Assembly: GCF_024298845.1 (NCBI RefSeq)
Contig: NZ_CP101156.1
Location: 2,108,001-2,172,000 of the forward strand
Direction: 5' to 3'
DNA length: 64,000 nucleotides
Source: Natronosalvus amylolyticus
GTDB lineage: Archaea; Halobacteriota; Halobacteria; Halobacteriales; Natrialbaceae
Every line of letters begins with the position of its first letter. Position 1 is the first letter of the stretch. A program made the translations under genes and the position numbers. Shown in pieces: positions 1-64,000 of this stretch. The notes below the pieces were generated by a model that saw nothing but the letters and a program-made list of their open reading frames with translations, made no database searches and had not been told where the DNA came from.

Positions 1-595
1 ACCGCAGTCCAGTCGGCGTCTCGACCGCCACCGGCCCCAGGTTCGGCGACTGGAAGGTCTCGAGTTTGCTCGTGTGATGTTTGACGACATCGCGTGCAGC
101 GTGTACCGTTTCGTTGAACGCGACGTATACGCCCCCGGCGTCCCGGAACCGTTCGTCAGCAGCGGCTCGAACCGCGAGTCGAAGGTTCGTCGGCCCGTCC
201 GTGCCTAGCTGGTCGAACGACCGCTGTGAGCCCGTACAGACCACCGGGAGCTCCGCCTCGAGAACCGTCTCGAGGAAGTACGCCGTCTCTGCCATCGTAT
301 CGGTGCCGTGGGTGACGACGACGCCGTCGGCACCCGATCGCGCCGCCCGTTCGACGGCGTCGGCGACCGCGTTGGCGTTCGGCCCGTCCATCTGAAAGCC
401 AGATACCTGGCAGATATCCTCGACCGTCACCGATGCGAGCGCTTCGATGTCGGGGACGGCCTCGAGTACCGCCGACCCGGATTCGGAGGGCGTTTTACCA
501 TCTTCACCCGCGGTGCTGGCGATGGTGCCGCCCGTGCTCAACACGTGAACTTCGGGCCTCGAGACGTTCCGTTCGGCTGCGCCTGACTGGTCCAT
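1..595 (-). CDS. L-asparaginase family protein, C-terminus cut off by window edge
   Basis: The minus-strand frame opens at an ATG at 595 and runs off the left end, giving about 198 N-terminal residues. Both asparaginase threonine motifs are visible: STGGTIAST around residues 20-28 and THGTDTMAET around residues 95-104. These supply the nucleophile Thr and the Thr-Asp pair used to hydrolyse Asn to Asp and ammonia. The short acidic N-terminus has no signal peptide, so a cytoplasmic enzyme is expected. GatD, the glutamyl-tRNA(Gln) amidotransferase subunit, shares this fold but carries an extra N-terminal AnsB-like extension that is not seen here, so plain asparaginase is preferred. Confidence 0.85.
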   Translation of the reverse strand, partial: MDQSGAAERNVSRPEVHVLSTGGTIASTAGEDGKTPSESGSAVLEAVPDIEALASVTVEDICQVSGFQMDGPNANAVADAVERAARSGADGVVVTHGTDTMAETAYFLETVLEAELPVVCTGSQRSFDQLGTDGPTNLRLAVRAAADERFRDAGGVYVAFNETVHAARDVVKHHTSKLETFQSPNLGPVAVETPTGLR

Positions 596-697
596 ACCTC
601 GGTATGGAAACGAATCCCAAAGGGTGTTTCCGGTTGCAGTCGGTCAGTGTAAGCCCTTTCACCGACCGTCTCGCTCCAGAACCGCTGCTGGTCACTC

Positions 698-754
698 GAG
701 GACATCGCTCGAGAACGGCTGTTGATTATCGAGGACATCGCTCCAGAACGGCTG
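698..754. repeat. short direct repeat, 33-bp period
   Basis: Two 24-bp copies starting GAGGACATCGCTC lie at 698-721 and 731-754 and differ at one base. A shorter relative sits at 671-687. They fall in the asparaginase/MFS intergenic region, upstream of the chosen MFS start. No function is evident; slippage duplication or an operator are both possible. Confidence 0.5.
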
Positions 755-817
755 CCGGAACCGACGTGTTCTTTTCCCCTACGAATCGATACACGAGCAC
801 TGACCGTTTCGCTCACG

Positions 818-2002
818 ATGAATCCACTCGCTCGCTGGCGCTACCGGGACACCGTCCTCGCGCTGTGTACGCTCGCCTTCTTCGCGACGATGGTCGCCCG
901 CCTCGCGATTAGCCCGGTCGTTCCCGACGTCATGGAGACGTTCGAAGTCTCGAACAGCGTCGTCGGAATCGCGCTCTCGGGCCTGTGGATGACCTACTTT
1001 CTGGTGCAGTTTCCGAGCGGTATCCTGGCCGACCGGTTTGGCGAACGACCGATCATCCTGCTCGCCGTCGGCGGCACCGCGGTGACGACGCTGCTCATCG
1101 CGCTCGCACCGACGTTCTGGGTGTTCCTGTTTGCCACGCTTGCGCTGGGTGCACTCGCCGGATTGCACTATAGCGTCGCCACGACGCTGCTCACCCGAAC
1201 CTACGACAACATCGGGTCGGCCATCGGCATCCACAACGGTGGCGGGCCACTCGCCGGACTGATCGCCCCCGTCCTCGTGGCCGCAATCGCGGTCCGATAC
1301 GGTTGGCGACCCGCCGTCGCGCTCGGCGTCATCGTCGCCGTCCCCATCTTCGTCCTCTTCGCCTGGCGGGTCGAACCCACCGAGCCACAGCGGCCCGACC
1401 AGCCCATGCGCGAACGCCTCGAACTCGAGCCCCTGCTCGAAGTGCTCTCTCGGCCGCCAATCGCCTTTACCGTCGGGCTCGCCATCTGCTGTGCGTTCGT
1501 CTGGCAGGGGTTGGCGTCGTTCATGCCGACGTTTCTGATGGACCATCGCAACCACTCACAGACCCTCGCGGGGATCGTCTTTTCGGCCTACTTCGTCGTC
1601 CAGACGATCACGCAGGTCGGCGTCGGGGCCGTCTCCGACCGCTACGGCCGTGACATCGCCGCCGCCGGCTGTATGATCTGTGGCTCGAGCGGGTTGCTCC
1701 TGTTCGTGTTCGTTTCCGGCTGGCTCGCCATCGGCCTCGGCGTGGTGCTCGTGGGAACTGGACTCGGCTGGGGGGCAGCACTGTTGCCCCGCGTCATGGA
1801 CAACCTCTCGGAAGCCGAGCGCGGTGCCGGCTTCGGCCTGGTCCGGACCGTCTACGGCGTCGTCGGGGCGCTCGGCTCGGTCGGCACCGGATTTTTCGCC
1901 GACCAGTTCGGCTGGGCCGTTTCGTTTACCATCCTCGCCGGGTTTCTGGCGCTCGTGCTGGTGGCACTGGTTGGCAATTACGTGTTCCGACTCGGGTACT
2001 GA
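818..2002 (+). CDS. Major facilitator superfamily transporter
   Basis: A 394-aa membrane protein starting MNPLARWRYRD. About 12 hydrophobic segments can be counted, and the MFS loop 2-3 signature appears as GILADRFGERP, with a relative GAVSDRYGRD after the sixth-seventh helix loop. The ORF stays open upstream to a TTG at 722, but that stretch covers repeats and reads unlike a membrane protein, so the ATG at 818 is chosen. The substrate cannot be told from sequence. It stands alone between the asparaginase gene and infB; a metabolite/proton antiporter role is only the family default. Confidence 0.85.
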   Translation: MNPLARWRYRDTVLALCTLAFFATMVARLAISPVVPDVMETFEVSNSVVGIALSGLWMTYFLVQFPSGILADRFGERPIILLAVGGTAVTTLLIALAPTFWVFLFATLALGALAGLHYSVATTLLTRTYDNIGSAIGIHNGGGPLAGLIAPVLVAAIAVRYGWRPAVALGVIVAVPIFVLFAWRVEPTEPQRPDQPMRERLELEPLLEVLSRPPIAFTVGLAICCAFVWQGLASFMPTFLMDHRNHSQTLAGIVFSAYFVVQTITQVGVGAVSDRYGRDIAAAGCMICGSSGLLLFVFVSGWLAIGLGVVLVGTGLGWGAALLPRVMDNLSEAERGAGFGLVRTVYGVVGALGSVGTGFFADQFGWAVSFTILAGFLALVLVALVGNYVFRLGY

Positions 2003-2121
2003 TGGCACCCGCCGTGGCCGCTCGAGCGTTCGGGCACGTGCTCGAGTCCATGCGGGCGTGACGATGGGTTTAACTATCGCGCAACGGACGATACGGATAA
2101 GACCTTCTCGGGTGGTTCACC

Positions 2122-3927
2122 ATGTCGGACACTGACTCGGATACGCACGATCCCTCGGCTCTCAGAACGCCGATCGTCGCCGTCCTCGGACACGTCGATC
2201 ACGGAAAGACCAGTCTCCTCGATAAAGTCCGCGGTTCGGCGGTCATCGAGGGCGAAGCAGGCGCGATTACCCAGCACATCGGTGCGACGGCCGTGCCGCT
2301 TGACATCATCTCTTCGATGGCCGGCGAACTCGTCAACCCGGACGATTTCGACCTTCCCGGCCTCCTCTTTATCGACACCCCCGGCCACCACTCCTTTACT
2401 ACCCTTCGCTCTCGCGGCGGCGCACTCGCCGACATCGCCATCCTCGTCGTCGACGTGAACGATGGCTTCCAGCCACAGACGCTCGAGGCGCTCGACATCC
2501 TCAAACGGTCACAGACGCCGTTTATCGTCGCGGCGAACAAGATCGACACCGTTCCGGGCTGGAACCCACAGGAAGACGCCCCGATCACCCAGACCTACGA
2601 GTCCCAATCCGACCGTACCCGCCAGCGCCTCGACGAGAGCCTGTACAAGATCATCGGTAACCTCTCCGACCAGGGCTTTTCGGCCGACCTCTACTGGCGC
2701 GTCCAGAACTTCCAGCGCAACGTCGGCGTCGTCCCCGTGAGCGCGATGACCGGCGAGGGCGTCCCCGACCTGCTCGCAGTCATGATGGGGCTCTCCCAGC
2801 GCTACATGAAAGAGGAAATGGAGATCGACGTCGCCGGCCCCGGCGTCGGCACCGTCCTCGAGGTCAAAGAGGAGAAAGGGTTCGGCACCACCATCGACAC
2901 GGTCCTCTACGACGGCACCGTGAAAAAAGACGACACGATCGTCGTCGGCGGACTGAACGAGCCCATCGTCACCGACGTTCGTGCCCTGCTCCAGCCCCGT
3001 CCGCTGGCCGAGATTCGAACGGAAAACCGATTCGAGAACGTCGACGAAGTCGGGGCTGCAGCCGGGATCAAGATCGCCGCACCCGACCTCGAGGACGCCA
3101 TGGCCGGCGCACCCGTTCGCGTCGTTCGTGACCGGAGTCTCGAGGACGTCATCGCGGAAGTCCAGGCCGAGTTGGCCGACGTCGCCGTCGACACGGCCGA
3201 AGAAGGAGTCGTCGTCAAAGCTGACACGCTGGGTAGCCTCGAGGCGATGGGGAACGCGCTGAGCGAGGCCGAAATCCCCATCGTTCGTGCGGAAGTCGGC
3301 GACGTCGCTCCGCGCGATATCTCCGTTGCATCGACGGCTGAGGACCCCAAACAGCAAGCCGTACTCGGGTTCAGCGTCGACGTACTCTCCGATGCCGAAC
3401 GCCGAGCCGAAATCGACGATGTCCAGCTGTTTACCGACGACGTGATCTACCAACTCATCGAAGAATACACGGACCACGTCGAGTCTATCGAGCGCGCCCA
3501 GCAGGAAACAATCCTCGACAACATCACCCGCCCCTCGCGGTTTCGCGTACTCAAAGACCACGTCTTCCGCCAGAACGACCCCGCCGTCGTCGGCGTCGAA
3601 ATCTACGCGGGCACCCTCCAGAACAATACCTACGTCGTCAAGTGGGACGGCAACGAGACGACACGCGTCGGCCAGGTCAAAGGGATTCAAGAGCAGGGTG
3701 AAGACGTGGACGAAGCCCGCGCCGGCGAACGCGTCTCCGTCGCCATCGACGGCCCGACCATCGGCCGACAGGTCAAAGAGGGCGACGTCCTCTGGACCGA
3801 CCTCCCCGAGAAACACGCCAAGATTCTCGAGCAGGAACTGAAAAGCGACATCCCAACCGACGAACTCGAGGCGCTGAACATGTACCTCGAGAAACACCGC
3901 AAGCGCGACCCGTTCTGGGGCAAGTGA
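2122..3927 (+). CDS. infB: Translation initiation factor IF-2 (aIF5B)
   Basis: A 601-aa GTPase that promotes ribosomal subunit joining and initiator tRNA positioning. The G1 motif GHVDHGKT is at residues 23-30, followed by DTPGHH (G3) and NKID (G4). The protein is the short archaeal/eukaryotic aIF5B form, lacking the long bacterial N-terminal region. Downstream domains II-IV end in a typical helix-rich tail. The ATG at 2122 directly precedes the acidic MSDTDSD leader. The gene is followed 45 bp later by nosD on the same strand; the two have no known functional link, so read-through is the only connection suggested. Confidence 0.97.
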   Translation: MSDTDSDTHDPSALRTPIVAVLGHVDHGKTSLLDKVRGSAVIEGEAGAITQHIGATAVPLDIISSMAGELVNPDDFDLPGLLFIDTPGHHSFTTLRSRGGALADIAILVVDVNDGFQPQTLEALDILKRSQTPFIVAANKIDTVPGWNPQEDAPITQTYESQSDRTRQRLDESLYKIIGNLSDQGFSADLYWRVQNFQRNVGVVPVSAMTGEGVPDLLAVMMGLSQRYMKEEMEIDVAGPGVGTVLEVKEEKGFGTTIDTVLYDGTVKKDDTIVVGGLNEPIVTDVRALLQPRPLAEIRTENRFENVDEVGAAAGIKIAAPDLEDAMAGAPVRVVRDRSLEDVIAEVQAELADVAVDTAEEGVVVKADTLGSLEAMGNALSEAEIPIVRAEVGDVAPRDISVASTAEDPKQQAVLGFSVDVLSDAERRAEIDDVQLFTDDVIYQLIEEYTDHVESIERAQQETILDNITRPSRFRVLKDHVFRQNDPAVVGVEIYAGTLQNNTYVVKWDGNETTRVGQVKGIQEQGEDVDEARAGERVSVAIDGPTIGRQVKEGDVLWTDLPEKHAKILEQELKSDIPTDELEALNMYLEKHRKRDPFWGK

Positions 3928-3972
3928 CGAGCGCGCAAATGGGGGCTACGAAGCCGGCAATCACGAAGGAAG

Positions 3973-5967
3973 ATGGTCCTCGAGCAACACTCGTTTCGAG
4001 GCCTGAACCAGACCCTATTTGGCCGCTCTCGTCCTAGCTCGAGTGTGAACGACCGTTCGCAACTGGTGACGATTACGCTTCTCGCCGTCGTCCTCGTGGC
4101 CGGAGCAGTCGGCCTCTTTCTCATCGACGCTGGCTCGAGCCAGCCAGACCCCGTTCGCTTCGACGACACGGTCACGATGGGGCTTACGCTCGAGGACGAG
4201 CGCGCACTCCCCGACGACGTCGACCTGCCGCGCGTCCAGGTGTTTTACTCCCAGTACGAGTACGTCGTCGGCTACTACGGCATCGAGGCGTTCACCGCGA
4301 CGCGAGCCCAGGACGGCCACGAACAGCTGTTTGGCTACCCGCTTGCGCTCTACGTCACCGATTACAGCGGGGCCGACCTCGAACTCGACGACGACGGCTA
4401 TCCCCGAACGGACGGCTTTGGCGGCTGGGTCGACGCCACCGACGCCCATTTCGTCGTCGACAGCGAGGCACGGACGCCCGCCGGCGAAGCCGCACTTTCC
4501 TTCGCAAATCGCGAGGATGCAGCCGCGTTCGCCGCGGAATACGGCGGCACGGTCGTCGACTGGGATGCCGTTCTCGAGCGACCGGTGACCCGCGACGACG
4601 CCGAAACCGCCCGCGACCGCGTCGACGACCAGCACGCCGAGGCTGACGAACTGGTCGAGTCGGTGGCACCGCTTCGCGATCGACCCGTGTCCGTCACCGT
4701 CGACGAGGGAGGAACCATCCAGAAGGCTGTCGACGCCGCCCCCGACGAAACGACCGTGTTCGTCCCGAACGGAACCTACGAGGAACGGATCGTGATCGAC
4801 CGACCGATCACGCTCGCGGGCCCGGGAGCAGACGGCGGGAACGCGACCATAGACGGCGGTGGCAACGGCTCGGTGATCACCGTCGAACACGACGACGTAG
4901 CTGTCGTGGGCCTCGAGGTGACCGGCACCGGCGATACGTTGACGGACAGGGACGCAGCCATCGACGAGGACGAGTGGGACGCCAACGTCGAACAGGGCTA
5001 CGGCCACGGTGACGCTGCGGTTCGCGTGATCAACTCGAGTGGTGTCCTGGTCGAAGACGTGACCATCGAAACGCGAGCCAACGGCGTCCTGGTCCGTGAT
5101 AGCCCCGAGAACGTCGTCCGAAACGTGACGGTCTATGGCAGCGAGGAGTGGATAGAGGGGTTCATGGGTGTCATGACGATGCGCTCGCCCGGCGTCATCG
5201 AGGAGTCGACGTTCTACGGCGGTCGGGACAACGTCTACACACACCGGTCGGACGGCGTCGTCATCAGAAACAACGGGATGTACGGCGGTCGATTCGGCGT
5301 CCACATCATGCACGCCTCAGATACGCTGCTCGCCGATAACGTCGTCCGTGAACAGGAACTCGCCGGATTGATGGTGATGACTGCCCCCCAGCGAACCGCC
5401 ATCGTCGACAACGACGTTCGCCACACCCCCGGCGGCATCAGAACCAGCGGGTCCGACAGCTACGTCGCCCGAAACGTCCTCGCCGACAACGAACTCGGAT
5501 TGACCACCAACGCGGAGACCTCGATCTACGAGGACAACGTCATCGTCGACAACGAGGTCGGCGTCCGTGCAGCCGCACTCGTCCCCTCCAACCGGGTCGT
5601 CGGTAACGCCTTCATCGGCAACGACGTCCACGCTGAGACCGCCATCGGTTCCCTCCGGTTCTGGAGCCACGACGACCGCGGCAACTACTGGGAAGGTGCC
5701 GTCGGCTCGAGCGACGACGGCGTCACCCTCGAACGGTCGTACACGCCGACGGACCCCATCGACCGGAGTCTCCACCGCGTGGACGGGACACCGACGCTCA
5801 CCCGTGCACCCGTCCGCGACGCCATCGCCGGCCTCCAGGGAACCGTCCCAGGTATGCGCGGTGGAAGCATCGTCGACCAGCATCCGCTGTGTGAACCACC
5901 CCAGCCGGAACTGCTCGAGGCGGCGGGCATCGACCCGGACCGAGACACCTGTGAGGCACAGACATGA
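3973..5967 (+). CDS. nosD: NosD-type periplasmic copper maturation protein with N-terminal NosL-like domain
   Basis: A 664-aa exported protein. One membrane anchor spans residues about 31-51 (LVTITLLAVVLVAGAVGLFL). Residues 88-200 resemble NosL (YVTDYSGAD, FVVDS, EYGGTVV) but contain no cysteine. Residues about 235-600 form the right-handed parallel beta-helix typical of NosD/CASH proteins, with recurring N-x-V/I rungs. Two cysteines occur only at the extreme C-terminus. NosD works with the NosFY ABC transporter in maturing the copper centres of nitrous oxide reductase. The stop codon overlaps the nosF start as ATGA. No nosZ is in the window, so the client cuproenzyme is unknown. Confidence 0.88.
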   Translation: MVLEQHSFRGLNQTLFGRSRPSSSVNDRSQLVTITLLAVVLVAGAVGLFLIDAGSSQPDPVRFDDTVTMGLTLEDERALPDDVDLPRVQVFYSQYEYVVGYYGIEAFTATRAQDGHEQLFGYPLALYVTDYSGADLELDDDGYPRTDGFGGWVDATDAHFVVDSEARTPAGEAALSFANREDAAAFAAEYGGTVVDWDAVLERPVTRDDAETARDRVDDQHAEADELVESVAPLRDRPVSVTVDEGGTIQKAVDAAPDETTVFVPNGTYEERIVIDRPITLAGPGADGGNATIDGGGNGSVITVEHDDVAVVGLEVTGTGDTLTDRDAAIDEDEWDANVEQGYGHGDAAVRVINSSGVLVEDVTIETRANGVLVRDSPENVVRNVTVYGSEEWIEGFMGVMTMRSPGVIEESTFYGGRDNVYTHRSDGVVIRNNGMYGGRFGVHIMHASDTLLADNVVREQELAGLMVMTAPQRTAIVDNDVRHTPGGIRTSGSDSYVARNVLADNELGLTTNAETSIYEDNVIVDNEVGVRAAALVPSNRVVGNAFIGNDVHAETAIGSLRFWSHDDRGNYWEGAVGSSDDGVTLERSYTPTDPIDRSLHRVDGTPTLTRAPVRDAIAGLQGTVPGMRGGSIVDQHPLCEPPQPELLEAAGIDPDRDTCEAQT

Positions 5968-6884
5968 GTGACGAATCAGCAACTGCAAAACAGCACAACG
6001 ACGAATCGGCTCCGGCGACACACCACCAGGACGGCGAAGCGACGACGTCACAACCGCAAAACGGCGAGGCAGCGACGCCACAACCGCAAAACGACGAAGC
6101 AACCAGCGAGTCACGAGCCCAGAAGGACTCGAGTGGCGAAGGCACAGAACCGATCCTCACGGCGGAGTCGCTCACCCAGCGCTACGGCGCGGTTCCCGTC
6201 TTCGAAGACCTCGAAGTCGAGATCGAACCCGCCAGCGTCACGGCACTGATCGGACCGAACGGCTCGGGGAAGACGACCCTCCTTCGCGCTCTCGCGAAGC
6301 TGTATCGGCCCACTTCGGGCCGAGTCCAGTACCACGGGCCGTCCGTTCCCCGTCCGATCGGCTACCTGCCACAGCAACCCCGCTTTCGCCCCGGTTTCTC
6401 CGTCCGAGAAACCCTCTCGTTTTACGCGCGTCTCGTCAGCGGCGACCGCGAACACGCGACGGAAACGGCGACCGATGCCCTCGAGCGAGTGGGGCTGGAA
6501 GCAGCGGCAGATCGACCGGTCGAAGCCCTCTCGGGCGGGATGACGCGACTGCTCGGTATCGCCCAGGCAACGATCGGTGACCCGCCGGTCGTCGTGTTCG
6601 ACGAACCCGCGAGCGGTCTCGACCCCGGAATGGGGCTGCGCGTGTTCGACGTCGCGACCGACCTCGCAGAGGCCGGCACGGCCGTCATCGTGAGTTCACA
6701 CGACCTCGAGTTGGTCGAAACCCACGCCGATACTGTTTTCATGCTCGATTCTGGCGAGTTCGTCGCCCACGGACCACCGAACTCGCTGTATGCAGCCCAC
6801 GAGGCCGACTCGCTACTCGAGGTGTACAGGGCAGCGATTTCGGGCGACGCCGACCGCGTTCGCGTTCGAGGTGATGGAAAATGA
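5964..6884 (+). CDS. nosF: NosF-type ABC transporter ATPase
   Basis: A 306-aa ATP-binding subunit partner of NosY. Walker A GPNGSGKTT is near residues 98-106, the signature LSGGM near 190, and Walker B VVVFDEP near 210. An unusual polar N-terminal extension of about 65 residues carries a duplicated QPQN-G/D-EA unit, encoded by near-identical 24-bp DNA repeats around 6037-6100; this looks like recent slippage. The gene starts inside the nosD stop (ATGA at 5964) and ends inside the nosY start (ATGA at 6881), indicating translational coupling of the three genes. Confidence 0.9.
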   Translation: MSDESATAKQHNDESAPATHHQDGEATTSQPQNGEAATPQPQNDEATSESRAQKDSSGEGTEPILTAESLTQRYGAVPVFEDLEVEIEPASVTALIGPNGSGKTTLLRALAKLYRPTSGRVQYHGPSVPRPIGYLPQQPRFRPGFSVRETLSFYARLVSGDREHATETATDALERVGLEAAADRPVEALSGGMTRLLGIAQATIGDPPVVVFDEPASGLDPGMGLRVFDVATDLAEAGTAVIVSSHDLELVETHADTVFMLDSGEFVAHGPPNSLYAAHEADSLLEVYRAAISGDADRVRVRGDGK

Positions 6885-7780
6885 CTGACGGAGACGTCGC
6901 GAAAGAGACGGAGGGGGTGACGGGCACTGAAACGACCGAAACAGGCCACGCTTATGCCACGCCGGGCGCTAGAGGCCTAATCTCGGCTATCGTCCGTCGA
7001 GAGCTCCGCACCGTCGCCCGAACGCGGACGTTCGCCCTGTTGACCGCGGCCCTGGCTGCCATCCTGCTCGGCATCGGCTGGGCCGGCGGCGGTATGGAAT
7101 CGGGCTACGTCCCGACGGTCGTCGACGTCCTCACGCCACTCGAGGTGCTCGTGCCCGTCGTCGCCGTCGTGTTCGGCTACCGGGCGATCCTCGGTGACCG
7201 GGAGCGTGGGGAACTCGAGGTGTTTCGAACGTATCCGATTTCGGCCTGGCAACTGGTGCTGGGGACGTATCTCGGGCGCGCGATTGGCGTCGTCCTCGCG
7301 GTGACGGTGCCACTCACCTTGCTGTTCATCGGCGTCGTGTTCACCGAAACCGAACGCCTCCGCGTCTACGCCACCCACGCCGGCGCGGATTCACCCGTAC
7401 TCTTTGCCAGACTGATCGTCCTGGCAGTCGTCTTCGCCCTGGTCGTCCTCGCCATCGCTATCGCCGTCTCGGCACTCGTCTCGAGTGCACGAACCGGTCT
7501 GGTCGCGGCCGCGCTCGCGTTGCTCGTCGTCCTGTTCGGTCTCGATTTAGCCATTATCTACGGCTTCGTCGCCGGCCCGCTCGGCGAGGCCAGCCTCATC
7601 TACGCGCTCCCGCTCAGTCCGCTGAGTGCCTTCCGGGGGCTGGTCCTCGAGACGGTCATCGTCACCGCTGCCGGTACCGGCCCTCGTGCCGCCTCCCCGA
7701 TTGCAAGCCTGTTCGGACTGGCGGCCTGGACCGTCGGCTCACTGGTCGTCGCGACGCTCGGTGTCGAACACCTCGAGTGA
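6881..7780 (+). CDS. nosY: NosY-type ABC transporter permease
   Basis: A 299-aa integral membrane protein with about six hydrophobic segments after a soluble N-terminus of roughly 35 residues. The motif RRELRTVARTRTFALL followed by the first membrane span is characteristic of ABC-2/NosY permeases. It would form the membrane channel driven by NosF and act with NosD on a sulfur- or copper-containing factor for cuproenzyme assembly. It overlaps nosF by 4 bp and ends 53 bp before the convergent nosL stop. Confidence 0.88.
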   Translation: MTDGDVAKETEGVTGTETTETGHAYATPGARGLISAIVRRELRTVARTRTFALLTAALAAILLGIGWAGGGMESGYVPTVVDVLTPLEVLVPVVAVVFGYRAILGDRERGELEVFRTYPISAWQLVLGTYLGRAIGVVLAVTVPLTLLFIGVVFTETERLRVYATHAGADSPVLFARLIVLAVVFALVVLAIAIAVSALVSSARTGLVAAALALLVVLFGLDLAIIYGFVAGPLGEASLIYALPLSPLSAFRGLVLETVIVTAAGTGPRAASPIASLFGLAAWTVGSLVVATLGVEHLE

Positions 7781-7833
7781 AAACAAAAGTGACGGACTGT
7801 TCCGGGTAAGTCACATCCCCATCACGATTTCCT

Positions 7834-8430
7834 TCACATCCCGCCGAGACTGTCGACCAGCTCTCGAGTGACGTCCTCGTGCTCGAGGCGTTGCCCGCCG
7901 TAGGTATCCAGAAACGTCTGTGCATCTGCCACTTCACTGAATCCGATGATTTCCTGGCCCATCGCCCCGCGGAGGTCGCTGCCGGCGACCAGCGAGAGCG
8001 CTGTCACGTCGGCCTGGTCTTCGGCGTCGAAATGGGCCGAAATGAAGGCTTCGCCGCCCTCATCGAGTGTTTCCCAATCGGCACTCGAGTAGTCCGTGAG
8101 GTAGGTGACCAGCGGGTCGTATCCCTCCTCGGCTTCGTCGAGCGTCCAGCCGTAGGTACAGGTGCCACTGCAAAACGTCGCCCGGTCGTCCTCGAGGTCG
8201 GGGTGGTCGTCGTAGAACGCCTGCCCGACCGGGCCGGGGTGTTCGGTGAGCACCATGCCACACTGCTCGCAGCTGTCGTCGGCTTCGATAGCCGAAGCCG
8301 CTGGGAGCTCGCCATCGTCGCCACCGAGACAGCCGGCGAGTGCGCCGACTGTTCCTGCGCCGGTGGCGACCAGTAGCTGTCGTCTCGTGGGTTGGTTTCG
8401 GTCAGCTCCGAAGGGGGCTGTCGGGTCCAT
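7834..8430 (-). CDS. nosL: NosL copper-chaperone lipoprotein
   Basis: A 198-aa Tat-type lipoprotein: twin arginine in PTRRQLLVATGAG, then a lipobox ending LAGC. The NosL copper-binding motif CEQCGM lies just after the signal region, and FCSGTCTYGW supplies further cysteines. The body (YLTDYSSADW, TYGGQR) matches the cysteine-free N-terminal domain of the neighbouring NosD, supporting common ancestry. NosL binds Cu(I) and delivers it to nitrous oxide reductase. The ATG at 8430 is chosen over an upstream frame extension to 8595 because it places the Tat signal at the N-terminus. It is convergent with nosDFY and divergent from the SCO gene. Confidence 0.9.
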   Translation of the reverse strand: MDPTAPFGADRNQPTRRQLLVATGAGTVGALAGCLGGDDGELPAASAIEADDSCEQCGMVLTEHPGPVGQAFYDDHPDLEDDRATFCSGTCTYGWTLDEAEEGYDPLVTYLTDYSSADWETLDEGGEAFISAHFDAEDQADVTALSLVAGSDLRGAMGQEIIGFSEVADAQTFLDTYGGQRLEHEDVTRELVDSLGGM

Positions 8431-8543
8431 ACGGTTGCTACGTCGGGGACAGCCAAAGGGCGTCTGGTACAATCTCCGAATGTCCCGACTGTTTTCGAAG
8501 AATGCACCAGAACTGACGTCCCTCGGCAGTCCCTGGATACGGT

Positions 8544-9221
8544 ATGAACCGACGCGCGTTGCTTCGCAGTGGTGCCCTCGGAGCCGTGGTCGCAACCGCC
8601 GGCTGCCTCGGCTCGCTGCTCGGTGACGAGGGAGCCGAACACGCCGTCCTCGGCCCGCAGGACGATCAGATTGCTGACAGCGCTAATCTCGCATATCCGG
8701 CCTACGGCGAGGCCTTTCCCGACTTTTCGCTACCCGACCCGTTTACCGACGAACGCGTCGATACCACCGAAATAGATAGCTGCCTCCTCGTGACGGCCTT
8801 TTACACGTTCTGTCCTGCCGAGTGCATCCCGCTAATGAGTACCTTCGCCGGCGTGCAGGCCGAACTCCTCGATGCCGGCCGCGAAGCCGACGCCACGATT
8901 CTCGCGATCAGTTTCGACCCGGAACGCGATACGGTGCCGGCACTCGAGGAACACGCCGACATGATGGGGATCGACTACGCGGCCGACAACTGGCACTACC
9001 TGCGCCCGGAAGACGACGAGCGCGCGAGCGAAGTCGTCGATGAAAAACTGGGCATCGCCTTCGAACCGACCGACGGCACTGCAGGCTACGACTTCAACCA
9101 CGCCGTCATCTCGTACCTCGTCAACCCCGACGGCTACGTCGAACGCGCCTATCGAGGCGAGAACCTGCCGGTCGACGGGATTCTCGAGGACCTCGACAGC
9201 GTGCTGGCTGCGTACGAATGA
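8544..9221 (+). CDS. SCO1/SenC family copper-delivery lipoprotein
   Basis: A 225-aa exported thioredoxin-fold protein. The N-terminus MNRRALLRSGALG...TAGC is a Tat-like signal with a lipobox. The SCO motif is present as CPAEC (CxxxC) around residue 93, and the distal His ligand sits in NHAVISYLVNPDG. SCO proteins insert copper into CuA sites of cytochrome oxidase, and relatives assist nitrous oxide reductase. It is coupled by an ATGA overlap to the next gene and shares a promoter region with divergent nosL, so copper insertion outside the membrane is the likely job. Confidence 0.9.
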   Translation: MNRRALLRSGALGAVVATAGCLGSLLGDEGAEHAVLGPQDDQIADSANLAYPAYGEAFPDFSLPDPFTDERVDTTEIDSCLLVTAFYTFCPAECIPLMSTFAGVQAELLDAGREADATILAISFDPERDTVPALEEHADMMGIDYAADNWHYLRPEDDERASEVVDEKLGIAFEPTDGTAGYDFNHAVISYLVNPDGYVERAYRGENLPVDGILEDLDSVLAAYE

Positions 9222-10102
9222 TCGGTGTGACGCTGCTAGCATCCGAAACCGTGACCCAATTCACCGCACCAGCCGCGAGTTGTGCAGCACCCGACGCGGC
9301 CGGCTTCGGCACCGAAGCCGCCGGACCGCTACTGTTCTTTCTGGTCGGGTTGCTCGGCGGTGCACACTGTCTCGGCATGTGTGGCCCGCTGGTAACGACC
9401 TACGCAGACCGCCTGCGGGAGGCGGAGGCCGTCTCGAGCGCGAAAGCCGGCCGCTCGAGTCGCCGGGATACGCTCACCCTCCGTGCCGTTCGCCAGCACG
9501 CCCTCTGGAATCTGGGTCGCACGGTCAGTTACGCCCTGCTCGGCGGGTTGTTCGGGCTCGTCGGTGCCGGACTCTTTCTCAGCCCGCGAGTTGCCGCGGG
9601 CATGCTTGGTGAGATACACGCCGTGAGCGGCCTGCTGGTCGGCGTCGTGATCATCGCCGCCGGGGTGACGTTTCTGCTGGGCCAGGGAACCCTGGGTGCG
9701 AGCCTCGGTGCGAGACTGGCTCGAGGACCGCTCGGCCGTCTCCAGCGATGGTTGGGGGCTCGAGTCGACGCGTGGGTGGGCGACGTTCGAATCGTTGGAC
9801 TTGGTGGTGCACACGGCCTGCTCCCGTGCCCGCTGCTGTACCCGGCGTTTCTGTACGCGCTGGTGCAGGGCTCGCCAGTCGGCGGAATGGTCTCGCTAGC
9901 AGCGCTCGGTCTCGGCACGATACCGGCGCTGTTTCTGTACGCGACGGTGTTCCAGTCGGTCTCGCTCGAGACCAGAATGCGATTACACCGATTGCTCGGT
10001 GTCGCGTTTATTCTGCTCGGCTACATTCCGCTTCAGCACGGACTGGCCGCAATCGGCATCCCGTTACCACATCCACCGATTCCGTACTATCAGCCGTTGT
10101 GA
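9218..10102 (+). CDS. DsbD/TauE-like membrane protein with Cys-rich metal or thiol motifs
   Basis: A 294-aa membrane protein with about seven hydrophobic segments. The first carries GGAHCLGMCGP, and a matching GGAHGLLPCPLL lies in the second half, showing the inverted-repeat design of the DsbD-like/TauE-SafE (UreH-domain) superfamily. Members near SCO genes are thought to move reducing power or copper across the membrane. Its start overlaps the SCO stop (ATGA at 9218), so the two are co-translated. It may keep the SCO and NosL cysteines reduced; this is inferred from context. Confidence 0.8.
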   Translation: MIGVTLLASETVTQFTAPAASCAAPDAAGFGTEAAGPLLFFLVGLLGGAHCLGMCGPLVTTYADRLREAEAVSSAKAGRSSRRDTLTLRAVRQHALWNLGRTVSYALLGGLFGLVGAGLFLSPRVAAGMLGEIHAVSGLLVGVVIIAAGVTFLLGQGTLGASLGARLARGPLGRLQRWLGARVDAWVGDVRIVGLGGAHGLLPCPLLYPAFLYALVQGSPVGGMVSLAALGLGTIPALFLYATVFQSVSLETRMRLHRLLGVAFILLGYIPLQHGLAAIGIPLPHPPIPYYQPL

Positions 10103-10184
10103 GTACTCGCCAACACCGGTGACCGCTCGAGTACCGACGACTGGACGACGAGAAAACGCGAAATGGTATCGATCGAGTCGACAG

Positions 10185-10577
10185 TTATCGTGCCGTCGGC
10201 GTCACGCCGTTTTTCACGGCCTGTTTCACCTGCAACGCTGCACTCGCGGCCAGCCCGCGAGCGACCTCGTTCCGTTCGTCGCTCTCGATGACGTCCTCGG
10301 GAGCGGCCTCGAGGTTCGGCGTGAAGTTCGCACTCACTGGATGGCCGATCGGTGGCTGGACGGCGACCAGCGCCTGTGGTCCCGCGACACCGTCTGCCAC
10401 GTCCGAATCGACGATGTACTCGTTAGGCAGGAATTCGCGAGTTCGCGCGGCAATCTGTGAGACGTTGCGCTGGAGCGTGCGCTTTTGCTCGAGCGAGAGT
10501 TCGGGAACGTCCGCCGCGGCCCGCTGGCCGGCCTGTGTTACCCCCGGCAGCCCCGCATACGGCGTATTTCCATTCAT
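10185..10577 (-). CDS. Conserved haloarchaeal protein of unknown function
   Basis: A 130-aa soluble protein, rich in Ala/Val/Glu, with a helical middle (LSLEQKRTLQRNVSQIAART) and a C-terminal Ala-rich helix. I recall similar proteins as a haloarchaeal domain of unknown function (DUF5811 by memory, unverified). It has no cysteine, no signal and no membrane segment. The ATG at 10577 starts MNGNTPYAGLPG. It is convergent with the preceding DsbD-like gene and monocistronic. Confidence 0.75.
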   Translation of the reverse strand: MNGNTPYAGLPGVTQAGQRAAADVPELSLEQKRTLQRNVSQIAARTREFLPNEYIVDSDVADGVAGPQALVAVQPPIGHPVSANFTPNLEAAPEDVIESDERNEVARGLAASAALQVKQAVKNGVTPTAR

Positions 10578-10902
10578 GAGAATTCGCTACGCCAATCAAA
10601 GGGACGGGAGGCCAAAAGCGTTCTCCTTACGGCAGTCATTCTCACGCACAAAATTGATATTGTTCGAGAACGGGCGTCGTCACGGGTCCCCGGCCGCCGG
10701 TTCGAGTGCGGTGCGCGAGTGCCGTACTCGAGGGCTGTGTTCCCGGCTCGAGCGGTACCTGCGCCTGAAGCACAAGCGTCCACACTGGGACGAAGCAAAC
10801 AGCTAGAGATGTGCTTGGTTGAACTACACTAATCATAGTGAATGGTTCAATTAAACTAATGTACACCACTATAACGAAAGTAATGATGTTGCGAGTGTCC
10901 CC
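10578..10902. other. 325-bp intergenic region with an imperfect palindrome at 10819-10850
   Basis: No credible gene is seen. The notable element is TTGAAC...GTTCAA flanking CACTA-ATCA-TAGTG (10819-10850), a 32-bp dyad in an AT-rich patch. It lies downstream of the arginine decarboxylase stop (minus strand) and far upstream of the small gene at 10577, so terminator hairpin or operator are both possible. Confidence 0.45.
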
Positions 10903-11409
10903 TCAACAGATCGGTTCGCTTTGCCCGTAAACCGCGACGACGATAGCCGTCGTGTAGGTGCCGGAGTCCGCAACCGCTGTCTCCGACCGAATCCCTGGTT
11001 CGGTAAACGACCAGTCTCGGAGACCCTGCCCGGCCTCGAGTCCCTCGAGCACCCGACGTTCGACGTCTTCCCGTTCGGTCTCGCCCGAGGTTTCGTAGAA
11101 CAGCCCCGGACCGGTTTCGGTCGCCTCGCTGTCCCTCGACGCCGGCTCCGACTGGGCCCACGCCAGCGCCGCGCTGACTCGTCCCGGACCGGCCGTCGTC
11201 GCTCGAGCCTGAACCACCGTCAGGCGGTTACCAGCCGGACCGAGATCCGGTGCCGTGCCGACGGCTTCGACCTCGGTATCGGCCGGAATCACCGACGAGA
11301 CCGTGACGAGATTGTAGTTTTCGATACCCGCATCGGCGAGTGCCCCGTCGTAGGAGGCCATCTTCGTCGGCGCGGTTGCCGACCCCCAGACGACGCGAAT
11401 TGTGCTCAT
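10903..11409 (-). CDS. pdaD: Pyruvoyl-dependent arginine decarboxylase
   Basis: A 168-aa proenzyme that self-cleaves to create a pyruvoyl cofactor and converts arginine to agmatine. The cleavage site is visible as TVSSVIPAD, with the serine pair at residues 38-39. The start MSTIRVVWGSA at 11409 is chosen; the frame extends to 11499 but that stretch is basic and unlike a haloarchaeal protein. Agmatine is needed in archaea for tRNA(Ile2) agmatidine and as a polyamine precursor. It follows PAN on the same strand with a 93-bp gap. Confidence 0.9.
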   Translation of the reverse strand: MSTIRVVWGSATAPTKMASYDGALADAGIENYNLVTVSSVIPADTEVEAVGTAPDLGPAGNRLTVVQARATTAGPGRVSAALAWAQSEPASRDSEATETGPGLFYETSGETEREDVERRVLEGLEAGQGLRDWSFTEPGIRSETAVADSGTYTTAIVVAVYGQSEPIC

Positions 11410-11502
11410 AGCCACCTGTCGGGGACCGCCGGCGTAAGGACTTGCGATTCGGCCTCGAGGACTCGAACGCGCTCGTACAACGAAAGCCCGCCAGGGCACC
11501 GA

Positions 11503-12729
11503 TCAGTCGAAGAAGTAGTTCGCCGAGGTGACGATTTCGCTCTCGCCGGCCTCGATCTTCTCGAGGGCGGCCTCGAAATCCTCGTGGGTGACGTTCGTCC
11601 GCTCGTTGCGGATAGCGAACATCCCGGCTTCGGTCGACAGCGATTCGATTTCGGCTCCGGAGAAGCCTTCGGTCGCCTCAGCCAGCGCCGCGAAGTCGAC
11701 GTCGTCGTCGACGTTCATCCGGCGAGTGTGGATCTCGAGAATCTGTTTCCGACCTTCCTCGTCGGGTTCTGGCACCTCGATGAGGCGGTCGAATCGGCCG
11801 GGGCGCAAGATGGCGTCGTCGAGCATGTCGAACCGGTTCGTCGCGGCAATAATACGGATGTCGCCGCGTTCGTCGAACCCGTCCATCTCCGAGAGCAGTT
11901 GCATCATGGTCCGCTGAACTTCGGCGTCGCCGGAGGTTTTCGACTCCGTTCGACGTGCAGCGATGGCGTCGATTTCGTCGATGAAGATGACCGCCGGTTC
12001 GCGCTCTCGAGCCATCTCGAACAGGTCTCGAACGAGTCGGGACCCCTCGCCGATGAACTTGCGGACGAGTTCCGAGCCGGCCATCTTGATGAACGTCGCG
12101 TCGGTCTCGTTGGCGACCGCCTTCGCGAGCATCGTTTTCCCGGTTCCGGGTGGCCCGTAGAGGAGGACGCCAGCCGGGGGCTCGATGCCGACCGAATCGA
12201 ACAGTTCGGGCTGGGTCAACGGCTGTTCGACGGCTTCGCGAACCTCACGGACCTGTTCGTCGATGCCGCCGATGTCGGCGTAGGTGACCGCAGGCTTGGC
12301 CGTAATCTCCATCGTTTGTGCGCGGGCGTCGGTTTCGGCCGACAGAATCCGCTGGATACCGAACGAGTCGTTGACTGCGACCCGGTCGCCGGGGTCGAGT
12401 CGGTCGGCAAACTGTGGCGATACTTCCGTCAGCACCTCCTGATTGTTGCCGTGTTGTTTGACGATAACCTCATTTTCCATGAGGTCCTCGACCGTTGCGA
12501 GGTACAGCGACGAGCTCTTGAGCGTCTCGTTTTCGCGCTGCGTCCGATCGGCCTGTGCTTTGAGCGACGACTGACGCTCGCGGGCAGCCTCGAGCTGGGT
12601 GGCGAGCTGTTCGTTGGCTTCGACCAACTGCTCGAAGTGCTCGCGAAGCGCCTCGAGCCGCTCGCTATCGGGGAGATCGGGATCGATATCCCGCGTTGGT
12701 GTGTCGGGAAGTGACGGGCTTCGAGACAT
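11503..12729 (-). CDS. pan: Proteasome-activating nucleotidase (AAA ATPase)
   Basis: A 408-aa regulatory ATPase that unfolds substrates and feeds them to the 20S proteasome. Residues about 20-65 form the N-terminal coiled coil, then an OB domain, then the AAA module: Walker A GPPGTGKT at 192-199, Walker B FIDEIDAIA, and the second region of homology RPGRFDR. The tail ends NYFFD, which only loosely fits the HbYX motif used to dock on the proteasome. The start at 12729 (MSRSPSLPD) is preferred to 12762. Many haloarchaea carry two PAN paralogues; which one this is cannot be told. Confidence 0.95.
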   Translation of the reverse strand: MSRSPSLPDTPTRDIDPDLPDSERLEALREHFEQLVEANEQLATQLEAARERQSSLKAQADRTQRENETLKSSSLYLATVEDLMENEVIVKQHGNNQEVLTEVSPQFADRLDPGDRVAVNDSFGIQRILSAETDARAQTMEITAKPAVTYADIGGIDEQVREVREAVEQPLTQPELFDSVGIEPPAGVLLYGPPGTGKTMLAKAVANETDATFIKMAGSELVRKFIGEGSRLVRDLFEMAREREPAVIFIDEIDAIAARRTESKTSGDAEVQRTMMQLLSEMDGFDERGDIRIIAATNRFDMLDDAILRPGRFDRLIEVPEPDEEGRKQILEIHTRRMNVDDDVDFAALAEATEGFSGAEIESLSTEAGMFAIRNERTNVTHEDFEAALEKIEAGESEIVTSANYFFD

Positions 12730-12846
12730 CGTGACGACCGTGGATAACTGCCGACGATACATCTGCCTTTGGGTCCCGGACGCATCTCGCCGAAAAACAG
12801 TATTGCCGATAGATAAATACGGTTTGGCTCCAAATTCCGGGTATCT

Positions 12847-14568
12847 GTGACAAGTTCGCTCTTTTTGTTGTATGCCCTCATATTCGGCCTCAGTTCACTC
12901 GCGTGTTTTAGTAGCGTCCCTCGCGCACGGGCAATCCAACACAAAGACACTCGAGTCGGGCTGACCTGGTTGCTCGTACTGAGTGGGGGCTGGGCAGCCG
13001 CCCACGTCGGGTATCTGCTCGCCCCGACGGACGGACTCACCCTGGGTTTTTATTACATTGGCCTGGTGATCGGTATCGGTGCCGTCGGCCCCTGGCTCCA
13101 CTTCTGTTCGGCATACACGGGCCGAACGCTCCACCGTAACCCGACCTACCGACGCCTCGCCGTGGGGACCTACCTCGCTATCGTCGGCGTCAAACTCACC
13201 AACGGGCTACACGGGCTCTACTTTACGGCCGAGTGGACCACATCGCCGTTCAACCATCTGTTGATCCACCACCAGCCACTCCACTGGGTCGTCATGGGGC
13301 TCGCCTACGCCCTCTCGTTCGTCGGGTTTTTCATGCTCCTCGAACTGTTCGAACGCCTGAACCACGATACGACGCCCATCGTCGTGTTGTTAGCGTTGAC
13401 CGGTGCACCCATCATCCTCGACATCCTCGGCGCGTTCCGCACGGCGCTGATCGGCACGACGTACTCTCCAATCGGCGTCGCCATCTTCGCCGTCGGCATG
13501 CTGTACGTCTACGTCGAGAAGTTTCAGACGATACAACTCGCGGGTAAACACGACGAACCCATCGTGATTCTCGACGCCGACGACCACATCCGTGATTACA
13601 ACGAAAACGCCCGCGGGTTGTTCCCCGAACTGGACCAAACGGACGCCATCGGCGAGCACATCGACGCCGTGGTCCCAGCACTGACCGAAGCCCTCGAGCA
13701 CGATCAACCCCTCTTCAGGCGCGAACGGGGAGACGACACCCGCTGGTACCGTCTCGGCGAAAGCCCCTTCGGGGCCGGAAACACTGATCTCGGGCGCATC
13801 TTGACCATCGCCGACGTGACCGAACAGGAGCGCTACCGACAGGAACTCGAGCGACAGAACGAGCGCCTCGAGTCCTTCGCGAGCATGATAAGCCACGACC
13901 TGCGCAATCCCCTCTCGGTCGCCAACGGTCACCTCGAGATGGCCAGAGAAAGCGACGAGCCCGCCGAACACCTCGCCATCGTCGAAGAGTCACACGACCG
14001 GATGGAAGCCCTCATTCAGGACGTCCTCACACTGGCCCGGCAAGGGAATCCGATAGACGAACTCGAGCCCGTCGAGGTGGGAGCCCTCGCCCCCGCAGCC
14101 TGGGAGATGGTGCACACCCACGGTGCGAGGCTGCGCCTGGCAGACGGCCTGGAAGACAGGTGGGTACGTGCGGACCCCGACCGCCTGCAACAGCTGCTAG
14201 AAAACCTGTTCCGAAACGCCATCGAGCACGGTGTGCCCGAATCCCCCGACACCCCTATCCCTGACGGTGCAGAGGATTCGGCCGCGATGGCATCGTTCAC
14301 CGTCACCGTCGGCGCACTCGAGGACGGCGGCTTTTACGTCGAAGACGACGGAGTCGGCATTCCGGCCGAGGACCGCGAGACGGTGTTCGATTCGGGCTAC
14401 ACGACGAACCCGGACGGAACTGGACTGGGACTGGCTATCGTCGCCGAAATCGTCGACGCCCACGACTGGGCGATTCGGGCTACTGAGGGAATGGACGGTG
14501 GCGCTCGCTTCGAAATTACGGGCGTCGACGCCGTCACCACCACATCGCCGCCAACGCCGGGACGGTAA
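12847..14568 (+). CDS. Sensor histidine kinase with 7TM N-terminus and PAS domain
   Basis: A 573-aa membrane kinase read from GTG at 12847. Residues 1-220 hold about seven membrane segments of the histidine-kinase 7TM type. A PAS domain follows (IVILDADDHIRDYNENARGL). The HisKA phosphoacceptor is in SMISHDLRNPLSVA. The ATPase domain shows the N box LLENLFRNAIEHG, G1 VEDDGVGIP and G2 GTGLGLAIV. No response regulator is adjacent, so its partner is unknown. It is divergent from PAN and convergent with pepF, 15 bp apart. Confidence 0.93.
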   Translation: MTSSLFLLYALIFGLSSLACFSSVPRARAIQHKDTRVGLTWLLVLSGGWAAAHVGYLLAPTDGLTLGFYYIGLVIGIGAVGPWLHFCSAYTGRTLHRNPTYRRLAVGTYLAIVGVKLTNGLHGLYFTAEWTTSPFNHLLIHHQPLHWVVMGLAYALSFVGFFMLLELFERLNHDTTPIVVLLALTGAPIILDILGAFRTALIGTTYSPIGVAIFAVGMLYVYVEKFQTIQLAGKHDEPIVILDADDHIRDYNENARGLFPELDQTDAIGEHIDAVVPALTEALEHDQPLFRRERGDDTRWYRLGESPFGAGNTDLGRILTIADVTEQERYRQELERQNERLESFASMISHDLRNPLSVANGHLEMARESDEPAEHLAIVEESHDRMEALIQDVLTLARQGNPIDELEPVEVGALAPAAWEMVHTHGARLRLADGLEDRWVRADPDRLQQLLENLFRNAIEHGVPESPDTPIPDGAEDSAAMASFTVTVGALEDGGFYVEDDGVGIPAEDRETVFDSGYTTNPDGTGLGLAIVAEIVDAHDWAIRATEGMDGGARFEITGVDAVTTTSPPTPGR

Positions 14569-14583
14569 CCAACGCGTTGCCTG

Positions 14584-16428
14584 TTACTCGAGCAACGAAT
14601 CGAGTTCCTCGAGTCGGTCCCGATACGTCGACAGCGCACGGTCGATCGGCTCGGGAGAACTCATGTCGACACCGGCGATCTCGAGTAGCTCGAGTGGGTA
14701 CTCTCGGGACCCGCGCTCGAGGAATGCGCGATAGTCCGCCGCGGCGTCCTCGCCTCGCTCGAGGATATCTTCGGAGATGGCCAGCGCCGCCGAGATGCCG
14801 GTCGCGTACTGGTAGACGTAAAACGCCCGATAGAAGTGTGGGATGCGCATCCACTCGCGGTGGATACGGTCGTCGATAGCGGCCGGCTCGTAGTACTGGC
14901 TTTTGAGGTCGCCGAACAGCTCGTCCAGCCGGTCGGCGGTCAGCGGTTCGCCGGCCTCCTCGAGAGCGTGTGCTTCGTGTTCGAACTCCGCGAACAGCGT
15001 CTGTCGGTACAGCGTCGAGCGGACGCGCTCGAGGAACTCGTTGAGAATCGCCTTCCGGAACTCGGGGTCTTCGACGGTCTCGAGCAGGTGGTGGGTGAGC
15101 AGAGCCTCGTTGACCGTACTCGCAACCTCGGCCACGAAGATTTCGTAGCCGGAGTAGACGTAGGGCTGTTCGTCTTTGGTGAGTTCGGAGTGCATCGAGT
15201 GCCCGAGTTCGTGGGCCAGCGTGTACATCGAGGCGACGTCGTCCTGGTAGTTCATCAGGATGAACGGCTGGGTGTCGTAGGTGCCTCCGGAGTAGGCTCC
15301 CGAACGTTTGCCATCGTTTTCGTAAACGTCGACCCACCGCGAGTCGAGCCCCTCGGCGACCCGAGACTGATATTCCTCGCCCAGCGGGGCGACGGCGTCG
15401 ACGACGTACTGCGCCGCGTCGTCGTACTCGACGTCCGGCCCCTCGTCACCGGTCAGAGGCATGTAGAGGTCCCACATTTGCAGTTCGTCGACACCCAGCG
15501 CCTCGCGTTTCAGTTCGGCGTGTCGGTGCAGGTGCTCGAGGTTGTCGTGGACGCTCTCGACGAGGGTGTCGTACACCTCGACCGGGACGTTGGGGCCGTC
15601 CAGGGCGGCCTCGCGGGCCGTCTCGTAGTTTCTCGCCTGCGCAAGTTTGACGTCAGTTTTGACGCTGTTTTTGTACGAGGCGGCAACGGTATTGCGGACC
15701 GATTCCCACTCATCGAAGTAAGCCTCGTAGACGCGCTGGCGGAAGTCGCGGTCGGGGCGTTTGAGCAGGTTGACGAAGTTGCTCTGGGTGATCTCGATTC
15801 CCTCACCATCGTCGTCTCGCGGCCCCTCGTCGCTCGACGGTTCCGCAGCGCGCTTGGCCTCGCTCTCCGCCACCGTCGGGAAGGTCATATCCGCGTTCGA
15901 GAGCATGTTGTAGACCTCGCCAGGGGCACCCGTGACCTCGCTCAGGTCGGCCAAGAGCGCCTCGACTTCGGCCGAACGGGTGTGCGGTTTCATTCGTAAC
16001 ACGTCGTCGACGTAGTGCTCGTAGGTCTCGAGCCCCGATTCTGCCTCGAGCATAGCCTCGAACTCGCCTGCCGTCAACTGCTGCAGTTCGGGTTCGATAA
16101 ACGAGGCGGCCGAACTCGCCTCAGCAGCCAGCGACTGGGCGCGAGCACTCAGCGCCTGGTACTCCTGATTCGTCGTATCCTCGTCGCTTCGCATCCGCGC
16201 GTAGGCCGCGATGGTGGAAATCTCGCGCATCAGGCTGTCGCGCAACTCGAGAATCGAAAGCAGCGTTTCAGCGTCCTCGGTCGTCTGCCCCTCGTAACTC
16301 GCCACCTCCTCGATACGGTCGGCCGCATCCTCGTAGGCTGACTCCCAGTCTTCGTCGCTCGCGTAGATGCTCTCGAGGTCCCAGGTATATTCCTCGTCGA
16401 TCTCCGACCGCGTGGGAACGGAACTCAT
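14584..16428 (-). CDS. pepF: Oligoendopeptidase F (M3 metallopeptidase)
   Basis: A 614-aa cytoplasmic zinc peptidase degrading short peptides. The gluzincin motif HELGH is at residues 406-410, followed by a helical region with the downstream Glu ligand. The N-terminal helical lobe matches the M3B oligoendopeptidase layout, and the length fits the family. An acidic insertion near residues 195-212 (SSDEGPRDDDGEG) is a typical haloarchaeal decoration. Start ATG at 16428. Confidence 0.94.
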   Translation of the reverse strand: MSSVPTRSEIDEEYTWDLESIYASDEDWESAYEDAADRIEEVASYEGQTTEDAETLLSILELRDSLMREISTIAAYARMRSDEDTTNQEYQALSARAQSLAAEASSAASFIEPELQQLTAGEFEAMLEAESGLETYEHYVDDVLRMKPHTRSAEVEALLADLSEVTGAPGEVYNMLSNADMTFPTVAESEAKRAAEPSSDEGPRDDDGEGIEITQSNFVNLLKRPDRDFRQRVYEAYFDEWESVRNTVAASYKNSVKTDVKLAQARNYETAREAALDGPNVPVEVYDTLVESVHDNLEHLHRHAELKREALGVDELQMWDLYMPLTGDEGPDVEYDDAAQYVVDAVAPLGEEYQSRVAEGLDSRWVDVYENDGKRSGAYSGGTYDTQPFILMNYQDDVASMYTLAHELGHSMHSELTKDEQPYVYSGYEIFVAEVASTVNEALLTHHLLETVEDPEFRKAILNEFLERVRSTLYRQTLFAEFEHEAHALEEAGEPLTADRLDELFGDLKSQYYEPAAIDDRIHREWMRIPHFYRAFYVYQYATGISAALAISEDILERGEDAAADYRAFLERGSREYPLELLEIAGVDMSSPEPIDRALSTYRDRLEELDSLLE

Positions 16429-16501
16429 GCGAGATGTTTTGGAACGAAACTGGTAAAGGGTGTCGAACTATCGCTCGAGGACAATGATGGACCCGCTCGA
16501 T

Positions 16502-16828
16502 TCACTCCATCTCTTGGGTCTCGGCGTCCGTCCCTCGAGTCGCGAGGGCGCCCAGCGCAAGCAACATCGCCGCCGGAATCGCTGCCGTCTGCAAGAGGAC
16601 ATCCCAGAACGAAAAAACGACTAATCCGAGGGCGCCGAGATAGCCCCACTTCGCCTCGTTACGAACGATGCCGAGTGCACCCACCCAGCCCGAAAGCACC
16701 AGTGCCGACAGCAACAGAAACCGATCGTGAGTGTACCCAAAATCGAGCAATAGCGCAGGAGCTAGCAGCGTGATTCCAACTACTGCCGCCAGCCCGCTCC
16801 ACCCGAGTACGTCACGCCAGAGAGCCAT
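16502..16828 (-). CDS. Small membrane protein, unknown function
   Basis: A 108-aa protein with three to four hydrophobic segments (WSGLAAVVGITLLAPALLL, FLLLSALVLSGWVGALGI, WGYLGALGLVVFSFWDVLL, AIPAAMLLALGALA) and a short acidic tail. No catalytic motif is seen. It sits between pepF and tgtA, all on the minus strand. Hydrophobicity and haloarchaeal codon use support a real gene. Confidence 0.7.
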   Translation of the reverse strand: MALWRDVLGWSGLAAVVGITLLAPALLLDFGYTHDRFLLLSALVLSGWVGALGIVRNEAKWGYLGALGLVVFSFWDVLLQTAAIPAAMLLALGALATRGTDAETQEME

Positions 16829-16883
16829 CGTCCGGAAGTGCGGACCGAACCGTCATAATCACGGCGACTCGAGGCGCAACTCG

Positions 16884-18377
16884 TTACCGGTCTTCTGGAG
16901 CGAATTCGGTCGTCAGGTCGAGGGTCGCTACCGACGCTGGGAGCGTCTCGAGGACCGAGGTGGGCCAGCCACGGTGACCCAGCGTGAACGCGGTGTCGGG
17001 GTTCGCTTCGACGAGGCGAGTGACGCCGCTTGCTGCGGCCTCGAGGGCCGCCCGGTCACGGCGGTCGGGCACTTCAGCCGTTAGCGGGTACGTTCGCGAG
17101 AGCGCGCGCGGGAACGGCCCGAAGGGCGGTTTCACCCGCCAGGAGGCGTCGAAACGCTCGTCGCTCGAAGCCTCTCCCTCGGTGAGAAACACCGAATCGG
17201 GCACCTCGAGGCGCTCGAGACGTCGGTGATGGCGCACAACCTCGGGGCGACGGGCACTCTCGTGTGAGGTGTAGAAAAAGGGCCCTTTCGAAACGGGGTC
17301 GGTCCGCTCGAGTTGGCCGGCGTGAGCCAGCAGTGCCCGGTAGCCGTCGAGCATCGTCGGGTGGGAGCGCGCCCGCTGTTCGACGAGTTCGAGCAAGCGC
17401 CCGGCTCGAATCGCCTGCTTGATGCGTCGAATCTCGGCGAAGCTGACGTGCAAGTTGTGTCGAGCCAGCGCCGTCTCGCGTTCGGCGTCCGGGAGGGCGG
17501 CCAGCGAGTCGGGGTCGTTGTCGGTACAGACCGGACACGAACACGGCAGGTACGACAGGTCCTCGAGGTGACGGGTTCCGCTGACGGTCAGGTAGCGGTC
17601 GTCTCTGGCATACAGCGCGTACGCCGCCGAGTCGAACAGATCACAGCCCATGGCGACCGCCAGCGCGAACATCATCGGGTGTCCGGCCCCGAAGAGGTGG
17701 ACGGGCGCGTCGGCACCGAGACCCCGCTTTGCCCCGGCGATAGCGTCGACCATGTCGTCGTAGCGATAGTCGTTCATCAGCGGGACGACAGCACCGATTG
17801 GGAACACGTCGAGGTCGGTTCCGTCGGCGTGCTCGCCCGCTCGCTCGCGCAAATCCGGATACGTAGACCCTTGCACCGGGGCGTTGACAAGCATCTCACC
17901 CGTATCGACGCCCTCGGCGATTTCGAGTCGCTTCTGTGTCGTCTCGAGTTCCGCCTCGGCCCGTTCTCGGGAGACGTCCGGCGGCGTCGGAATGTCGACC
18001 GGGGTCGCGATGTCTGAGCCGATATCGTGCTGGAACTCGAGGATTTCCTCGGTGGTGACGGTGATCTCGCCGTACTCCGAGAGCTGAAACGAGCCCGAAT
18101 CGGTCATGATCGCACCGTCGAAGTCGAGCAAGTCGTGGAGACCGTCCTCGAGGGCGCGTTCGCGAACGTCCTCGCTGTTGTAGACGATGTAGGCGTTCGT
18201 AATCAGAATCTCCGCCCCGAACTCGGTCTCGAGCTGTCGGGGTTCGACCGTGTCGAGGTGGGGGTTGATGACCGGTAAGAGCGCCGGGGTTTCGACCGTG
18301 ACGTCGGCTCGCGGGACCGTGAGTTCGCCGAGTCGGCCGCCGGCGTCCGTCGCCCGGATTTCGAAGGACTCGCGCAT
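16884..18377 (-). CDS. tgtA: tRNA-guanine(15) transglycosylase (archaeosine biosynthesis)
   Basis: A 497-aa enzyme exchanging G15 in the tRNA D-loop for preQ0, the first step to archaeosine. The nucleophile region [13 protein letters not shown] lies near residue 95, and the zinc site CSCPVC...H follows HLEDLSYLP around residue 280. The region after the catalytic core (from about 340) is present, but the protein ends before the usual C-terminal PUA part, consistent with haloarchaeal TgtA1, whose PUA-bearing paralogue ArcS is a separate gene. ArcS is not adjacent here. Confidence 0.94.
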
Positions 18378-18454
18378 TTATCGTGTCTTGCCGAGGACGG
18401 CGGTAAACGTTCCGTTCTGCTGCGGTGGGGTGACCTTTCGGTGTGAGGTCGCTG

Positions 18455-20284
18455 TCAGCCCGATAGCAACTGCGGGCCAAACAGCATGAACAGGAAGCTA
18501 AAGAGCATCGTCACCCCGACGGTGGTCGTGACGAGCCGAACCATGCCTCGAGTTGCATCGAAGGGGAGCCTCGAGAGGACCGCTTCCGTGCTGTTTCGAA
18601 GGATGTGGCCGCCGTCGAGCGGGAACGCCGGAATGCAGTTGAAAAAGCCCAGTTGAACGTTGATCCAGCCGGTCCAAAAGAGCATGTTTGCGACGGCGAA
18701 GACGGTCCAGTCACCGAAGATTGCAAGCGCGCCCTGTGCTTCATAGAAGTTCTCGATACCGCCGGTAAAGCCCGCGAAGTTGTACGGGAGCAGTTCGATC
18801 ACCGAGACGATGGGCAAAAAGAGCACGAACGCGATCTTGCCGAGGAAGCTGTCGGTCACGCCCCCGTAACTGCCGTCGGCGTCACCGCCGAGAATCGCGA
18901 GGTACTCGTCGGCCGGATACAGCTCGATACCGCCATCGTTGACGATGACCCCCGAAATACCCTGAATGCCGAAGAAGCCGACCGTGCCACCGCCGGTCAG
19001 CTGACTGCGCTCGCCCAGTTCGACCGTGTAACTGACCGGTTCGCCGTCGAGATAACCGCCCACCTCGACGGTGTCGCCGGGATCGGTCGAACCAAGATGC
19101 GAAGACAGCGACTCGTAAGATGGCGTTCGTTCGCCGTCGAACGAGGTGATGACGAACCGTTCGCCCGGCGGCGCGCCAGCATCAGCGAGCGGGCCGTCCT
19201 CGGTTATGTCGACGTAGCTCCCGACGGGGACCGACTCGAGTGTCTGGCGCTCGCCATCGCGCTCGATTGTCAGCGTGACCGTTTCGTCGTCCCCGACGGC
19301 CTCGAGGAAGCCGGCCTCGGTGACGACAGATTCGCCGTTAACCGCGAGAATCAGGTCACCCTTCTCGAGGCCGAGCGGGTTGCCGTCGGTCACTGCCGTC
19401 ACCGGCAACGCCTGTTGCATCTCGGCCGTCTCCTCGCCGTTGATCTCGACTTGTACCGAGTCCCCGCCTTCGGCCTCGAGGCGGTCGGTCAGGTCGTCGT
19501 TGCCCTCGATGGCCTGCCCGTTGATCGCCGTAATCCGATCGTTAGGGGCGATACCGGCGCTGTCTGCTGGCGAACCGGGTGCAACGCCACCGACGGCGGC
19601 ACCTGGTGCGACGGCGATGGCGCCGGCCACCGGGCCGAAGAGGATGGCGAAGGCGATGATCGTCACGACGAAATTAAACGTAACCCCGGCTGCGAACATC
19701 CGCGTCTGGCCGCCTCGAGAGGCTTTGCGACTGCTCTTTTGATCAGGTTCGACGAACGCACCGATTGGCAACAACGCAAAGAGGGCGACCCCCATCGAGT
19801 TGATATCGATGTCCTCGACCCGGCAGAGCAGGCCGTGACCGCCCTCGTGGACGACGAGGCCGACAAGTAGACCGAAAACGATACCGGGAGTCGCCGACAA
19901 CGGCAGGAACTCGTTGACACCCGGAATCACGAGGACGTTCGTCGGCTGCTGGACGCTCGAGGCCTGTGGTGCCTGACTCGAGAGAATAGCCGCCGAGAGC
20001 AAGAAAAAGAACATGGCACCCATGACGACGATCGAGATACCGACCCCGATGTTGGCCCACGCTCGCCAGAACCGCTTGGGCCGGGAAAGTCGGTCGAGGA
20101 ACGCACGGCCACGCTTGGTGTGGACGGTCAGGATAGGGCCCTGTGCGCTCACGTAGTCGGGGAGCAGGCCGCGATTGCGCAGCGACACGATGGCCAGCCA
20201 GTACAAACCGATGCCGAGGAGTATCCAGAGTACCGTGTCCGAAACCGGGAGCGAGGGCATAGAGAGGAGCGCGGACAGCTGCAT
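18455..20284 (-). CDS. Site-2-protease family M50 metalloprotease with PDZ domains
   Basis: A 609-aa intramembrane zinc protease. HEGGH at residues 146-150 and FPLDGGH near residue 555 supply the metal ligands in separate membrane helices. Between them, two PDZ-like repeats are seen (VGGVAPGSPADSAGIAPND, then NPLGLEKGDLILAVNG), plus a third weaker stretch. S2P enzymes cleave membrane-anchored regulators after a first cut. It lies next to lysS and pyrH on the same strand, a neighbourhood I recall as common in haloarchaea. Start at 20284; an ATG 8 codons later is also possible. Confidence 0.92.
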   Translation of the reverse strand: MQLSALLSMPSLPVSDTVLWILLGIGLYWLAIVSLRNRGLLPDYVSAQGPILTVHTKRGRAFLDRLSRPKRFWRAWANIGVGISIVVMGAMFFFLLSAAILSSQAPQASSVQQPTNVLVIPGVNEFLPLSATPGIVFGLLVGLVVHEGGHGLLCRVEDIDINSMGVALFALLPIGAFVEPDQKSSRKASRGGQTRMFAAGVTFNFVVTIIAFAILFGPVAGAIAVAPGAAVGGVAPGSPADSAGIAPNDRITAINGQAIEGNDDLTDRLEAEGGDSVQVEINGEETAEMQQALPVTAVTDGNPLGLEKGDLILAVNGESVVTEAGFLEAVGDDETVTLTIERDGERQTLESVPVGSYVDITEDGPLADAGAPPGERFVITSFDGERTPSYESLSSHLGSTDPGDTVEVGGYLDGEPVSYTVELGERSQLTGGGTVGFFGIQGISGVIVNDGGIELYPADEYLAILGGDADGSYGGVTDSFLGKIAFVLFLPIVSVIELLPYNFAGFTGGIENFYEAQGALAIFGDWTVFAVANMLFWTGWINVQLGFFNCIPAFPLDGGHILRNSTEAVLSRLPFDATRGMVRLVTTTVGVTMLFSFLFMLFGPQLLSG

Positions 20285-20447
20285 TGGTACCCTCTCAGGG
20301 AGGCGCGGCCAAAGGCGTTTTGTCTGCTTGCTCGAAGCGAATTTGGTGGGAGGTCACTCGAGATAGTTCTGGCAGCCTCACTCGAGTTCGCGTTCGTACC
20401 TCGAAATGGCGCTGGCAACCTCACTCGAGAGAGATTCAAAGAACGCG

Positions 20448-22172
20448 TTAGCGCTCGCGACGCAGTCGGTCGACGACGAACGTCTGGTCGACTTTTCCGA
20501 GGAACGGACCGAGTTTTGGCCCCTGTGACTCGTCGAAAAAGAGCCGGTAGCCGGCGCCAAAAAAGTCGCCGACATCGACGTCGTGGCGTCTCGCAGCCTC
20601 GTAAATCTCACCCTGGATCGCCTCGCCGTCGTGGCCCTCCTCGATGAAGTCAGCGAGGTCCTCGAGGGCAACCTCGGTCGCCGCGTCGAATTCGTGGTCT
20701 GGAATCGTCTCGCGTTTGAGTTCGTAGTCGAACTCGTTTTCGGTGCGACGCGCCCAGTTTCGAGCGCGTTCGACGCGAGCGAGGGCATCTTCGACCGCCC
20801 AGTCTGGCGCGTCATCGGGGATGTGACCCTCTCTTCGGGCGATTTCCTCCCGCAGCTCGGGATCGTCGGTCATCCCGAGGACGGCCGCGAAGGTGTAGGG
20901 GAGACGAATTCGTTCGGCGCGCTCCTCGAGGGACAGTTCCGAACCCTCGCCTGCCGTCGAGACGCCGTCCATCACGAGCGGATACACCCGGTCGGCAAAG
21001 GCCCGTTCGTCCTCACTGGCGTCGACCTCGCCGAAGTACGTCGCCTCGAAGCGGTCGAACTCGTCGACCAGCAAGTCGAGACGCTCGATGCTGAAATCGC
21101 GTGCCTTCGCCGGGTCTTTGGCGAAGAAATACCGGAGGACTTCCGGCTCGAGGACCTCGAGCACGTCCGAGACGAGGATGACGTTCCCCTGTGATGAAGA
21201 GAACGGTTCGCCATCGAGGGTGAACCACTCGTAGACCATCGGTACGGGTGGGTCGATGCCGAGGACGTTTCGAGCGATGTCCTCGCCGCTGGGCCAGGAG
21301 CCCTCGGCGTGGTCTTTGCCGAACGGTTCGAAATCGACGCCCAGCACCTGCCACTGGCCGGGCCACTCGAATCGCCAGGGCATCTTCCCCTCGCGGAACG
21401 TGGCCGCCCCCTCGTGGCCACAACCACTGATCGTCCGGTCGCCTGCTTCCATATCCGTACACGTATACTCGACGGTGCCCGCCTCGAGGTCGACCCCAGT
21501 GACGGTTTCGGTCACCTTGCCACACTCGGCACAGATCGGGTTGAACGGAACGTACTCGCCGTCGACTTTGTCCTGGTAGTTCGACAGCACGGCAGCCGCC
21601 TGGTCGCGGTTCTCGAGAACGTGCTCGACCACCGGGTCGAACTCGCCTGATTCGTACAGCTCGGTCGTCGAGACGAGGTCGATCGGTACCTCGAGGGCGT
21701 CGGCACTCCGCTGGATAATCGTCGAGAAGTGCTCGCCATAGGAGTCACAACAGCCAAAGGGGTCCGGGATGTCGGTGTACGGCGATCCGAGGTTCCGTCC
21801 GAGTGCGCCCGCGTTGACCGCACCCAGGTCGACCAGGTTTCCCTCCAGATCACAGAGCGTCCGTGGGAGTTTCCGTAGTGGATCACGGTCGTCGGCAGTG
21901 AACACCTGCCGCACCTCGTGACCGCGTTCGCGCAACACCGCGGCCACGTAGTAGCCGCGCATGATCTCGTTCATATTCCCCAGGTGGGGCACCCCGGACG
22001 GGGAGATACCGCCTTTGATCACGACCGGTTCCTCGGGATCTCGAGCCTCGACGCGGTCGGCGACCTCGTCGGCCCAGAAGGCGTGATAGTCGTCGTCGGC
22101 CGTCTCCTCGGTCTCGCGCTGGAGCGTGTAGGGACTGCTGGCGTCGGCTTCGCGTGTCTCCTCAGTGCTCAT
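20448..22172 (-). CDS. lysS: Lysyl-tRNA synthetase, class I
   Basis: A 574-aa enzyme charging tRNA(Lys), of the archaeal class I type. The HIGH motif appears as HLGN (residues 63-66) within GGISPSGVPHLGNMNE, and the KMSKS loop as SSSQGNVIL. A Cys cluster (CAECGK, then C and CGH) suggests a zinc knuckle. The start ATG at 22172 lies inside the last codons of pyrH, whose stop ends at 22162, so the genes overlap by 11 bp; an ATG two codons upstream (22178) is the alternative. Confidence 0.96.
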   Translation of the reverse strand: MSTEETREADASSPYTLQRETEETADDDYHAFWADEVADRVEARDPEEPVVIKGGISPSGVPHLGNMNEIMRGYYVAAVLRERGHEVRQVFTADDRDPLRKLPRTLCDLEGNLVDLGAVNAGALGRNLGSPYTDIPDPFGCCDSYGEHFSTIIQRSADALEVPIDLVSTTELYESGEFDPVVEHVLENRDQAAAVLSNYQDKVDGEYVPFNPICAECGKVTETVTGVDLEAGTVEYTCTDMEAGDRTISGCGHEGAATFREGKMPWRFEWPGQWQVLGVDFEPFGKDHAEGSWPSGEDIARNVLGIDPPVPMVYEWFTLDGEPFSSSQGNVILVSDVLEVLEPEVLRYFFAKDPAKARDFSIERLDLLVDEFDRFEATYFGEVDASEDERAFADRVYPLVMDGVSTAGEGSELSLEERAERIRLPYTFAAVLGMTDDPELREEIARREGHIPDDAPDWAVEDALARVERARNWARRTENEFDYELKRETIPDHEFDAATEVALEDLADFIEEGHDGEAIQGEIYEAARRHDVDVGDFFGAGYRLFFDESQGPKLGPFLGKVDQTFVVDRLRRER

Positions 22173-22893
22173 TGGCATCGCTCGCCCAGTAAGTCGGTGC
22201 TTCACCAGCCGATTCGGGGATAACGTCAGTTCCTTCGTGGTCGCCGTGTCTCACCGCTCGAGCGATGCGCTCGGGGTCGGTGCCGTCGAGCACGATGGTT
22301 CGCATTCCCGAGCGCTGAATGATCTTCGCTGCGAGCAGGTCGACCGGCGCAGACGCACCAGCGTTCATCTCGAGGCCGGCGATCACGTCGACGAGATCGG
22401 CTGCAGAGAGTTCGTCGTACTTCGTCGCCGACTCGTCTTCGTTTGGATCCGCGGAGTAGACGCCGGGAACGCTCGTCGCGTAGACGAGCAAGTCGGCATC
22501 GACGTACTCGGCGAGAGCAGCCCCGACCGCGTCAGTCGTCTGTGCCGGGGCAACTCCGCCCATCACACAGATGTCGCCCGACCGGAGCGCGTCGCCAGCC
22601 GTTTCGTAATCACGGGCTGGGGCGGTAATCACATCCTCGCCGAGGGCGGCGATGAGCAGCCGTGCGTTCAGGCGGGTAACGTCGATACCGAGTTGATCGA
22701 GTTCGATCTCGTTTGCACCCAGCTCTCGAGCAGCGCCGATGTATTCGCGGGCGACACCGCCACCCCCGACGACGGCACCGACTCGACAGCCCTCAGAAAC
22801 GAGATCTTCGACGACGGCTGCGTGAGATTCCACCCGAGCTGCACCCGGTTCGGGAACCAACACGCTGCCACCAATGGAGACGACCACTTTCAT
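22162..22893 (-). CDS. pyrH: UMP kinase
   Basis: A 243-aa amino-acid-kinase-fold enzyme phosphorylating UMP to UDP. It begins MKVVVSIGGSVLVPE, the phosphate-binding strand-loop, continues with the GGGGVAREYI loop and ends with the nucleotide-binding segment that contains TSVPGVYSADPNEDESA. This is the archaeal-type monofunctional enzyme. It forms an overlapping operon with lysS downstream. Confidence 0.95.
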   Translation of the reverse strand: MKVVVSIGGSVLVPEPGAARVESHAAVVEDLVSEGCRVGAVVGGGGVAREYIGAARELGANEIELDQLGIDVTRLNARLLIAALGEDVITAPARDYETAGDALRSGDICVMGGVAPAQTTDAVGAALAEYVDADLLVYATSVPGVYSADPNEDESATKYDELSAADLVDVIAGLEMNAGASAPVDLLAAKIIQRSGMRTIVLDGTDPERIARAVRHGDHEGTDVIPESAGEAPTYWASDANEH

Positions 22894-23013
22894 ACTACCG
22901 CGGTGTAACCGGGAAATCGTCTTAAGGGTTGTTAAGCCCGATTAGCGGTCGAGCCGCGAACGAGGATCGACCGCGACGATAGCTACAAAACGCCAGGCAT
23001 CCACCTATTCGGT

Positions 23014-23856
23014 ATGTACGTACTCGGCGTTACCGATAGCGGCGCAGGCGACGCCCCCCTCGAGCGAACGGCAGATATGATCGTCGACCGACTCTCGCGT
23101 GCGGGCCGCGTCGGCGTCCTCCGGTACGACGCCACGATCGCCGACGGAACCGCCGACTTGCGGGCCTCGGGGCTGACCCCCGGCGGCGACGTCACCTACG
23201 CCCTCGGCGCCGACGGCGACTGGAGCGCCACGGGTACCGAACGGTCCATGGAAGACGTGCTCGATTCGCTCGCCCTCGAGTGTTCGTACGCCGTCGTTAT
23301 CGGGCACGAGTTAGCCTCCTATCCCTCGGTCGTCGTCGGAGATGAGGCGGACCACGACCTGTCTGGCTCGGTGATCGCAGCCGTCGAAAGTCCGGGCGAA
23401 CTGGACATCGAGGCGGTCGTGAGTGACCTCGAAGCCACCGAACCGTACGAAACGCTCGACTCACTCGTCGCCCGGATCAAGCGCTCCCCTGCGGCCGAGC
23501 GTGCGGGCGCGATCGCCACCTTCACCGGCCGCGTCCGGGCAAAAGACGACGACGATGATCCCCGAACGGAGTACCTCGAGTTCGAGAAATACGAGGGTGT
23601 CGCCGACGAGCGAATGGCCGCACTCGAGGCAGAACTCGAGGCCAGAGACGGGGTGTACGGCGTACTGCTATATCACCGAACTGGCATCGTTGCAGATGGT
23701 GACGACATCGTCCACGTCGTCGTCCTGGCCGGCCACCGAACCGAAGCGTTCCGGACGGTCGAAGACGGGATCAACCGCCTCAAGGACGAGGTACCCCTAT
23801 TTAAAAAAGAGATCACGGTTGACGACGAATTCTGGGTTCACGACTCGAGCGAGTGA
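23014..23856 (+). CDS. moaE: Molybdopterin synthase large subunit (MoaE) with N-terminal MobB-like region
   Basis: A 280-aa two-part protein. The C-terminal about 130 residues match MoaE: GAIATFTGRVRAKDDD, YLEFEKYEGVADERM, and VLAGHRTEAFRTVEDGINRLKDEVPLFKKE, which contains the active-site lysines. MoaE with thiocarboxylated MoaD turns precursor Z (cPMP) into molybdopterin. The N-terminal half (MYVLGVTDSGAGD..., SYAVVIGHELASYP) resembles MobB, but its P-loop is poorly kept. Fusions of this kind are known in haloarchaea. The gene is isolated, without moaD nearby. Confidence 0.9.
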   Translation: MYVLGVTDSGAGDAPLERTADMIVDRLSRAGRVGVLRYDATIADGTADLRASGLTPGGDVTYALGADGDWSATGTERSMEDVLDSLALECSYAVVIGHELASYPSVVVGDEADHDLSGSVIAAVESPGELDIEAVVSDLEATEPYETLDSLVARIKRSPAAERAGAIATFTGRVRAKDDDDDPRTEYLEFEKYEGVADERMAALEAELEARDGVYGVLLYHRTGIVADGDDIVHVVVLAGHRTEAFRTVEDGINRLKDEVPLFKKEITVDDEFWVHDSSE

Positions 23857-24095
23857 GATGTGTTCGCCCTAATGCGACCGGAATTATCGTATTTTACGCG
23901 AATAGAATGAGCTAAATAGATAAACAGTCACGAAATGACGAAGGTCACGAGTAATAGCATATTACAGCTTCAGAGAGAGTTTTAAAACATCTAAAGCCTT
24001 CTCAGCCAGTTATAAAATGTTAAATCAGTTGTCGTGAAACGTCTGTTACCCGGCAGTCAGCTGAAGTTACCTGAAACTGCTCGAAGTAACCTCCC

Positions 24096-24102
24096 TTTAT
24101 AA
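24096..24102 (+). promoter_or_regulatory. TATA box of the 24132 gene
   Basis: TTTATAA lies 30 bp before the ATG at 24132, the spacing expected when the transcript starts at the start codon itself. Confidence 0.55.
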
Positions 24103-24131
24103 CACCATCCCACCGGTAGGGACAGGTGCCG

Positions 24132-24371
24132 ATGAGCACGACAGCCCAACCCTCCACGGAAAGCAAAGAACTGCGCCTGAAGCAGTACCTTCGCGATCGC
24201 GCCGCAGAAGGTGAAATGTACTTCAAAGGGAAGTTCATCGCTGACGACGTCGGGCTCTCCCCGAAAGAGATTGGCGCCCTAATGGTCAAGCTCTCGGAGT
24301 CCGCGACGGACCTCGAGATCGAGAAGTGGTCGTACACGAGTGCGACCACGTGGCGTGTCGCCCCCGCCTGA
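24132..24371 (+). CDS. Small conserved haloarchaeal protein, possibly winged-helix-like
   Basis: A 79-aa protein (MSTTAQPSTESKELRLKQYL...) with helix-helix-strand content. The segment MYFKGKFIADDVGLSPKEIGALM reads like a helix-turn-helix or winged-helix core, and ends in a W-containing strand. I recall such proteins as an uncharacterised haloarchaeal family. The ATG at 24132 is chosen over GTG 24126 because of the TATA spacing. A role in DNA binding is only suggested by the fold impression. Confidence 0.75.
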   Translation: MSTTAQPSTESKELRLKQYLRDRAAEGEMYFKGKFIADDVGLSPKEIGALMVKLSESATDLEIEKWSYTSATTWRVAPA

Positions 24372-24442
24372 TCGTGTCATCGCCACCGTCGCCCTGAACT
24401 GACTTCCCGGGCGTGTGCCCTCCACATCTGCACACGCTCTCG

Positions 24443-24542
24443 AATCACACGCACCGCTCACCGACCGTACACCCAACCTGTATCACACGCACCGCTCACC
24501 GACCGTACACCCAACCTGTATCACACGCACCGCTCACCGACC
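24443..24542. repeat. 38-bp tandem repeat, about 2.6 copies
   Basis: Two 38-bp units at 24443-24480 and 24481-24518 are nearly identical, followed by a partial third to 24542. Each unit contains CACACGCACCGCTCACCGAC. One strand is C/A-rich and poor in G. No open frame of quality crosses it. Confidence 0.9.
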
Positions 24543-24744
24543 ACCCACCCGTCGCTTGCACCCTTCGAGTGACCCCATACGCTTCGAACGAGCGCACACT
24601 CCTCGAGGCGTCATAGGGATTGTCGTCACTACGTACCGGACAGTGGCCGGCCCCCGTCCGTCACTGGCCGGAAGGGACGACTACAAACCCTCTCGGTTAC
24701 TCGCTCGAGCACGGGAATCGATCGCTCCGCCATGCCGATCACCG

Positions 24745-24767
24745 GGCGGACGCACGTCCGCCTTTTT
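24745..24767 (+). terminator. Hairpin with T-tract
   Basis: A perfect 8-bp stem GGCGGACG / CGTCCGCC with a 2-nt loop is followed on the plus strand by five T. It resembles an intrinsic terminator for plus-strand transcription, although the nearest plus-strand gene ends 374 bp upstream. It could equally protect the DsbA-like gene from antisense transcription. Confidence 0.45.
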
Positions 24768-24795
24768 ACCGCAGAATTATACGCCTTCGAGCGAG

Positions 24796-25428
24796 CTACG
24801 CACCCTCGATCAAACGCGATAGCTGTGCCGGGGGAACTGCCCCGCGAGCGGCGTGCTCGCCGTAAACGAACGTCGGGACACCACGGACGCCCGCCTCCTG
24901 GGCCGCACGAAACTGCGCCTCGAGGTCATCGCGGAGCGACTCGTCCTCGAGTGCAGCACGGATTTCGGCCTCGGGGACCTCGAGGTCAGTCGCGAGGGCG
25001 ACGAGTACGTCCGGGTCGCCGATATCGCGGCCCGCTTGCCAGAGTGCCTCGAAAACCGCTTCCTCGAACGATAGCCACGTCTCGTAGGGATAGTGGCCGT
25101 TGATGTAGTACGAGACGACCTGTGCGGGCAACGAGTCGACCTCGGTCGCGAGCGTCTGGTGCATCTCGAGGTCGTACTGTTCGGACAACCGCTCGACGTT
25201 CGCTTTGGCCTGTGCGTAGTAGTCGTCGTCTTTCCCGTCATCGACCGAGCTATCGATGCTCCCGTCGGGGTTTCGCTTTCCCGCCCGCAAATCGAACGGG
25301 TGCCACTCGATCTCGAGAGGCTCGTCCCGCGTCTCCTGATACCGCTCGAGGGATTCGCGACCGAGATAACAGAACGGACACACGTAATCGGAGTACACCG
25401 TCACGGTTGCTGCCGACGAGTCAGTCAT
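24796..25428 (-). CDS. DsbA/FrnE-family thiol oxidoreductase
   Basis: A 210-aa thioredoxin-fold protein. The active-site motif CPFC follows VTVYSDYV at residues about 15-18, and the cis-Pro loop is GVRGVPTFV near residue 185. There is no signal peptide, so it acts in the cytoplasm, as for FrnE/2-hydroxychromene isomerase-like members. The substrate is unknown. Start ATG at 25428, stop at 24796. Confidence 0.92.
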   Translation of the reverse strand: MTDSSAATVTVYSDYVCPFCYLGRESLERYQETRDEPLEIEWHPFDLRAGKRNPDGSIDSSVDDGKDDDYYAQAKANVERLSEQYDLEMHQTLATEVDSLPAQVVSYYINGHYPYETWLSFEEAVFEALWQAGRDIGDPDVLVALATDLEVPEAEIRAALEDESLRDDLEAQFRAAQEAGVRGVPTFVYGEHAARGAVPPAQLSRLIEGA

Positions 25429-25583
25429 ATCGGATGGCTAGTCGGTCGACAGGTAAAAAGAAGGCGCGGTCGTGTCCGCTCGAGACACACAGCTCTGTTC
25501 GATGTTGAGTATGTTTGTTCGTACGTGACACAATCGTCCGCTCGTCTCGCTCGAGTCGACGATATCTACGCGCCGGCGCGGCG

Positions 25584-25590
25584 TTTATAC
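25584..25590 (+). promoter_or_regulatory. TATA box of the 25619 gene
   Basis: TTTATAC is centred about 32 bp before the ATG at 25619, in a GC-rich background. The spacing suits a leaderless transcript. Confidence 0.5.
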
Positions 25591-25618
25591 CGACGGAGCC
25601 CAAACCCGAGAGCGAGCA

Positions 25619-26734
25619 ATGGAGACGGTTGAGTCGGTCGATGGGCCGCCACTCGAGACGATCGAGTCGGTATTTTCGGTCTACGAAATCGCCACCGACG
25701 GCGAGGAGATTCATTATTACGGAACGCCGTTACAGGCCCCCGAGCCGATGATGCGAGAACTCTGGGGCGTCTTTCGAAAACACGGCTACGACGTCCAGTT
25801 GACCGTTCGTCACGGCGAGTACGTTCTCGTCGCCGAACCGCTATCACTGGGCATCGATACCATCCCCTGGACGAACATCCTGCTGTTCGTCGCTACCGTC
25901 TTTTCGACACTGTTTGCAGGCGCAATGTGGTACGGCATCGACCCGATCGGAGAGCCAACGCAGGTCTGGCGTGCCTGGCCGTTTACCGTCGCTATTCTGG
26001 GCGTCCTCGGCGTCCACGAGATGGGCCACTACGTCCTGAGTCGGTACCATCGGGTGAACGCATCACTGCCGTACTTCCTCCCCGTCCCGACCCTCATCGG
26101 GACCATGGGCGCGGTAATCAAAATGAAAGGCCAGATGCCCGACCGCAAGGCTCTGTTCGACATTGGCGTCGCCGGCCCGCTCGCCGGCCTCGTCGCTACC
26201 GTCGTCGTCACCGTCGTCGGCCTCTACCTGCCGCCGGTTCCCGTCCCCGAAGGAGCTACCGATCCCAGCGCCACCCAGATTCGGCTAGGCTTTCCGCCCC
26301 TCCTCGAGTTGATCGCAGCCGTTATCGACCAGCCGTTGTATACCGATGATCCCCGGCAGAACGTGAATCCGGTCGTCATCGGCGGCTGGGTCGGCATGTT
26401 CGTCACGTTCTTGAACCTGATCCCAGTGGGGCAACTCGATGGCGGACACATCCTGCGCGCGATGGCCGGCGACTTACAGGAAACGATTGCAGCGCTGGTC
26501 CCTGGCGTCCTGTTTGCCCTGGCAGGCTACCTCTATTACCTGGGCGGCTACAGCGGCAACACGGTGTTCATCTGGGTGTTCTGGGGGCTCTTTGCGGGGT
26601 TGCTCGCCGCCGTCGGCCCTGCCGTCCCGGTCGACGACCAGCGACTCGACCGGAAACGGTTCGCTCTCGGTGTCTTCACCTTCGGCTTAGGCCTCCTCTG
26701 TTTCATGCCGACACCCATCGTGATCGTCAATTGA
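25619..26734 (+). CDS. Site-2-protease family M50 metalloprotease (no PDZ)
   Basis: A 371-aa membrane protease. After a soluble N-terminal domain of about 85 residues, membrane segments begin. HEMGH is at residues 133-137, and NLIPVGQLDGGH provides the third zinc ligand. It lacks the PDZ insert of the other S2P at 18455-20284, so it belongs to a different M50 subgroup. The soluble N-terminus (VYEIATDGEEIHYYGTPL) is similar to that of cyanobacterial/plant EGY-type proteases. Substrates are unknown. Confidence 0.92.
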   Translation: METVESVDGPPLETIESVFSVYEIATDGEEIHYYGTPLQAPEPMMRELWGVFRKHGYDVQLTVRHGEYVLVAEPLSLGIDTIPWTNILLFVATVFSTLFAGAMWYGIDPIGEPTQVWRAWPFTVAILGVLGVHEMGHYVLSRYHRVNASLPYFLPVPTLIGTMGAVIKMKGQMPDRKALFDIGVAGPLAGLVATVVVTVVGLYLPPVPVPEGATDPSATQIRLGFPPLLELIAAVIDQPLYTDDPRQNVNPVVIGGWVGMFVTFLNLIPVGQLDGGHILRAMAGDLQETIAALVPGVLFALAGYLYYLGGYSGNTVFIWVFWGLFAGLLAAVGPAVPVDDQRLDRKRFALGVFTFGLGLLCFMPTPIVIVN

Positions 26735-26876
26735 TCGCGACTCGTGGAGAACACTCGAGCTAAAAGAAATCGATTCCCTCGAGCGGTTCAAGTGGGCCAG
26801 CAGTTGCGCAAATGTGTAAATAGCGTAATCCGTCATCAGAAAGATTTTATCAATTAGATTTAATGTGTCGGACACG

Positions 26877-27122
26877 ATGTCTGGATCTGGAAATGACCAA
26901 TCGGTGCTAAAGTGGTTTGCACTCCCAGCCATACTCACGTTTTTTCTCGTTAATCTCTTTCAAATCAGCCCCTTTCTCTCGGTCTGGACCACATCGATAC
27001 TTGGTGGAGGGAACCTTCTTTGGTTACTCCTGATTCCCACATATTCCTTACTCCTGGCGCTTCTCGTGGGAGGTTGTAGTTACCAGTTAGCCACTCGGAG
27101 ACAGCGCGAACGGTCAGTGTGA
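26877..27122 (+). CDS. Small two-span membrane protein, unknown
   Basis: An 81-aa protein with two hydrophobic segments (FALPAILTFFLVNLF and LLWLLLIPTYSLLLALLVGG) and a basic C-terminus RRQRERSV. An AT-rich TATA-like element (ATTTTATC near 26844) is about 30 bp upstream of the ATG at 26877. Base composition is lower in GC than its neighbours, which may mean recent acquisition. The family is not recognised. Confidence 0.55.
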   Translation: MSGSGNDQSVLKWFALPAILTFFLVNLFQISPFLSVWTTSILGGGNLLWLLLIPTYSLLLALLVGGCSYQLATRRQRERSV

Positions 27123-27223
27123 ACTCATAGGGATTATCGCAGCCATCCGAATGTTTCGTCATCGGTGCAGGCACCGTTTTCGGCCTCCAAGGACGGATTG
27201 ATGCGTATCTAGGATAATATCTA

Positions 27224-28132
27224 TCACTCGCCGTGGGTGTACCCCTGGTCCGGAAGGTCCTCACCATCGAGCGTGATGCCCGCATCTGCCTCGAGGACTC
27301 GACCGACGACCGATAGCGAGCACTCGAGTGACGCACGGACCCGCGAAACGGCGTCTTCTGGCATCGTACAGACGAGTTCGAAGTCCTCTCCGAAGGTGAT
27401 CCCTCGCTTCAGGACGGCGTCTCGAAACGTTCCATCCTCGGTTTCGGGGGTCGTCTCCATCGCGGCCTCGAGCGCCGGGTCGATCGGAATCGGGTCGCGC
27501 TCGATGGCAAAGCCACAGTCCGACGCGGCAGCCAGCTGGTGGAGCGACCGGGCGAGGCCATCGCTCGAGTCCATCATCGCCGTCGCTTCGGGTGCGAGTC
27601 GGCGACCGGCCCGTATCCGTGGCTCGAATCGAAAGAGTTCGTTCGCTCGTTCGTGGTCACCCGCTTCGAATCGGTCGAGAGCGGCCGCGCTCCGCCCGAG
27701 CGTGCCAGTAACGCAGACGACGTTTCCCGGTTGGGCACCCGAGCGAAACACCGGATCGCTCGTCTCCCCGACGGCCGTCGTGGCGACAGTGAACTCCTCG
27801 TGGGTATCGAGGTCGCCACCGACGTATTCACCGCCGACGGCCGCACAGACGTCTCGAGCGCCCCGGACGTAGGCCTCGAGTTCGTCGGCGTCGAACGTCG
27901 GAGCTGCGTATGCGGCGACGGCCGCTTTCGCGCGTGCGCCCATCGCGGCGACGTCCGAGAGGGAAGCGCCGACCGAGCGCCAGCCTGCCGTATAGCGCGT
28001 CGTCCCTGCCGGGAAATCCGTCTTCTCGTGCAGCATATCCGTCGTCACCACCAGGTCGTCGACCACGGCGGCGTCGTCACCAACCGGCTCGAGACGATCC
28101 TCGAGCAACGCGAGAGCAGCCCGTTCGTCCAT
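27224..28132 (-). CDS. thiL: Thiamine-monophosphate kinase
   Basis: A 302-aa enzyme making thiamine diphosphate from thiamine monophosphate. The PurM/ThiL fold is seen in GDDAAVVDDLVVTTDMLHEKTDF, SVGASLSDVAAMGA, and MDSSDGLARSLHQLA, which bind Mg-ATP and the substrate. The start MDERAALALL at 28132 is used, since upstream codons read as cysteine-rich non-coding sequence. It is divergent from rps19e, with about 160 bp between. Confidence 0.92.
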   Translation of the reverse strand: MDERAALALLEDRLEPVGDDAAVVDDLVVTTDMLHEKTDFPAGTTRYTAGWRSVGASLSDVAAMGARAKAAVAAYAAPTFDADELEAYVRGARDVCAAVGGEYVGGDLDTHEEFTVATTAVGETSDPVFRSGAQPGNVVCVTGTLGRSAAALDRFEAGDHERANELFRFEPRIRAGRRLAPEATAMMDSSDGLARSLHQLAAASDCGFAIERDPIPIDPALEAAMETTPETEDGTFRDAVLKRGITFGEDFELVCTMPEDAVSRVRASLECSLSVVGRVLEADAGITLDGEDLPDQGYTHGE

Positions 28133-28291
28133 AGGAAGCGTTTCGTGCCCCAAACGAAAAACGAACCGGGTCGGGCTGGCCCATCCAAACAGGCTCGAAC
28201 CCATGCACGCACAGCCATGAGAGAGAATCACACCGAGGCGGGCGGCTGGACAACGATGTGCTTAAATGGCGCGAGAGGGAACGAAACCCCA

Positions 28292-28747
28292 ATGGCTACA
28301 ATGTACGACGTTCCGGCGGACGCGCTCATCGAAGCGCTCGCCGAGGACCTCGCTGATGACCTCGAGGAGCCCGAATGGGCCCCGTACGTCAAGAACGGTG
28401 CCAACCGAGAACTGCCCCCGGAACAGGAGAACTTCTGGTCGGTTCGTGCGGCCAGCCTCCTGCGGAAAGTCGCCGACGACGGACCCGTCGGTATCGAGCG
28501 ACTCGCCACCGAGTACGGCGGCGCAAAACGCGGCTCGAACCGATATCAGGTCGCCCCGGCCAAACGCGCCGATGGCTCCCGTAACGTCATCCGAACGATT
28601 CTCCAGCAACTCGAGGAACTCGACCTCGTCGAAACCGCAGACGGTGAAGGCCGACGCATCACAGCCGAGGGCCGCAGCCTGCTCGACGACACCGCTGGCG
28701 AGGTGCTCGCCGATCTCGACCGCCCGGAACTCGAGCGCTACGCGTAA
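28292..28747 (+). CDS. rps19e: 30S ribosomal protein S19e
   Basis: A 151-aa small-subunit protein found in archaea and eukaryotes. Recognisable parts are TMYDVPADALIEALAEDL, WAPYVKNGANRELPPEQENFWSVRAASLLRK, and GGAKRGSNRYQVAPAK. The ATG at 28292 gives MATMYDV; the frame extends far upstream only because it is open opposite thiL. It heads a plus-strand series with the PDCD5 homologue and a PP-loop protein. Confidence 0.97.
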   Translation: MATMYDVPADALIEALAEDLADDLEEPEWAPYVKNGANRELPPEQENFWSVRAASLLRKVADDGPVGIERLATEYGGAKRGSNRYQVAPAKRADGSRNVIRTILQQLEELDLVETADGEGRRITAEGRSLLDDTAGEVLADLDRPELERYA

Positions 28748-28845
28748 CTCGTTTCGTCGCTCGAAGCGTCCGTTTTACCCACCCACTCTCGAGCGCTGCG
28801 TCCGTCTCCGTAATCATTTTCTCCGTCCGCGGATAACACGTTTGT

Positions 28846-29211
28846 ATGAACGGTGGACGATCGGAAGACGACCTCGAGGAACTGCGCCGCAAGAAACTCG
28901 AGCAGTTGCAAGAGCAGGCCGAAAGCGGTGGCGGCCAGGGGCAGGCAAACGCCGAGGCTCAAGAAGCTGCACAGCAACAGGCCGAAGCCAAGCGCCAGGC
29001 GCTGTTGCGACAATATCTGACCGACGACGCCCGCAAGCGTCTCAACACGGTCAAGATGAGCAAACAGCAGTTTGGCGAACAGGTCGAACAACAGATCGTC
29101 GCGCTGGCCCAGAGCGGGCGCATTCAGGGCAAGATCGACGATCAGAAGATGCAACAGCTGTTGAAGGAACTCAAACCCGAGAAAAAGAGCTTTGACATCC
29201 AGCGACGGTGA
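28846..29211 (+). CDS. PDCD5-family DNA-binding protein
   Basis: A 121-aa helical protein of the archaeal PDCD5/TFAR19 family (MTH1615-like). A Gln/Ala-rich helix precedes the conserved core [33 protein letters not shown] and the [19 protein letters not shown] segment. Family members bind nucleic acid and occur near S19e in many archaea; the precise role is unsettled. The insert [18 protein letters not shown] is a flexible haloarchaeal feature. Confidence 0.93.
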
Positions 29212-29221
29212 GTCGGTGTCG

Positions 29222-29830
29222 ATGTCAGGCCCTCTGCGTCTCGGCTTGCTGTATAGCGGCGGCAAAGACTCGACGTTAGCCGCCATGTTGCTCGACGAGT
29301 TTTACGACGTCACCGTCATGACGGCCACGTTCGAGATTACTGACGACTGGAAATACGCCAGGGAAACGGCCCAATCCATGGGCTTCGAGTTCGAACGGCT
29401 CGAACTCGACCGGCAGGTTGCCGAAGACGCCGTCGACACCATCCGCAACGATGGCTTTCCTCGTAACGGGATTCAGCGAGTCCACCAGCACGCCCTCGAG
29501 CGCCTGGCCGACTCCGGGTTCGATGCCATCGCAGACGGGACGCGACGTGACGACCGAGTCCCCACGGTGTCGCGCGCACAGGCCCAGAGCCTCGAGGACC
29601 GACACGACGTCGATTACATCGCCCCGTTGTCCGGGTTCGGTCGGCGAGCGGTCGACCGGCTGGTCGAGTCGACGCTCGACGTGACCGTCGGTCCGAGCGA
29701 GGAGATCACGCGAGCGGATTACGAAGCCGAACTGCGGGCACTCATCGCCGAAGCCGACGGCGAAGAATCGATCGGTTCGCTCTTCCCAGCCCACGAACAG
29801 ACGTACGTGACGGGGTTCAACGACAGGTAG
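29222..29830 (+). CDS. PP-loop ATP-pyrophosphatase family protein
   Basis: A 202-aa protein with the PP-loop SGGKDSTLA at residues about 10-18, as in ATP-dependent tRNA-modifying and Dph6-like enzymes that adenylate a substrate. The DGTRRDDRVP segment is a second conserved patch. The ATG at 29222 is chosen over a TTG at 29192 that would overlap the PDCD5 gene. The position after ribosomal S19e and PDCD5 suggests a translation-related substrate such as tRNA or EF-2, but this is inference. Confidence 0.85.
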   Translation: MSGPLRLGLLYSGGKDSTLAAMLLDEFYDVTVMTATFEITDDWKYARETAQSMGFEFERLELDRQVAEDAVDTIRNDGFPRNGIQRVHQHALERLADSGFDAIADGTRRDDRVPTVSRAQAQSLEDRHDVDYIAPLSGFGRRAVDRLVESTLDVTVGPSEEITRADYEAELRALIAEADGEESIGSLFPAHEQTYVTGFNDR

Positions 29831-29903
29831 TTTCCAAGGCGGACACGAACGTCGCCGAGAGCGTTTTTACACTCGAGCGGTACAGTTGATTCCCACTCGA
29901 GCG

Positions 29904-30779
29904 TTACACAGGAACCGAGAGGACCATGGCGCGAGACACCTCGAGGACGGTCGGGACGGTCTCGAGAATCGTCGTGAGGCCGTCGAGCGTGCTCGACGTG
30001 ATGGCGTCGACGTCCTCCTCGTCACCGAACCGGAGCACGAGATAGAGCATGCCGAACTGGAAGGCGTTGAATCCGGCGTGAGCGATCGTTGGGACGAACA
30101 GGTTATCGGTGACGGCGTACAGATAGCCGAAGATTATCGAGCCACCGAAGACGACGACGAGCGAGAAGGCGATGGCCGTCGTCGGTTCGAGAGAGCCGTC
30201 AGCGGCGAGTGCATACGCTGGAAGGTGGACGACGGCAAAGATCACGCTCGTGATAACGACTGCCTGGCTTTTCGAGAAGGCCGCGTACAGTCGCGTCTGT
30301 ATCACACCACGGAACAGGAACTCCTCGGCGGGCGCGTTGAAGAGAAAGACGATAGCGATCATGATCAACACCATCGTCGGGTCAGTGCCGATAAAATTCA
30401 TCACCGAATTTTCCGAGGACGGGATCTCCAGGACGATCGACACCGCGTTCATCGCAAACAGGAACACCAGGCTGATGCCGACGCCAGCGATAGCGATTCC
30501 GATGCCGCGGGTGGAGGGAGCCTTGAGGTTGACGAACGACCAGTCGCGTTCGGTCCACCAGAGATAAACCGCCCCGGCGACGAAAAAGCCGAGGAAGTTC
30601 AGCGTGAAAAACACCGTCCGAAGCGCTCGAGAGGTCTCGGTTGGTGCATCCATCAGGTTCGAATCGACGAGAATCGTTGGAAGGGTCAGGAGTTCTGCAG
30701 TGAAGATGCCAGCAATCGTCAACCCGATTGCGACGAATACCGACCGTATCGGTGTCCCAGAGCGGTCAGCTGTTTCCAT
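29904..30779 (-). CDS. CPBP family intramembrane glutamic endopeptidase (CAAX protease type)
   Basis: A 291-aa membrane protein with about eight hydrophobic segments. The catalytic motif EEFLFRG (EExxxR) is near residue 155, followed by FAVVHLP (FxxxH) and, later, the third His within HAGFNAFQFG. CPBP/Rce1-like enzymes cleave peptide bonds within the membrane; in prokaryotes they are linked to bacteriocin self-immunity or protein maturation. No partner is adjacent. Start ATG at 30779. Confidence 0.9.
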   Translation of the reverse strand: METADRSGTPIRSVFVAIGLTIAGIFTAELLTLPTILVDSNLMDAPTETSRALRTVFFTLNFLGFFVAGAVYLWWTERDWSFVNLKAPSTRGIGIAIAGVGISLVFLFAMNAVSIVLEIPSSENSVMNFIGTDPTMVLIMIAIVFLFNAPAEEFLFRGVIQTRLYAAFSKSQAVVITSVIFAVVHLPAYALAADGSLEPTTAIAFSLVVVFGGSIIFGYLYAVTDNLFVPTIAHAGFNAFQFGMLYLVLRFGDEEDVDAITSSTLDGLTTILETVPTVLEVSRAMVLSVPV

Positions 30780-30871
30780 AGCCCGATTTGGGTGTCAAAG
30801 ACCTTGGGCGTTCCTCTCTCGGTGTCAGCCTGTTCACTCGAGCGACGGACTCGGGTACCAATTCCGAGGAG

Positions 30872-33800
30872 TTACCGGAGATCCGAAGCCGGTTCTTCGC
30901 CCAGACTTCGTTCGAATAGCTGCTCGAGAAGCCGTTGTTGGCCCAGTCGAAGATGTCGATTGACCGTCGGTTGACTCACCTCGAGCATCGCGGCGACGTC
31001 CTCACCGGTGCTCTCGCGTGGCCAGTCGAAAAAGCCCGCGAAGTATGCGGTTCGGAGCACCTCGAGTTGGCGATCGGTCAGTTCCTCGAAGAGGTCAGTA
31101 ACGAGTTGTTGTCTGGTGTGCATCGACCGGTCGACGTGTTCACGGCCCTCGAGTTCGACGCTGTCGTAGGTATCACCGAGCATCTCGATGAACTCTCGAA
31201 CGTCAGTCGTCGTCGGCACGTCGACGACGGCTCGAATGTGTGTCGCTTCGGCAGTGATAGACTGCGGGCTGGCGCCGTGACGAACCAGCTTCGCGGGCAG
31301 GACGCTGCCGGAAACAGTTATTTCGAAGACACAGTCGGTAGCTTCGGCCGTGATCTCCCGATAGCTGGTAACGGTGACGAGCGTCTCGAGGGCGTCGGTA
31401 ACCACGTCCGCTTCGGCGCCGCTCGTGTGGACGAATAGCTGGGTTTCGTCGCTGTCGTACGCGCCGAGCCCTTCGTAGGTGACGGTACACCCGGCCGTCC
31501 GTGCCAGCCTGGAGAGGAACTCGTCGTCGTCCTCGAGCCGAAGTCGGAGTTCAATGTGTGCTTCGGCATAGAGGGCCGAGCGGGCCTCCACGGAGTTGAT
31601 CGCGTCCGCGATGCCGGTACCAAGTTCAGTGAAAACGGTTCGTTCGAGGTCGCCGAACGCGTTGGGTTCGTCCGTGTATACCGCGAGAACCCCGTAGGTG
31701 TACTCGTCGATCTGTAGGGGGACGGCCAGACACGAGGAGAAATCGTGTGCGAGAGCCGTTTTTCGCCAGGGTTCGCGCTGTAACCCGTCGGCCACGTTTT
31801 CGGCCCCCGCAGACGCATTCGTGAGCGCAGTCGAGACAGCGGGGTCCGCACCCGCTGGAGCATCATCGACAGCCAACGAGACCGAATCGAGATACGATTG
31901 ACCCGAACCCGCCCAGGTTCGTGGGACGACTTCCGTTTCCGCAACGTTCAGAGAACCGATCCAGGCGAACGTGACGTGTTCGCTCTCGCTGAGGCGGTCA
32001 CACACCGTTTGCTCGATTTCCTCCTGGGTCGTCGTCCCGATGAGGGAGGTGTCCACGCGACGAATAATATCGTTGATCTGTATCTGCCGGCTGAGACGCT
32101 CGTTTTGTGCCTCGAGTTCGGCATCCCGGTCGCGCAGACTGGCCTCGCTCTCGAGTCGGTCGAAGGCGGCTTCCGTCGTTGCAACGAGCGTTTCGACCAG
32201 CCGCCGGTCCCCCTGGTCGATAGGGTCACGGTTTGCGACGACAAAGACGCCGTGGTTGCCAACGGGAACCACCAGGCCGGCTTCGACGCCCCCATCGAAC
32301 AACGACGATTGAGCGGTCATCTCGGGGCCATCGATGACGGTCTGGGTTCCCGCCAGGAACGTTTCCCAGAGGATCGATCCACGTTCGCCGGCTCCGATCG
32401 GGGTCTCGCTATCACAGCACTCGTCGAACCCGGGAGTGGTTGCGTTCGGTGTCAGCGTATTGGTGTCCGGGTCGAGCAAAAACATCGCAACGCCCGTCAC
32501 GTCGAGCACCTGTTCGGCAGTCTCGACGATGAGTTCTGCAGCCTCAGTCTTCGTCTCGATCTGGAGGAGGCCGCGCGTCGTTTCGTGTAACGACTCGAGT
32601 GCCAGTTCGCGTTCTTTGTGGCCGGTAATGTCCTGTATCGACCCGCGAATCCTGGGCCGCTCACCGCCAGCGTCAACCATTTCGCCGATGGACCGAATCC
32701 ATCGTTGTTCACCGTCCGGCCGACGAATTCGTGCCTCGAGTTCGAACTCGCTACCCGTTTCGATCGCCCGCTCGACCGTCCGTTCGACTGTCGGTCGGTC
32801 CTCGGGGTGAAACACCTCGAGGCTCTCTTCGAACGACATCGAACCGACGCCCTCGAAGCCGAGAATTTCGGTAAATTTCTCCGTCCAGGAACCCTCGTAC
32901 GGTGGGCCGTCTTCAAGATCGATCACCCACCCACCGAGGTCGGCGATTTCTTGACTCTGTTCGAGCATCTCTCGGGTTCGCTCGAGGATCTGTTCACGCT
33001 CTTTGCGCTCCGTGATATCCTGCAGCGACCCTCTGAGAAGTACGATCTCGCCGTTTCTTTCGATCGGATCGCCGATCGTTCGCACCCAACGAAGCGCTCC
33101 CGACTCGGTTCTGATCCGTGCCTCGAGTTCGTACGGCTGCCCGTGTTCGATAGCGTTTTCGACTGCTTCGCGCACCCGTGGCCTGTCTTCGGGAACGTAG
33201 TACGCGAGCCCACGTTCGAGATCCATCTGTTCATCCGGTGAGAGTTCGTAAATCCGGTACAGTTCCTCGGTGAGGACGCCGTTATACGGCCGCTCATCGG
33301 CCAGGTCGAGTTCCCAGCCCCCGACGTTCGACAACCGCTGGGCGTGCTGAAGTAGGTCTCTCGTTCGCTCGAGTTCGCGTTCGTTCTCGACGCGTTCGGT
33401 GATGTCGATGATAACGCCCTCGAGCGCCTCGAGTGTGCCATCTTCGGCGTAGATGCCACGCCCCTGCTCTTCGACCCAGCGTCGCTGCCCGTCGGCCGTT
33501 CGAATCGGGAACGAGACGGTGAACGGTTCGCCGAGTTCGAGTTTATCCTGGACGATTCCCCACATTTTCTCGTTGTCGCCGTCGAGGATATCTTCACCCC
33601 ACGTAATCTCTCCGTCAACGAGTGCCTCTGGATCGTAGCCGGTCAACTCCCGACAGCCATCGCTGACGAACTCCATCGGCCACTCCGGTTCGTTCTGACA
33701 GCGATACACCATCCCCGGAATGTTGTGCATCAACGTCGATAGCTGTCGTTCTCGCTCGCGGAGACGCTTCTCGCTCTCGCGTCGGGCGCTGATATCTCGA

Positions 33801-34501
33801 GCGATCCCTGCGAGCAATGGTTCCCCGTCGGGACCTGTTACCCGTGAAACGACGTACTCGAAGGGGACTAACTCACCGTCTTTTCGGACGGATTCGGCTT
33901 CGTAGCGAACGCTCCCCTCCTCGAGACCCGCGATGAGAGCTGCTTCGGCTTTTTCGACGTCATCCTCGAAGAAGTCGAACGCATGCATCGAGGCGAGTTC
34001 CTCGTTCGAATACCCCATCGCCTCGACCATACTTTGGTTCCAGTGTTGGAGCTCCCCTGCCGAGTCGATCACGAAGAACACGTCATCCACGGCTTCGACG
34101 AGCATCCGAAGGTAGTCGTCGTATGTCCCAGGTCGCACCTGGTTCACAAGCGGTTCCTCGACCGACTCGATTCGCTCTGCGAGCGACGATACATCACTAT
34201 CTTCGCCGGTTTCGGTCGGTGAGGAAACGCCGACAGCGGTTTCGATTCGTGCAATCGCCTCTTGCAGTCGCTCGATCGAGGAATCACGACCGCCACCACT
34301 GGCAAGACCGAGAAGAGCGATACCGACCAGCGAGAGCAAGACATCACCCGAGACAGGGGTGCCGAGCATCGAGACGAGTCCGAACAGAGTAGCGAGCGAG
34401 ACGTTCATCCCCTCAATGGTCGTACCCCACGTCGAGGCTATCGAAGTCCAGACGCCGCCCCCAAAAGCCGTGAGCCCAAACAGTAGCCAGCCCTTACACA
34501 T
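30872..34501 (-). CDS. Large PAS/GAF multi-sensor transcriptional regulator (Bat-like, HTH-10)
   Basis: A 1209-aa protein. Residues 1-70 hold two hydrophobic segments. Four PAS/PAC units follow at about 125-245, 252-372, 385-500 and 515-630, each closed by a D-I-S/T-E/G motif linker. Two GAF domains lie at about 640-785 and 815-965, then the bacterio-opsin-activator middle region and a C-terminal HTH-10 at about 1135-1195 (LTDRQLEVLRTAYFAGFFDWPRES). There is no histidine kinase or receiver. It should couple redox, light or ligand sensing directly to DNA binding. It is divergent from the HalOD1 gene across 74 bp. Confidence 0.9.
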   Translation of the reverse strand: MCKGWLLFGLTAFGGGVWTSIASTWGTTIEGMNVSLATLFGLVSMLGTPVSGDVLLSLVGIALLGLASGGGRDSSIERLQEAIARIETAVGVSSPTETGEDSDVSSLAERIESVEEPLVNQVRPGTYDDYLRMLVEAVDDVFFVIDSAGELQHWNQSMVEAMGYSNEELASMHAFDFFEDDVEKAEAALIAGLEEGSVRYEAESVRKDGELVPFEYVVSRVTGPDGEPLLAGIARDISARRESEKRLRERERQLSTLMHNIPGMVYRCQNEPEWPMEFVSDGCRELTGYDPEALVDGEITWGEDILDGDNEKMWGIVQDKLELGEPFTVSFPIRTADGQRRWVEEQGRGIYAEDGTLEALEGVIIDITERVENERELERTRDLLQHAQRLSNVGGWELDLADERPYNGVLTEELYRIYELSPDEQMDLERGLAYYVPEDRPRVREAVENAIEHGQPYELEARIRTESGALRWVRTIGDPIERNGEIVLLRGSLQDITERKEREQILERTREMLEQSQEIADLGGWVIDLEDGPPYEGSWTEKFTEILGFEGVGSMSFEESLEVFHPEDRPTVERTVERAIETGSEFELEARIRRPDGEQRWIRSIGEMVDAGGERPRIRGSIQDITGHKERELALESLHETTRGLLQIETKTEAAELIVETAEQVLDVTGVAMFLLDPDTNTLTPNATTPGFDECCDSETPIGAGERGSILWETFLAGTQTVIDGPEMTAQSSLFDGGVEAGLVVPVGNHGVFVVANRDPIDQGDRRLVETLVATTEAAFDRLESEASLRDRDAELEAQNERLSRQIQINDIIRRVDTSLIGTTTQEEIEQTVCDRLSESEHVTFAWIGSLNVAETEVVPRTWAGSGQSYLDSVSLAVDDAPAGADPAVSTALTNASAGAENVADGLQREPWRKTALAHDFSSCLAVPLQIDEYTYGVLAVYTDEPNAFGDLERTVFTELGTGIADAINSVEARSALYAEAHIELRLRLEDDDEFLSRLARTAGCTVTYEGLGAYDSDETQLFVHTSGAEADVVTDALETLVTVTSYREITAEATDCVFEITVSGSVLPAKLVRHGASPQSITAEATHIRAVVDVPTTTDVREFIEMLGDTYDSVELEGREHVDRSMHTRQQLVTDLFEELTDRQLEVLRTAYFAGFFDWPRESTGEDVAAMLEVSQPTVNRHLRLGQQRLLEQLFERSLGEEPASDLR

Positions 34502-34575
34502 ATAGTGTCCATTCTACAACCGGGATACACATAAAACAGCCAGTCGAATAGGGTCGGTTCGCATATGCAGAGTCA

Positions 34576-34827
34576 ATGCCACAAATGGACACTGGGAATC
34601 CCACCGGTTCGATGAGTATGCGCGTTATCGACGCGATTGCAGCCGAAGCAGGGGTCGATCCGCTCGAACTCGATACACCGTTGTTCGAGGCCGTCAATCC
34701 GGAAGCCCTCGACCGACTGTTTAGAGACGAGGTCAACTGCAGGGTAACCTTCGACTACGACGAGTACGAAATCACCGTTTCGAACGACGGGACCGTCACG
34801 GTCGACGGATCGACGTATCGACCGTAA
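34576..34827 (+). CDS. HalOD1 output domain protein
   Basis: An 83-aa stand-alone HalOD1 (halobacterial output domain 1) protein: VIDAIAAEAGVDPLELDTPLFEAVNPEALDRLF, then a beta-rich half VTFDYDEYEITVSNDGTV. HalOD1 proteins are frequent haloarchaeal partners or outputs of PAS and receiver proteins; their biochemical activity is unknown. It shares its upstream region with the large PAS/GAF regulator and is followed 69 bp later by a pseudo-receiver/PAS protein, suggesting one signalling unit. An ATG 3 codons downstream is also possible. Confidence 0.88.
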   Translation: MPQMDTGNPTGSMSMRVIDAIAAEAGVDPLELDTPLFEAVNPEALDRLFRDEVNCRVTFDYDEYEITVSNDGTVTVDGSTYRP

Positions 34828-34896
34828 GAGTGCCGATGGATAGCGTTCCCGGTCAACAACCATCCGTTCGCAGGGAGAGACGGTGGTGAGTATTGG

Positions 34897-35763
34897 ATGT
34901 CCAAAACATCGGCTGCGTACGAGACGGTTCTCGACGTACAGCCACTCGAGATCGTTACCGTCAGTGGACCTGCTGACACCGTCAGCGGTGAACTCGCCTC
35001 GAAAGACGGGTTCACCGTCAGCACCGTCACGGTCGCCGATGGTACCTTCGGAACCGCGAGCGACGGTCGCCCCGACGAGCGGCCGAAAGAAACCGTACCC
35101 AGGCCCTCTCTCGATACCGAGTTGTCGGCTGAGTACGAGGACGCAGACTGTGTCGTGATTGTAACACCCTCGATACCCGCAGCCGGGCGGGCCGTCTACG
35201 AATCCATCAGGCAGGACGTCACGATCCCAGTCGTCACTTGCATCGACGAACCAACCGAATCCGTCGCCGAGTCAGTCGCCACAGACCAGTGGCTCGAGTG
35301 GTTCCGCGTTCCCGAAGCCCTCACTCGAATTCCTGAGTCAGCCACGACACTACTGGCTACACGGATCAACCGGCTCGTCGAGCGATACCGGTACCAAACG
35401 CATACCAAACGCTTGCTCGCGAGTTTCGACGGTATCGATCGTGGCGTGGCGATTACCGATCCCACGGGAACGGTCCAAATAGCGACCCCCGCTTACGCCA
35501 GGAAGTTCGGGGTCGGCCTCGAGTCGGTACTGGGTCGTCACTGGCACGACCAGTACGAACGCGAAACCGTTCGCCATCTCGAGTCGACCGCCATCCCCGC
35601 GGCGACCGACGGCTGGCGGTGGAAAGGAACCTGCCAGGGGACGACTGCCGGCGATGAGCCGGTGTCGGTGACGACGACGATTACCGCACTCGAGGACGGG
35701 GCACTCGTGTTCGTAGTCGATGCCGACGAGAGCGTGGCTGGGACGTACTCGAGCGAAGAGTAA
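34897..35763 (+). CDS. Degenerate receiver plus PAS domain protein
   Basis: A 288-aa soluble protein. Residues about 14-165 follow the layout of haloarchaeal receiver domains (EDADCVVIVTPSIPAAG, then a hydrophobic strand VTIPVVTCIDEP and a C-terminal helix LLATRINRLVERYRYQT), but the phospho-acceptor Asp position is Thr90 and the acidic pocket at the N-terminus is absent. Residues about 172-285 form a PAS domain (FDGIDRGVAITDPTGTVQIATPAYARKFG). It has no kinase, ATPase or DNA-binding part. It probably works with the neighbouring HalOD1 and PAS/GAF regulator. Confidence 0.75.
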   Translation: MSKTSAAYETVLDVQPLEIVTVSGPADTVSGELASKDGFTVSTVTVADGTFGTASDGRPDERPKETVPRPSLDTELSAEYEDADCVVIVTPSIPAAGRAVYESIRQDVTIPVVTCIDEPTESVAESVATDQWLEWFRVPEALTRIPESATTLLATRINRLVERYRYQTHTKRLLASFDGIDRGVAITDPTGTVQIATPAYARKFGVGLESVLGRHWHDQYERETVRHLESTAIPAATDGWRWKGTCQGTTAGDEPVSVTTTITALEDGALVFVVDADESVAGTYSSEE

Positions 35764-35839
35764 GAGTCGAAGAGAGGGATTCGATCAGCTCGGAAGAGAA
35801 GCAGTCACGTAACCGCTCGTCAGGGGATTCACTCGACAG

Positions 35840-37129
35840 TTACGTCCCGTGGTCCCACGAGCCCATGTACTCGCGCTGGGTGTCGGTCAGCGAATCGAAC
35901 TCGACGCCTTCGGCCTCGAGTTTGATTTCGGCGATTTCTTTGTCGAGTTCGTCGGGGACGTCGTGGACGCCGGGGCCGTACTCGTCGCCGTTTTCGACCA
36001 TCTCTCGCACACAGGCGGCCTGGACGCCGAAGCTCTGGTCCATCACTTCGACCGGGTGTCCGAGCGAGACCGGAGCCGCGAGGTTCACGAGGCGGCCTTC
36101 GGCGATCACGTTCAGCCGTCGCCCATCCTCGAGTTCGTAGGCCTCGACGCCGTCGCGCGCTTCGTAGGTGTCGACGGCGAGGTCCGAAAGCGCCTCGAGG
36201 TCGATTTCGATGTCGAAGTGGCCCGCGTTCGCGAGCAACACACCGTCTTTCATGTCCTCGAAGTGTTCCTCGACGATGACGTCCCGGTTGCCCGTCGTCG
36301 TGATGAACACGTCCCCGATTTCGGCGGCTTCAGCCATCGGCAACACGTCGTAGCCTTCCATGTGTGCCTCGAGCGCTCGGCGTGGCTCGACTTCGGTGAC
36401 GATGACGTTCGCGTTCTGGCCCGACGCCTTGCGGGCGACGCCTTTGCCGCAGTAGCCGAAGCCGGCGACGACGACGTTCTTGCTGGCCCACGAGAGGTTC
36501 GTCGTCATCGCGATAGACGCCAGCGAGGATTCGCCGGTGCCGTGGATGTTGTCGAACAACCGTTTCATCGGCGTATCGTTGACCGCGAAGACGGGGTATT
36601 CGAGTGCGCCGTCGTCGTCCATCGCGCGCAGGCGGTGGACGCCCGTGGTCGTTTCTTCGGCCCCACCGACGATGCCGTCGATGAGTTCGGGGTAGTCCTC
36701 GTGCACCGCAGCGACGAGGTCCATCCCGTCGTCGACGGTAATCGTCGGCTCGAGGTCGAGGGTCGCGTGGATGGCGTCGTAGTACTCCTCGTCGTCGACG
36801 CCGCGTTTGGCGTAACTCGTGATGCGCTCGTGCGTGTCGAGTGCTGCACTCACGTCGTCGTGGGTCGAAAGCGGGTTACAGCCGGTGACAGCGACTTCTG
36901 CTCCCGCGTCGGCGAGCACCTCGACGAGAATCGCGGTTTTCGCTTCGACGTGCATCGCCATCGCGATTCGCTCGCCCTCGAGGACCTGGTCGACTTCGAA
37001 GGTCTCACGAAGCGCGTTCATGATCGGCATGTGCTGGTCGGCCCAGTCCATCTTGCGTCGGCCCTCCGTGCGAGCCGACTCGAGGTCGTCGCCCGAAAGC
37101 TGTTCGCTGATCGGCGGATACTCGGTCAT
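35840..37129 (-). CDS. ahcY: Adenosylhomocysteinase
   Basis: A 429-aa NAD-dependent enzyme that hydrolyses S-adenosylhomocysteine and so relieves inhibition of methyltransferases. The NAD loop is [17 protein letters not shown]; catalytic regions include [12 protein letters not shown] and NIHGTGESS. The start [11 protein letters not shown] at 37129 is preferred over 37156, which adds nine unrelated residues. The C-terminus ends [11 protein letters not shown], close to the family's usual KPDHYRY-type tail but distinct. Monocistronic. Confidence 0.96.
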
Positions 37130-37294
37130 GGCTCGATAGAAGGCGAGGGCAGTCAAAACCCTACCGAAGACCGTGCGGACGTCGTCCAGTCAGCGCTACT
37201 GGACACGCCAGTTTGTAAAACAAAAGTGTCGGCAAGCGGCGAGCGCGTACGTGCCTCTGACAACACCCGGATGCTCGCCGGGTCGCCAACGAAT

Positions 37295-37336
37295 TTACCC
37301 AGACTCGAGGACGTCACCCTCGAGTCAACTGGGTAA
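37295..37336. terminator. 16-bp stem hairpin between ahcY and the acidic protein gene
   Basis: TTACCCAG-ACTCGAGG (37295-37310) pairs with CCTCGAGT-caa-CTGGGTAA (37318-37336), giving a 16-bp stem interrupted by a 3-nt bulge. It lies 72 bp past the stop of the acidic protein gene and about 165 bp upstream of ahcY, so termination of the former or control of ahcY are both possible. SAH-dependent riboswitch features were not recognised. Confidence 0.5.
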
Positions 37337-37407
37337 GCTGGTCACGTCAGCGAAAACGGGAGGCCCCGTCAGTCGGGAATACGGTTGTGTGCTAACTGCT
37401 CGAGTGA

Positions 37408-38415
37408 TCAGGCGTCAGCGTCATCGTCGGTTTCGTCATCGTCGCCATCCTCGTCATCGCCGTCGTCATCGTCGCCATTCTCTTCGTCGCTGTCGTCATC
37501 GTCGCCATTCTCTTCGTCGCTGTCGTCATCGTCGCCTTCCTCTTCATCGCTGTCTTCATCGTCGCCTTCCTCTTCATCGCTGTCTTCATCGTCGCCTTCC
37601 TCGTCATCGCTGTCTTCATCGTCGCCTTCCTCTTCATCGCTTTCCTCTTCCTCCTCAGTCTCGTCTCCGTCATCGCTTTCCTCTTCCTCCTCAGTCTCGT
37701 CTCCGTCATCGCTTTCCTCTTCCTCCTCAGTCTCGTCTCCGTCATCGCTTTCCTCGTCGTCACCGCCCGGACCGGCGTGGGCTGGTGGACCACGGTCGTC
37801 ATCGTCGTCTCCCTCGTCGCTATCCTCGTCGTCACCGCCCGGGCCAGCGTGGGCTGGTGGACCCTGCTCGCCATCATCGGATGGGCCCGCGTGTGACGGT
37901 GGACCCGCGTGGTCCGGCGCGTTACCTGGGTTGTTCTCTACCGCGAAGTTCGCCACGGCGATGCCAAGCGGTCCGTCAGTTTCACCCTGGTGGCTCTGGA
38001 CGAACTGTGAGATCAACGTACCGAAGGAGTCGGTTTTCTCCTCGTCGTCTTCCTCACCGTCATCGGCGGCCTCGAGGAGAACTTCTTTATCTTCCGTTAC
38101 GTTGTCAACGGAAAGGGTCACGTTGACCGATTCTTCCGGCGTGTCGAGCGTTACCGTACCGTTCTCGTCGGTCGTGTGATTGCCCGCGTCCGCATACGAG
38201 GCGTTTTCGTCATCGACGCTCACCTCGAGGGTCGCGTTCTCGAGTGCGCTATCGTTCTGTTCGACCGTAACCACGATTTCGCCGTTCTGTTCGACGTCAA
38301 TCGTGAAGTCCGATTCCCCGTTGTCTGTCGCCGCGGCAGCCGCACCGAGCGGCGCCAGCGCCGAGAGGATCATGGCCGCAGCCAACATCGCTGCGACAAG
38401 TGTGTGGCGTTTCAT
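37408..38415 (-). CDS. Secreted, highly acidic repeat protein
   Basis: A 335-aa exported protein. A Sec signal peptide (MKRHTLVAAMLAAAMILSALAPLGAAAAA) is followed by a domain of about 85 residues with several N-glycosylation sequons (NATL, NASY, NHTT, NVTL, NVTE). A short conserved segment (FGTLISQFVQSH...GIAVANFAVENNPGNAPDHAGPP) leads into two GPPAHAGPGGDD units. Residues 222-328 are almost purely Asp/Glu/Ser/Gly: three 12-aa units then seven 10-aa units. The tail has no membrane anchor or PGF motif. Cation binding or cell-surface hydration is guessed; no family is recognised for the tail. Confidence 0.8.
   Translation of the reverse strand: MKRHTLVAAMLAAAMILSALAPLGAAAAATDNGESDFTIDVEQNGEIVVTVEQNDSALENATLEVSVDDENASYADAGNHTTDENGTVTLDTPEESVNVTLSVDNVTEDKEVLLEAADDGEEDDEEKTDSFGTLISQFVQSHQGETDGPLGIAVANFAVENNPGNAPDHAGPPSHAGPSDDGEQGPPAHAGPGGDDEDSDEGDDDDDRGPPAHAGPGGDDEESDDGDETEEEEESDDGDETEEEEESDDGDETEEEEESDEEEGDDEDSDDEEGDDEDSDEEEGDDEDSDEEEGDDDDSDEENGDDDDSDEENGDDDDGDDEDGDDDETDDDADA
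37432..37752. repeat. Tandem 30-bp and 36-bp repeats coding an acidic tail
   Basis: Inside the acidic protein gene, three 36-bp units (37645-37752; protein unit ESDDGDETEEEE) abut seven 30-bp units (37432-37641; protein unit SDEEEGDDED and variants). The first are nearly identical and drift towards the 3' end (EENGDDDD), as expected for expansion and decay of a slippage-prone tract. Confidence 0.9.
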
Positions 38416-38443
38416 CTACACCTCCACCACTGGGCAGATGATG

Positions 38444-38450
38444 TATAAAC
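38444..38450 (-). promoter_or_regulatory. TATA box of the acidic protein gene
   Basis: On the minus strand GTTTATA lies 29-35 bp upstream of the ATG at 38415, matching leaderless promoter spacing. Confidence 0.5.
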
Positions 38451-38696
38451 CCCGTCAGCAGTTGGGAACGGTTGACGTTCGTTTTTACGACCCCAGAACA
38501 GTTTATAGCGTTTATTGACTGTTCTCGTCGTTTATCAGTCATTGCTACTGAAACGTTCGGCGACCGATTTCGTTCGTGGCGCTGAACAGTTTTTGGTCCG
38601 CCAGTGGCCTCGAGGTGGCCGGGAGCCAACCCGGTTCGCAACGCAACCCACGACCGACGGGGGAAGTCGAAGCGGGTTTAGTCGACCGGCACACAA

Positions 38697-38703
38697 AGGG
38701 AGG
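38697..38703 (+). promoter_or_regulatory. Strong Shine-Dalgarno sequence before rnz
   Basis: The bases AAGGGAGGTA directly precede the rnz ATG with only a few bases spacing. Most genes here lack such a site, so this start is set by ribosome binding instead of leaderless initiation. Confidence 0.5.
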
Positions 38704-38705
38704 TA

Positions 38706-39641
38706 ATGCAGCTGTCTGTGACCTTTCTGGGGACGAGTGGGGCGATTCCGACGACGCAACGGAATCCGAGCAGCCTGTTCGTCGCTCGAGAGGGCGAACA
38801 ACTCCTGTTCGACGCCGGCGAAGGCACCCAGCGCCAGATGATGCGCTACAGCACCGGCTTTTCCATCTCGCACATCTTCATCACGCACACACACGGCGAC
38901 CACGTGCTCGGAATTCCCGGCTTACTCCAGACGATGGACTTCAACGACCGCGAGGCCCCGCTGACGATTCACTGTCCACGCGGCACCAGACGGGACCTGC
39001 GGTCGCTGGTCACCCTCCTCGGCAACCATCCAACCTTCCCCGTCACGATCAACGAGGTCGGTGACGGCGACGTTGCCTCCCGTGGCGAGGAGTACGAGGT
39101 ACGCGCGTTCGAGACCGACCACGACACTCGCTCGGTCGGCTACGCGCTGGTCGAGGACGACCGCAAGGGTCGGTTCGACCGCGAGCGTGCCGAGGAACTC
39201 GGCGTCCCCGTCGGCCCCGCGTTCTCGAAACTCCACGCTGGCGAAGCCGTCGAACTCGAGGACGGCACGGTCGTCGACCCCGCAGAAGTCGTCGGCGAAC
39301 CCCGTCCCGGCCGCTCGCTCGTCTACACCGGCGATACGCGACCGAGCGACCGAACGCTCGAGGTCGTCGACGAACCCGACCTGTTGATTCACGACGCCAC
39401 ATTCGCCGACGACCGGGTCGAGCGCGCCGCCGACACCGCCCACTCGACAGCCAGACAGGCCGGGTCGATCGCAAGCAAGATGGGGGCAAAACGACTCGCA
39501 CTGGTCCACCTCTCCTCGCGGTATGCCGGACAATCAGGTGATCACCTCGAGCAAGCCCGCGAAGCGTTTTCGGGTGACGACGAAGATGTCTTTGTGCCGA
39601 GCGATGGCGACAGCCTCGAGTTGCCACTGCTCGAGGACTGA
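38706..39641 (+). CDS. rnz: Ribonuclease Z (tRNA 3'-processing endonuclease)
   Basis: A 311-aa metallo-beta-lactamase-fold nuclease that removes tRNA 3' trailers. The HxHxDH motif is HTHGDH at residues 61-66, and LFDAGEGTQRQMM and the late VHLSSRY segment supply further ligand and substrate contacts. The length matches the short archaeal RNase Z. Start ATG at 38706 immediately after a GGAGGT-like stretch (agggaggtaatg), a clear Shine-Dalgarno match that is unusual among genes in this window. Confidence 0.95.
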   Translation: MQLSVTFLGTSGAIPTTQRNPSSLFVAREGEQLLFDAGEGTQRQMMRYSTGFSISHIFITHTHGDHVLGIPGLLQTMDFNDREAPLTIHCPRGTRRDLRSLVTLLGNHPTFPVTINEVGDGDVASRGEEYEVRAFETDHDTRSVGYALVEDDRKGRFDRERAEELGVPVGPAFSKLHAGEAVELEDGTVVDPAEVVGEPRPGRSLVYTGDTRPSDRTLEVVDEPDLLIHDATFADDRVERAADTAHSTARQAGSIASKMGAKRLALVHLSSRYAGQSGDHLEQAREAFSGDDEDVFVPSDGDSLELPLLED

Positions 39642-39662
39642 GTCGGTAAAAAGGGTTTGTGA

Positions 39663-40286
39663 TCAGTCGTCCGCTGGAGTGGCGGCGCTTTCACCGGTGA
39701 TATCCGACGACGAACCGAGCGTCGCTGGCGCGAGGTTACGGCTCGCCCAGACGCCACCGATTGCGGTAACCGCAGCGGCGATACCGGCGACGATCGAGTT
39801 GATCAACAGGTCGCCGAACTCGAGCGAGAAGTTCGAAAAGACCGTCCCGAGGATCGTCCCGAGTACCCAGAAGACCACCAGTCCGACGAGTGCGCTTAGC
39901 CCAGCAGCGAGGAACGTCGTCGTGTCGTCAGTCTCGAGTTTCCAACCGAGGAATGCACCGAGGAAGACGGCAATCGTAATAGCGAGCACGGGCGTAAGGA
40001 GAATCAGTTGACTGACAATCGTATCAGCAAAGTCCGGACCGCCCTCGCTGATCCCGATCGTGTCCGGGTCAACGACATCCATCAGGAGGGTAAACAGCCC
40101 TAAACCGACAGCGAGGAACGCAAACAGCGAGGAAACATATTTGATCCAGTCCACCACGATCGGTTGTTGAGCGAGATCGACGACCGAGTCGCCGTCATCC
40201 TCGACAGCCGGTGTGACCGCTTCTGGCTCAGGTTCGGTTTCCTGTACTTCGTCCGTAGTTTCATCAGCGGTGGTATCTTCTGCCAT
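39663..40286 (-). CDS. Membrane protein with acidic N-terminus, unknown
   Basis: A 207-aa protein: an acidic tail of about 45 residues (MAEDTTADETTDEVQETEPEPE...) followed by four hydrophobic segments (VSSLFAFLAVGLGLFTLLM, LILLTPVLAITIAVFLGAFLGW, FLAAGLSALVGLVVFWVLGTILG, LINSIVAGIAAAVTAIGGVW). ATG at 40286 is taken; five codons further upstream is possible. I do not recognise the family, though similar four-span proteins are common in haloarchaea. Convergent with rnz, 21 bp apart. Confidence 0.75.
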   Translation of the reverse strand: MAEDTTADETTDEVQETEPEPEAVTPAVEDDGDSVVDLAQQPIVVDWIKYVSSLFAFLAVGLGLFTLLMDVVDPDTIGISEGGPDFADTIVSQLILLTPVLAITIAVFLGAFLGWKLETDDTTTFLAAGLSALVGLVVFWVLGTILGTVFSNFSLEFGDLLINSIVAGIAAAVTAIGGVWASRNLAPATLGSSSDITGESAATPADD

Positions 40287-40540
40287 ACCTCCTCTCCTCA
40301 TGACTCCGTATTAATAATACTGGATTACCTGTCAGTCTGGAATCGTAGCAATTGGTCGGTGGGGAGTTGCCGGGACAGGCACGTACATGCCCAAACCCAC
40401 CGATTTTCGTCACGGCTCGAGTGTCGCAACTCTTCGTATCATAAGGAGAACACAGCGAGACGAGAGCGATTTCTCCCGTTCACCAACGGTCGATTTCGAG
40501 ACGGTGACGCCGCTCGAGCACGGTGAAATCCCGCCGTGGA

Positions 40541-40548
40541 TTTATATT
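40541..40548 (+). promoter_or_regulatory. TATA box deciding the GTG start at 40571
   Basis: TTTATATT is 23-30 bp upstream of GTG 40571. This spacing, and the fact that protein similarity begins at that point, supports a leaderless transcript starting at the GTG and not at the upstream in-frame GTG 40523. Confidence 0.55.
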
Positions 40549-40570
40549 CAGATATCCCCTAGCCTCTCGC

Positions 40571-42550
40571 GTGAGTACGCGAACGAGTGCGCTCGATGCA
40601 GTCGTTTTCGGGGTCGACATCCAGTCTGGTGACATTCGTGGCGATGCCCCCTCCTACGCCCTGGTCGTCTACGACGGCGATGACGAGAACCTCGAGCGAG
40701 ACGTGGTCTCCCATCGAAAGCTCCAGCGACTGATCGCCGACGTCGAACCGGCGATCATCGCGACGGACAACATGTACGAACTGGCCGCGGACAAAGACCA
40801 GTTGATTCACTTTCTGGGCTCGCTCCCCTCGAACACCAAACTGGTCCAGGTGACTGGCGACGAACAGCCCGAAACGCTCTCTCGAGTCGCCAAACGACAC
40901 GGCATCCCCTACGGCAAAGAGCCGATGCAAGAGGCCGAAGCCGCCGCCAGACTCGCCGCACACAACGTCGGTCACGAAGTCTCTGCGTTCACCGACACCA
41001 CCGAAGTCAAAGTCTCGCGCGGCCGTTCGACCGGGAAAGGCGGGTGGAGCGCCGACCGGTTTACGCGACGCATTCACGGTTCAGTCAAACGCCGCGCTCG
41101 AGAGGTCGAAAGCGCGCTCGAAGACGCCGATCTCGAGTTCGAACGCGAGGTACGAGAGGCCTACGGCGGCTTTGCCAACGCGGTCTTCACCGTCGAGGCA
41201 CAACCGGCTGACATCCCCGTTTCACGATCGCGGTCGGGTGACGTCCGCGTCGAGATCGAACGTGAGCGCCGCGACGGTATCGAGTTTCGCCCGCTCGCCA
41301 AACGTCGCGATCACGTCGTCGTCGGCATCGACCCGGGGACGACCACCGCCGTCGCCATCGTGGGCCTCGAGGGCGACGTCCTCGACGTCTGGAGTTCCCG
41401 AATGTCGACGACCGCCGACGTGATCGAGTGGATCGTCGAGCGTGGTCGCCCGATCATCGTCGCCGCCGACGTGACGCCGATGCCCGAAACCGTCGAAAAG
41501 TTCCGCCGAAGTTTCGACGCCGCCGGTTGGACACCCGAGCGTGACCTCCCGATCGACGAGAAACAACACCGCACCCGGGAGTTTCCCTACGAAGACGACC
41601 ACCAGCGAGACGCCCTGGCGGCAGCGCTGTACGCTGTCGACGATCACACCGACCAGTTCGAGCGCATCGCCCGCAAACTGCCTGCCGGTATCGACCGCGG
41701 GGAGGTAACCGCCCGCGTCGTCACCGACGGCGAAACTGTCGAAACCGTTCTCGAGGACCTGAGCGAGGACGACGAACCCGACGAGGACGAAACCGAACAC
41801 GAGCCACGCGAGCTAACCCCCGAAGAACGACGAATCCGGGACCTCGAGCGACAGGTCGAGCGCCTCGAGGACCACGTCGACACCCTCGAAGGTCGAATCG
41901 AGGACCGCGACGAGGAGATCGAAGACCTCGAGGCCGAACTCGCCGTGACCCGGCGCGAAGAGCGTCGAAAGGTCCGTAAAGACCGAGAGGTCAGCCGCCT
42001 CGAGCGCAAAGCCGAACGCCTCGAAAACGAACGCGACGAGGCACGGGACACGATCGAGGGCCTCGAGCAGAAAGTCGAGCGGATGAAAGCCCTCTGGAAA
42101 CTCGACCACTCGAACTTTGCGGACGTCTCGGAGAAGCAGGCGGGACTCGTCCCCGTCAAAGTCGTCGAACAGTTCACCAGAGGGGCGATTCAGGAAGCTG
42201 ACGAGGCCTACGGCATCGCGACCGACGACGTCGTCTACGTGCGTGACGCCAGCGGGGCCGGACGCTCGACGGCCGAACTCCTCGCGAGTTTCGAGCCACG
42301 GGTGGTCCTCAAAGACGGCGGGCTGTCGGATATCGCGAGGTCGATCCTGTTCGACCGGGACATCCCGGTCGGCCCCGCCGAAGACGTAGCAATGCAGGAA
42401 GTCGACGAGTTGGCCGTCGCTCGAGAGGCCGACGTCGAAGCCGTGATCGACGACTGGCGCGAGCGCGCCCAGGATCGAGAACGCGACCAGAAAGCCCAGA
42501 TGGTCGACCGCCTCATCAGCGAGCATCGCGCCGGGGACAACGAGGCTTAG
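40571..42550 (+). CDS. DUF460 (COG2433) protein: RNase H-fold domains with coiled coil
   Basis: A 659-aa conserved archaeal protein read from GTG as STRTSALDAVVFGVD. Residues 1-230 form one RNase H-like/RuvC-type half (FGVDIQSGD...). Residues about 250-380 form a second (VVVGIDPGTTTAVAIVGLEG, IIVAADVTPMP, DDHQRDALAAALYAV), with Asp residues in RNase H-like positions. Residues about 415-520 are a long Glu/Arg coiled coil. A C-terminal domain follows (LVPVKVVEQFTRGAI...). Family annotation is a predicted nuclease; a role in nucleic-acid processing is likely but the substrate is unknown. Confidence 0.85.
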   Translation: MSTRTSALDAVVFGVDIQSGDIRGDAPSYALVVYDGDDENLERDVVSHRKLQRLIADVEPAIIATDNMYELAADKDQLIHFLGSLPSNTKLVQVTGDEQPETLSRVAKRHGIPYGKEPMQEAEAAARLAAHNVGHEVSAFTDTTEVKVSRGRSTGKGGWSADRFTRRIHGSVKRRAREVESALEDADLEFEREVREAYGGFANAVFTVEAQPADIPVSRSRSGDVRVEIERERRDGIEFRPLAKRRDHVVVGIDPGTTTAVAIVGLEGDVLDVWSSRMSTTADVIEWIVERGRPIIVAADVTPMPETVEKFRRSFDAAGWTPERDLPIDEKQHRTREFPYEDDHQRDALAAALYAVDDHTDQFERIARKLPAGIDRGEVTARVVTDGETVETVLEDLSEDDEPDEDETEHEPRELTPEERRIRDLERQVERLEDHVDTLEGRIEDRDEEIEDLEAELAVTRREERRKVRKDREVSRLERKAERLENERDEARDTIEGLEQKVERMKALWKLDHSNFADVSEKQAGLVPVKVVEQFTRGAIQEADEAYGIATDDVVYVRDASGAGRSTAELLASFEPRVVLKDGGLSDIARSILFDRDIPVGPAEDVAMQEVDELAVAREADVEAVIDDWRERAQDRERDQKAQMVDRLISEHRAGDNEA

Positions 42551-42695
42551 TTCGACACTCGAGGCACGCCTCGATCCGGAGGCCACACTCGAGTGGGCAA
42601 TCACCCGAAAAAGTACAGCAAACCGTATCGGGCGAGTTCGTCCTCGCAAGGCCACGTACAGTCCCTTCAGATGGTGGAAGACAGAGTTCGACCGC

Positions 42696-42875
42696 TTACA
42701 TCATCCCCCACGACGAGAGCATTCCCGAGATAATCGATTTGACGACCAGTGCCACACCTGCGAGCAGCAGTGCGAGACCGGCGGCGATAAGTACGTTCTG
42801 GGACGCGATCAACGCGATACCAGCACCGACGAGCAGGATACCGAAGATACCGAGGGGGCTGAGATTGGGTCGCAT
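42696..42875 (-). CDS. Small two-span membrane protein
   Basis: A 59-aa protein, MRPNLSPLGIFGILLVG..., with two hydrophobic helices (GIFGILLVGAGIALIA, LIAAGLALLLAGVALVV) and a C-terminal WGMM. It was found by reading the minus strand directly. The clean stop, the ATG, the conserved-looking composition and the promoter-sized upstream gap support a real haloarchaeal gene. Function unknown. Confidence 0.65.
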   Translation of the reverse strand: MRPNLSPLGIFGILLVGAGIALIASQNVLIAAGLALLLAGVALVVKSIISGMLSSWGMM

Positions 42876-43003
42876 ATCCGGACAGTCTCGCCGAGAGGGT
42901 TAAGGGTGTTTCGTCGTCAGGTGACTCGAGGCAGTGTGCAAATCGGTCGCCGACGCGAAGCCAGCAATAAAAGCTTAACCCGTCCGAGAGCCAACGCCGA
43001 GAT

Positions 43004-43291
43004 ATGAGCGACGACGAGGGTGGTCGGAAGAACCTTCGCATGCCCGACGATGACGAGGTCTTCGCGACCGTCACGAACATGCTCGGTGCAAACCGGGTCA
43101 CGGTCAGATGTGCCGACGGCGAGGAACGAACCGCTCGTATTCCCGGCAAGATGCAAAAGCGAATCTGGATCCGCGAGGACGACGTCGTCCTCGTCGAGCC
43201 CTGGGACTGGCAAGACGAGAAGGCCGACATCACCTGGCGCTACGAGAAGGCAGAAGCCGACCAGCTCCGTCGAGAAGGCCACATTCAGTAG
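43004..43291 (+). CDS. eif1A: Translation initiation factor aIF-1A
   Basis: A 95-aa OB-fold factor binding the ribosomal A site during initiation. The match runs throughout: [67 protein letters not shown]-like AATAAAAGCTTAA lies about 30 bp upstream of the ATG at 43004. The haloarchaeal C-terminal extension is short. Confidence 0.96.
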
Positions 43292-43510
43292 CCGTCGAGA
43301 CGTTTTTGGCTATCGACAGTTTTGATTGCCTCGAGCCTTGCTATTCCCACAATAGTTTTTTATACAGAATCGATAGCATACGATAGTATAATTTGAGTTA
43401 TTTGCTACTGAAGCCTTAGCAAAACCGATTTCCCTGGAACCAGAGCAACGTCCCGGAACCCGGGGACCACTGCAGTGAACTCCCTCTCGTGTGAGCCGCC
43501 GACTCGCCGG

Positions 43511-44509
43511 TCAGTTCCCGTCGTGGACGCCGACCAGGTCGAACGGCGAACCGTTGTCGGCACTCGAGGCCTGTTCGTAGACGACGTGGGCGGCCGCGAC
43601 ATCCTGAATCGCGAGGCCGGTCGAATCGAAGACGGAGACGCCGGTATCCGCGTCTCGGCCCGATTTGTCGCCGACGACGATCTGACCGATTTCGCCGTAG
43701 ATGTCCTCGTCCGTGAGGACGCCCGCGTTGTACGGGACGTTGATCTCACCCGAGTGGGTACACTGCTTGTGGTCGTCGATGACGATGCGGGCCGCCTTGA
43801 GCAGGTCGTCGGTCAGTTCGTGTTTGCCTTCGGCGTCTGCCCCCATCGCGTTGATGTGAGTGTGTTCGCCGACATCCTCGAGGCCCACGATGGGGTCGGT
43901 CACTGGCGTCACCGTCGAGAGGACGTCACAGTGACCGGCCTCGCTGATCGATCCTGAGCGAACGTCGAAGTCGTCGCCGTAGGCGTCGATAAATCGCTGG
44001 ACTCGTCCGTCGTCGAGGTCGCTGACGACGACCTCCTCGATGGGGCGCACGGCGGCGATGGCGTCGAGTTGGGTGTACGACTGAACGCCGGCACCGACGA
44101 TACCCAGACTGGTCGCGTCCTCGACGGCCAGATAGTCGGTGGCCACGGCCGCGGCCGCCCCCGTTCGTTTCATCGTGAGTTCGGTGCCGTCCATGATGGC
44201 CAGCGGAAACGCCGTCTCCGGATCCGAGTAGATCATCGTTCCCATGACGGTCGGTAGCTCGTACTCGCCGGGATTGTCTGGGTGGACGTTGACCCACTTC
44301 AGGCCGGCAGCGTCCCACTCGCCCGCGTCCATGTACGCCGGCATCGAGCGAAAGTCGCCGTTGTACTGTGGCAGATCGATATACGATTTGGCCGGCATCT
44401 GGGCGTTGCCGTACTCGTAGGCGGCAAAGGCGTCCTCGACGGCCCAGATGACGTCCTCCATCAGGGCGTTCTCGTCTACGTCTTCGCTATCCAATAGGAG
44501 CGTTTGCAT
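43511..44509 (-). CDS. Ornithine cyclodeaminase / mu-crystallin family dehydrogenase (alanine dehydrogenase-like)
   Basis: A 332-aa Rossmann enzyme. Substrate-side residues appear in MPAKSYIDLP, FRSMPAYM and LKWVNVHPDNP; the NAD loop is LGIVGAGVQSYTQLDA, and MKRTGAAAAVATDYLA precedes it. The family covers ornithine cyclodeaminase, archaeal alanine dehydrogenase and ketimine reductase; the archaeal alanine dehydrogenase is the commonest haloarchaeal assignment but sequence alone does not settle the substrate. Start ATG at 44509. No catabolic partner is adjacent. Confidence 0.88.
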   Translation of the reverse strand: MQTLLLDSEDVDENALMEDVIWAVEDAFAAYEYGNAQMPAKSYIDLPQYNGDFRSMPAYMDAGEWDAAGLKWVNVHPDNPGEYELPTVMGTMIYSDPETAFPLAIMDGTELTMKRTGAAAAVATDYLAVEDATSLGIVGAGVQSYTQLDAIAAVRPIEEVVVSDLDDGRVQRFIDAYGDDFDVRSGSISEAGHCDVLSTVTPVTDPIVGLEDVGEHTHINAMGADAEGKHELTDDLLKAARIVIDDHKQCTHSGEINVPYNAGVLTDEDIYGEIGQIVVGDKSGRDADTGVSVFDSTGLAIQDVAAAHVVYEQASSADNGSPFDLVGVHDGN

Positions 44510-44598
44510 AGACGCGAATTTTGCGGGACCGTACTTAGTTCATACTGAACGCCGGCGGGCGCGCAGGCGCCAGCACTCGAGTGAAGCCGTCAAATCGA

Positions 44599-44850
44599 CT
44601 ATCTGACTCGCCATCGAATCCGCGTCAGCGGATGCAACGGATTCGCGCCGTGGACGTCGTATGTAACGTCCGTGACCTCGAGCGACGGTGCCGCCTGCAA
44701 TTGTTCGAGGGCATCGTCGTTATAGCCGCGAATGGTGGAGTACCGTCGTCGGAGCAATCCGAGCGTCGTTTCGGGGTGTGGGCCGACCTGCTCGAGGTAG
44801 ACCGTACCGAGGTTCCAGACTGGAGAAGCGTCTCCGGAACCGTTCTGCAC
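44599..44850 (-). CDS. Small conserved-looking protein, unknown
   Basis: An 83-aa protein read from GTG at 44850: QNGSGDASPVWNLGTVYLEQ, then a helix with TLGLLRRRYSTIRGYNDDALEQL and a strand-rich end. An AT-rich element (TTTTTATTAAA, minus strand) lies about 16-26 bp upstream, close to leaderless spacing. Residue composition is plausible but less acidic than neighbours. Not recognised. Confidence 0.5.
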   Translation of the reverse strand: MQNGSGDASPVWNLGTVYLEQVGPHPETTLGLLRRRYSTIRGYNDDALEQLQAAPSLEVTDVTYDVHGANPLHPLTRIRWRVR

Positions 44851-44928
44851 GATAGCGTGACGTCCTTTAATAAAAATCTGATTGGTATGTGACCGGGGTA
44901 CGGCGAGCGTGAGTGGATGTGACCTATC

Positions 44929-46614
44929 TCACATCGCGCCGCCCATACCACCCATGCCGCCCATGCCGCCCATGCCACCCATACCGCCGCCTGGTGGCAT
45001 TTCCTCGTCGTCGCCGTCGTCGCTGCCGCCGCCTTTGAGTTCGCCAGCTGCGATCACGTCGTCGATACGGAGCAACATGACAGCGGCCTCGGTGGCCGAC
45101 TCGATAGCCTGACCTTTGACGCGGCGTGGCTCGTAGACGCCTTCCTCGCCCATGTCGATGGTTGCTCCGGTGTAGGCGTCCAGTCCGGCCGCGACGTCGC
45201 CGCCGTCGTGAGCGCTACGGAGTTCGACCAGCGAGTCGATGGGGTCGAGTCCAGCGTTCTCGGCGAGCGTGCGTGGGATTACCTCGAGAGCGTCGGCAAA
45301 GGCCTCGATGGCGAGCTGTTCGCGGCCTCCGACGGAGTCAGCGTAGTCACGCAGGGCAAGCGAGAGTTCGACTTCCGGCGCGCCGCCACCGGCGACGACC
45401 TGGCCGTCTTCGATGGTCGTGCGAACGACGCCGAGCGAGTCCTCGATGGCACGGTCGACTTCGTCGATGACGTGCTCGGTGCCACCGCGGAGGATGAGGG
45501 TGACGGCTTTGGCGTCTTCGACGTCCTCGACGAAGATGCGCTGGTCGCCGGCAATGTCTTTCTGGGCGACGCTGCCAGCGAAGCCGAGGTGGTCCTCGGT
45601 GAGGTCGTCGACGGTGTTGACCGCGCGGGCACCCGTCGAGCGAGCCAGTCGGCTCATGTCGCTGGATTTGACACGGCGGACGGCGATGATGCCTTCCTCG
45701 GCGAGGTAGTGCTGGGCCATGTCGTCGATACCGCCATCGACGAAGACGACGTCAGCACCGACCTCGGCGAGTTTGTCGACCATTTCCTTGAGCTGGGCTT
45801 CTTCCTGCTCGAGGAACTGCTGAAGCTGGTCGGGATCGGTGACGTTGACTTCGGCGTCGATTTCGGTCTCTTTGATCTCGAGGGCGCCGTCGATGAGCGC
45901 GATGTTGGCCTCCTCGGCGAAGTACGGCATGTTGTCGTTGACGCGCTCTTTGTCGACGATGACGCCTTCGACGAGTTCGGAGTTGTCGATGGAGCCACCG
46001 ACGACCTTCTCGACTTTGACGTTGTCCGTGTCGATGCCGTCATCGTCAGCGACGGTCTGAACGGCCTGGACGACCAGCGAGGAGAGCAGATCTTTCGCGT
46101 TCTCTGCACCTTTGCCGGTCATCGCCGTGGCAGCGATCTGCTGGAGGACTTCCTCGTCGCTCGCGTCGACGTCGATAGCGATCTCGTCGAGGACCTCGTT
46201 GGCTTTGGTCGACGCCTGTCGGTATCCCTGTGCGAGGGTGGTCGCGTGAATGTCCTGCTCGAGGAGTTCCTCGGCGCGTTTGAGCAGTTCACCGGCGACG
46301 ACGACGGCGGACGTGGTCCCGTCGCCGACCTCCTCTTCCTGGGTTTCGGAGACTTCGACGATCATGTTCGCGGCTGGGTGATCGATCTCCATCTCCGTCA
46401 GGAGGGTCACACCGTCGTTCGTGACGACGACGTTACCTGTGGAGTCGACGAGCATCTTGTCCATGCCTTTCGGTCCGAGCGTCGTGCGGACCGCTTCGGC
46501 GACGGCCTTCCCGGCCGAGATGTTCATCGACTGTGCGTCCTTTCCGGACGTTCGCTGGCTGTCGTCGGAAAGTACAATAAGCGGCTGGTTGCCCATCTGT
46601 TGTGCCATAGTCAT
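44929..46614 (-). CDS. Thermosome subunit (group II chaperonin)
   Basis: A 561-aa CCT/thermosome subunit forming the double-ring folding chamber. Family marks: [63 protein letters not shown], and the later [17 protein letters not shown]. The C-terminus is an acidic stretch followed by repeated GGM units, the flexible tail that projects into the cavity. Two starts are possible, 46614 and 46608. A strong TATA element lies 20-28 bp upstream. Haloarchaea usually have two or three paralogues; the number cannot be assigned. Confidence 0.96.
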
Positions 46615-46633
46615 GGATTGATTGTTTGCTATT

Positions 46634-46642
46634 CTATATAAA
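46634..46642 (-). promoter_or_regulatory. TATA box of the thermosome gene
   Basis: TTTATATAG (minus strand) lies 20-28 bp before the ATG at 46614 and is preceded by AAAACG, a plausible BRE-like purine stretch. Haloarchaeal cct promoters of this form are known to be heat induced; induction here is inferred. Confidence 0.6.
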
Positions 46643-46790
46643 CGTTTTGCTCTTGCGTGTGTGAACGGAAAACACACCGCTCGAGGGTGGCGATTCGCCA
46701 ATCACTCACTCGAGAGTATATATGCGAAAGTGGTGAGGAAACGATACTCGCTCGAAAGCGAGTTCCGCGAAGAGCGGACGATGGAGGGTA

Positions 46791-47588
46791 TCAGTCCCCG
46801 CTGGACTCGACCCACTCGGGCGCTTCGAGATCGATCGGTTCACCGACGCCCTCTACTGTCGACGTGACGGTAACCGTGACTTGCTCGCCGTCGTGGGTCG
46901 TCGTTCCTTCGAGGTGAAACGCCTGAATGTAGCCTTCCTCGGCGATAAGAACCCAGAACGTCGCCTCCTGATAGGAGAGCAAGGTCCCCGAGCCTGTTAA
47001 CAGATACTGCGTCGACCCATCAGTCGTAACAGTCTGCACGTCGTCGACCGCCGGGAACAGTGTGTTCGGGTTGACGGGGAGTTGCGTTCCCGTTTCAGTG
47101 AGTAGCCGATCAGTGTGAACGGTCGATTCGTTGGAGATGGTTTCCCGAACGGCTGTCCGCTCATCGGTTCGCCACTGTTCTCGCGTCCGCTGGTCCATTC
47201 GAGTCGTTTCGTTCCCGTTCGACTCGTTGTGATGAACGGGCGTTTCGATTCGCTGGACGATCCGCTCGGTGCCATCACTGGCCACCGTCACTCGCACGGT
47301 CTCGTTGTAAAGCACGCTCCCGTTCGAATCGACGTAGGTCGTCTCTCGAGTCAGTTCGTAGGCCGATCCGCCGACGTATTCGACGTGGGCGAACCACAGC
47401 GCCGTCCAGTCGGTTACCCCTTCTGTGGTCAATCCAGGCACGTCCGTTTCGACCGACTGCTCAGGCTCGATGGGTGTCTCGACGCCGTAGTTCTCCCGCT
47501 CGACACCGTCGCCAAATGCGCCACTACAGCCCGCGAGCACGACGAGGAGAACGACAGCACAGAAACGGACCCCGGTCGACCCCTCCAT
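46791..47588 (-). CDS. Exported lipoprotein, unknown function
   Basis: A 265-aa protein with signal FCAVVLLVVLAGC ending in a lipobox cysteine. The body is beta-rich with many Thr/Glu and several N-glycosylation sequons (NGSV, NETV, NESNGNETT, NESTV). It resembles the haloarchaeal outer-surface lipoproteins that carry a LolA/LppX-like fold, but no motif proves this. It follows the thermosome promoter region and runs on the same strand. Start ATG 47588. Confidence 0.78.
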   Translation of the reverse strand: MEGSTGVRFCAVVLLVVLAGCSGAFGDGVERENYGVETPIEPEQSVETDVPGLTTEGVTDWTALWFAHVEYVGGSAYELTRETTYVDSNGSVLYNETVRVTVASDGTERIVQRIETPVHHNESNGNETTRMDQRTREQWRTDERTAVRETISNESTVHTDRLLTETGTQLPVNPNTLFPAVDDVQTVTTDGSTQYLLTGSGTLLSYQEATFWVLIAEEGYIQAFHLEGTTTHDGEQVTVTVTSTVEGVGEPIDLEAPEWVESSGD

Positions 47589-47643
47589 CCTGTCGATGTA
47601 ATGGCTTCAATGAGATAAAACCTCTCGCCGGAGAGCAGCTATA

Positions 47644-47719
47644 GTAGCCAGTGAAAGTCAGTACACATCCTATCGAATGATGGCGTCGCGGTAGGTATGT
47701 AAATCAGTTCACTGGCTAC
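47644..47719. repeat. 76-bp imperfect palindrome (MITE-like hairpin)
   Basis: GTAGCCAGTGAA (47644-47655) is exactly inverted at 47708-47719, and the interior continues as an imperfect inverted repeat (ACATCCTATCG against CGGTAGGTATGT). The flanks extend the similarity (TATA-G and C-GATA). It sits between divergent/tail regions without ORFs. Such elements occur in many copies in some haloarchaeal genomes as I recall, which would make it a miniature mobile element. Confidence 0.6.
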
Positions 47720-47794
47720 GATAACCAAACCACAATGAGATTACTCGAGGCAACCCGATACCCCTCGAGTGTCACGACATTCCAAGAAGAACGA

Positions 47795-48364
47795 TCAGGC
47801 GTCTTCGCCGGCCGTTCCCCCAGGGTACCGGTGATACTGCATTCCCTGGTGTTTCATCTCGTTGTGTCGTTCCTCGAGGAACGAGTAAACCGCCCCGTGT
47901 GGTGCACCCTCGAGCAGCATTTCGGTAGCCGTTCGGGCCGCATCGACTTCTGGTGGTGTGCCGATGATACCGAGCGTCGACCCGTAGATGACGACCGACG
48001 CGCCGGACAGTTCCTCCATGAGTTCTCGAGTGCGTCCGTTCTCGCCGATGAGTCGACCCTTCTGTCGCTGGAGGTCGTTTTTGTTCCGAGAAGCGGCGCC
48101 GATGTCGACCAGATCGAACAGCATCATATCGTCGGCGAGCAGTCGAAGTGCGTCCTCGGGGGCGAATCCGCGACCGATCGCACGGACGATTTCTGGGCCT
48201 TTGAGGCCACGAACCGGGTCGCCGACGGTTTCGATCGCGACCGAGCCGTTCTCGGAATCGATGTCGAGTCGCACCTCGGCTTCAGATTCGATCCGACGCA
48301 TGGTCTCACCACCTTCGCCGATAAGAACGCCAATTCGATCCTGCGGAATCTTCACGTGTTGCAT
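47795..48364 (-). CDS. KH-domain RNA-binding protein (Krr1/PNO1-like)
   Basis: A 189-aa protein with two KH modules: IPQDRIGVLIGEGGETMRRIE at the N-terminus and QRQKGRLIGENGRTRELMEEL in the second half, both with the GxxG loop (GEGG, GENG). It matches archaeal homologues of Pno1/Dim2, which act in small-subunit ribosome assembly. The start MQHVKIPQD at 48364 is preferred over 48454 because the first KH begins there. C-terminal residues are polar and flexible. Confidence 0.93.
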   Translation of the reverse strand: MQHVKIPQDRIGVLIGEGGETMRRIESEAEVRLDIDSENGSVAIETVGDPVRGLKGPEIVRAIGRGFAPEDALRLLADDMMLFDLVDIGAASRNKNDLQRQKGRLIGENGRTRELMEELSGASVVIYGSTLGIIGTPPEVDAARTATEMLLEGAPHGAVYSFLEERHNEMKHQGMQYHRYPGGTAGEDA

Positions 48365-48476
48365 ACCCTGGCCTAGCGCTTCCGGGAGGTTAAGGCCTTT
48401 GTCCGAGCGCTCGAGCGCCAGCGGAGACGACGAGAACGCCACACGTTTTGCCACGCCAGTTGAACGGTCACGCGAG

Positions 48477-49166
48477 ATGGCCGGTCAGGACGGGGCGAAT
48501 AGATCGCAAACAGCCACGTTCGAGTGGCGAGTCCTGCTCGAGCGACTGTGTTTTCTGTACCCGCCGGTGATCGGCGTGGGCGCAATCGGCGTGGTCGGCG
48601 AACTCGGTCCGGGAGTGCCGGGTCTACAGGAGGCGCTCTTTCTCGTGGCCTCCTTTGGCTACACACTGTTGACCCTCGGGCTCGCTGTCGCGTTGTACGC
48701 CGATATTCGAACCCAGCGTAAGGGCGGTACGTGGGAGCCGAATCCCGGCGTATACCTCGCTCTCGCGGTGCTTCTGGCACCTCTGGCCGGAGTCGTCTAC
48801 CTCTCGAGACGACACCGAGTTCACGGGACTCCAGCCGGCTGGCCACACTGGTGGCTCGTCGTCGCCGTGTCGCTCGGAACCACACTCTTTGGTCTCTTTG
48901 CCGTGATTATCGCCGTCGTGTACCAACTCCCGACCCTCCTCATCACGGCCGCAGGGTTGGCTGGCGCAGTCGCGTTGGGTGCGTTCCCAATCGCGCTCTA
49001 TCAAGACGCAGCCTACGTCACAGGGAAGGGGCGACGATGGCGACCGAACCCGGGAATCTACCTCGGTCTGGCCTTCGCGAGTCTCTTCGTCCCCGTTTTT
49101 CAGCCGCTGCTCGCTAGCTACTATCTCCTCGAGCGGTGGCGAACGGTCGGTCTCGACCTCGAGTGA
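48477..49166 (+). CDS. Membrane protein with internally duplicated segment
   Basis: A 229-aa protein with about six hydrophobic segments. Two similar stretches, GGTWEPNPGVYLALAVLLAP and GRRWRPNPGIYLGLAFASLF, lie about 85 residues apart, each opening a hydrophobic pair, so the protein arose by duplication of a unit with a W-x-PNPG-Y-L motif. It starts at ATG 48477, 112 bp from the KH gene and divergent from it. I recall similar haloarchaeal proteins of unknown function. Confidence 0.72.
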   Translation: MAGQDGANRSQTATFEWRVLLERLCFLYPPVIGVGAIGVVGELGPGVPGLQEALFLVASFGYTLLTLGLAVALYADIRTQRKGGTWEPNPGVYLALAVLLAPLAGVVYLSRRHRVHGTPAGWPHWWLVVAVSLGTTLFGLFAVIIAVVYQLPTLLITAAGLAGAVALGAFPIALYQDAAYVTGKGRRWRPNPGIYLGLAFASLFVPVFQPLLASYYLLERWRTVGLDLE

Positions 49167-49341
49167 TCGAAGCCGTACACACCTCCGGGTCGGATGACTC
49201 GTGCGTCGCCCGTCTACAGAGAGGTTTACAGCAGTGCAAGGAGAATGCCCCGAGGCGATTCACGGAGACTGCTCTCGCGTTGGAATCTCTCCCAGTAGTG
49301 CCACCAGAAAACTTATTCACACCAAACAATGTGTCGATAGT

Positions 49342-49896
49342 ATGAAACGTCGAGCAGTCCTCCTGGCTAGCGGTCTCGCTCTCCAGACAGTCGCTGCGGG
49401 GTGCCTCGAGGGAGACCCTGATACGGAGGAAACCGATGACGGAGCCAAAACGGACGATGGGACTGATGACGCAATGAGTACCACCGAAGGCGGTACCGAG
49501 TATCTCGACGTTGTGTTATACTGGGTCGATCCGGACGACGGAGACGACACCGACTGTCTCTCGATGGACGACGAGCGATTCGACGACGTCACCCTCTTTC
49601 GAGAGGCGTTCGCCTATCTCGAGGACAACCCGCCCGAAACCTGGTACGACGGTGCCGAACCCGGTGCGGAAGCGATAGCAGCGACCACCGGGCCGGAAAC
49701 AGACGAGGGGGAGCAGGCAGCAACCGCCTATCGGTCGGTTTTCGAGGACGACACCGGCGTCACGGACGGCGTCCCCGAGGCTTACGTTCGTGGGGCGAGA
49801 GCGGCGAGTGACGCAACACGTAGCCACACAGTCCCCTGTCTCGAGCACGACGGCAACGTGATCGCGTTGCTACTCAGAGTTGAACAGGAAAACTAA
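49342..49896 (+). CDS. Exported lipoprotein, unknown
   Basis: A 184-aa protein beginning MKRRAVLLASGLALQTVAAGC, a Tat/lipobox signal, then an Asp/Glu/Thr linker of about 30 residues. The folded part (YLDVVLYWVDPDDGDDTDCLS..., VPCLEHDGNVIALLLRVEQEN) contains two cysteines that could pair. No family is recognised. It is convergent with the HTTM gene, 11 bp apart. Confidence 0.75.
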   Translation: MKRRAVLLASGLALQTVAAGCLEGDPDTEETDDGAKTDDGTDDAMSTTEGGTEYLDVVLYWVDPDDGDDTDCLSMDDERFDDVTLFREAFAYLEDNPPETWYDGAEPGAEAIAATTGPETDEGEQAATAYRSVFEDDTGVTDGVPEAYVRGARAASDATRSHTVPCLEHDGNVIALLLRVEQEN

Positions 49897-49907
49897 TCGG
49901 CACTCGG

Positions 49908-51503
49908 TCAGGGCCGCATTCCCTCGGGAAGTGGGACCCGTTCCGGTTCGCCCCCGTCACAGCTGTGTGAGTGCAGGAACCTCGAGTTTCGTTCACGGTT
50001 CTCGAAGTCGTCCATCGTCTCCATGGTCACGTCCTCGGTGACCACGTACATATCGATGTTCGTGATCGTGATTCCGTGTTCGTCCTCGTAGGTCTGACAG
50101 AGATGATGGGCGAGCAACGTCGGCGTATTACTGCTCGAACTCGCCCGCCGGACGCTGTTCATGTAGAACCGTTCCCGATAGGTCCCATACTGCGTTTGCA
50201 GTGGCTCGTCGGGCCGGTCGAACGTCAATGGCCGGTCGTTATAGACATCGAGCAGTTCACCTTCTTCGGTCTGAGCGACGAACACGTAGTACCGATCCGT
50301 GGTCCGTGGGTTCGGCGCGAACACCGTCCAGTCCGGCTGGTCGATCATGTAATCGTTCGCCGTCTGCTCGATCTGTTGTTTGTGCGGCGAATCGCTATCG
50401 ACCAGGGCGCCCGCCGGGAGATACGGGCCGACCGAAAAGAGAAGCACGGTGAGCACGATAACCGCAATCGAGAGCGAGTAGAGCTGTTTGCGCATCTGGA
50501 CGTAGCTCTCGTCGGTGATCCGCACGTCGGGGACCGACCGCGCGACCGCCTCGAGTCTGTCCGCTCGTCGTGAAACCCCTTCCAAGTCCAGGCCGAGATA
50601 CTCTGCAACGGCCTTCGAATCCTCCCAGAACTCCGCCTGCAAAAACAACAGCAAGCCCGCCAGCGCGACGTAGGCGAACGCGCCGATACGGACGGTGATA
50701 GCGAACGAGAGGTGGCCAATAGCGAAGATGCTGATGAGTGCCATCCGCTTTCGCCCGACGAGAATAATCAGTAACGGCGAGATGACGAGGATGGCGAACC
50801 AGACGAGACCACCGATCCCGAGCAGCGTCGGGAACTGTCGAACGACGGGAGCCAGGAAAAACGTCATATCGTCGAGGCCGAGGACCAGCGGGGCCGCCTC
50901 GCCGGTGCCCCAGACGTCGGACTGGAGTTTGTGATAGCCATTGAAGAAGTACATATAGACCATCTGAAACAGGATAGCCCCCGAAGCAATGCTCGCGATA
51001 GCTGCCCGCGGCCGGCGTTCGCGATGAACGGCATCTATCGACCAACGCTCACCGAGTGGCAAGAAGATCGCCCAGAACAGGAGCAGTCGAAACAGAACGT
51101 CGGCGTAACTGGTGATGAAGGGATTGTGATAATCGAGTGAGATCACGAACAGGAACGAAAGGATCATCGCGATACGGGTCCGGTAGCCGACGATCAACTG
51201 GATCGCGATCAGTACCTGCACTACCATAAGGCCCGCAATAACGGTCGGGTCCGTTGAAATGTGGTAGAACGAGAACGCGGTATCCGAGGTAACGGCCATC
51301 GCGTGCGAGCGAGGAACGACGCCCTCGTCGGTGTAAAAATACCAGAAGTTTCGCGAGCGAGCGAGCACGTCGGCGACGATCAGTACGCCGACGAAGACAC
51401 GAAACACTGCCAGGGTCCGGGTATCGATCCCTATCGAGCGCTCGAGGTTGCCCCGTGCTCGAGCCCCGAGTGCCGAGAGCGTCGAGCGAACGTCACGCTG
51501 CAT
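49908..51503 (-). CDS. HTTM domain membrane protein (vitamin K-dependent carboxylase-like)
   Basis: A 531-aa polytopic protein of the HTTM superfamily, which includes vitamin K gamma-glutamyl carboxylase. The N-terminal membrane domain has about eight to ten segments with the family pattern IDTRTLAVFRVFVGVLIVADVL, WYFYTDEGVVPR, DYHNPFITSYADVLFRLLLFW and GYHKLQSD. A late hydrophobic helix near residue 350 precedes a soluble C-terminal domain of about 150 residues (DWTVFAPNPRTTDRYYVFVAQT). Prokaryotic members have no defined reaction. ATG 51503. Confidence 0.88.
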   Translation of the reverse strand: MQRDVRSTLSALGARARGNLERSIGIDTRTLAVFRVFVGVLIVADVLARSRNFWYFYTDEGVVPRSHAMAVTSDTAFSFYHISTDPTVIAGLMVVQVLIAIQLIVGYRTRIAMILSFLFVISLDYHNPFITSYADVLFRLLLFWAIFLPLGERWSIDAVHRERRPRAAIASIASGAILFQMVYMYFFNGYHKLQSDVWGTGEAAPLVLGLDDMTFFLAPVVRQFPTLLGIGGLVWFAILVISPLLIILVGRKRMALISIFAIGHLSFAITVRIGAFAYVALAGLLLFLQAEFWEDSKAVAEYLGLDLEGVSRRADRLEAVARSVPDVRITDESYVQMRKQLYSLSIAVIVLTVLLFSVGPYLPAGALVDSDSPHKQQIEQTANDYMIDQPDWTVFAPNPRTTDRYYVFVAQTEEGELLDVYNDRPLTFDRPDEPLQTQYGTYRERFYMNSVRRASSSSNTPTLLAHHLCQTYEDEHGITITNIDMYVVTEDVTMETMDDFENRERNSRFLHSHSCDGGEPERVPLPEGMRP

Positions 51504-51606
51504 CTGCTTGCAGAGTGTAAACCGGCTGGTATATCTCTTGTGGTCCTAGCCAGCACGGACTCGAGAGAGAACCCACCCCCTGCGTCGACACTCGAGGGGA
51601 AACTGA

Positions 51607-51972
<366 letters not shown>

Positions 51973-51981
51973 AAAAGACCC

Positions 51982-52146
51982 TTATTCCGCACGGTCGACG
52001 TTGACCTGCTCTTTGAGCGTCTCGAGGCCATCCGCCTCGGCGAGTTCCTGCAACCGCTCGCGGAAGTGCTCCTCACAGAGCCCGACCCTGAGACCGTCAG
52101 ATTCGGCGGCAAACGCCGCCTCCTGGTCGCAGTAGTGACAGTTCAT
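51982..52146 (-). CDS. Small zinc-finger-like protein
   Basis: A 54-aa protein starting MNCHYCDQEAAFAAESDGLRVGLCEEHF. The CHYC pair and the later C..H form a plausible zinc site, followed by a helical tail (LQELAEADGLETLKEQVNV). ATG 52146 is used because the motif begins there. I recall a haloarchaeal family of this size (DUF6757 by memory, unverified). Convergent with the ferredoxin. Confidence 0.7.
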   Translation of the reverse strand: MNCHYCDQEAAFAAESDGLRVGLCEEHFRERLQELAEADGLETLKEQVNVDRAE

Positions 52147-52244
52147 GTTCGTCCCTACGTAGTCAGTTGCATTGAACCCTGCGTTCTCGACACTCGAGGT
52201 ACCCAAAATCGAAACTCGTTGTCCGTTCACTCGAGGTTTCCCGA

Positions 52245-53024
52245 TTACGGCGATGGCAACTCGAGTGCGTCATAGGCGTTTCGAGAGAGACCAGCGAGAC
52301 CGAGACGGTCGTCGTGGGCGTCGCTGCCGCCGGTGACCAGCAGGTCGTGACGCTCGATGGCGCGGTCGACGGGCGTCAGGTCGACGGGGCCGCCGTAGGC
52401 GTACTCGCGTTCGACAGCGTCCAGTTTTTCCGTCAACTCGAGGGCGTGTTCCGGATCGGGATACCGGAGCGGGTGGGCGAGCGAGACGACCGAACAGGCC
52501 TCCGAGAGGATTTCGCGACCTGCGTCGAACGGACACACGTCTCTGGGGACGAAACACGGGCCGTCGTTGCCGATGAGGTGATCGAACGCTCCCTCGTAGT
52601 CGTACTCGGTGTCGGGATGGGCATCGATGGCGCGCGCGACGTGTGGTCGCCCGAATCCGGTTTCGACGTCGAGATTCAGGTCGATCTCGAGGCGGGATTC
52701 GACGTTTTCGACGATGGCTCGCCCGCGCTCGATTCGGTTTCGCTGAATGCGTTCGACTTCCGCCGTGAGTGCGTCCGTCGCCTGGACGCCGTAGCCGAGC
52801 AGGTCGATTCGCTGACCGGTCTCGGTTTCCACCCGAAGTTCGATACCGTGGACGATGGTCACTCCCTCGCGTTCGATCAATGGACCATCGAAGGGCTGGA
52901 TTCGGTCGTGGTCGGTGATCGCGACGACCGAAACGTCGGCACGGCGGGCCACGGCGGGCACGTCCGAAAGCGCGAGCGAGCCATCCGAGCGCGTCGTGTG
53001 GACGTGCAAATCTGCGTACGGCAT
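52245..53024 (-). CDS. PHP-domain phosphoesterase
   Basis: A 259-aa protein with the PHP metal site: ADLHVHTTRSDGSL (HxH...D), TDHDRI, HGIELRVETE, and late GSDAHDDRLG. PHP proteins of this length are nucleotide or oligonucleotide phosphoesterases (for example 3',5'-nucleoside bisphosphate phosphatases). ATG 53024 starts directly at the motif strand, so the start is firm. Confidence 0.9.
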   Translation of the reverse strand: MPYADLHVHTTRSDGSLALSDVPAVARRADVSVVAITDHDRIQPFDGPLIEREGVTIVHGIELRVETETGQRIDLLGYGVQATDALTAEVERIQRNRIERGRAIVENVESRLEIDLNLDVETGFGRPHVARAIDAHPDTEYDYEGAFDHLIGNDGPCFVPRDVCPFDAGREILSEACSVVSLAHPLRYPDPEHALELTEKLDAVEREYAYGGPVDLTPVDRAIERHDLLVTGGSDAHDDRLGLAGLSRNAYDALELPSP

Positions 53025-53141
53025 ACTCGAGGGTGTTTGTGGGCTCCTAAAGCGATTGTGACCGAGAACGAGGAGTGTTGTACAATGGCATATAAGGACT
53101 CGAAGGTATTGGGACGCCTCGTAGGTTGTTTATGGACAATG

Positions 53142-53150
53142 TTTATAATT
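53142..53150 (+). promoter_or_regulatory. TATA box of the 53175 gene
   Basis: TTTATAATT lies 25-33 bp before ATG 53175 in a locally AT-rich stretch. It favours that start over an in-frame ATG at 53085, which would add a hydrophobic leader. Confidence 0.5.
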
Positions 53151-53174
53151 ATCGTTCAGGTTGGTTTGGGTGTG

Positions 53175-53462
53175 ATGTTGCGTAACCGAACCGGCGAGCG
53201 GATCGATGCCCACCAGTACCCTGCGACGACGGCGGAACTGATCGAGGCCTACGGCGAAGAGCGTCTCGAACTGCCAAACGGCTCCGAACGTATCGCAGAC
53301 GTACTCGGCCGTCTCGAGAGCGAGACGTTCGAATCCGCGGACGACGCCCGAATGGCCGTCTACTCTGCGGTGAGTAACAAGGCGGTCGGCCGCGTCGGCT
53401 ACTCCGATCGCGATCCGACACCGCTCGGGAGCCCGTATGCACCCGAGCCGATGTCGTTCTAA
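53175..53462 (+). CDS. Small haloarchaeal protein (DUF5789-like)
   Basis: A 95-aa protein: RTGERIDAHQYPATTAELIEAYGEERLELPNGSERIADVLGRLES... SADDARMAVYSAVSNKAVGRVGYSDRDP. I recall this as a widespread haloarchaeal family of unknown function, DUF5789 (memory only). The pattern YPATT-xEL--YG----LPNG-E is clear. The ORF is open upstream through an ATG at 53085, adding a hydrophobic leader, but the promoter points to 53175. Its stop is 1 bp from the mobile element at 53464. Confidence 0.8.
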   Translation: MLRNRTGERIDAHQYPATTAELIEAYGEERLELPNGSERIADVLGRLESETFESADDARMAVYSAVSNKAVGRVGYSDRDPTPLGSPYAPEPMSF

Positions 53463-53463
53463 A

Positions 53464-53567
53464 TTGACATCCTCCCGCGCCTGAAGACGCGGGAATCCCG
53501 ACCGTGGTTGGGATATTACAGAAAGTCAAGGAGAAAGTCCACGACTTGAGTCGTGGGTGGATGTCAA
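53464..53567. mobile_element. 104-bp IS200/IS605-derived mini-element (PATE-like)
   Basis: The ends are perfect 9-bp inverted repeats TTGACATCC / GGATGTCAA. Inside lie three stem-loops: CCCGCG-CCTGAAGA-CGCGGG next to the left end, ATCCC...GGGAT in the middle, and CCACGACT-TG-AGTCGTGG next to the right end. The left and right segments match, from memory, the terminal hairpins of haloarchaeal IS200/IS605 (IS1341-type) elements. No transposase remains. It lies between two convergent genes and supplies the stop codon of the cupredoxin gene. Confidence 0.8.
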
Positions 53568-54463
53568 AGTTCGATCGCTTTGTTCGCGTCGTCGATCTCG
53601 TCCCAGGACACCTGTCCCTCCTCGAGGATTCGGTCCGGCTCGAGAGCAGGGTCGTTCAGCACGGTCACCGCCGCACCGACCGGTGGCCGGGGTTCCGGTG
53701 GGCCATTTTCGGCCTCCCCTGATTCGTCTTCGTCAGCCCCGTTTTCATCGTTTCCATTCTCGTGGTTGCCGTCCCCGTTATTCCCGTTCTCATCGTTGCC
53801 GCCCCCGTTATTCCCGTTCTCGTCGTTGCTGTTCCCGTGTCCGTTCGCCATTTCGGGAATCGGCTCGGCACCCGGCCCGCTCGCCTCTCCGACGACGAGT
53901 CTGGCAACGTGTCCAAACAGTTCGTGGGGGCCACAGTGTACGTCGTACACGCCCGGTTCCTCGAACGTGTACAGCCAGGACGCGCCGACCGGCAGGACCG
54001 GCGAGGAAAACGGCGGGACACCGTCGGGAACCCGTTGTTGGATGCCGAGTGCCGGGTGAAACGCCGTCACGCTGTGGTGTGGCGTGACGAGTTGAAACTG
54101 CACTGTCTCCCCGGGCTCGAGGGCGAGTCCCGTCGGTTCGAAGTAAAACTCCGGAATCTCGCGGTCGTCACGAGGTGCGATGTATGCGTCGACCGTATGA
54201 TCGGGTTCGACCGGGAATTCGACGTCTCCGGTCAACGCCGAAAATCCGAATACTGGATGGACGTCGTCACCCGACCGATCGACCCACGAGTCGTTTTCCG
54301 ATTCGTCGGTGCCGTCTGTTTCGTCACGCTCCTCGTCGTCACCCGCCAGTACCGAGCCGGTGCCGAGCGTGGCAAGCACCGCGCCTGCGCCTATAGCCTG
54401 TACGACCGACCGTCGATCGAATCGAACTGTCCCGCTGGTTGCGCCGCTCTCGTTGGTGTGCAT
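53564..54463 (-). CDS. Cupredoxin (halocyanin-like) with Asn/Gly linker and C-terminal extension
   Basis: A 299-aa exported protein: Tat signal (FDRRSVVQAIGAGAVLATLGTG), acidic linker, then a cupredoxin domain at about 85-195. Type 1 copper ligands are His129/130, Cys177 and His180 in C-G-P-H; the axial position (Cys+8), normally Met, is His185. Residues about 208-250 are Asn/Gly/Asp/Glu repeats, followed by an extension ending IEL. Its TGA stop lies within the inverted repeat of the mini-element at 53464-53567, so the original C-terminus may have differed. ATG 54463 puts the signal at the N-terminus. Confidence 0.85.
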   Translation of the reverse strand: MHTNESGATSGTVRFDRRSVVQAIGAGAVLATLGTGSVLAGDDEERDETDGTDESENDSWVDRSGDDVHPVFGFSALTGDVEFPVEPDHTVDAYIAPRDDREIPEFYFEPTGLALEPGETVQFQLVTPHHSVTAFHPALGIQQRVPDGVPPFSSPVLPVGASWLYTFEEPGVYDVHCGPHELFGHVARLVVGEASGPGAEPIPEMANGHGNSNDENGNNGGGNDENGNNGDGNHENGNDENGADEDESGEAENGPPEPRPPVGAAVTVLNDPALEPDRILEEGQVSWDEIDDANKAIEL

Positions 54464-54883
54464 GTCTCCGCCAGTCCCGGCGACGGAACAGAGCATAAAG
54501 CTATCATACAACAAACATCTGGACAGTCACGACTGTCATCGCAGTTGTCACCAGCGGACACCCAAATCCTCGCGCCGTCCCCCATAGACACCGCTCGAGT
54601 CTCCACCGACTCCGTCAGGCATCGAGAAAACGACCGAACCCGCCGACTGTTCCGGGTTCGCCCTCCATGCAAAGTGGGTGAACCATGTGCGCGGGAACAC
54701 GCTCGTGAAAACGAACTAGTGGTTCGTCAAGCCTGAACGTGTGGCCCGAACCGATAGCGGTTGTCAGGTTCGGCCCACACGTCGACGCTTGACGGAGTAC
54801 TAGTGGCTTCCCAAACCGGCACCTGTGGGTGAAGTCATGCGGTGCAGTTCGGTTTCACCAACAGGTGCCGGTTTGGGAGGGTA
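54464..54883. other. 420-bp intergenic region with two long hairpins
   Basis: No credible gene is present. Up to about 54710 the sequence looks like ordinary promoter/leader DNA for the divergent cupredoxin gene. The rest is filled by the two hairpins described at 54715-54879. Confidence 0.6.
54715..54879. repeat. Two adjacent long hairpins, each preceded by ACTAGTGG
   Basis: Hairpin 1: ACTAGTGG (54715-54722), outer arms CGTCAAGC / GCTTGACG (54725-54732, 54787-54794), inner 16-bp arms at 54737-54752 and 54767-54782 with one mismatch. Hairpin 2: ACTAGTGG (54799-54806), a perfect 18-bp stem TCCCAAACCGGCACCTGT at 54809-54826 with 54861-54878, extended inward by GGTGAA / TTCACC. It ends 5 bp before the stop of the next gene (minus strand). 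Repeated hairpin ends, a mini-mobile element, or strong terminators are candidates. Confidence 0.7.
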
Positions 54884-55897
54884 CTACCCGACGAACGAAA
54901 TAACGTCCTCGAGCGCCAGCGGCACCGATCCCTTTCGGTACCCCTCGACGTGCCCGTTCGGCCGCGTCCGATAGACCACAGCAGGGCGATGTCTGACGTC
55001 GGGCTGTTCGCCTCGAACCATCGCCCACGCGTCGTCGGGGAAACTCGAGCAGTCGACGAAGAGCGTCGCACCACCGCCGTGGTTGGCGAGTTGCCCGCTC
55101 GTTTTGGTCTCGGCCGTGTCTCTGACGGCCGCAACCGGGCCAGCAGCCGCACGGTTTGCCGGCGGCTGCGGGCGGGTAACTTCGACGAGGACGTTCGTAT
55201 TCGCGGTCGGATCGACGGCTCGGTAGTCGAGGGAGTGTCCCGTCGCTACCTCGATTTCTGGCGTGATTTCGTAGTCGGCGTCGACCAGGATTTTGGCCGC
55301 GATGAACTCCGCCATCGCTGCACTCATCCGAACGCGATCGACGTGGGAACTCGTCCCGAGCTTGCCCGCCATCACGTGTCGGTAGTCGTCCAGCGCACCG
55401 GTCTGAAGGATGTTCTCGATGAACCGGGTCGTCTCCCGACGGCTCGCATCGGGGAATCCAGCTGCGTGTTCGCGGAAGAACGCACGGGTGGACTCGCGGC
55501 CATCTTTGGACATGAAAACCGGGAGGAAAAACCACGAGATGTACGGATAGTCCGCGAGCCACGGGTCGCGCTCGTGCAGCGTCGCAAGCAGTTCGCGCTG
55601 GGCCCAGCGCGAGACCTGGTAGGGAACCGTTTCCCAGTCGACCTTGTCGGTTCGCCACAGCGAGGACGGCGTTTCGGTGTTGCCCATCCAGTAGGCTTCG
55701 TTGCCCGAGCGGGCGAACAGCGCGAGGTCACCGTTTGCCATTTCGAAGCGGTGCGTGTCCCACGAACCGCCGATGGCGTACCATGGACCGGCGTCTCGAG
55801 CGCCGAGGTTACTATCGAGCGGTTTGAAAATCTCCTGTCTGACCCGTTGCTCGCTCCAGGACTGGGGCGAGTATCGAAAGCGAAGCGGCCGTGCCAC
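54884..55897 (-). CDS. Haloarchaeal protein of unknown function, possibly nuclease-like
   Basis: A 337-aa soluble protein read from GTG 55897 (ARPLRFRYSPQSWSEQRVRQEIF). I recall the family as DUF5784, uncharacterised. An aromatic-rich N-terminal half (WYAIGGSWDTHRFEMANGDLALF, GNEAYWMGNTETPSSLW) precedes a helical middle and a C-terminal alpha/beta part. There, the segment ITPEIEVATGHSLDYRAV...NVLVEVTRPQPP has a D...ExT pattern faintly like PD-(D/E)xK nucleases, without the Lys. Activity is not established. It neighbours hairpins and a mini-element. Confidence 0.75.
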   Translation of the reverse strand: MARPLRFRYSPQSWSEQRVRQEIFKPLDSNLGARDAGPWYAIGGSWDTHRFEMANGDLALFARSGNEAYWMGNTETPSSLWRTDKVDWETVPYQVSRWAQRELLATLHERDPWLADYPYISWFFLPVFMSKDGRESTRAFFREHAAGFPDASRRETTRFIENILQTGALDDYRHVMAGKLGTSSHVDRVRMSAAMAEFIAAKILVDADYEITPEIEVATGHSLDYRAVDPTANTNVLVEVTRPQPPANRAAAGPVAAVRDTAETKTSGQLANHGGGATLFVDCSSFPDDAWAMVRGEQPDVRHRPAVVYRTRPNGHVEGYRKGSVPLALEDVISFVG

Positions 55898-56007
55898 GAG
55901 TACCAGTACGCCCCGAGCAGTGATACGTGTTCCTTTCTTTCGGACCGTAGAATGTGAACGACCGTTACATTCATAAGCGACAACTGCCTACGATGTGTGT
56001 ACTTACC

Positions 56008-56181
56008 ATGTCAATGGGTGCCTATGACGAAGACGAACACGAGCGCCGCGAACGACAGGCCTCCAAAGTCGACGCTGACTTCGACGACGAGCGAACGATC
56101 CACCACGGAAAGATAGAGTACGACTCGGGCGATTCGACCGACGCACTGCTCGATACGTTCCGTGAGATCAAATCCAACTAG
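56008..56181 (+). CDS. Small acidic haloarchaeal protein (DUF5786-like)
   Basis: A 57-aa protein MSMGAYDEDEHERRERQASKVD..., highly charged, ending ALLDTFREIKSN. I recall it as a widely conserved haloarchaeal family (DUF5786 by memory). ATG 56008 is selected over an upstream frame to 55954, which adds a Cys/Met-rich stretch. No function is known. Its C-terminus is followed by the convergent YkgJ-like gene. Confidence 0.8.
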   Translation: MSMGAYDEDEHERRERQASKVDADFDDERTIHHGKIEYDSGDSTDALLDTFREIKSN

Positions 56182-56256
56182 CGTATCGACGGTTTTCGGT
56201 AGCCAGTAACGGACCGAGAGCGTCGCGTGCATTTTGCGTGCGAGCAAACCGCACCC

Positions 56257-57228
56257 TTACCAGCCGAAGGTTTCCGGTGCACCGCGTGCATTCTCGAGGG
56301 CGGCTGCCAGCGCCGGGTCAGGTGGCTCGTCCGCCGCGACCCGACCCCACTCGTCGATTGCCTTTCCGGCCCAGGAGTCAGCCGCCAGCACCGACTCGTA
56401 GGCGCGTTCGCGGTGTGGCTCTGAGAGCGCGACCGTGCCGGGAGCCGACCCCGCCGCGACGGCGACGAACGTCGCCCGATCCTCGACCGTCGGTTCGCCC
56501 GCAGCGAGGCGTTCGATACGTCCCTCGAGTTCGTCGGGCCCCGGGTGAACGAACAGTTTCTGCCCAATAGCTTGCGGGCCCAGTAAGAGGCCATCGACGG
56601 CACCCTCGTCGACCTCGACCGTCTGGAACGGTGTATCAACCCCCGATTTGGGCTCGCTCGAGGGCGTTTCGTCGCTCGAGTCATCGTCATCCCGAAGCAG
56701 ACGTGTCCCCCCAAACGCCGACTCGACGCGCTCACACTCGGTTTCGTGCTCGAGGGCGACGTTGTGAGCAGGGTACTCCGCACATTCTTCGGGATAGTGG
56801 TCTTTACCGTGGATGCGACACTGCAGCGTCGTCGGATCGAGGAAGACACAACTCGGGAGCCACGCTGGCTCTGCGCGATCGAACGGGGCTACCGGCTTCG
56901 GCGGTTTGGCGAGGCCGACGAAAAACACCGGCCGGCCGCCGATAGCAGCGAGTTCGTAGCCGTCGATACTCACCGAATCGTCACTCGAGTCGGCCGCCCA
57001 GAGTCGCGGCACGAGCACGTCGCCGTACCCGGCCTCGAGCATCTCGCGGACGTCGTCGCGACTGAGCGGGACGAGATTGTACACGTCATCGAGCGCCGCG
57101 CGTCGTCTGGGCTCCCGTTTGTGCGTCGTCTCGTCGTGTGCGTCGCCGGTGTCGGATTGAGAAGTGCCCTCGAGCAACGGTCGCCAGTCGATACAACAGC
57201 CGGCACAGCCCTGACAGGACACCCGCAT
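56257..57228 (-). CDS. YkgJ-family Cys-cluster (metal-chelating) protein
   Basis: A 323-aa protein with the N-terminal cluster MRVSCQGCAGCCIDW and later cysteines in SCVFLDPTTLQCRIHG, EECAEYP and CERV, the pattern of the zinc/iron-chelating UPF0153/YkgJ domain. The region between is acidic and polar, with haloarchaeal inserts, and the C-terminal third is helical. The upstream frame continues to 57360, but the cluster start at 57228 is the usual N-terminus. Role unknown; a metal-dependent process is likely. Confidence 0.85.
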   Translation of the reverse strand: MRVSCQGCAGCCIDWRPLLEGTSQSDTGDAHDETTHKREPRRRAALDDVYNLVPLSRDDVREMLEAGYGDVLVPRLWAADSSDDSVSIDGYELAAIGGRPVFFVGLAKPPKPVAPFDRAEPAWLPSCVFLDPTTLQCRIHGKDHYPEECAEYPAHNVALEHETECERVESAFGGTRLLRDDDDSSDETPSSEPKSGVDTPFQTVEVDEGAVDGLLLGPQAIGQKLFVHPGPDELEGRIERLAAGEPTVEDRATFVAVAAGSAPGTVALSEPHRERAYESVLAADSWAGKAIDEWGRVAADEPPDPALAAALENARGAPETFGW

Positions 57229-57389
57229 ACCAGATGCTTCGTCGTCAATCGGTATCAATCCGCGGCCGACATCGGTGACTTCCTCCAAACAGTCGAACGC
57301 ACTCAGACAGCCAGCAGATTCCCCTGACCGTCTCGACAGTTCCAGAAGGGAGTACAACACTTACCCGCCTCGCTTGCTAACGGTACCGT

Positions 57390-57620
57390 ATGGGCCGAAG
57401 CACCTGCGACGGCTGTGGTCGACCGGTCTCGATCGCCGGCGGCATCGCCAACCTCTGGACGTTCGGCGACCGCGACGGAAGCGACGGCTCCGCGATGACC
57501 CTCGAGTTCGAGGACGGCTCGAGTCATCTGCTTTGTTATCCATGTATCGAGGCCCTGCCGGAGAATCCGACTGCCGCGGACCTCGAGGAACTGGACAACG
57601 GAGAGAACTATAGGGATTAG
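57390..57620 (+). CDS. Small zinc-ribbon-like protein
   Basis: A 76-aa protein starting MGRSTCDGCGRPVSIAGGIANLW, with a second Cys pair CYPCIEALP. CxxC...CxxC indicates a zinc ribbon. The tail is acidic (AADLEELDNGENYRD). The ATG at 57390 comes right after an intergenic stretch; the opposite neighbour is the YkgJ gene, with which it is divergent. Family not named with certainty. Confidence 0.78.
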   Translation: MGRSTCDGCGRPVSIAGGIANLWTFGDRDGSDGSAMTLEFEDGSSHLLCYPCIEALPENPTAADLEELDNGENYRD

Positions 57621-57871
57621 CAGGGCAAGCCATAGTTTTGCTTCAATCGTGCCTAGAGTTTTACAGAAATGTGGTGATGAATACAGGGCGCGAGTGTTGC
57701 ACGATTGCCCGGTCAATTTAAGACTGCTGTGATCGGTTAGTGGAAGATAGGCAGTTACCGAATGGGTATCGATCTAATCGAACTATGTCAAATGTCGCTT
57801 CAATTAAAATCCGGAAAGTAGCATACGTTTGCGGCGACAATTTCGAACATACAACTACTCGATCCGAACGG
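57621..57871. other. 251-bp intergenic region, AT-richer
   Basis: No convincing gene. A 68-codon open frame at 57740-57946 overlaps the tail of the next gene and has no family resemblance. GC is lower than in adjacent genes, as in the 58.6-59.1 kb gap. Confidence 0.5.
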
Positions 57872-58645
57872 TCACTCGCCGCCGTCGAGATCGGCGTTCC
57901 ATCCGTCCTGCAATCGGGCTCCCAACTCAAAAGGGCCATCGAGTGAATACCCTGCGTCTTTGCCGCGGTCGTCTGTGACGAATTCACCTCGTGCTGTAAC
58001 TACTCCCGACCGGTCGACGCGGACGAACGATTCGTCCATGTGCGTCGTCAGACCGAGTCCACTACTCTCACTGTGGCTACCGTCTGCAAGTAGGCCGTAC
58101 CGTACCTCGCCGAGGGGGGTCGCGTTCGGATCGACGAGTGCCATCTGCTCGAACACCCGGTAGGTCTGTCTTTCCCGTTGTATCCCGAGTCGCCGACGGA
58201 GCGGTTGTATGGACAACTCGTCGCCAATCATTGCAATGCTGAGTTCGAAGAACGTCGGTGGTGCGGCCGGGTCGCCGGGTGGTTGAATTTCGCCGCCGAA
58301 TCCAGACACAGACAGTTCGTACGTCTCACCGCCGATGCTGAGGATGGCTTCCCCTCGATTGTCAGGGACGGCTACGTCCGCGTGTTTCGTTGCCCATCCT
58401 TCGGACGGATCGATGTCCAGTTCGATTGGATCTACGTCGTTGTCTCCGACAGCCTGGTCGTCCCCAGTATGGCTACTGTTCTCATCGTCGTCGCTGTCTC
58501 CGTCAGACTGTTCGTCCCCTGAACGGCCACTGTTCTCATCGTCGTCGGTGTCTCCGTCGTCACCTCCCGTACAACCTGCAATACTTGCTAGAGACGCGCT
58601 GGTACAGAGTGCAAGCCACTGCCGTCGGCGAAGTTTCGAACGCAT
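57872..58645 (-). CDS. Exported lipoprotein, unknown
   Basis: A 257-aa protein: Tat/lipobox signal MRSKLRRRQWLALCTSASLASIAGC, then an Asp/Ser/Gly linker with two near-identical units of about 20 residues (DDENSGRSGDEQSDGDS, DDENSSHTGDDQAVGDN), then a soluble domain of about 185 residues (AILSIGGETYELSVSGFGGEIQ...). The TATA element at 58671-58680 sits 26-35 bp upstream of the ATG at 58645. The linker arises from a DNA tandem duplication at about 58455-58570. Function unknown. Confidence 0.75.
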   Translation of the reverse strand: MRSKLRRRQWLALCTSASLASIAGCTGGDDGDTDDDENSGRSGDEQSDGDSDDDENSSHTGDDQAVGDNDVDPIELDIDPSEGWATKHADVAVPDNRGEAILSIGGETYELSVSGFGGEIQPPGDPAAPPTFFELSIAMIGDELSIQPLRRRLGIQRERQTYRVFEQMALVDPNATPLGEVRYGLLADGSHSESSGLGLTTHMDESFVRVDRSGVVTARGEFVTDDRGKDAGYSLDGPFELGARLQDGWNADLDGGE

Positions 58646-59128
58646 GCGGTATCTATGCTAAACATATGTACATATATAAATAATTCTTTTTTGTTTATTA
58701 CTGGATGCACGCAGATTTTTCCAAGTACGGTGAACTATTCCTGTCTCAAAGAACGAGCAACGTTAGCGACGATGTCGACTTGAATGTAGCCTCAGAAGCC
58801 GATTTGATGCGGTATCGAGTTGTTCTTGGAAAAACCGGTCATTGGTTGTAGTTTTTTGCGCATCAAGTCTCAGCCTATACCACATTTGCACCCTGTATCT
58901 TGGACGGCAGCGCGAACAGTATTGTAACTGATAGACTGTCCACCGGTGTGTTCACGCAGCTACAGTGTAATGATTTACTAGTATCGATGTGAAATCAACG
59001 GTGGCCGAGTGCTGAGTTCACACTCTATATTCATCACACCGGATACAACGTATCTGTGATCTGCCACACCGAAAAGTATGAGAATCGACGCTAACCCCTA
59101 TAGTTCACGAGGGCAACATCCGAAAAGC
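58646..59128. other. 483-bp AT-richer gap with a 48-codon ORF
   Basis: The region shows clearly lower GC than the rest. Reading the plus strand gives one ORF, 58705-58851 (starts MHADFSKYGELFLSQ, 48 aa), of unknown reality. The remainder has no gene. TATA-like TTTATATATG (58671-58680, minus strand) serves the lipoprotein gene. Together with the odd tRNA-like sequence that follows, it could be a decayed insertion. Confidence 0.45.
58671..58680 (-). promoter_or_regulatory. TATA box of the lipoprotein gene
   Basis: TTTATATATG on the minus strand is 26-35 bp upstream of the ATG at 58645, the expected haloarchaeal spacing. Confidence 0.55.
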
Positions 59129-59217
59129 GGAAGGGGTGGGATTCGAACGCCACGAGGCCGGAAAGCCACCGCGTGTCACACGGACACGACGGTACTCTAC
59201 CGCTGAGCGACCCTTCC
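59129..59217 (-). tRNA. Aberrant tRNA-like sequence (anticodon uncertain)
   Basis: An 89-nt minus-strand sequence has tRNA hallmarks: acceptor GGAAGGG/CCCTTCC with G73, D-arm GCTC-AGCGGTA-GAGT, and T-loop TTCGAAT. But the T-stem carries a bulged C (GTGG-C-G/CCCAC), an extra arm GGC-TTTCCG-GCC replaces the usual variable loop, and no single fold gives a clean anticodon arm. The best loop is GTGACAC (anticodon GAC, Val) with a 4-bp stem, leaving about 8 surplus bases before it (CCGTCGTG next to CCGTGTGA). Degenerate or unusually spliced tRNA. Confidence 0.55.
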
Positions 59218-59354
59218 GTGCCCACTCGGAATTCGCGCTGGCCAATTGTAACACTCCGCCTACCCTCGAGTACGCGCCACCTTCTCGAGTGAGGTTATCG
59301 CGTCTCACCGACCCGAGTCCGGAGCCTTTAGGACGACGGCCGTCGGTTCCTCGA

Positions 59355-61202
59355 GTGGTGAATCCCGACCGGATCTTCGACGCGTTCCCCGCGCCGAGCT
59401 ATCGCGGCAATCAGCAAGCGGCACTCGGCGACATTCGTGACGCTTTCGAAGCGGGCAACGACGTGGTCCTCGTCCGCGCGCCAACGGGCAGTGGCAAGAG
59501 CCTCCTCGCTCGAGCGGTCGCCGGCTGTGCGCGAACGGCAGCCGAAGGCGACCCCGTCGACGCCACGGGAGCGTACTACACGACCCCGCAGGTGTCACAG
59601 CTCGACGACGTCGCGGGCGACGACCTCTTGCAGGACCTCAACATCATCCGCGGGAAATCGAACTACACCTGTATCCTCCCCGGCGAACTCGACACGCCAG
59701 TCAATCAGGCACCCTGCGTTCGCGAACGCGGCTACGACTGTTCGGTCCAACACCGCTGTCCGTACTTTTCTGACCGCGCCATCGCCTCGAACCGCGAAAT
59801 CGCGGCGATGACGCTGGCGTATTTCATGCAAACCGCCGGCAGCGAGGTCTTCCGAAAACGCGACGTGGTCGTCATCGACGAAGCTCACGGCCTCGCCGAG
59901 TGGGCCGAAATGTACGCCACAATCCAGCTTGGACCCCGTACCGTCCCGTTCTGGGACGATCTACGCGTCCCCGCCGTCGACTCCGTCGAACGCGCCGTCC
60001 AGTACGCCGACGCCCTCGCCCAGCAGTGTACCCGTCGCAAAGACGAACTCCTAGGCCAGCAGTCGTTGTCGCCGGGCGAAGTTCGCGAACGCGACCGACT
60101 GCAGGAACTCATCGGCGAACTCGAATTTTTCGTCAAAGACTACCGAGACCCACAGAGCCCCACGACGTGGCTGGTCGATCAGAGCGAACCCGAGACGGGC
60201 AGTACTGACTCGAGCGAGGATGACGACCCCGCTGGCGGAGCGCTCACGATCAAGCCGATGGACCCCGAGCGCTATCTCCGGTACACCGTCTGGGACCGGG
60301 GCAACAAGTTCGCGCTGCTCTCGGCGACCATCCTCAACAAAGACGCCTTCTGTCGCCACGTCGGACTCGAGCCCTCCCGCGTCGCGCTGGTGGACGTCGG
60401 CCACACCTTCCCCGTCGAAAACCGGCCGCTGTACGACGTCACACAGGGGAAAATGACCTACGAGGAGCGCGAGGAAACTCTCCCGAAGATCGCCCGAAGC
60501 ATCGTCCGGATCATGCAGAAACATCCCGACGAGAAGGGGCTGATCCACGCCCACTCGTATGCGATTCAGGACGAACTCGAGTCGTTGCTCACCGATTTCG
60601 GCGTCGGGAACCGTGTACGCTCCCACACGCGTGACGACCGGAACGCCGACCTCGAGGCCTGGAAAGCGAGCGACGATCCGGACGTATTCCTTTCGGTGAA
60701 AATGGAGGAGGCACTGGACCTGAAAGGCGACCTCTGTCGCTGGCAGGTGCTGTGTAAAGCGCCGTTTTTGAACACGAGCGACTCCAGGGTGGCCCACCGC
60801 CTCGAGTCGGGGCAGTGGGCGTGGTACTACCGGGCCGCCTTACGAACGGTGATTCAGGCCTGTGGCCGCGTGATTCGCGCCCCCGACGACTACGGCTCGA
60901 CCTACGTCGCGGACTCGAGCCTGCTCGACCTGTTCGAACGCGCACGGACGGATATGCCCGACTGGTTCGCAGCACAGGTCGACCGCCTCGAGACGCCCGA
61001 CCTGCCCTCGTTCGAGCCGCGAACAGCGCTGGATTCGGCCGGCGGGAGTATCGGCGGCGGGTCGACTCGCTCGAAGACGAGTTCCTCGAGCAACGAGACG
61101 GGGACGTACGAACGAAGCCGCAATCGTTCGGGAACACGCTCACGAAGCGGACGCTCCTCGAAACGGAGTCCGCTGGCCGACGTCTGGGACACAGACGGCT
61201 AG
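59355..61202 (+). CDS. XPD/DinG-type Fe-S DNA helicase with Ser/Arg-rich tail
   Basis: A 615-aa superfamily 2 helicase read from GTG at 59355 or 59358 (VNPDRIFDAFPAPSYRGNQQAAL). Walker A is VRAPTGSGKS, DEAH box VVIDEAHGLAEW; between them lie four cysteines (CILPGE..., CVRERGYDC, QHRC) of the XPD iron-sulfur domain. Motifs V-VI appear at FLSVKMEEALDLKGD and VIQACGRVIRAP. The last about 45 residues are Ser/Arg/Thr-rich and basic, unlike the rest. The frame is open back to 59136, but that covers the tRNA-like sequence, so the later GTG is taken. Repair or replication role likely. Confidence 0.92.
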   Translation: MVNPDRIFDAFPAPSYRGNQQAALGDIRDAFEAGNDVVLVRAPTGSGKSLLARAVAGCARTAAEGDPVDATGAYYTTPQVSQLDDVAGDDLLQDLNIIRGKSNYTCILPGELDTPVNQAPCVRERGYDCSVQHRCPYFSDRAIASNREIAAMTLAYFMQTAGSEVFRKRDVVVIDEAHGLAEWAEMYATIQLGPRTVPFWDDLRVPAVDSVERAVQYADALAQQCTRRKDELLGQQSLSPGEVRERDRLQELIGELEFFVKDYRDPQSPTTWLVDQSEPETGSTDSSEDDDPAGGALTIKPMDPERYLRYTVWDRGNKFALLSATILNKDAFCRHVGLEPSRVALVDVGHTFPVENRPLYDVTQGKMTYEEREETLPKIARSIVRIMQKHPDEKGLIHAHSYAIQDELESLLTDFGVGNRVRSHTRDDRNADLEAWKASDDPDVFLSVKMEEALDLKGDLCRWQVLCKAPFLNTSDSRVAHRLESGQWAWYYRAALRTVIQACGRVIRAPDDYGSTYVADSSLLDLFERARTDMPDWFAAQVDRLETPDLPSFEPRTALDSAGGSIGGGSTRSKTSSSSNETGTYERSRNRSGTRSRSGRSSKRSPLADVWDTDG

Positions 61203-61285
61203 AAAATAAACGTCGCGCCCCAGGCGATCATCGACGTGACCATCAGCAGCGAAAACAACACTGCGATGATCTGGTTCATGCTCAT
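61199..61285 (-). CDS. 28-aa single-span membrane micropeptide (possible)
   Basis: The minus strand gives MSMNQIIAVLFSLLMVTSMI followed by AWGATFIF, one hydrophobic span. Its TAG stop overlaps the helicase TAG within the tetranucleotide CTAG (61199-61202). The longer frame extending to 61570 looks random. The clean hydrophobic helix argues for a real small gene, but short ORFs of this kind arise by chance. Confidence 0.4.
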   Translation of the reverse strand: MSMNQIIAVLFSLLMVTSMIAWGATFIF

Positions 61286-61622
61286 AGCCAGAGATTCACG
61301 CTCGGAACCTATGAATTTGACGACCAGCACTGCCGAAATCGGTCGTGTAGCTTCAAAGATGGCTCGGGTCGCTGTTTCAGGCGGCTCGAGGCACTGTTCT
61401 ACGACCCTCGATACGATAGGGAGAGGACGCTGTCCCGTTCTTTTGGAAATAATATCCCTGTTGGTGTGTTGTTGGATTGATGTTTTTGGGCGATCTGCCG
61501 CACACAGAGGATCGATGCAGCAGGTGAAGACCGAATGTTCCGCGGTCGAGCTGGTGAGCCAACCGGCCAACCCAACTTCGTATCGAATACCTCCGAAAAA
61601 TCAGAAGCCGAGTGCTAACCCG
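61286..61622. other. 337-bp intergenic region
   Basis: Nothing gene-like is seen. Several frames stay open through it because of base composition, but none resembles a known protein. It is moderately AT-rich. Confidence 0.5.
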
Positions 61623-62453
61623 TTAAGCCGGTTCATTAACGAAGGAGAGTACCTCGTCGGTGAAGCGATCTGGCGCGGTGAGCGGTCCAGCGTGTCCGTG
61701 GCCGTCGAAGGTGACGACGTGGGTGTTCGAAAGCGCGTCATTGACCGCTTCGGTCGTCGACCGATACCACTCAGGGCTCTCGCTACCGGTCAAGAGTAAT
61801 GTCGGCGTGGTCACGTCCGCGAAGCGGGCGGGATCGAATTCGTACTCCGGGATCCTCGCGTACTTCGGAAGCAGTGTTGGGAACCTCTCTACATACTCTT
61901 CCCACGTGGGCGCTGATCGAACGACGTCCAGTTCTTCCGACGTCCATCCCGCGATTTCTTCGATGAAGAATACGTACCCCTCCTCGAGTTCTCCGGCTTC
62001 CAGCAGTGACATCATTTCGATTCGATCCGCATCGGAGACGTCCGACCTATCAACGAAAAAGGCGGGTTCGTACAAAACGAGCCCGCTGAGATTGTCGGTT
62101 CGCAGGGCCGCTTCCAAGCTGTAGAAGCCCCCTGCGGAATGACCGAGGAGGGTCACTGGTTCGTCAATCGACTCGACGACAGCAGCCACGTCCTCGAACT
62201 CCCGGTCCGGTTCGTACGCCTCGGCATCACCGCTCTCGCCACGCCCTCGACGGTCAATTGCGTAGACCGTGGTGTCCTCCGCGAGTATGGAACGGACGTC
62301 GAAGAGTTCCCATATTCTGTGATCAGCGCTGGCACAGTGGACGAGTACGAGCGGTGGCCCGCTTCCCGTCCGTGTAAACGCGATTTCAGTCCCATCTGCG
62401 GAGGTGACGATTTTCTTTTCAGTCGTTTCGTCTGGTGCTGTTGACTCATTCAT
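61623..62453 (-). CDS. Alpha/beta-hydrolase fold protein
   Basis: A 276-aa cytoplasmic hydrolase. The nucleophile elbow is LLGHSAGGFYS, the oxyanion strand LVLVHCASADHRIW, and the catalytic His region GHGHAGPLTAPDRF, with an Asp contributed from PTLLLTGSESPEWY. ATG 62453 is preferred over a GTG at 62492. The LVHCASAD segment has Cys/Ala in place of the more usual HGGPG. Substrate unknown; esterase or haloperoxidase-like activities are common in the fold. Confidence 0.9.
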   Translation of the reverse strand: MNESTAPDETTEKKIVTSADGTEIAFTRTGSGPPLVLVHCASADHRIWELFDVRSILAEDTTVYAIDRRGRGESGDAEAYEPDREFEDVAAVVESIDEPVTLLGHSAGGFYSLEAALRTDNLSGLVLYEPAFFVDRSDVSDADRIEMMSLLEAGELEEGYVFFIEEIAGWTSEELDVVRSAPTWEEYVERFPTLLPKYARIPEYEFDPARFADVTTPTLLLTGSESPEWYRSTTEAVNDALSNTHVVTFDGHGHAGPLTAPDRFTDEVLSFVNEPA

Positions 62454-62646
62454 GTCTGCATCCCCCGCTATCTCCCTATTCGTACCAGTCACATGATAGC
62501 AACTGCTGCGAGATTTGCAGACGGTGAAAGAGACGCAACAGGTGACGAATCAGGCGTAGCCGATACGTGCGTTCTATTTACGGAGTATTTATGTCAATTT
62601 ATCAGAAGTTCCCCGAACCGAAATGAGAGTAGTTAAGCTAGGCGTG

Positions 62647-63501
62647 TTACCGAACCATTCGCTCGATTTCGGTGACCAGAATATCGCTCGCACCCGCGTT
62701 CTTGAGTTCGGTTATCGTCTCGAACACCGACCGTTCATCGACGACGACGTGGACCGCGACCTTTTCGCCGTCGCCGTTCGCGATGTCCATGATCGTCGGC
62801 CCGCCCATCCCCGGAATCACGTCACGGACGGCCTCGAGGCGGTCGCGCGGAACGTTCATCATCAGATAGCGTTTCCCATCCGCGGCGAGCACCGACGAGA
62901 GCGCCGTCCGAATCTCCTGTACCTTGGGGTCATCAGCGACGTCTTCGTGGGCGAACAGGCGAACGGAACTCGAGAGCACCTCCTCGACGATGGCGAGACG
63001 GTTCATCTTGAGCGTCGTGCCCGTACTCGTGATGTCGACGATGGCGTCGGCCATCTCGACGTGCGGGGTGAGTTCCGTGGCCCCGGTCACCTCGACGATG
63101 GAGGGGTCGAGACCGCGTTCTTCGAAAAACCGTCGGGTAATCGTCGGGAACTCGGTCGCGACCGTCTTCCCCGCGAGGTCATCGACCGCGGTGATGTCCC
63201 CGTCTTCGGGAGCCGCCAACACGAGACGACAGCGGCCGAACTCGAGGTCCAGTAGCTCTTCGATGGCGCCGACATCCGCTTCACGAACCTGGTCCAGACC
63301 GGTGATACCAACGTCCGCTGCGCCGTCGGCGATGTACTCCGGGATGTCGGCCGCTCGAGCGAACAGGATGCTCACGTCGGGGTCGACGGTGTCGGCGTAC
63401 AGTTTGCGAGCAGCCCCGTTCTCGAGATGGAGCCCCGCCCGCTCGAGGAGGTCGATCGTCGGATCGTGCAGACGGCCCTTGTTGGGGACGGCGATTCGCA
63501 T
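62647..63501 (-). CDS. hisG: ATP phosphoribosyltransferase (long form)
   Basis: A 284-aa enzyme that catalyses the first, committed step of histidine biosynthesis, joining ATP and [28 protein letters not shown], the PRPP loop [19 protein letters not shown], and the C-terminal ACT-like regulatory part [25 protein letters not shown] mark the long, histidine-feedback-regulated form. ATG 63501 begins at the canonical N-terminus; an upstream ATG at 63540 adds unrelated residues. No other his gene is in the window. Confidence 0.96.
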
Positions 63502-63889
63502 TGGCGACTCTTGGTGGCGGGGAAGGAACTGTCTTTCCATGTCGAGGCGTGTTCGAGGGCTCGGTGACCGGTGACTCGAGTGTTCGCCGAAGCGCAGACG
63601 GTGTTTGTATTCCAGCCATCGTTTTCGATTTTAAAGTCAGTGGCGATAGCAACCCGACAGAACCCGTTTGAACGACCGAAGCCCACGCCAAAGGCGAGAG
63701 AAAACCGCTGACGAAACGAGAGTACAAATCCTCGGATGGACGGGAAGTGGACGGATATCGGCCTCAACAGAGGCTACCGCCGTAAGCAGGTTCAGGAAGC
63801 AGACTGATTTGTAATCGAAGAATTACCGCCCACATTTTCTTGGTTTCAAAGGCACAAATCGCTTCAATCTACATCCCGTACACCTAGGT
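63502..63889. other. 388-bp intergenic region before copA
   Basis: No reliable gene is visible. It must hold both divergent promoters, for hisG and for the copper ATPase gene. An AT-rich block (TTTTCTTGGTTTCAAAGG) lies about 25-55 bp upstream of the ATPase start at 63890. Confidence 0.55.
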
Positions 63890-64000
63890 ATGACGACCAG
63901 ACACGCACACCTCGAGATTACCGGGATGTCCTGTGCGACCTGTTCCGGGAGCATCGAGGATGCCGTCGGCGCACTCGAGGGTGTCGAAACGGCAAGTGCG
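63890..64000 (+). CDS. copA: Heavy-metal P-type ATPase, probably copper exporter; truncated at window end
   Basis: Only 37 residues are in the window: MTTRHAHLEITGMSCATCSG followed by SIEDAVGALEGVETASA. This is an N-terminal heavy-metal-associated domain with the GMSCATC metal motif (MxCxxC). The beta-alpha-beta-beta pattern and position at the very N-terminus match CopA-type P1B ATPases, but a stand-alone HMA chaperone cannot be excluded because the rest is missing. The start ATG is preceded by a GGTATG context. Confidence 0.75.
   Translation, partial: MTTRHAHLEITGMSCATCSGSIEDAVGALEGVETASA

Follow-up and report, generated by a model that had tools for sequence, protein, structure and literature searches.

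The window analysed here, a 64,000-nucleotide stretch of the Natronosalvus amylolyticus genome, encodes a cupredoxin in which the axial Met of the classic type 1 (blue) copper site is absent, with a His, His202, standing in its place. In blue copper proteins the axial copper-contacting residue is almost always Met, and the axial ligand is a classic dial for tuning the site. Judging from sequence, fold model and analogy to engineered proteins, the gene product is probably an exported, mononuclear cupredoxin of pseudoazurin fold that has a natural His3Cys copper site and serves as a lower-potential one-electron carrier. It would thus be a natural counterpart of a Met-to-His change that has until now been examined mainly in engineered proteins. 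An in-frame TTG at 54514 lies upstream of the ATG at 54463 in the same open reading frame, and residues are numbered from the TTG; subtracting 17 gives the ATG frame, so that axial His202 becomes His185. Residue counts refer to an alignment of 24 distinct axial-His sequences (21 + 3) with 104 Met relatives, from which near-duplicate domains were removed; one further axial-His sequence, L109, lies outside it, having been missed by the extraction filter. The features are as follows.

53567 to 54463, minus strand: gene for the cupredoxin; 299 aa when started at the ATG, 54463 (ORF list, translation, Pfam, NCBIfam)
54341 to 54415, minus strand: predicted twin-arginine signal peptide, DRRSVVQ, residues 34-58, kept in orthologues (translation)
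53882 to 54205, minus strand: cupredoxin domain, pseudoazurin fold (Pfam, phmmer, AlphaFold model, structural matches)
53699 to 53851, minus strand: acidic linker of low complexity (Asn/Gly/Asp/Glu), pLDDT about 50, differing among orthologues
53567 to 53698, minus strand: conserved C-terminal segment ending VSWDEIDDANKAIEL, predicted helices, pLDDT 84-99
54077 to 54079, minus strand: His146, adjoining the first ligand His147; in 21/21 sequences of the axial-His group with His at Cys-1 and 23/104 Met members
54074 to 54076, minus strand: His147, N-terminal equatorial copper ligand position (pseudoazurin His40; alignment)
54056 to 54058, minus strand: His153, invariant across the whole family
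53936 to 53938, minus strand: His193 (Cys-1), in 21/24 axial-His sequences and 0/104 Met family members
53933 to 53935, minus strand: Cys194, copper thiolate ligand position (pseudoazurin Cys78; alignment)
53924 to 53926, minus strand: His197, C-terminal equatorial copper ligand position (pseudoazurin His81; alignment)
53909 to 53911, minus strand: His202, axial ligand position, Cys+8 (pseudoazurin Met86; alignment, family conservation)

The reverse complement of 53909 to 53935 reads TGT GGC CCC CAC GAA CTG TTT GGA CAC, or C-G-P-H-E-L-F-G-H, which is the copper loop from Cys194 to His202. An earlier, sequence-only reading had called a cupredoxin here, with this loop and with His185 of the ATG frame as the axial residue at Cys+8; all of this is confirmed, while the pseudoazurin-like type, the C-terminal helical part and the second His at Cys-1 had been overlooked. 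Both equatorial His residues and the Cys of cupredoxins are present, His147, Cys194 and His197 matching H40, C78 and H81 of pseudoazurin. The first of these is invariant in the 128 aligned sequences and is Arg in L109. The whole loop aligns without gaps both to pseudoazurin, by phmmer and by the family profile, and to the 104 axial-Met family members.

That the open reading frame is a real gene follows from three observations. The protein just passes the Pfam cut-off for Copper-bind (PF00127; 21.4 bits against 21.2), its best NCBIfam model is pseudoazurin TIGR02375 (37.9 bits, far under the cut-off of 109.85), and its orthologues are 58-95% identical. The stop codon, TGA, occupies 53564-53566 on the minus strand. 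The twin-arginine signal predicts export of the protein, and no lipobox Cys is found in the translated signal peptide.

From 50 family sequences a metal-free AlphaFold2 model was made, whose mean pLDDT is 87.5, with 97-99 over most of the domain and about 98 in the loop. Foldseek and VIA-align match the modelled Greek-key beta-sandwich to pseudoazurin, plastocyanin and amicyanin. Pseudoazurins rank at the top in VIA-align (Z 14.9, 2.3 A, 121 residues) and plastocyanins lower (Z 11.8). The model runs strand 111-116, Cys, helix 118-123, axial residue and strand 126-131, which is the cupredoxin order as seen in pseudoazurin. Pseudoazurins (2jkw, 1paz, 1adw) share with the haloarchaeal protein the fold, the C-x-P-H-x4-[axial] spacing and the position of the first His. 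They also share the C-terminal helices, into which the VIA-align range extends, taking in the first part of the C-terminal segment (model to residue 221). In contrast to pseudoazurin with its Met86, the haloarchaeal protein has the axial His, a six-residue insert after the first His and, ahead of the C-terminal part, a linker that is long and acidic. The fold is thus of pseudoazurin type and the pseudoazurin equivalog cut-off of TIGR02375 is missed, and we place the protein, on sequence and model, as a cupredoxin family member of this fold that lacks the axial Met.

The axial His is widely kept. Close orthologues occur in ten Natrialbaceae-group genomes, all with His at this position, and an order-wide search combined with a named genome collection finds it in proteins of at least 27 haloarchaeal species from five family-level groups, 24 with H-C...G-H and three with Y-C...G-H. 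Carriers are Natronosalvus hydrolyticus, Natronolimnohabitans innermongolicus, Natronobiforma cellulositropha, Halopiger goleimassiliensis, two Natronorubrum species and Salinadaptatus halalkaliphilus, among others, and the further family-level groups include Halogranum rubrum and a Natronomonas MAG. When genomes were searched at the DNA level for C-[GA]-P-H-E-x-F-G-H, 22 of the 392 genomes of the order matched, in 8 of its 95 genera, and all 22 sites fall within the axial-His cupredoxin gene family. A reversed control pattern has zero matches in the same 392 genomes, which rules out a chance motif. Matches to a loose pattern outside the family, in other groups, proved not to be cupredoxins. 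The axial codon is CAC in all cases inspected; since the His is kept in 27 species while synonymous codons around it vary, a sequencing error or mis-framed loop is likewise ruled out. Pairwise dN/dS over the cupredoxin domain is about 0.04-0.23, and the domain is under purifying selection. The sequence-only reading had proposed an alignment to see whether the His is conserved in a clade, and it is, in a haloarchaeal clade and in a separate three-species clade besides. The two findings that it had named as counting against its assignment did not materialize: close homologues have His rather than Met, and no other loop alignment emerged against either pseudoazurins or Met paralogues.

In the site that we propose, copper would be held by His147, Cys194 and His197, with His202 replacing the axial Met. 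The axial nitrogen would bind Cu(II) more strongly than a Met sulphur does and would pull the copper from the trigonal plane, giving a type-1.5-like site that should be green, rhombic and more tetragonal than in the Met relatives. Its potential would lie below theirs and may vary with pH. Outside the membrane, the protein would carry single electrons at a lower potential than do the Met paralogues of the same cell. A greener, more tetragonal and lower-potential site is expected because of two precedents, Met121His azurin and Met460His laccase. The azurin mutant is a type-1.5 site (Kroes 1996, as cited in PMC4059628), and for the laccase a strong N-delta His-Cu bond is described, a stronger axial interaction going with a lower potential (PMC6487685). 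Both resemble the haloarchaeal protein in having a type 1 frame with the axial Met changed to His; unlike it they are laboratory mutants, whereas the haloarchaeal His is natural, ancient and conserved.

Closer to home are the halocyanins and the haloarchaeal axial-Met relatives of the same family, which share the loop, the first His, His153 and Arg161, differing in Met at Cys+8 and in Y/L/F/M/N at Cys-1. Nitrosocyanin (red) and AcoP (green) are likewise single-domain cupredoxins found in nature whose copper sites deviate from the standard. The fourth position is Glu in nitrosocyanin and Met in AcoP, and to our knowledge neither has an axial His. Descriptions of green and red copper sites from nature are few (PMC4059628). 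The natural axial residues described are Met, Gln or, in laccases, the non-ligands Leu and Phe (sources including PMC4059628 and PMC6487685), and we found no report of a natural axial-His cupredoxin in the open-access literature, subscription journals being mostly outside the scope of the search. As far as that literature shows, His would join Met, Gln, Leu and Phe at this position. Ordinary cupredoxins with axial Met, L099 and L100, are encoded in the genome of the window as well, and their coexistence indicates that the His is not a mere replacement of Met in the host cell. A natural axial-His clade makes it possible to ask what evolution uses such a site for, with the same-genome Met paralogues as built-in controls.

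Among the alternatives, the one that survives best, although we consider it unlikely, is a cupredoxin that reacts with small molecules such as NO or superoxide and would not be an electron carrier only, its axial His being protonated or swung off the copper under working conditions and its site open or filled with water. The structural matches include 5fc9, which is Nmar1307, the purple cupredoxin of Nitrosopumilus maritimus, and His is a protonatable ligand. Like the haloarchaeal protein, Nmar1307 is an archaeal single-domain cupredoxin that reportedly lacks the usual axial Met; it is said to have an axial water instead and to act on NO. It differs in that this water is replaced by a protein His in the haloarchaeal case, and the two sequences are distant (profile E 0.00016). 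Against an open site, several carriers belong to genera of soda-lake type (Natrono-), in which an extracellular His would be deprotonated, and His193, invariant in the main axial-His group, and the E-x-F loop look fixed rather than open.

The surroundings of the gene bear on its role. Its neighbours encode a DUF5784 protein, a Cys-rich protein and an XPD-like helicase, along with other products of housekeeping type. Two haloarchaeal families have part of this arrangement in common, from which we argue that the locus was inherited vertically. In the window and at the relatives' loci we saw no gene for an oxidase, a reductase or a cytochrome linked to the cupredoxin gene, and Rfam gave zero matches around the gene. 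As the neighbours are of housekeeping type and hold no redox partner, an operon-based assignment of function was set aside. A NirK scoring over the family cut-off is absent from 11 of the 25 axial-His genomes (that of the window and 10 of the 24 others), so that electron donation to a copper nitrite reductase, if it occurs, cannot be the sole role. Co-occurrence with nitrite reductase is not consistent across these 25 genomes, and nitrite reductase was not adopted as the partner. A solitary gene beside housekeeping genes would also suit storage, buffering or sensing of copper or zinc instead of electron transfer, and an extra hard ligand would suit Zn(II) too. We hold this to be quite improbable, since the pseudoazurin fold with the full cupredoxin ligand frame is elsewhere an electron-transfer fold, and a single metal site is predicted. 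For the His3Cys electron carrier we count the ligand alignment, the fold model, the conservation, the dN/dS values, the coexisting Met paralogues and the engineered precedents; against it we count the Arg of L109 at the first ligand His, where the site may be altered, and the failure to find a neighbouring redox partner.

The axial His is accompanied by a second His. The main axial-His group has the signature H-C-x-P-H-E-x-F-G-H, found in 21 of the 24 distinct axial-His sequences, while Cys-1 is Tyr in the separate three-species clade. A Met halocyanin of a different family, from the same genomes or genus (L096, L099), has His at Cys-1, and in amicyanin too a His precedes the Cys. Strict coupling of His193 to His202 is thereby ruled out; the link is strong, short of absolute. 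In copper nitrite reductase the type 2 copper has as a ligand the residue just before the type 1 Cys. By analogy to that type 1-type 2 link, and given the restriction of the Cys-1 His to axial-His sequences within the family, clustered His146, His193 and His202 might form a second metal site or a Cys-His relay in an enzyme or dinuclear protein, but this is very improbable, as Cys-1 is Tyr in the three-species clade and His in the Met halocyanins and amicyanin, and the family alignment holds no further His specific to the axial-His group beyond these three.

In a tree built with both trait columns masked, the Y-C group stands apart from the main axial-His group with support of 100/100. The data speak against one common origin for every axial-His sequence, without formally rejecting it (p-AU 0.094); for the main H-C group they fit a single origin (p-AU 0.35). 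A broader form of the His3Cys proposal, which we advance tentatively and with some doubt, is that the site has been anciently conserved, fixed together with the Cys-1 His, for a distinct lower-potential or pH-gated function beyond the reach of the Met cupredoxins in the same cell, and that it arose perhaps more than once.

Several relatives depart from the common pattern. In L109 (genome G183) the first ligand His is replaced by Arg (TPHRSVTAYHP) and the equivalent of His146 is retained, so a ligand shift or a loss of copper binding is possible. Other haloarchaeal cupredoxins also lack the axial Met (L091, L029 and L179); their loops are CRPHEADGAV and CRTHESEGAV, with Ala, and CLVHGWAGTV, with Thr. 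Axial-Met relatives of the haloarchaeal family are found in MAGs labelled Trueperaceae (Deinococcota; L154, L155, L156), reflecting either gene transfer or mis-binning.

Elsewhere in the window, 51649-51972 encodes a small ferredoxin-like protein with 4Fe-4S Pfam matches, whose closest NCBIfam model, zinc-containing ferredoxin, scores under its cut-off. A repeat of about 100 bp at 53461-53571 is placed right where the cupredoxin gene ends, and supplies the TGA stop of the gene; it is absent from the sister species (L131). Counting itself, it has eighteen matches in the genome, several of them paired about 1.5 kb apart. From this the repeat looks like the two ends of an IS200/IS605-type element joined together, as a solo remnant or MITE.
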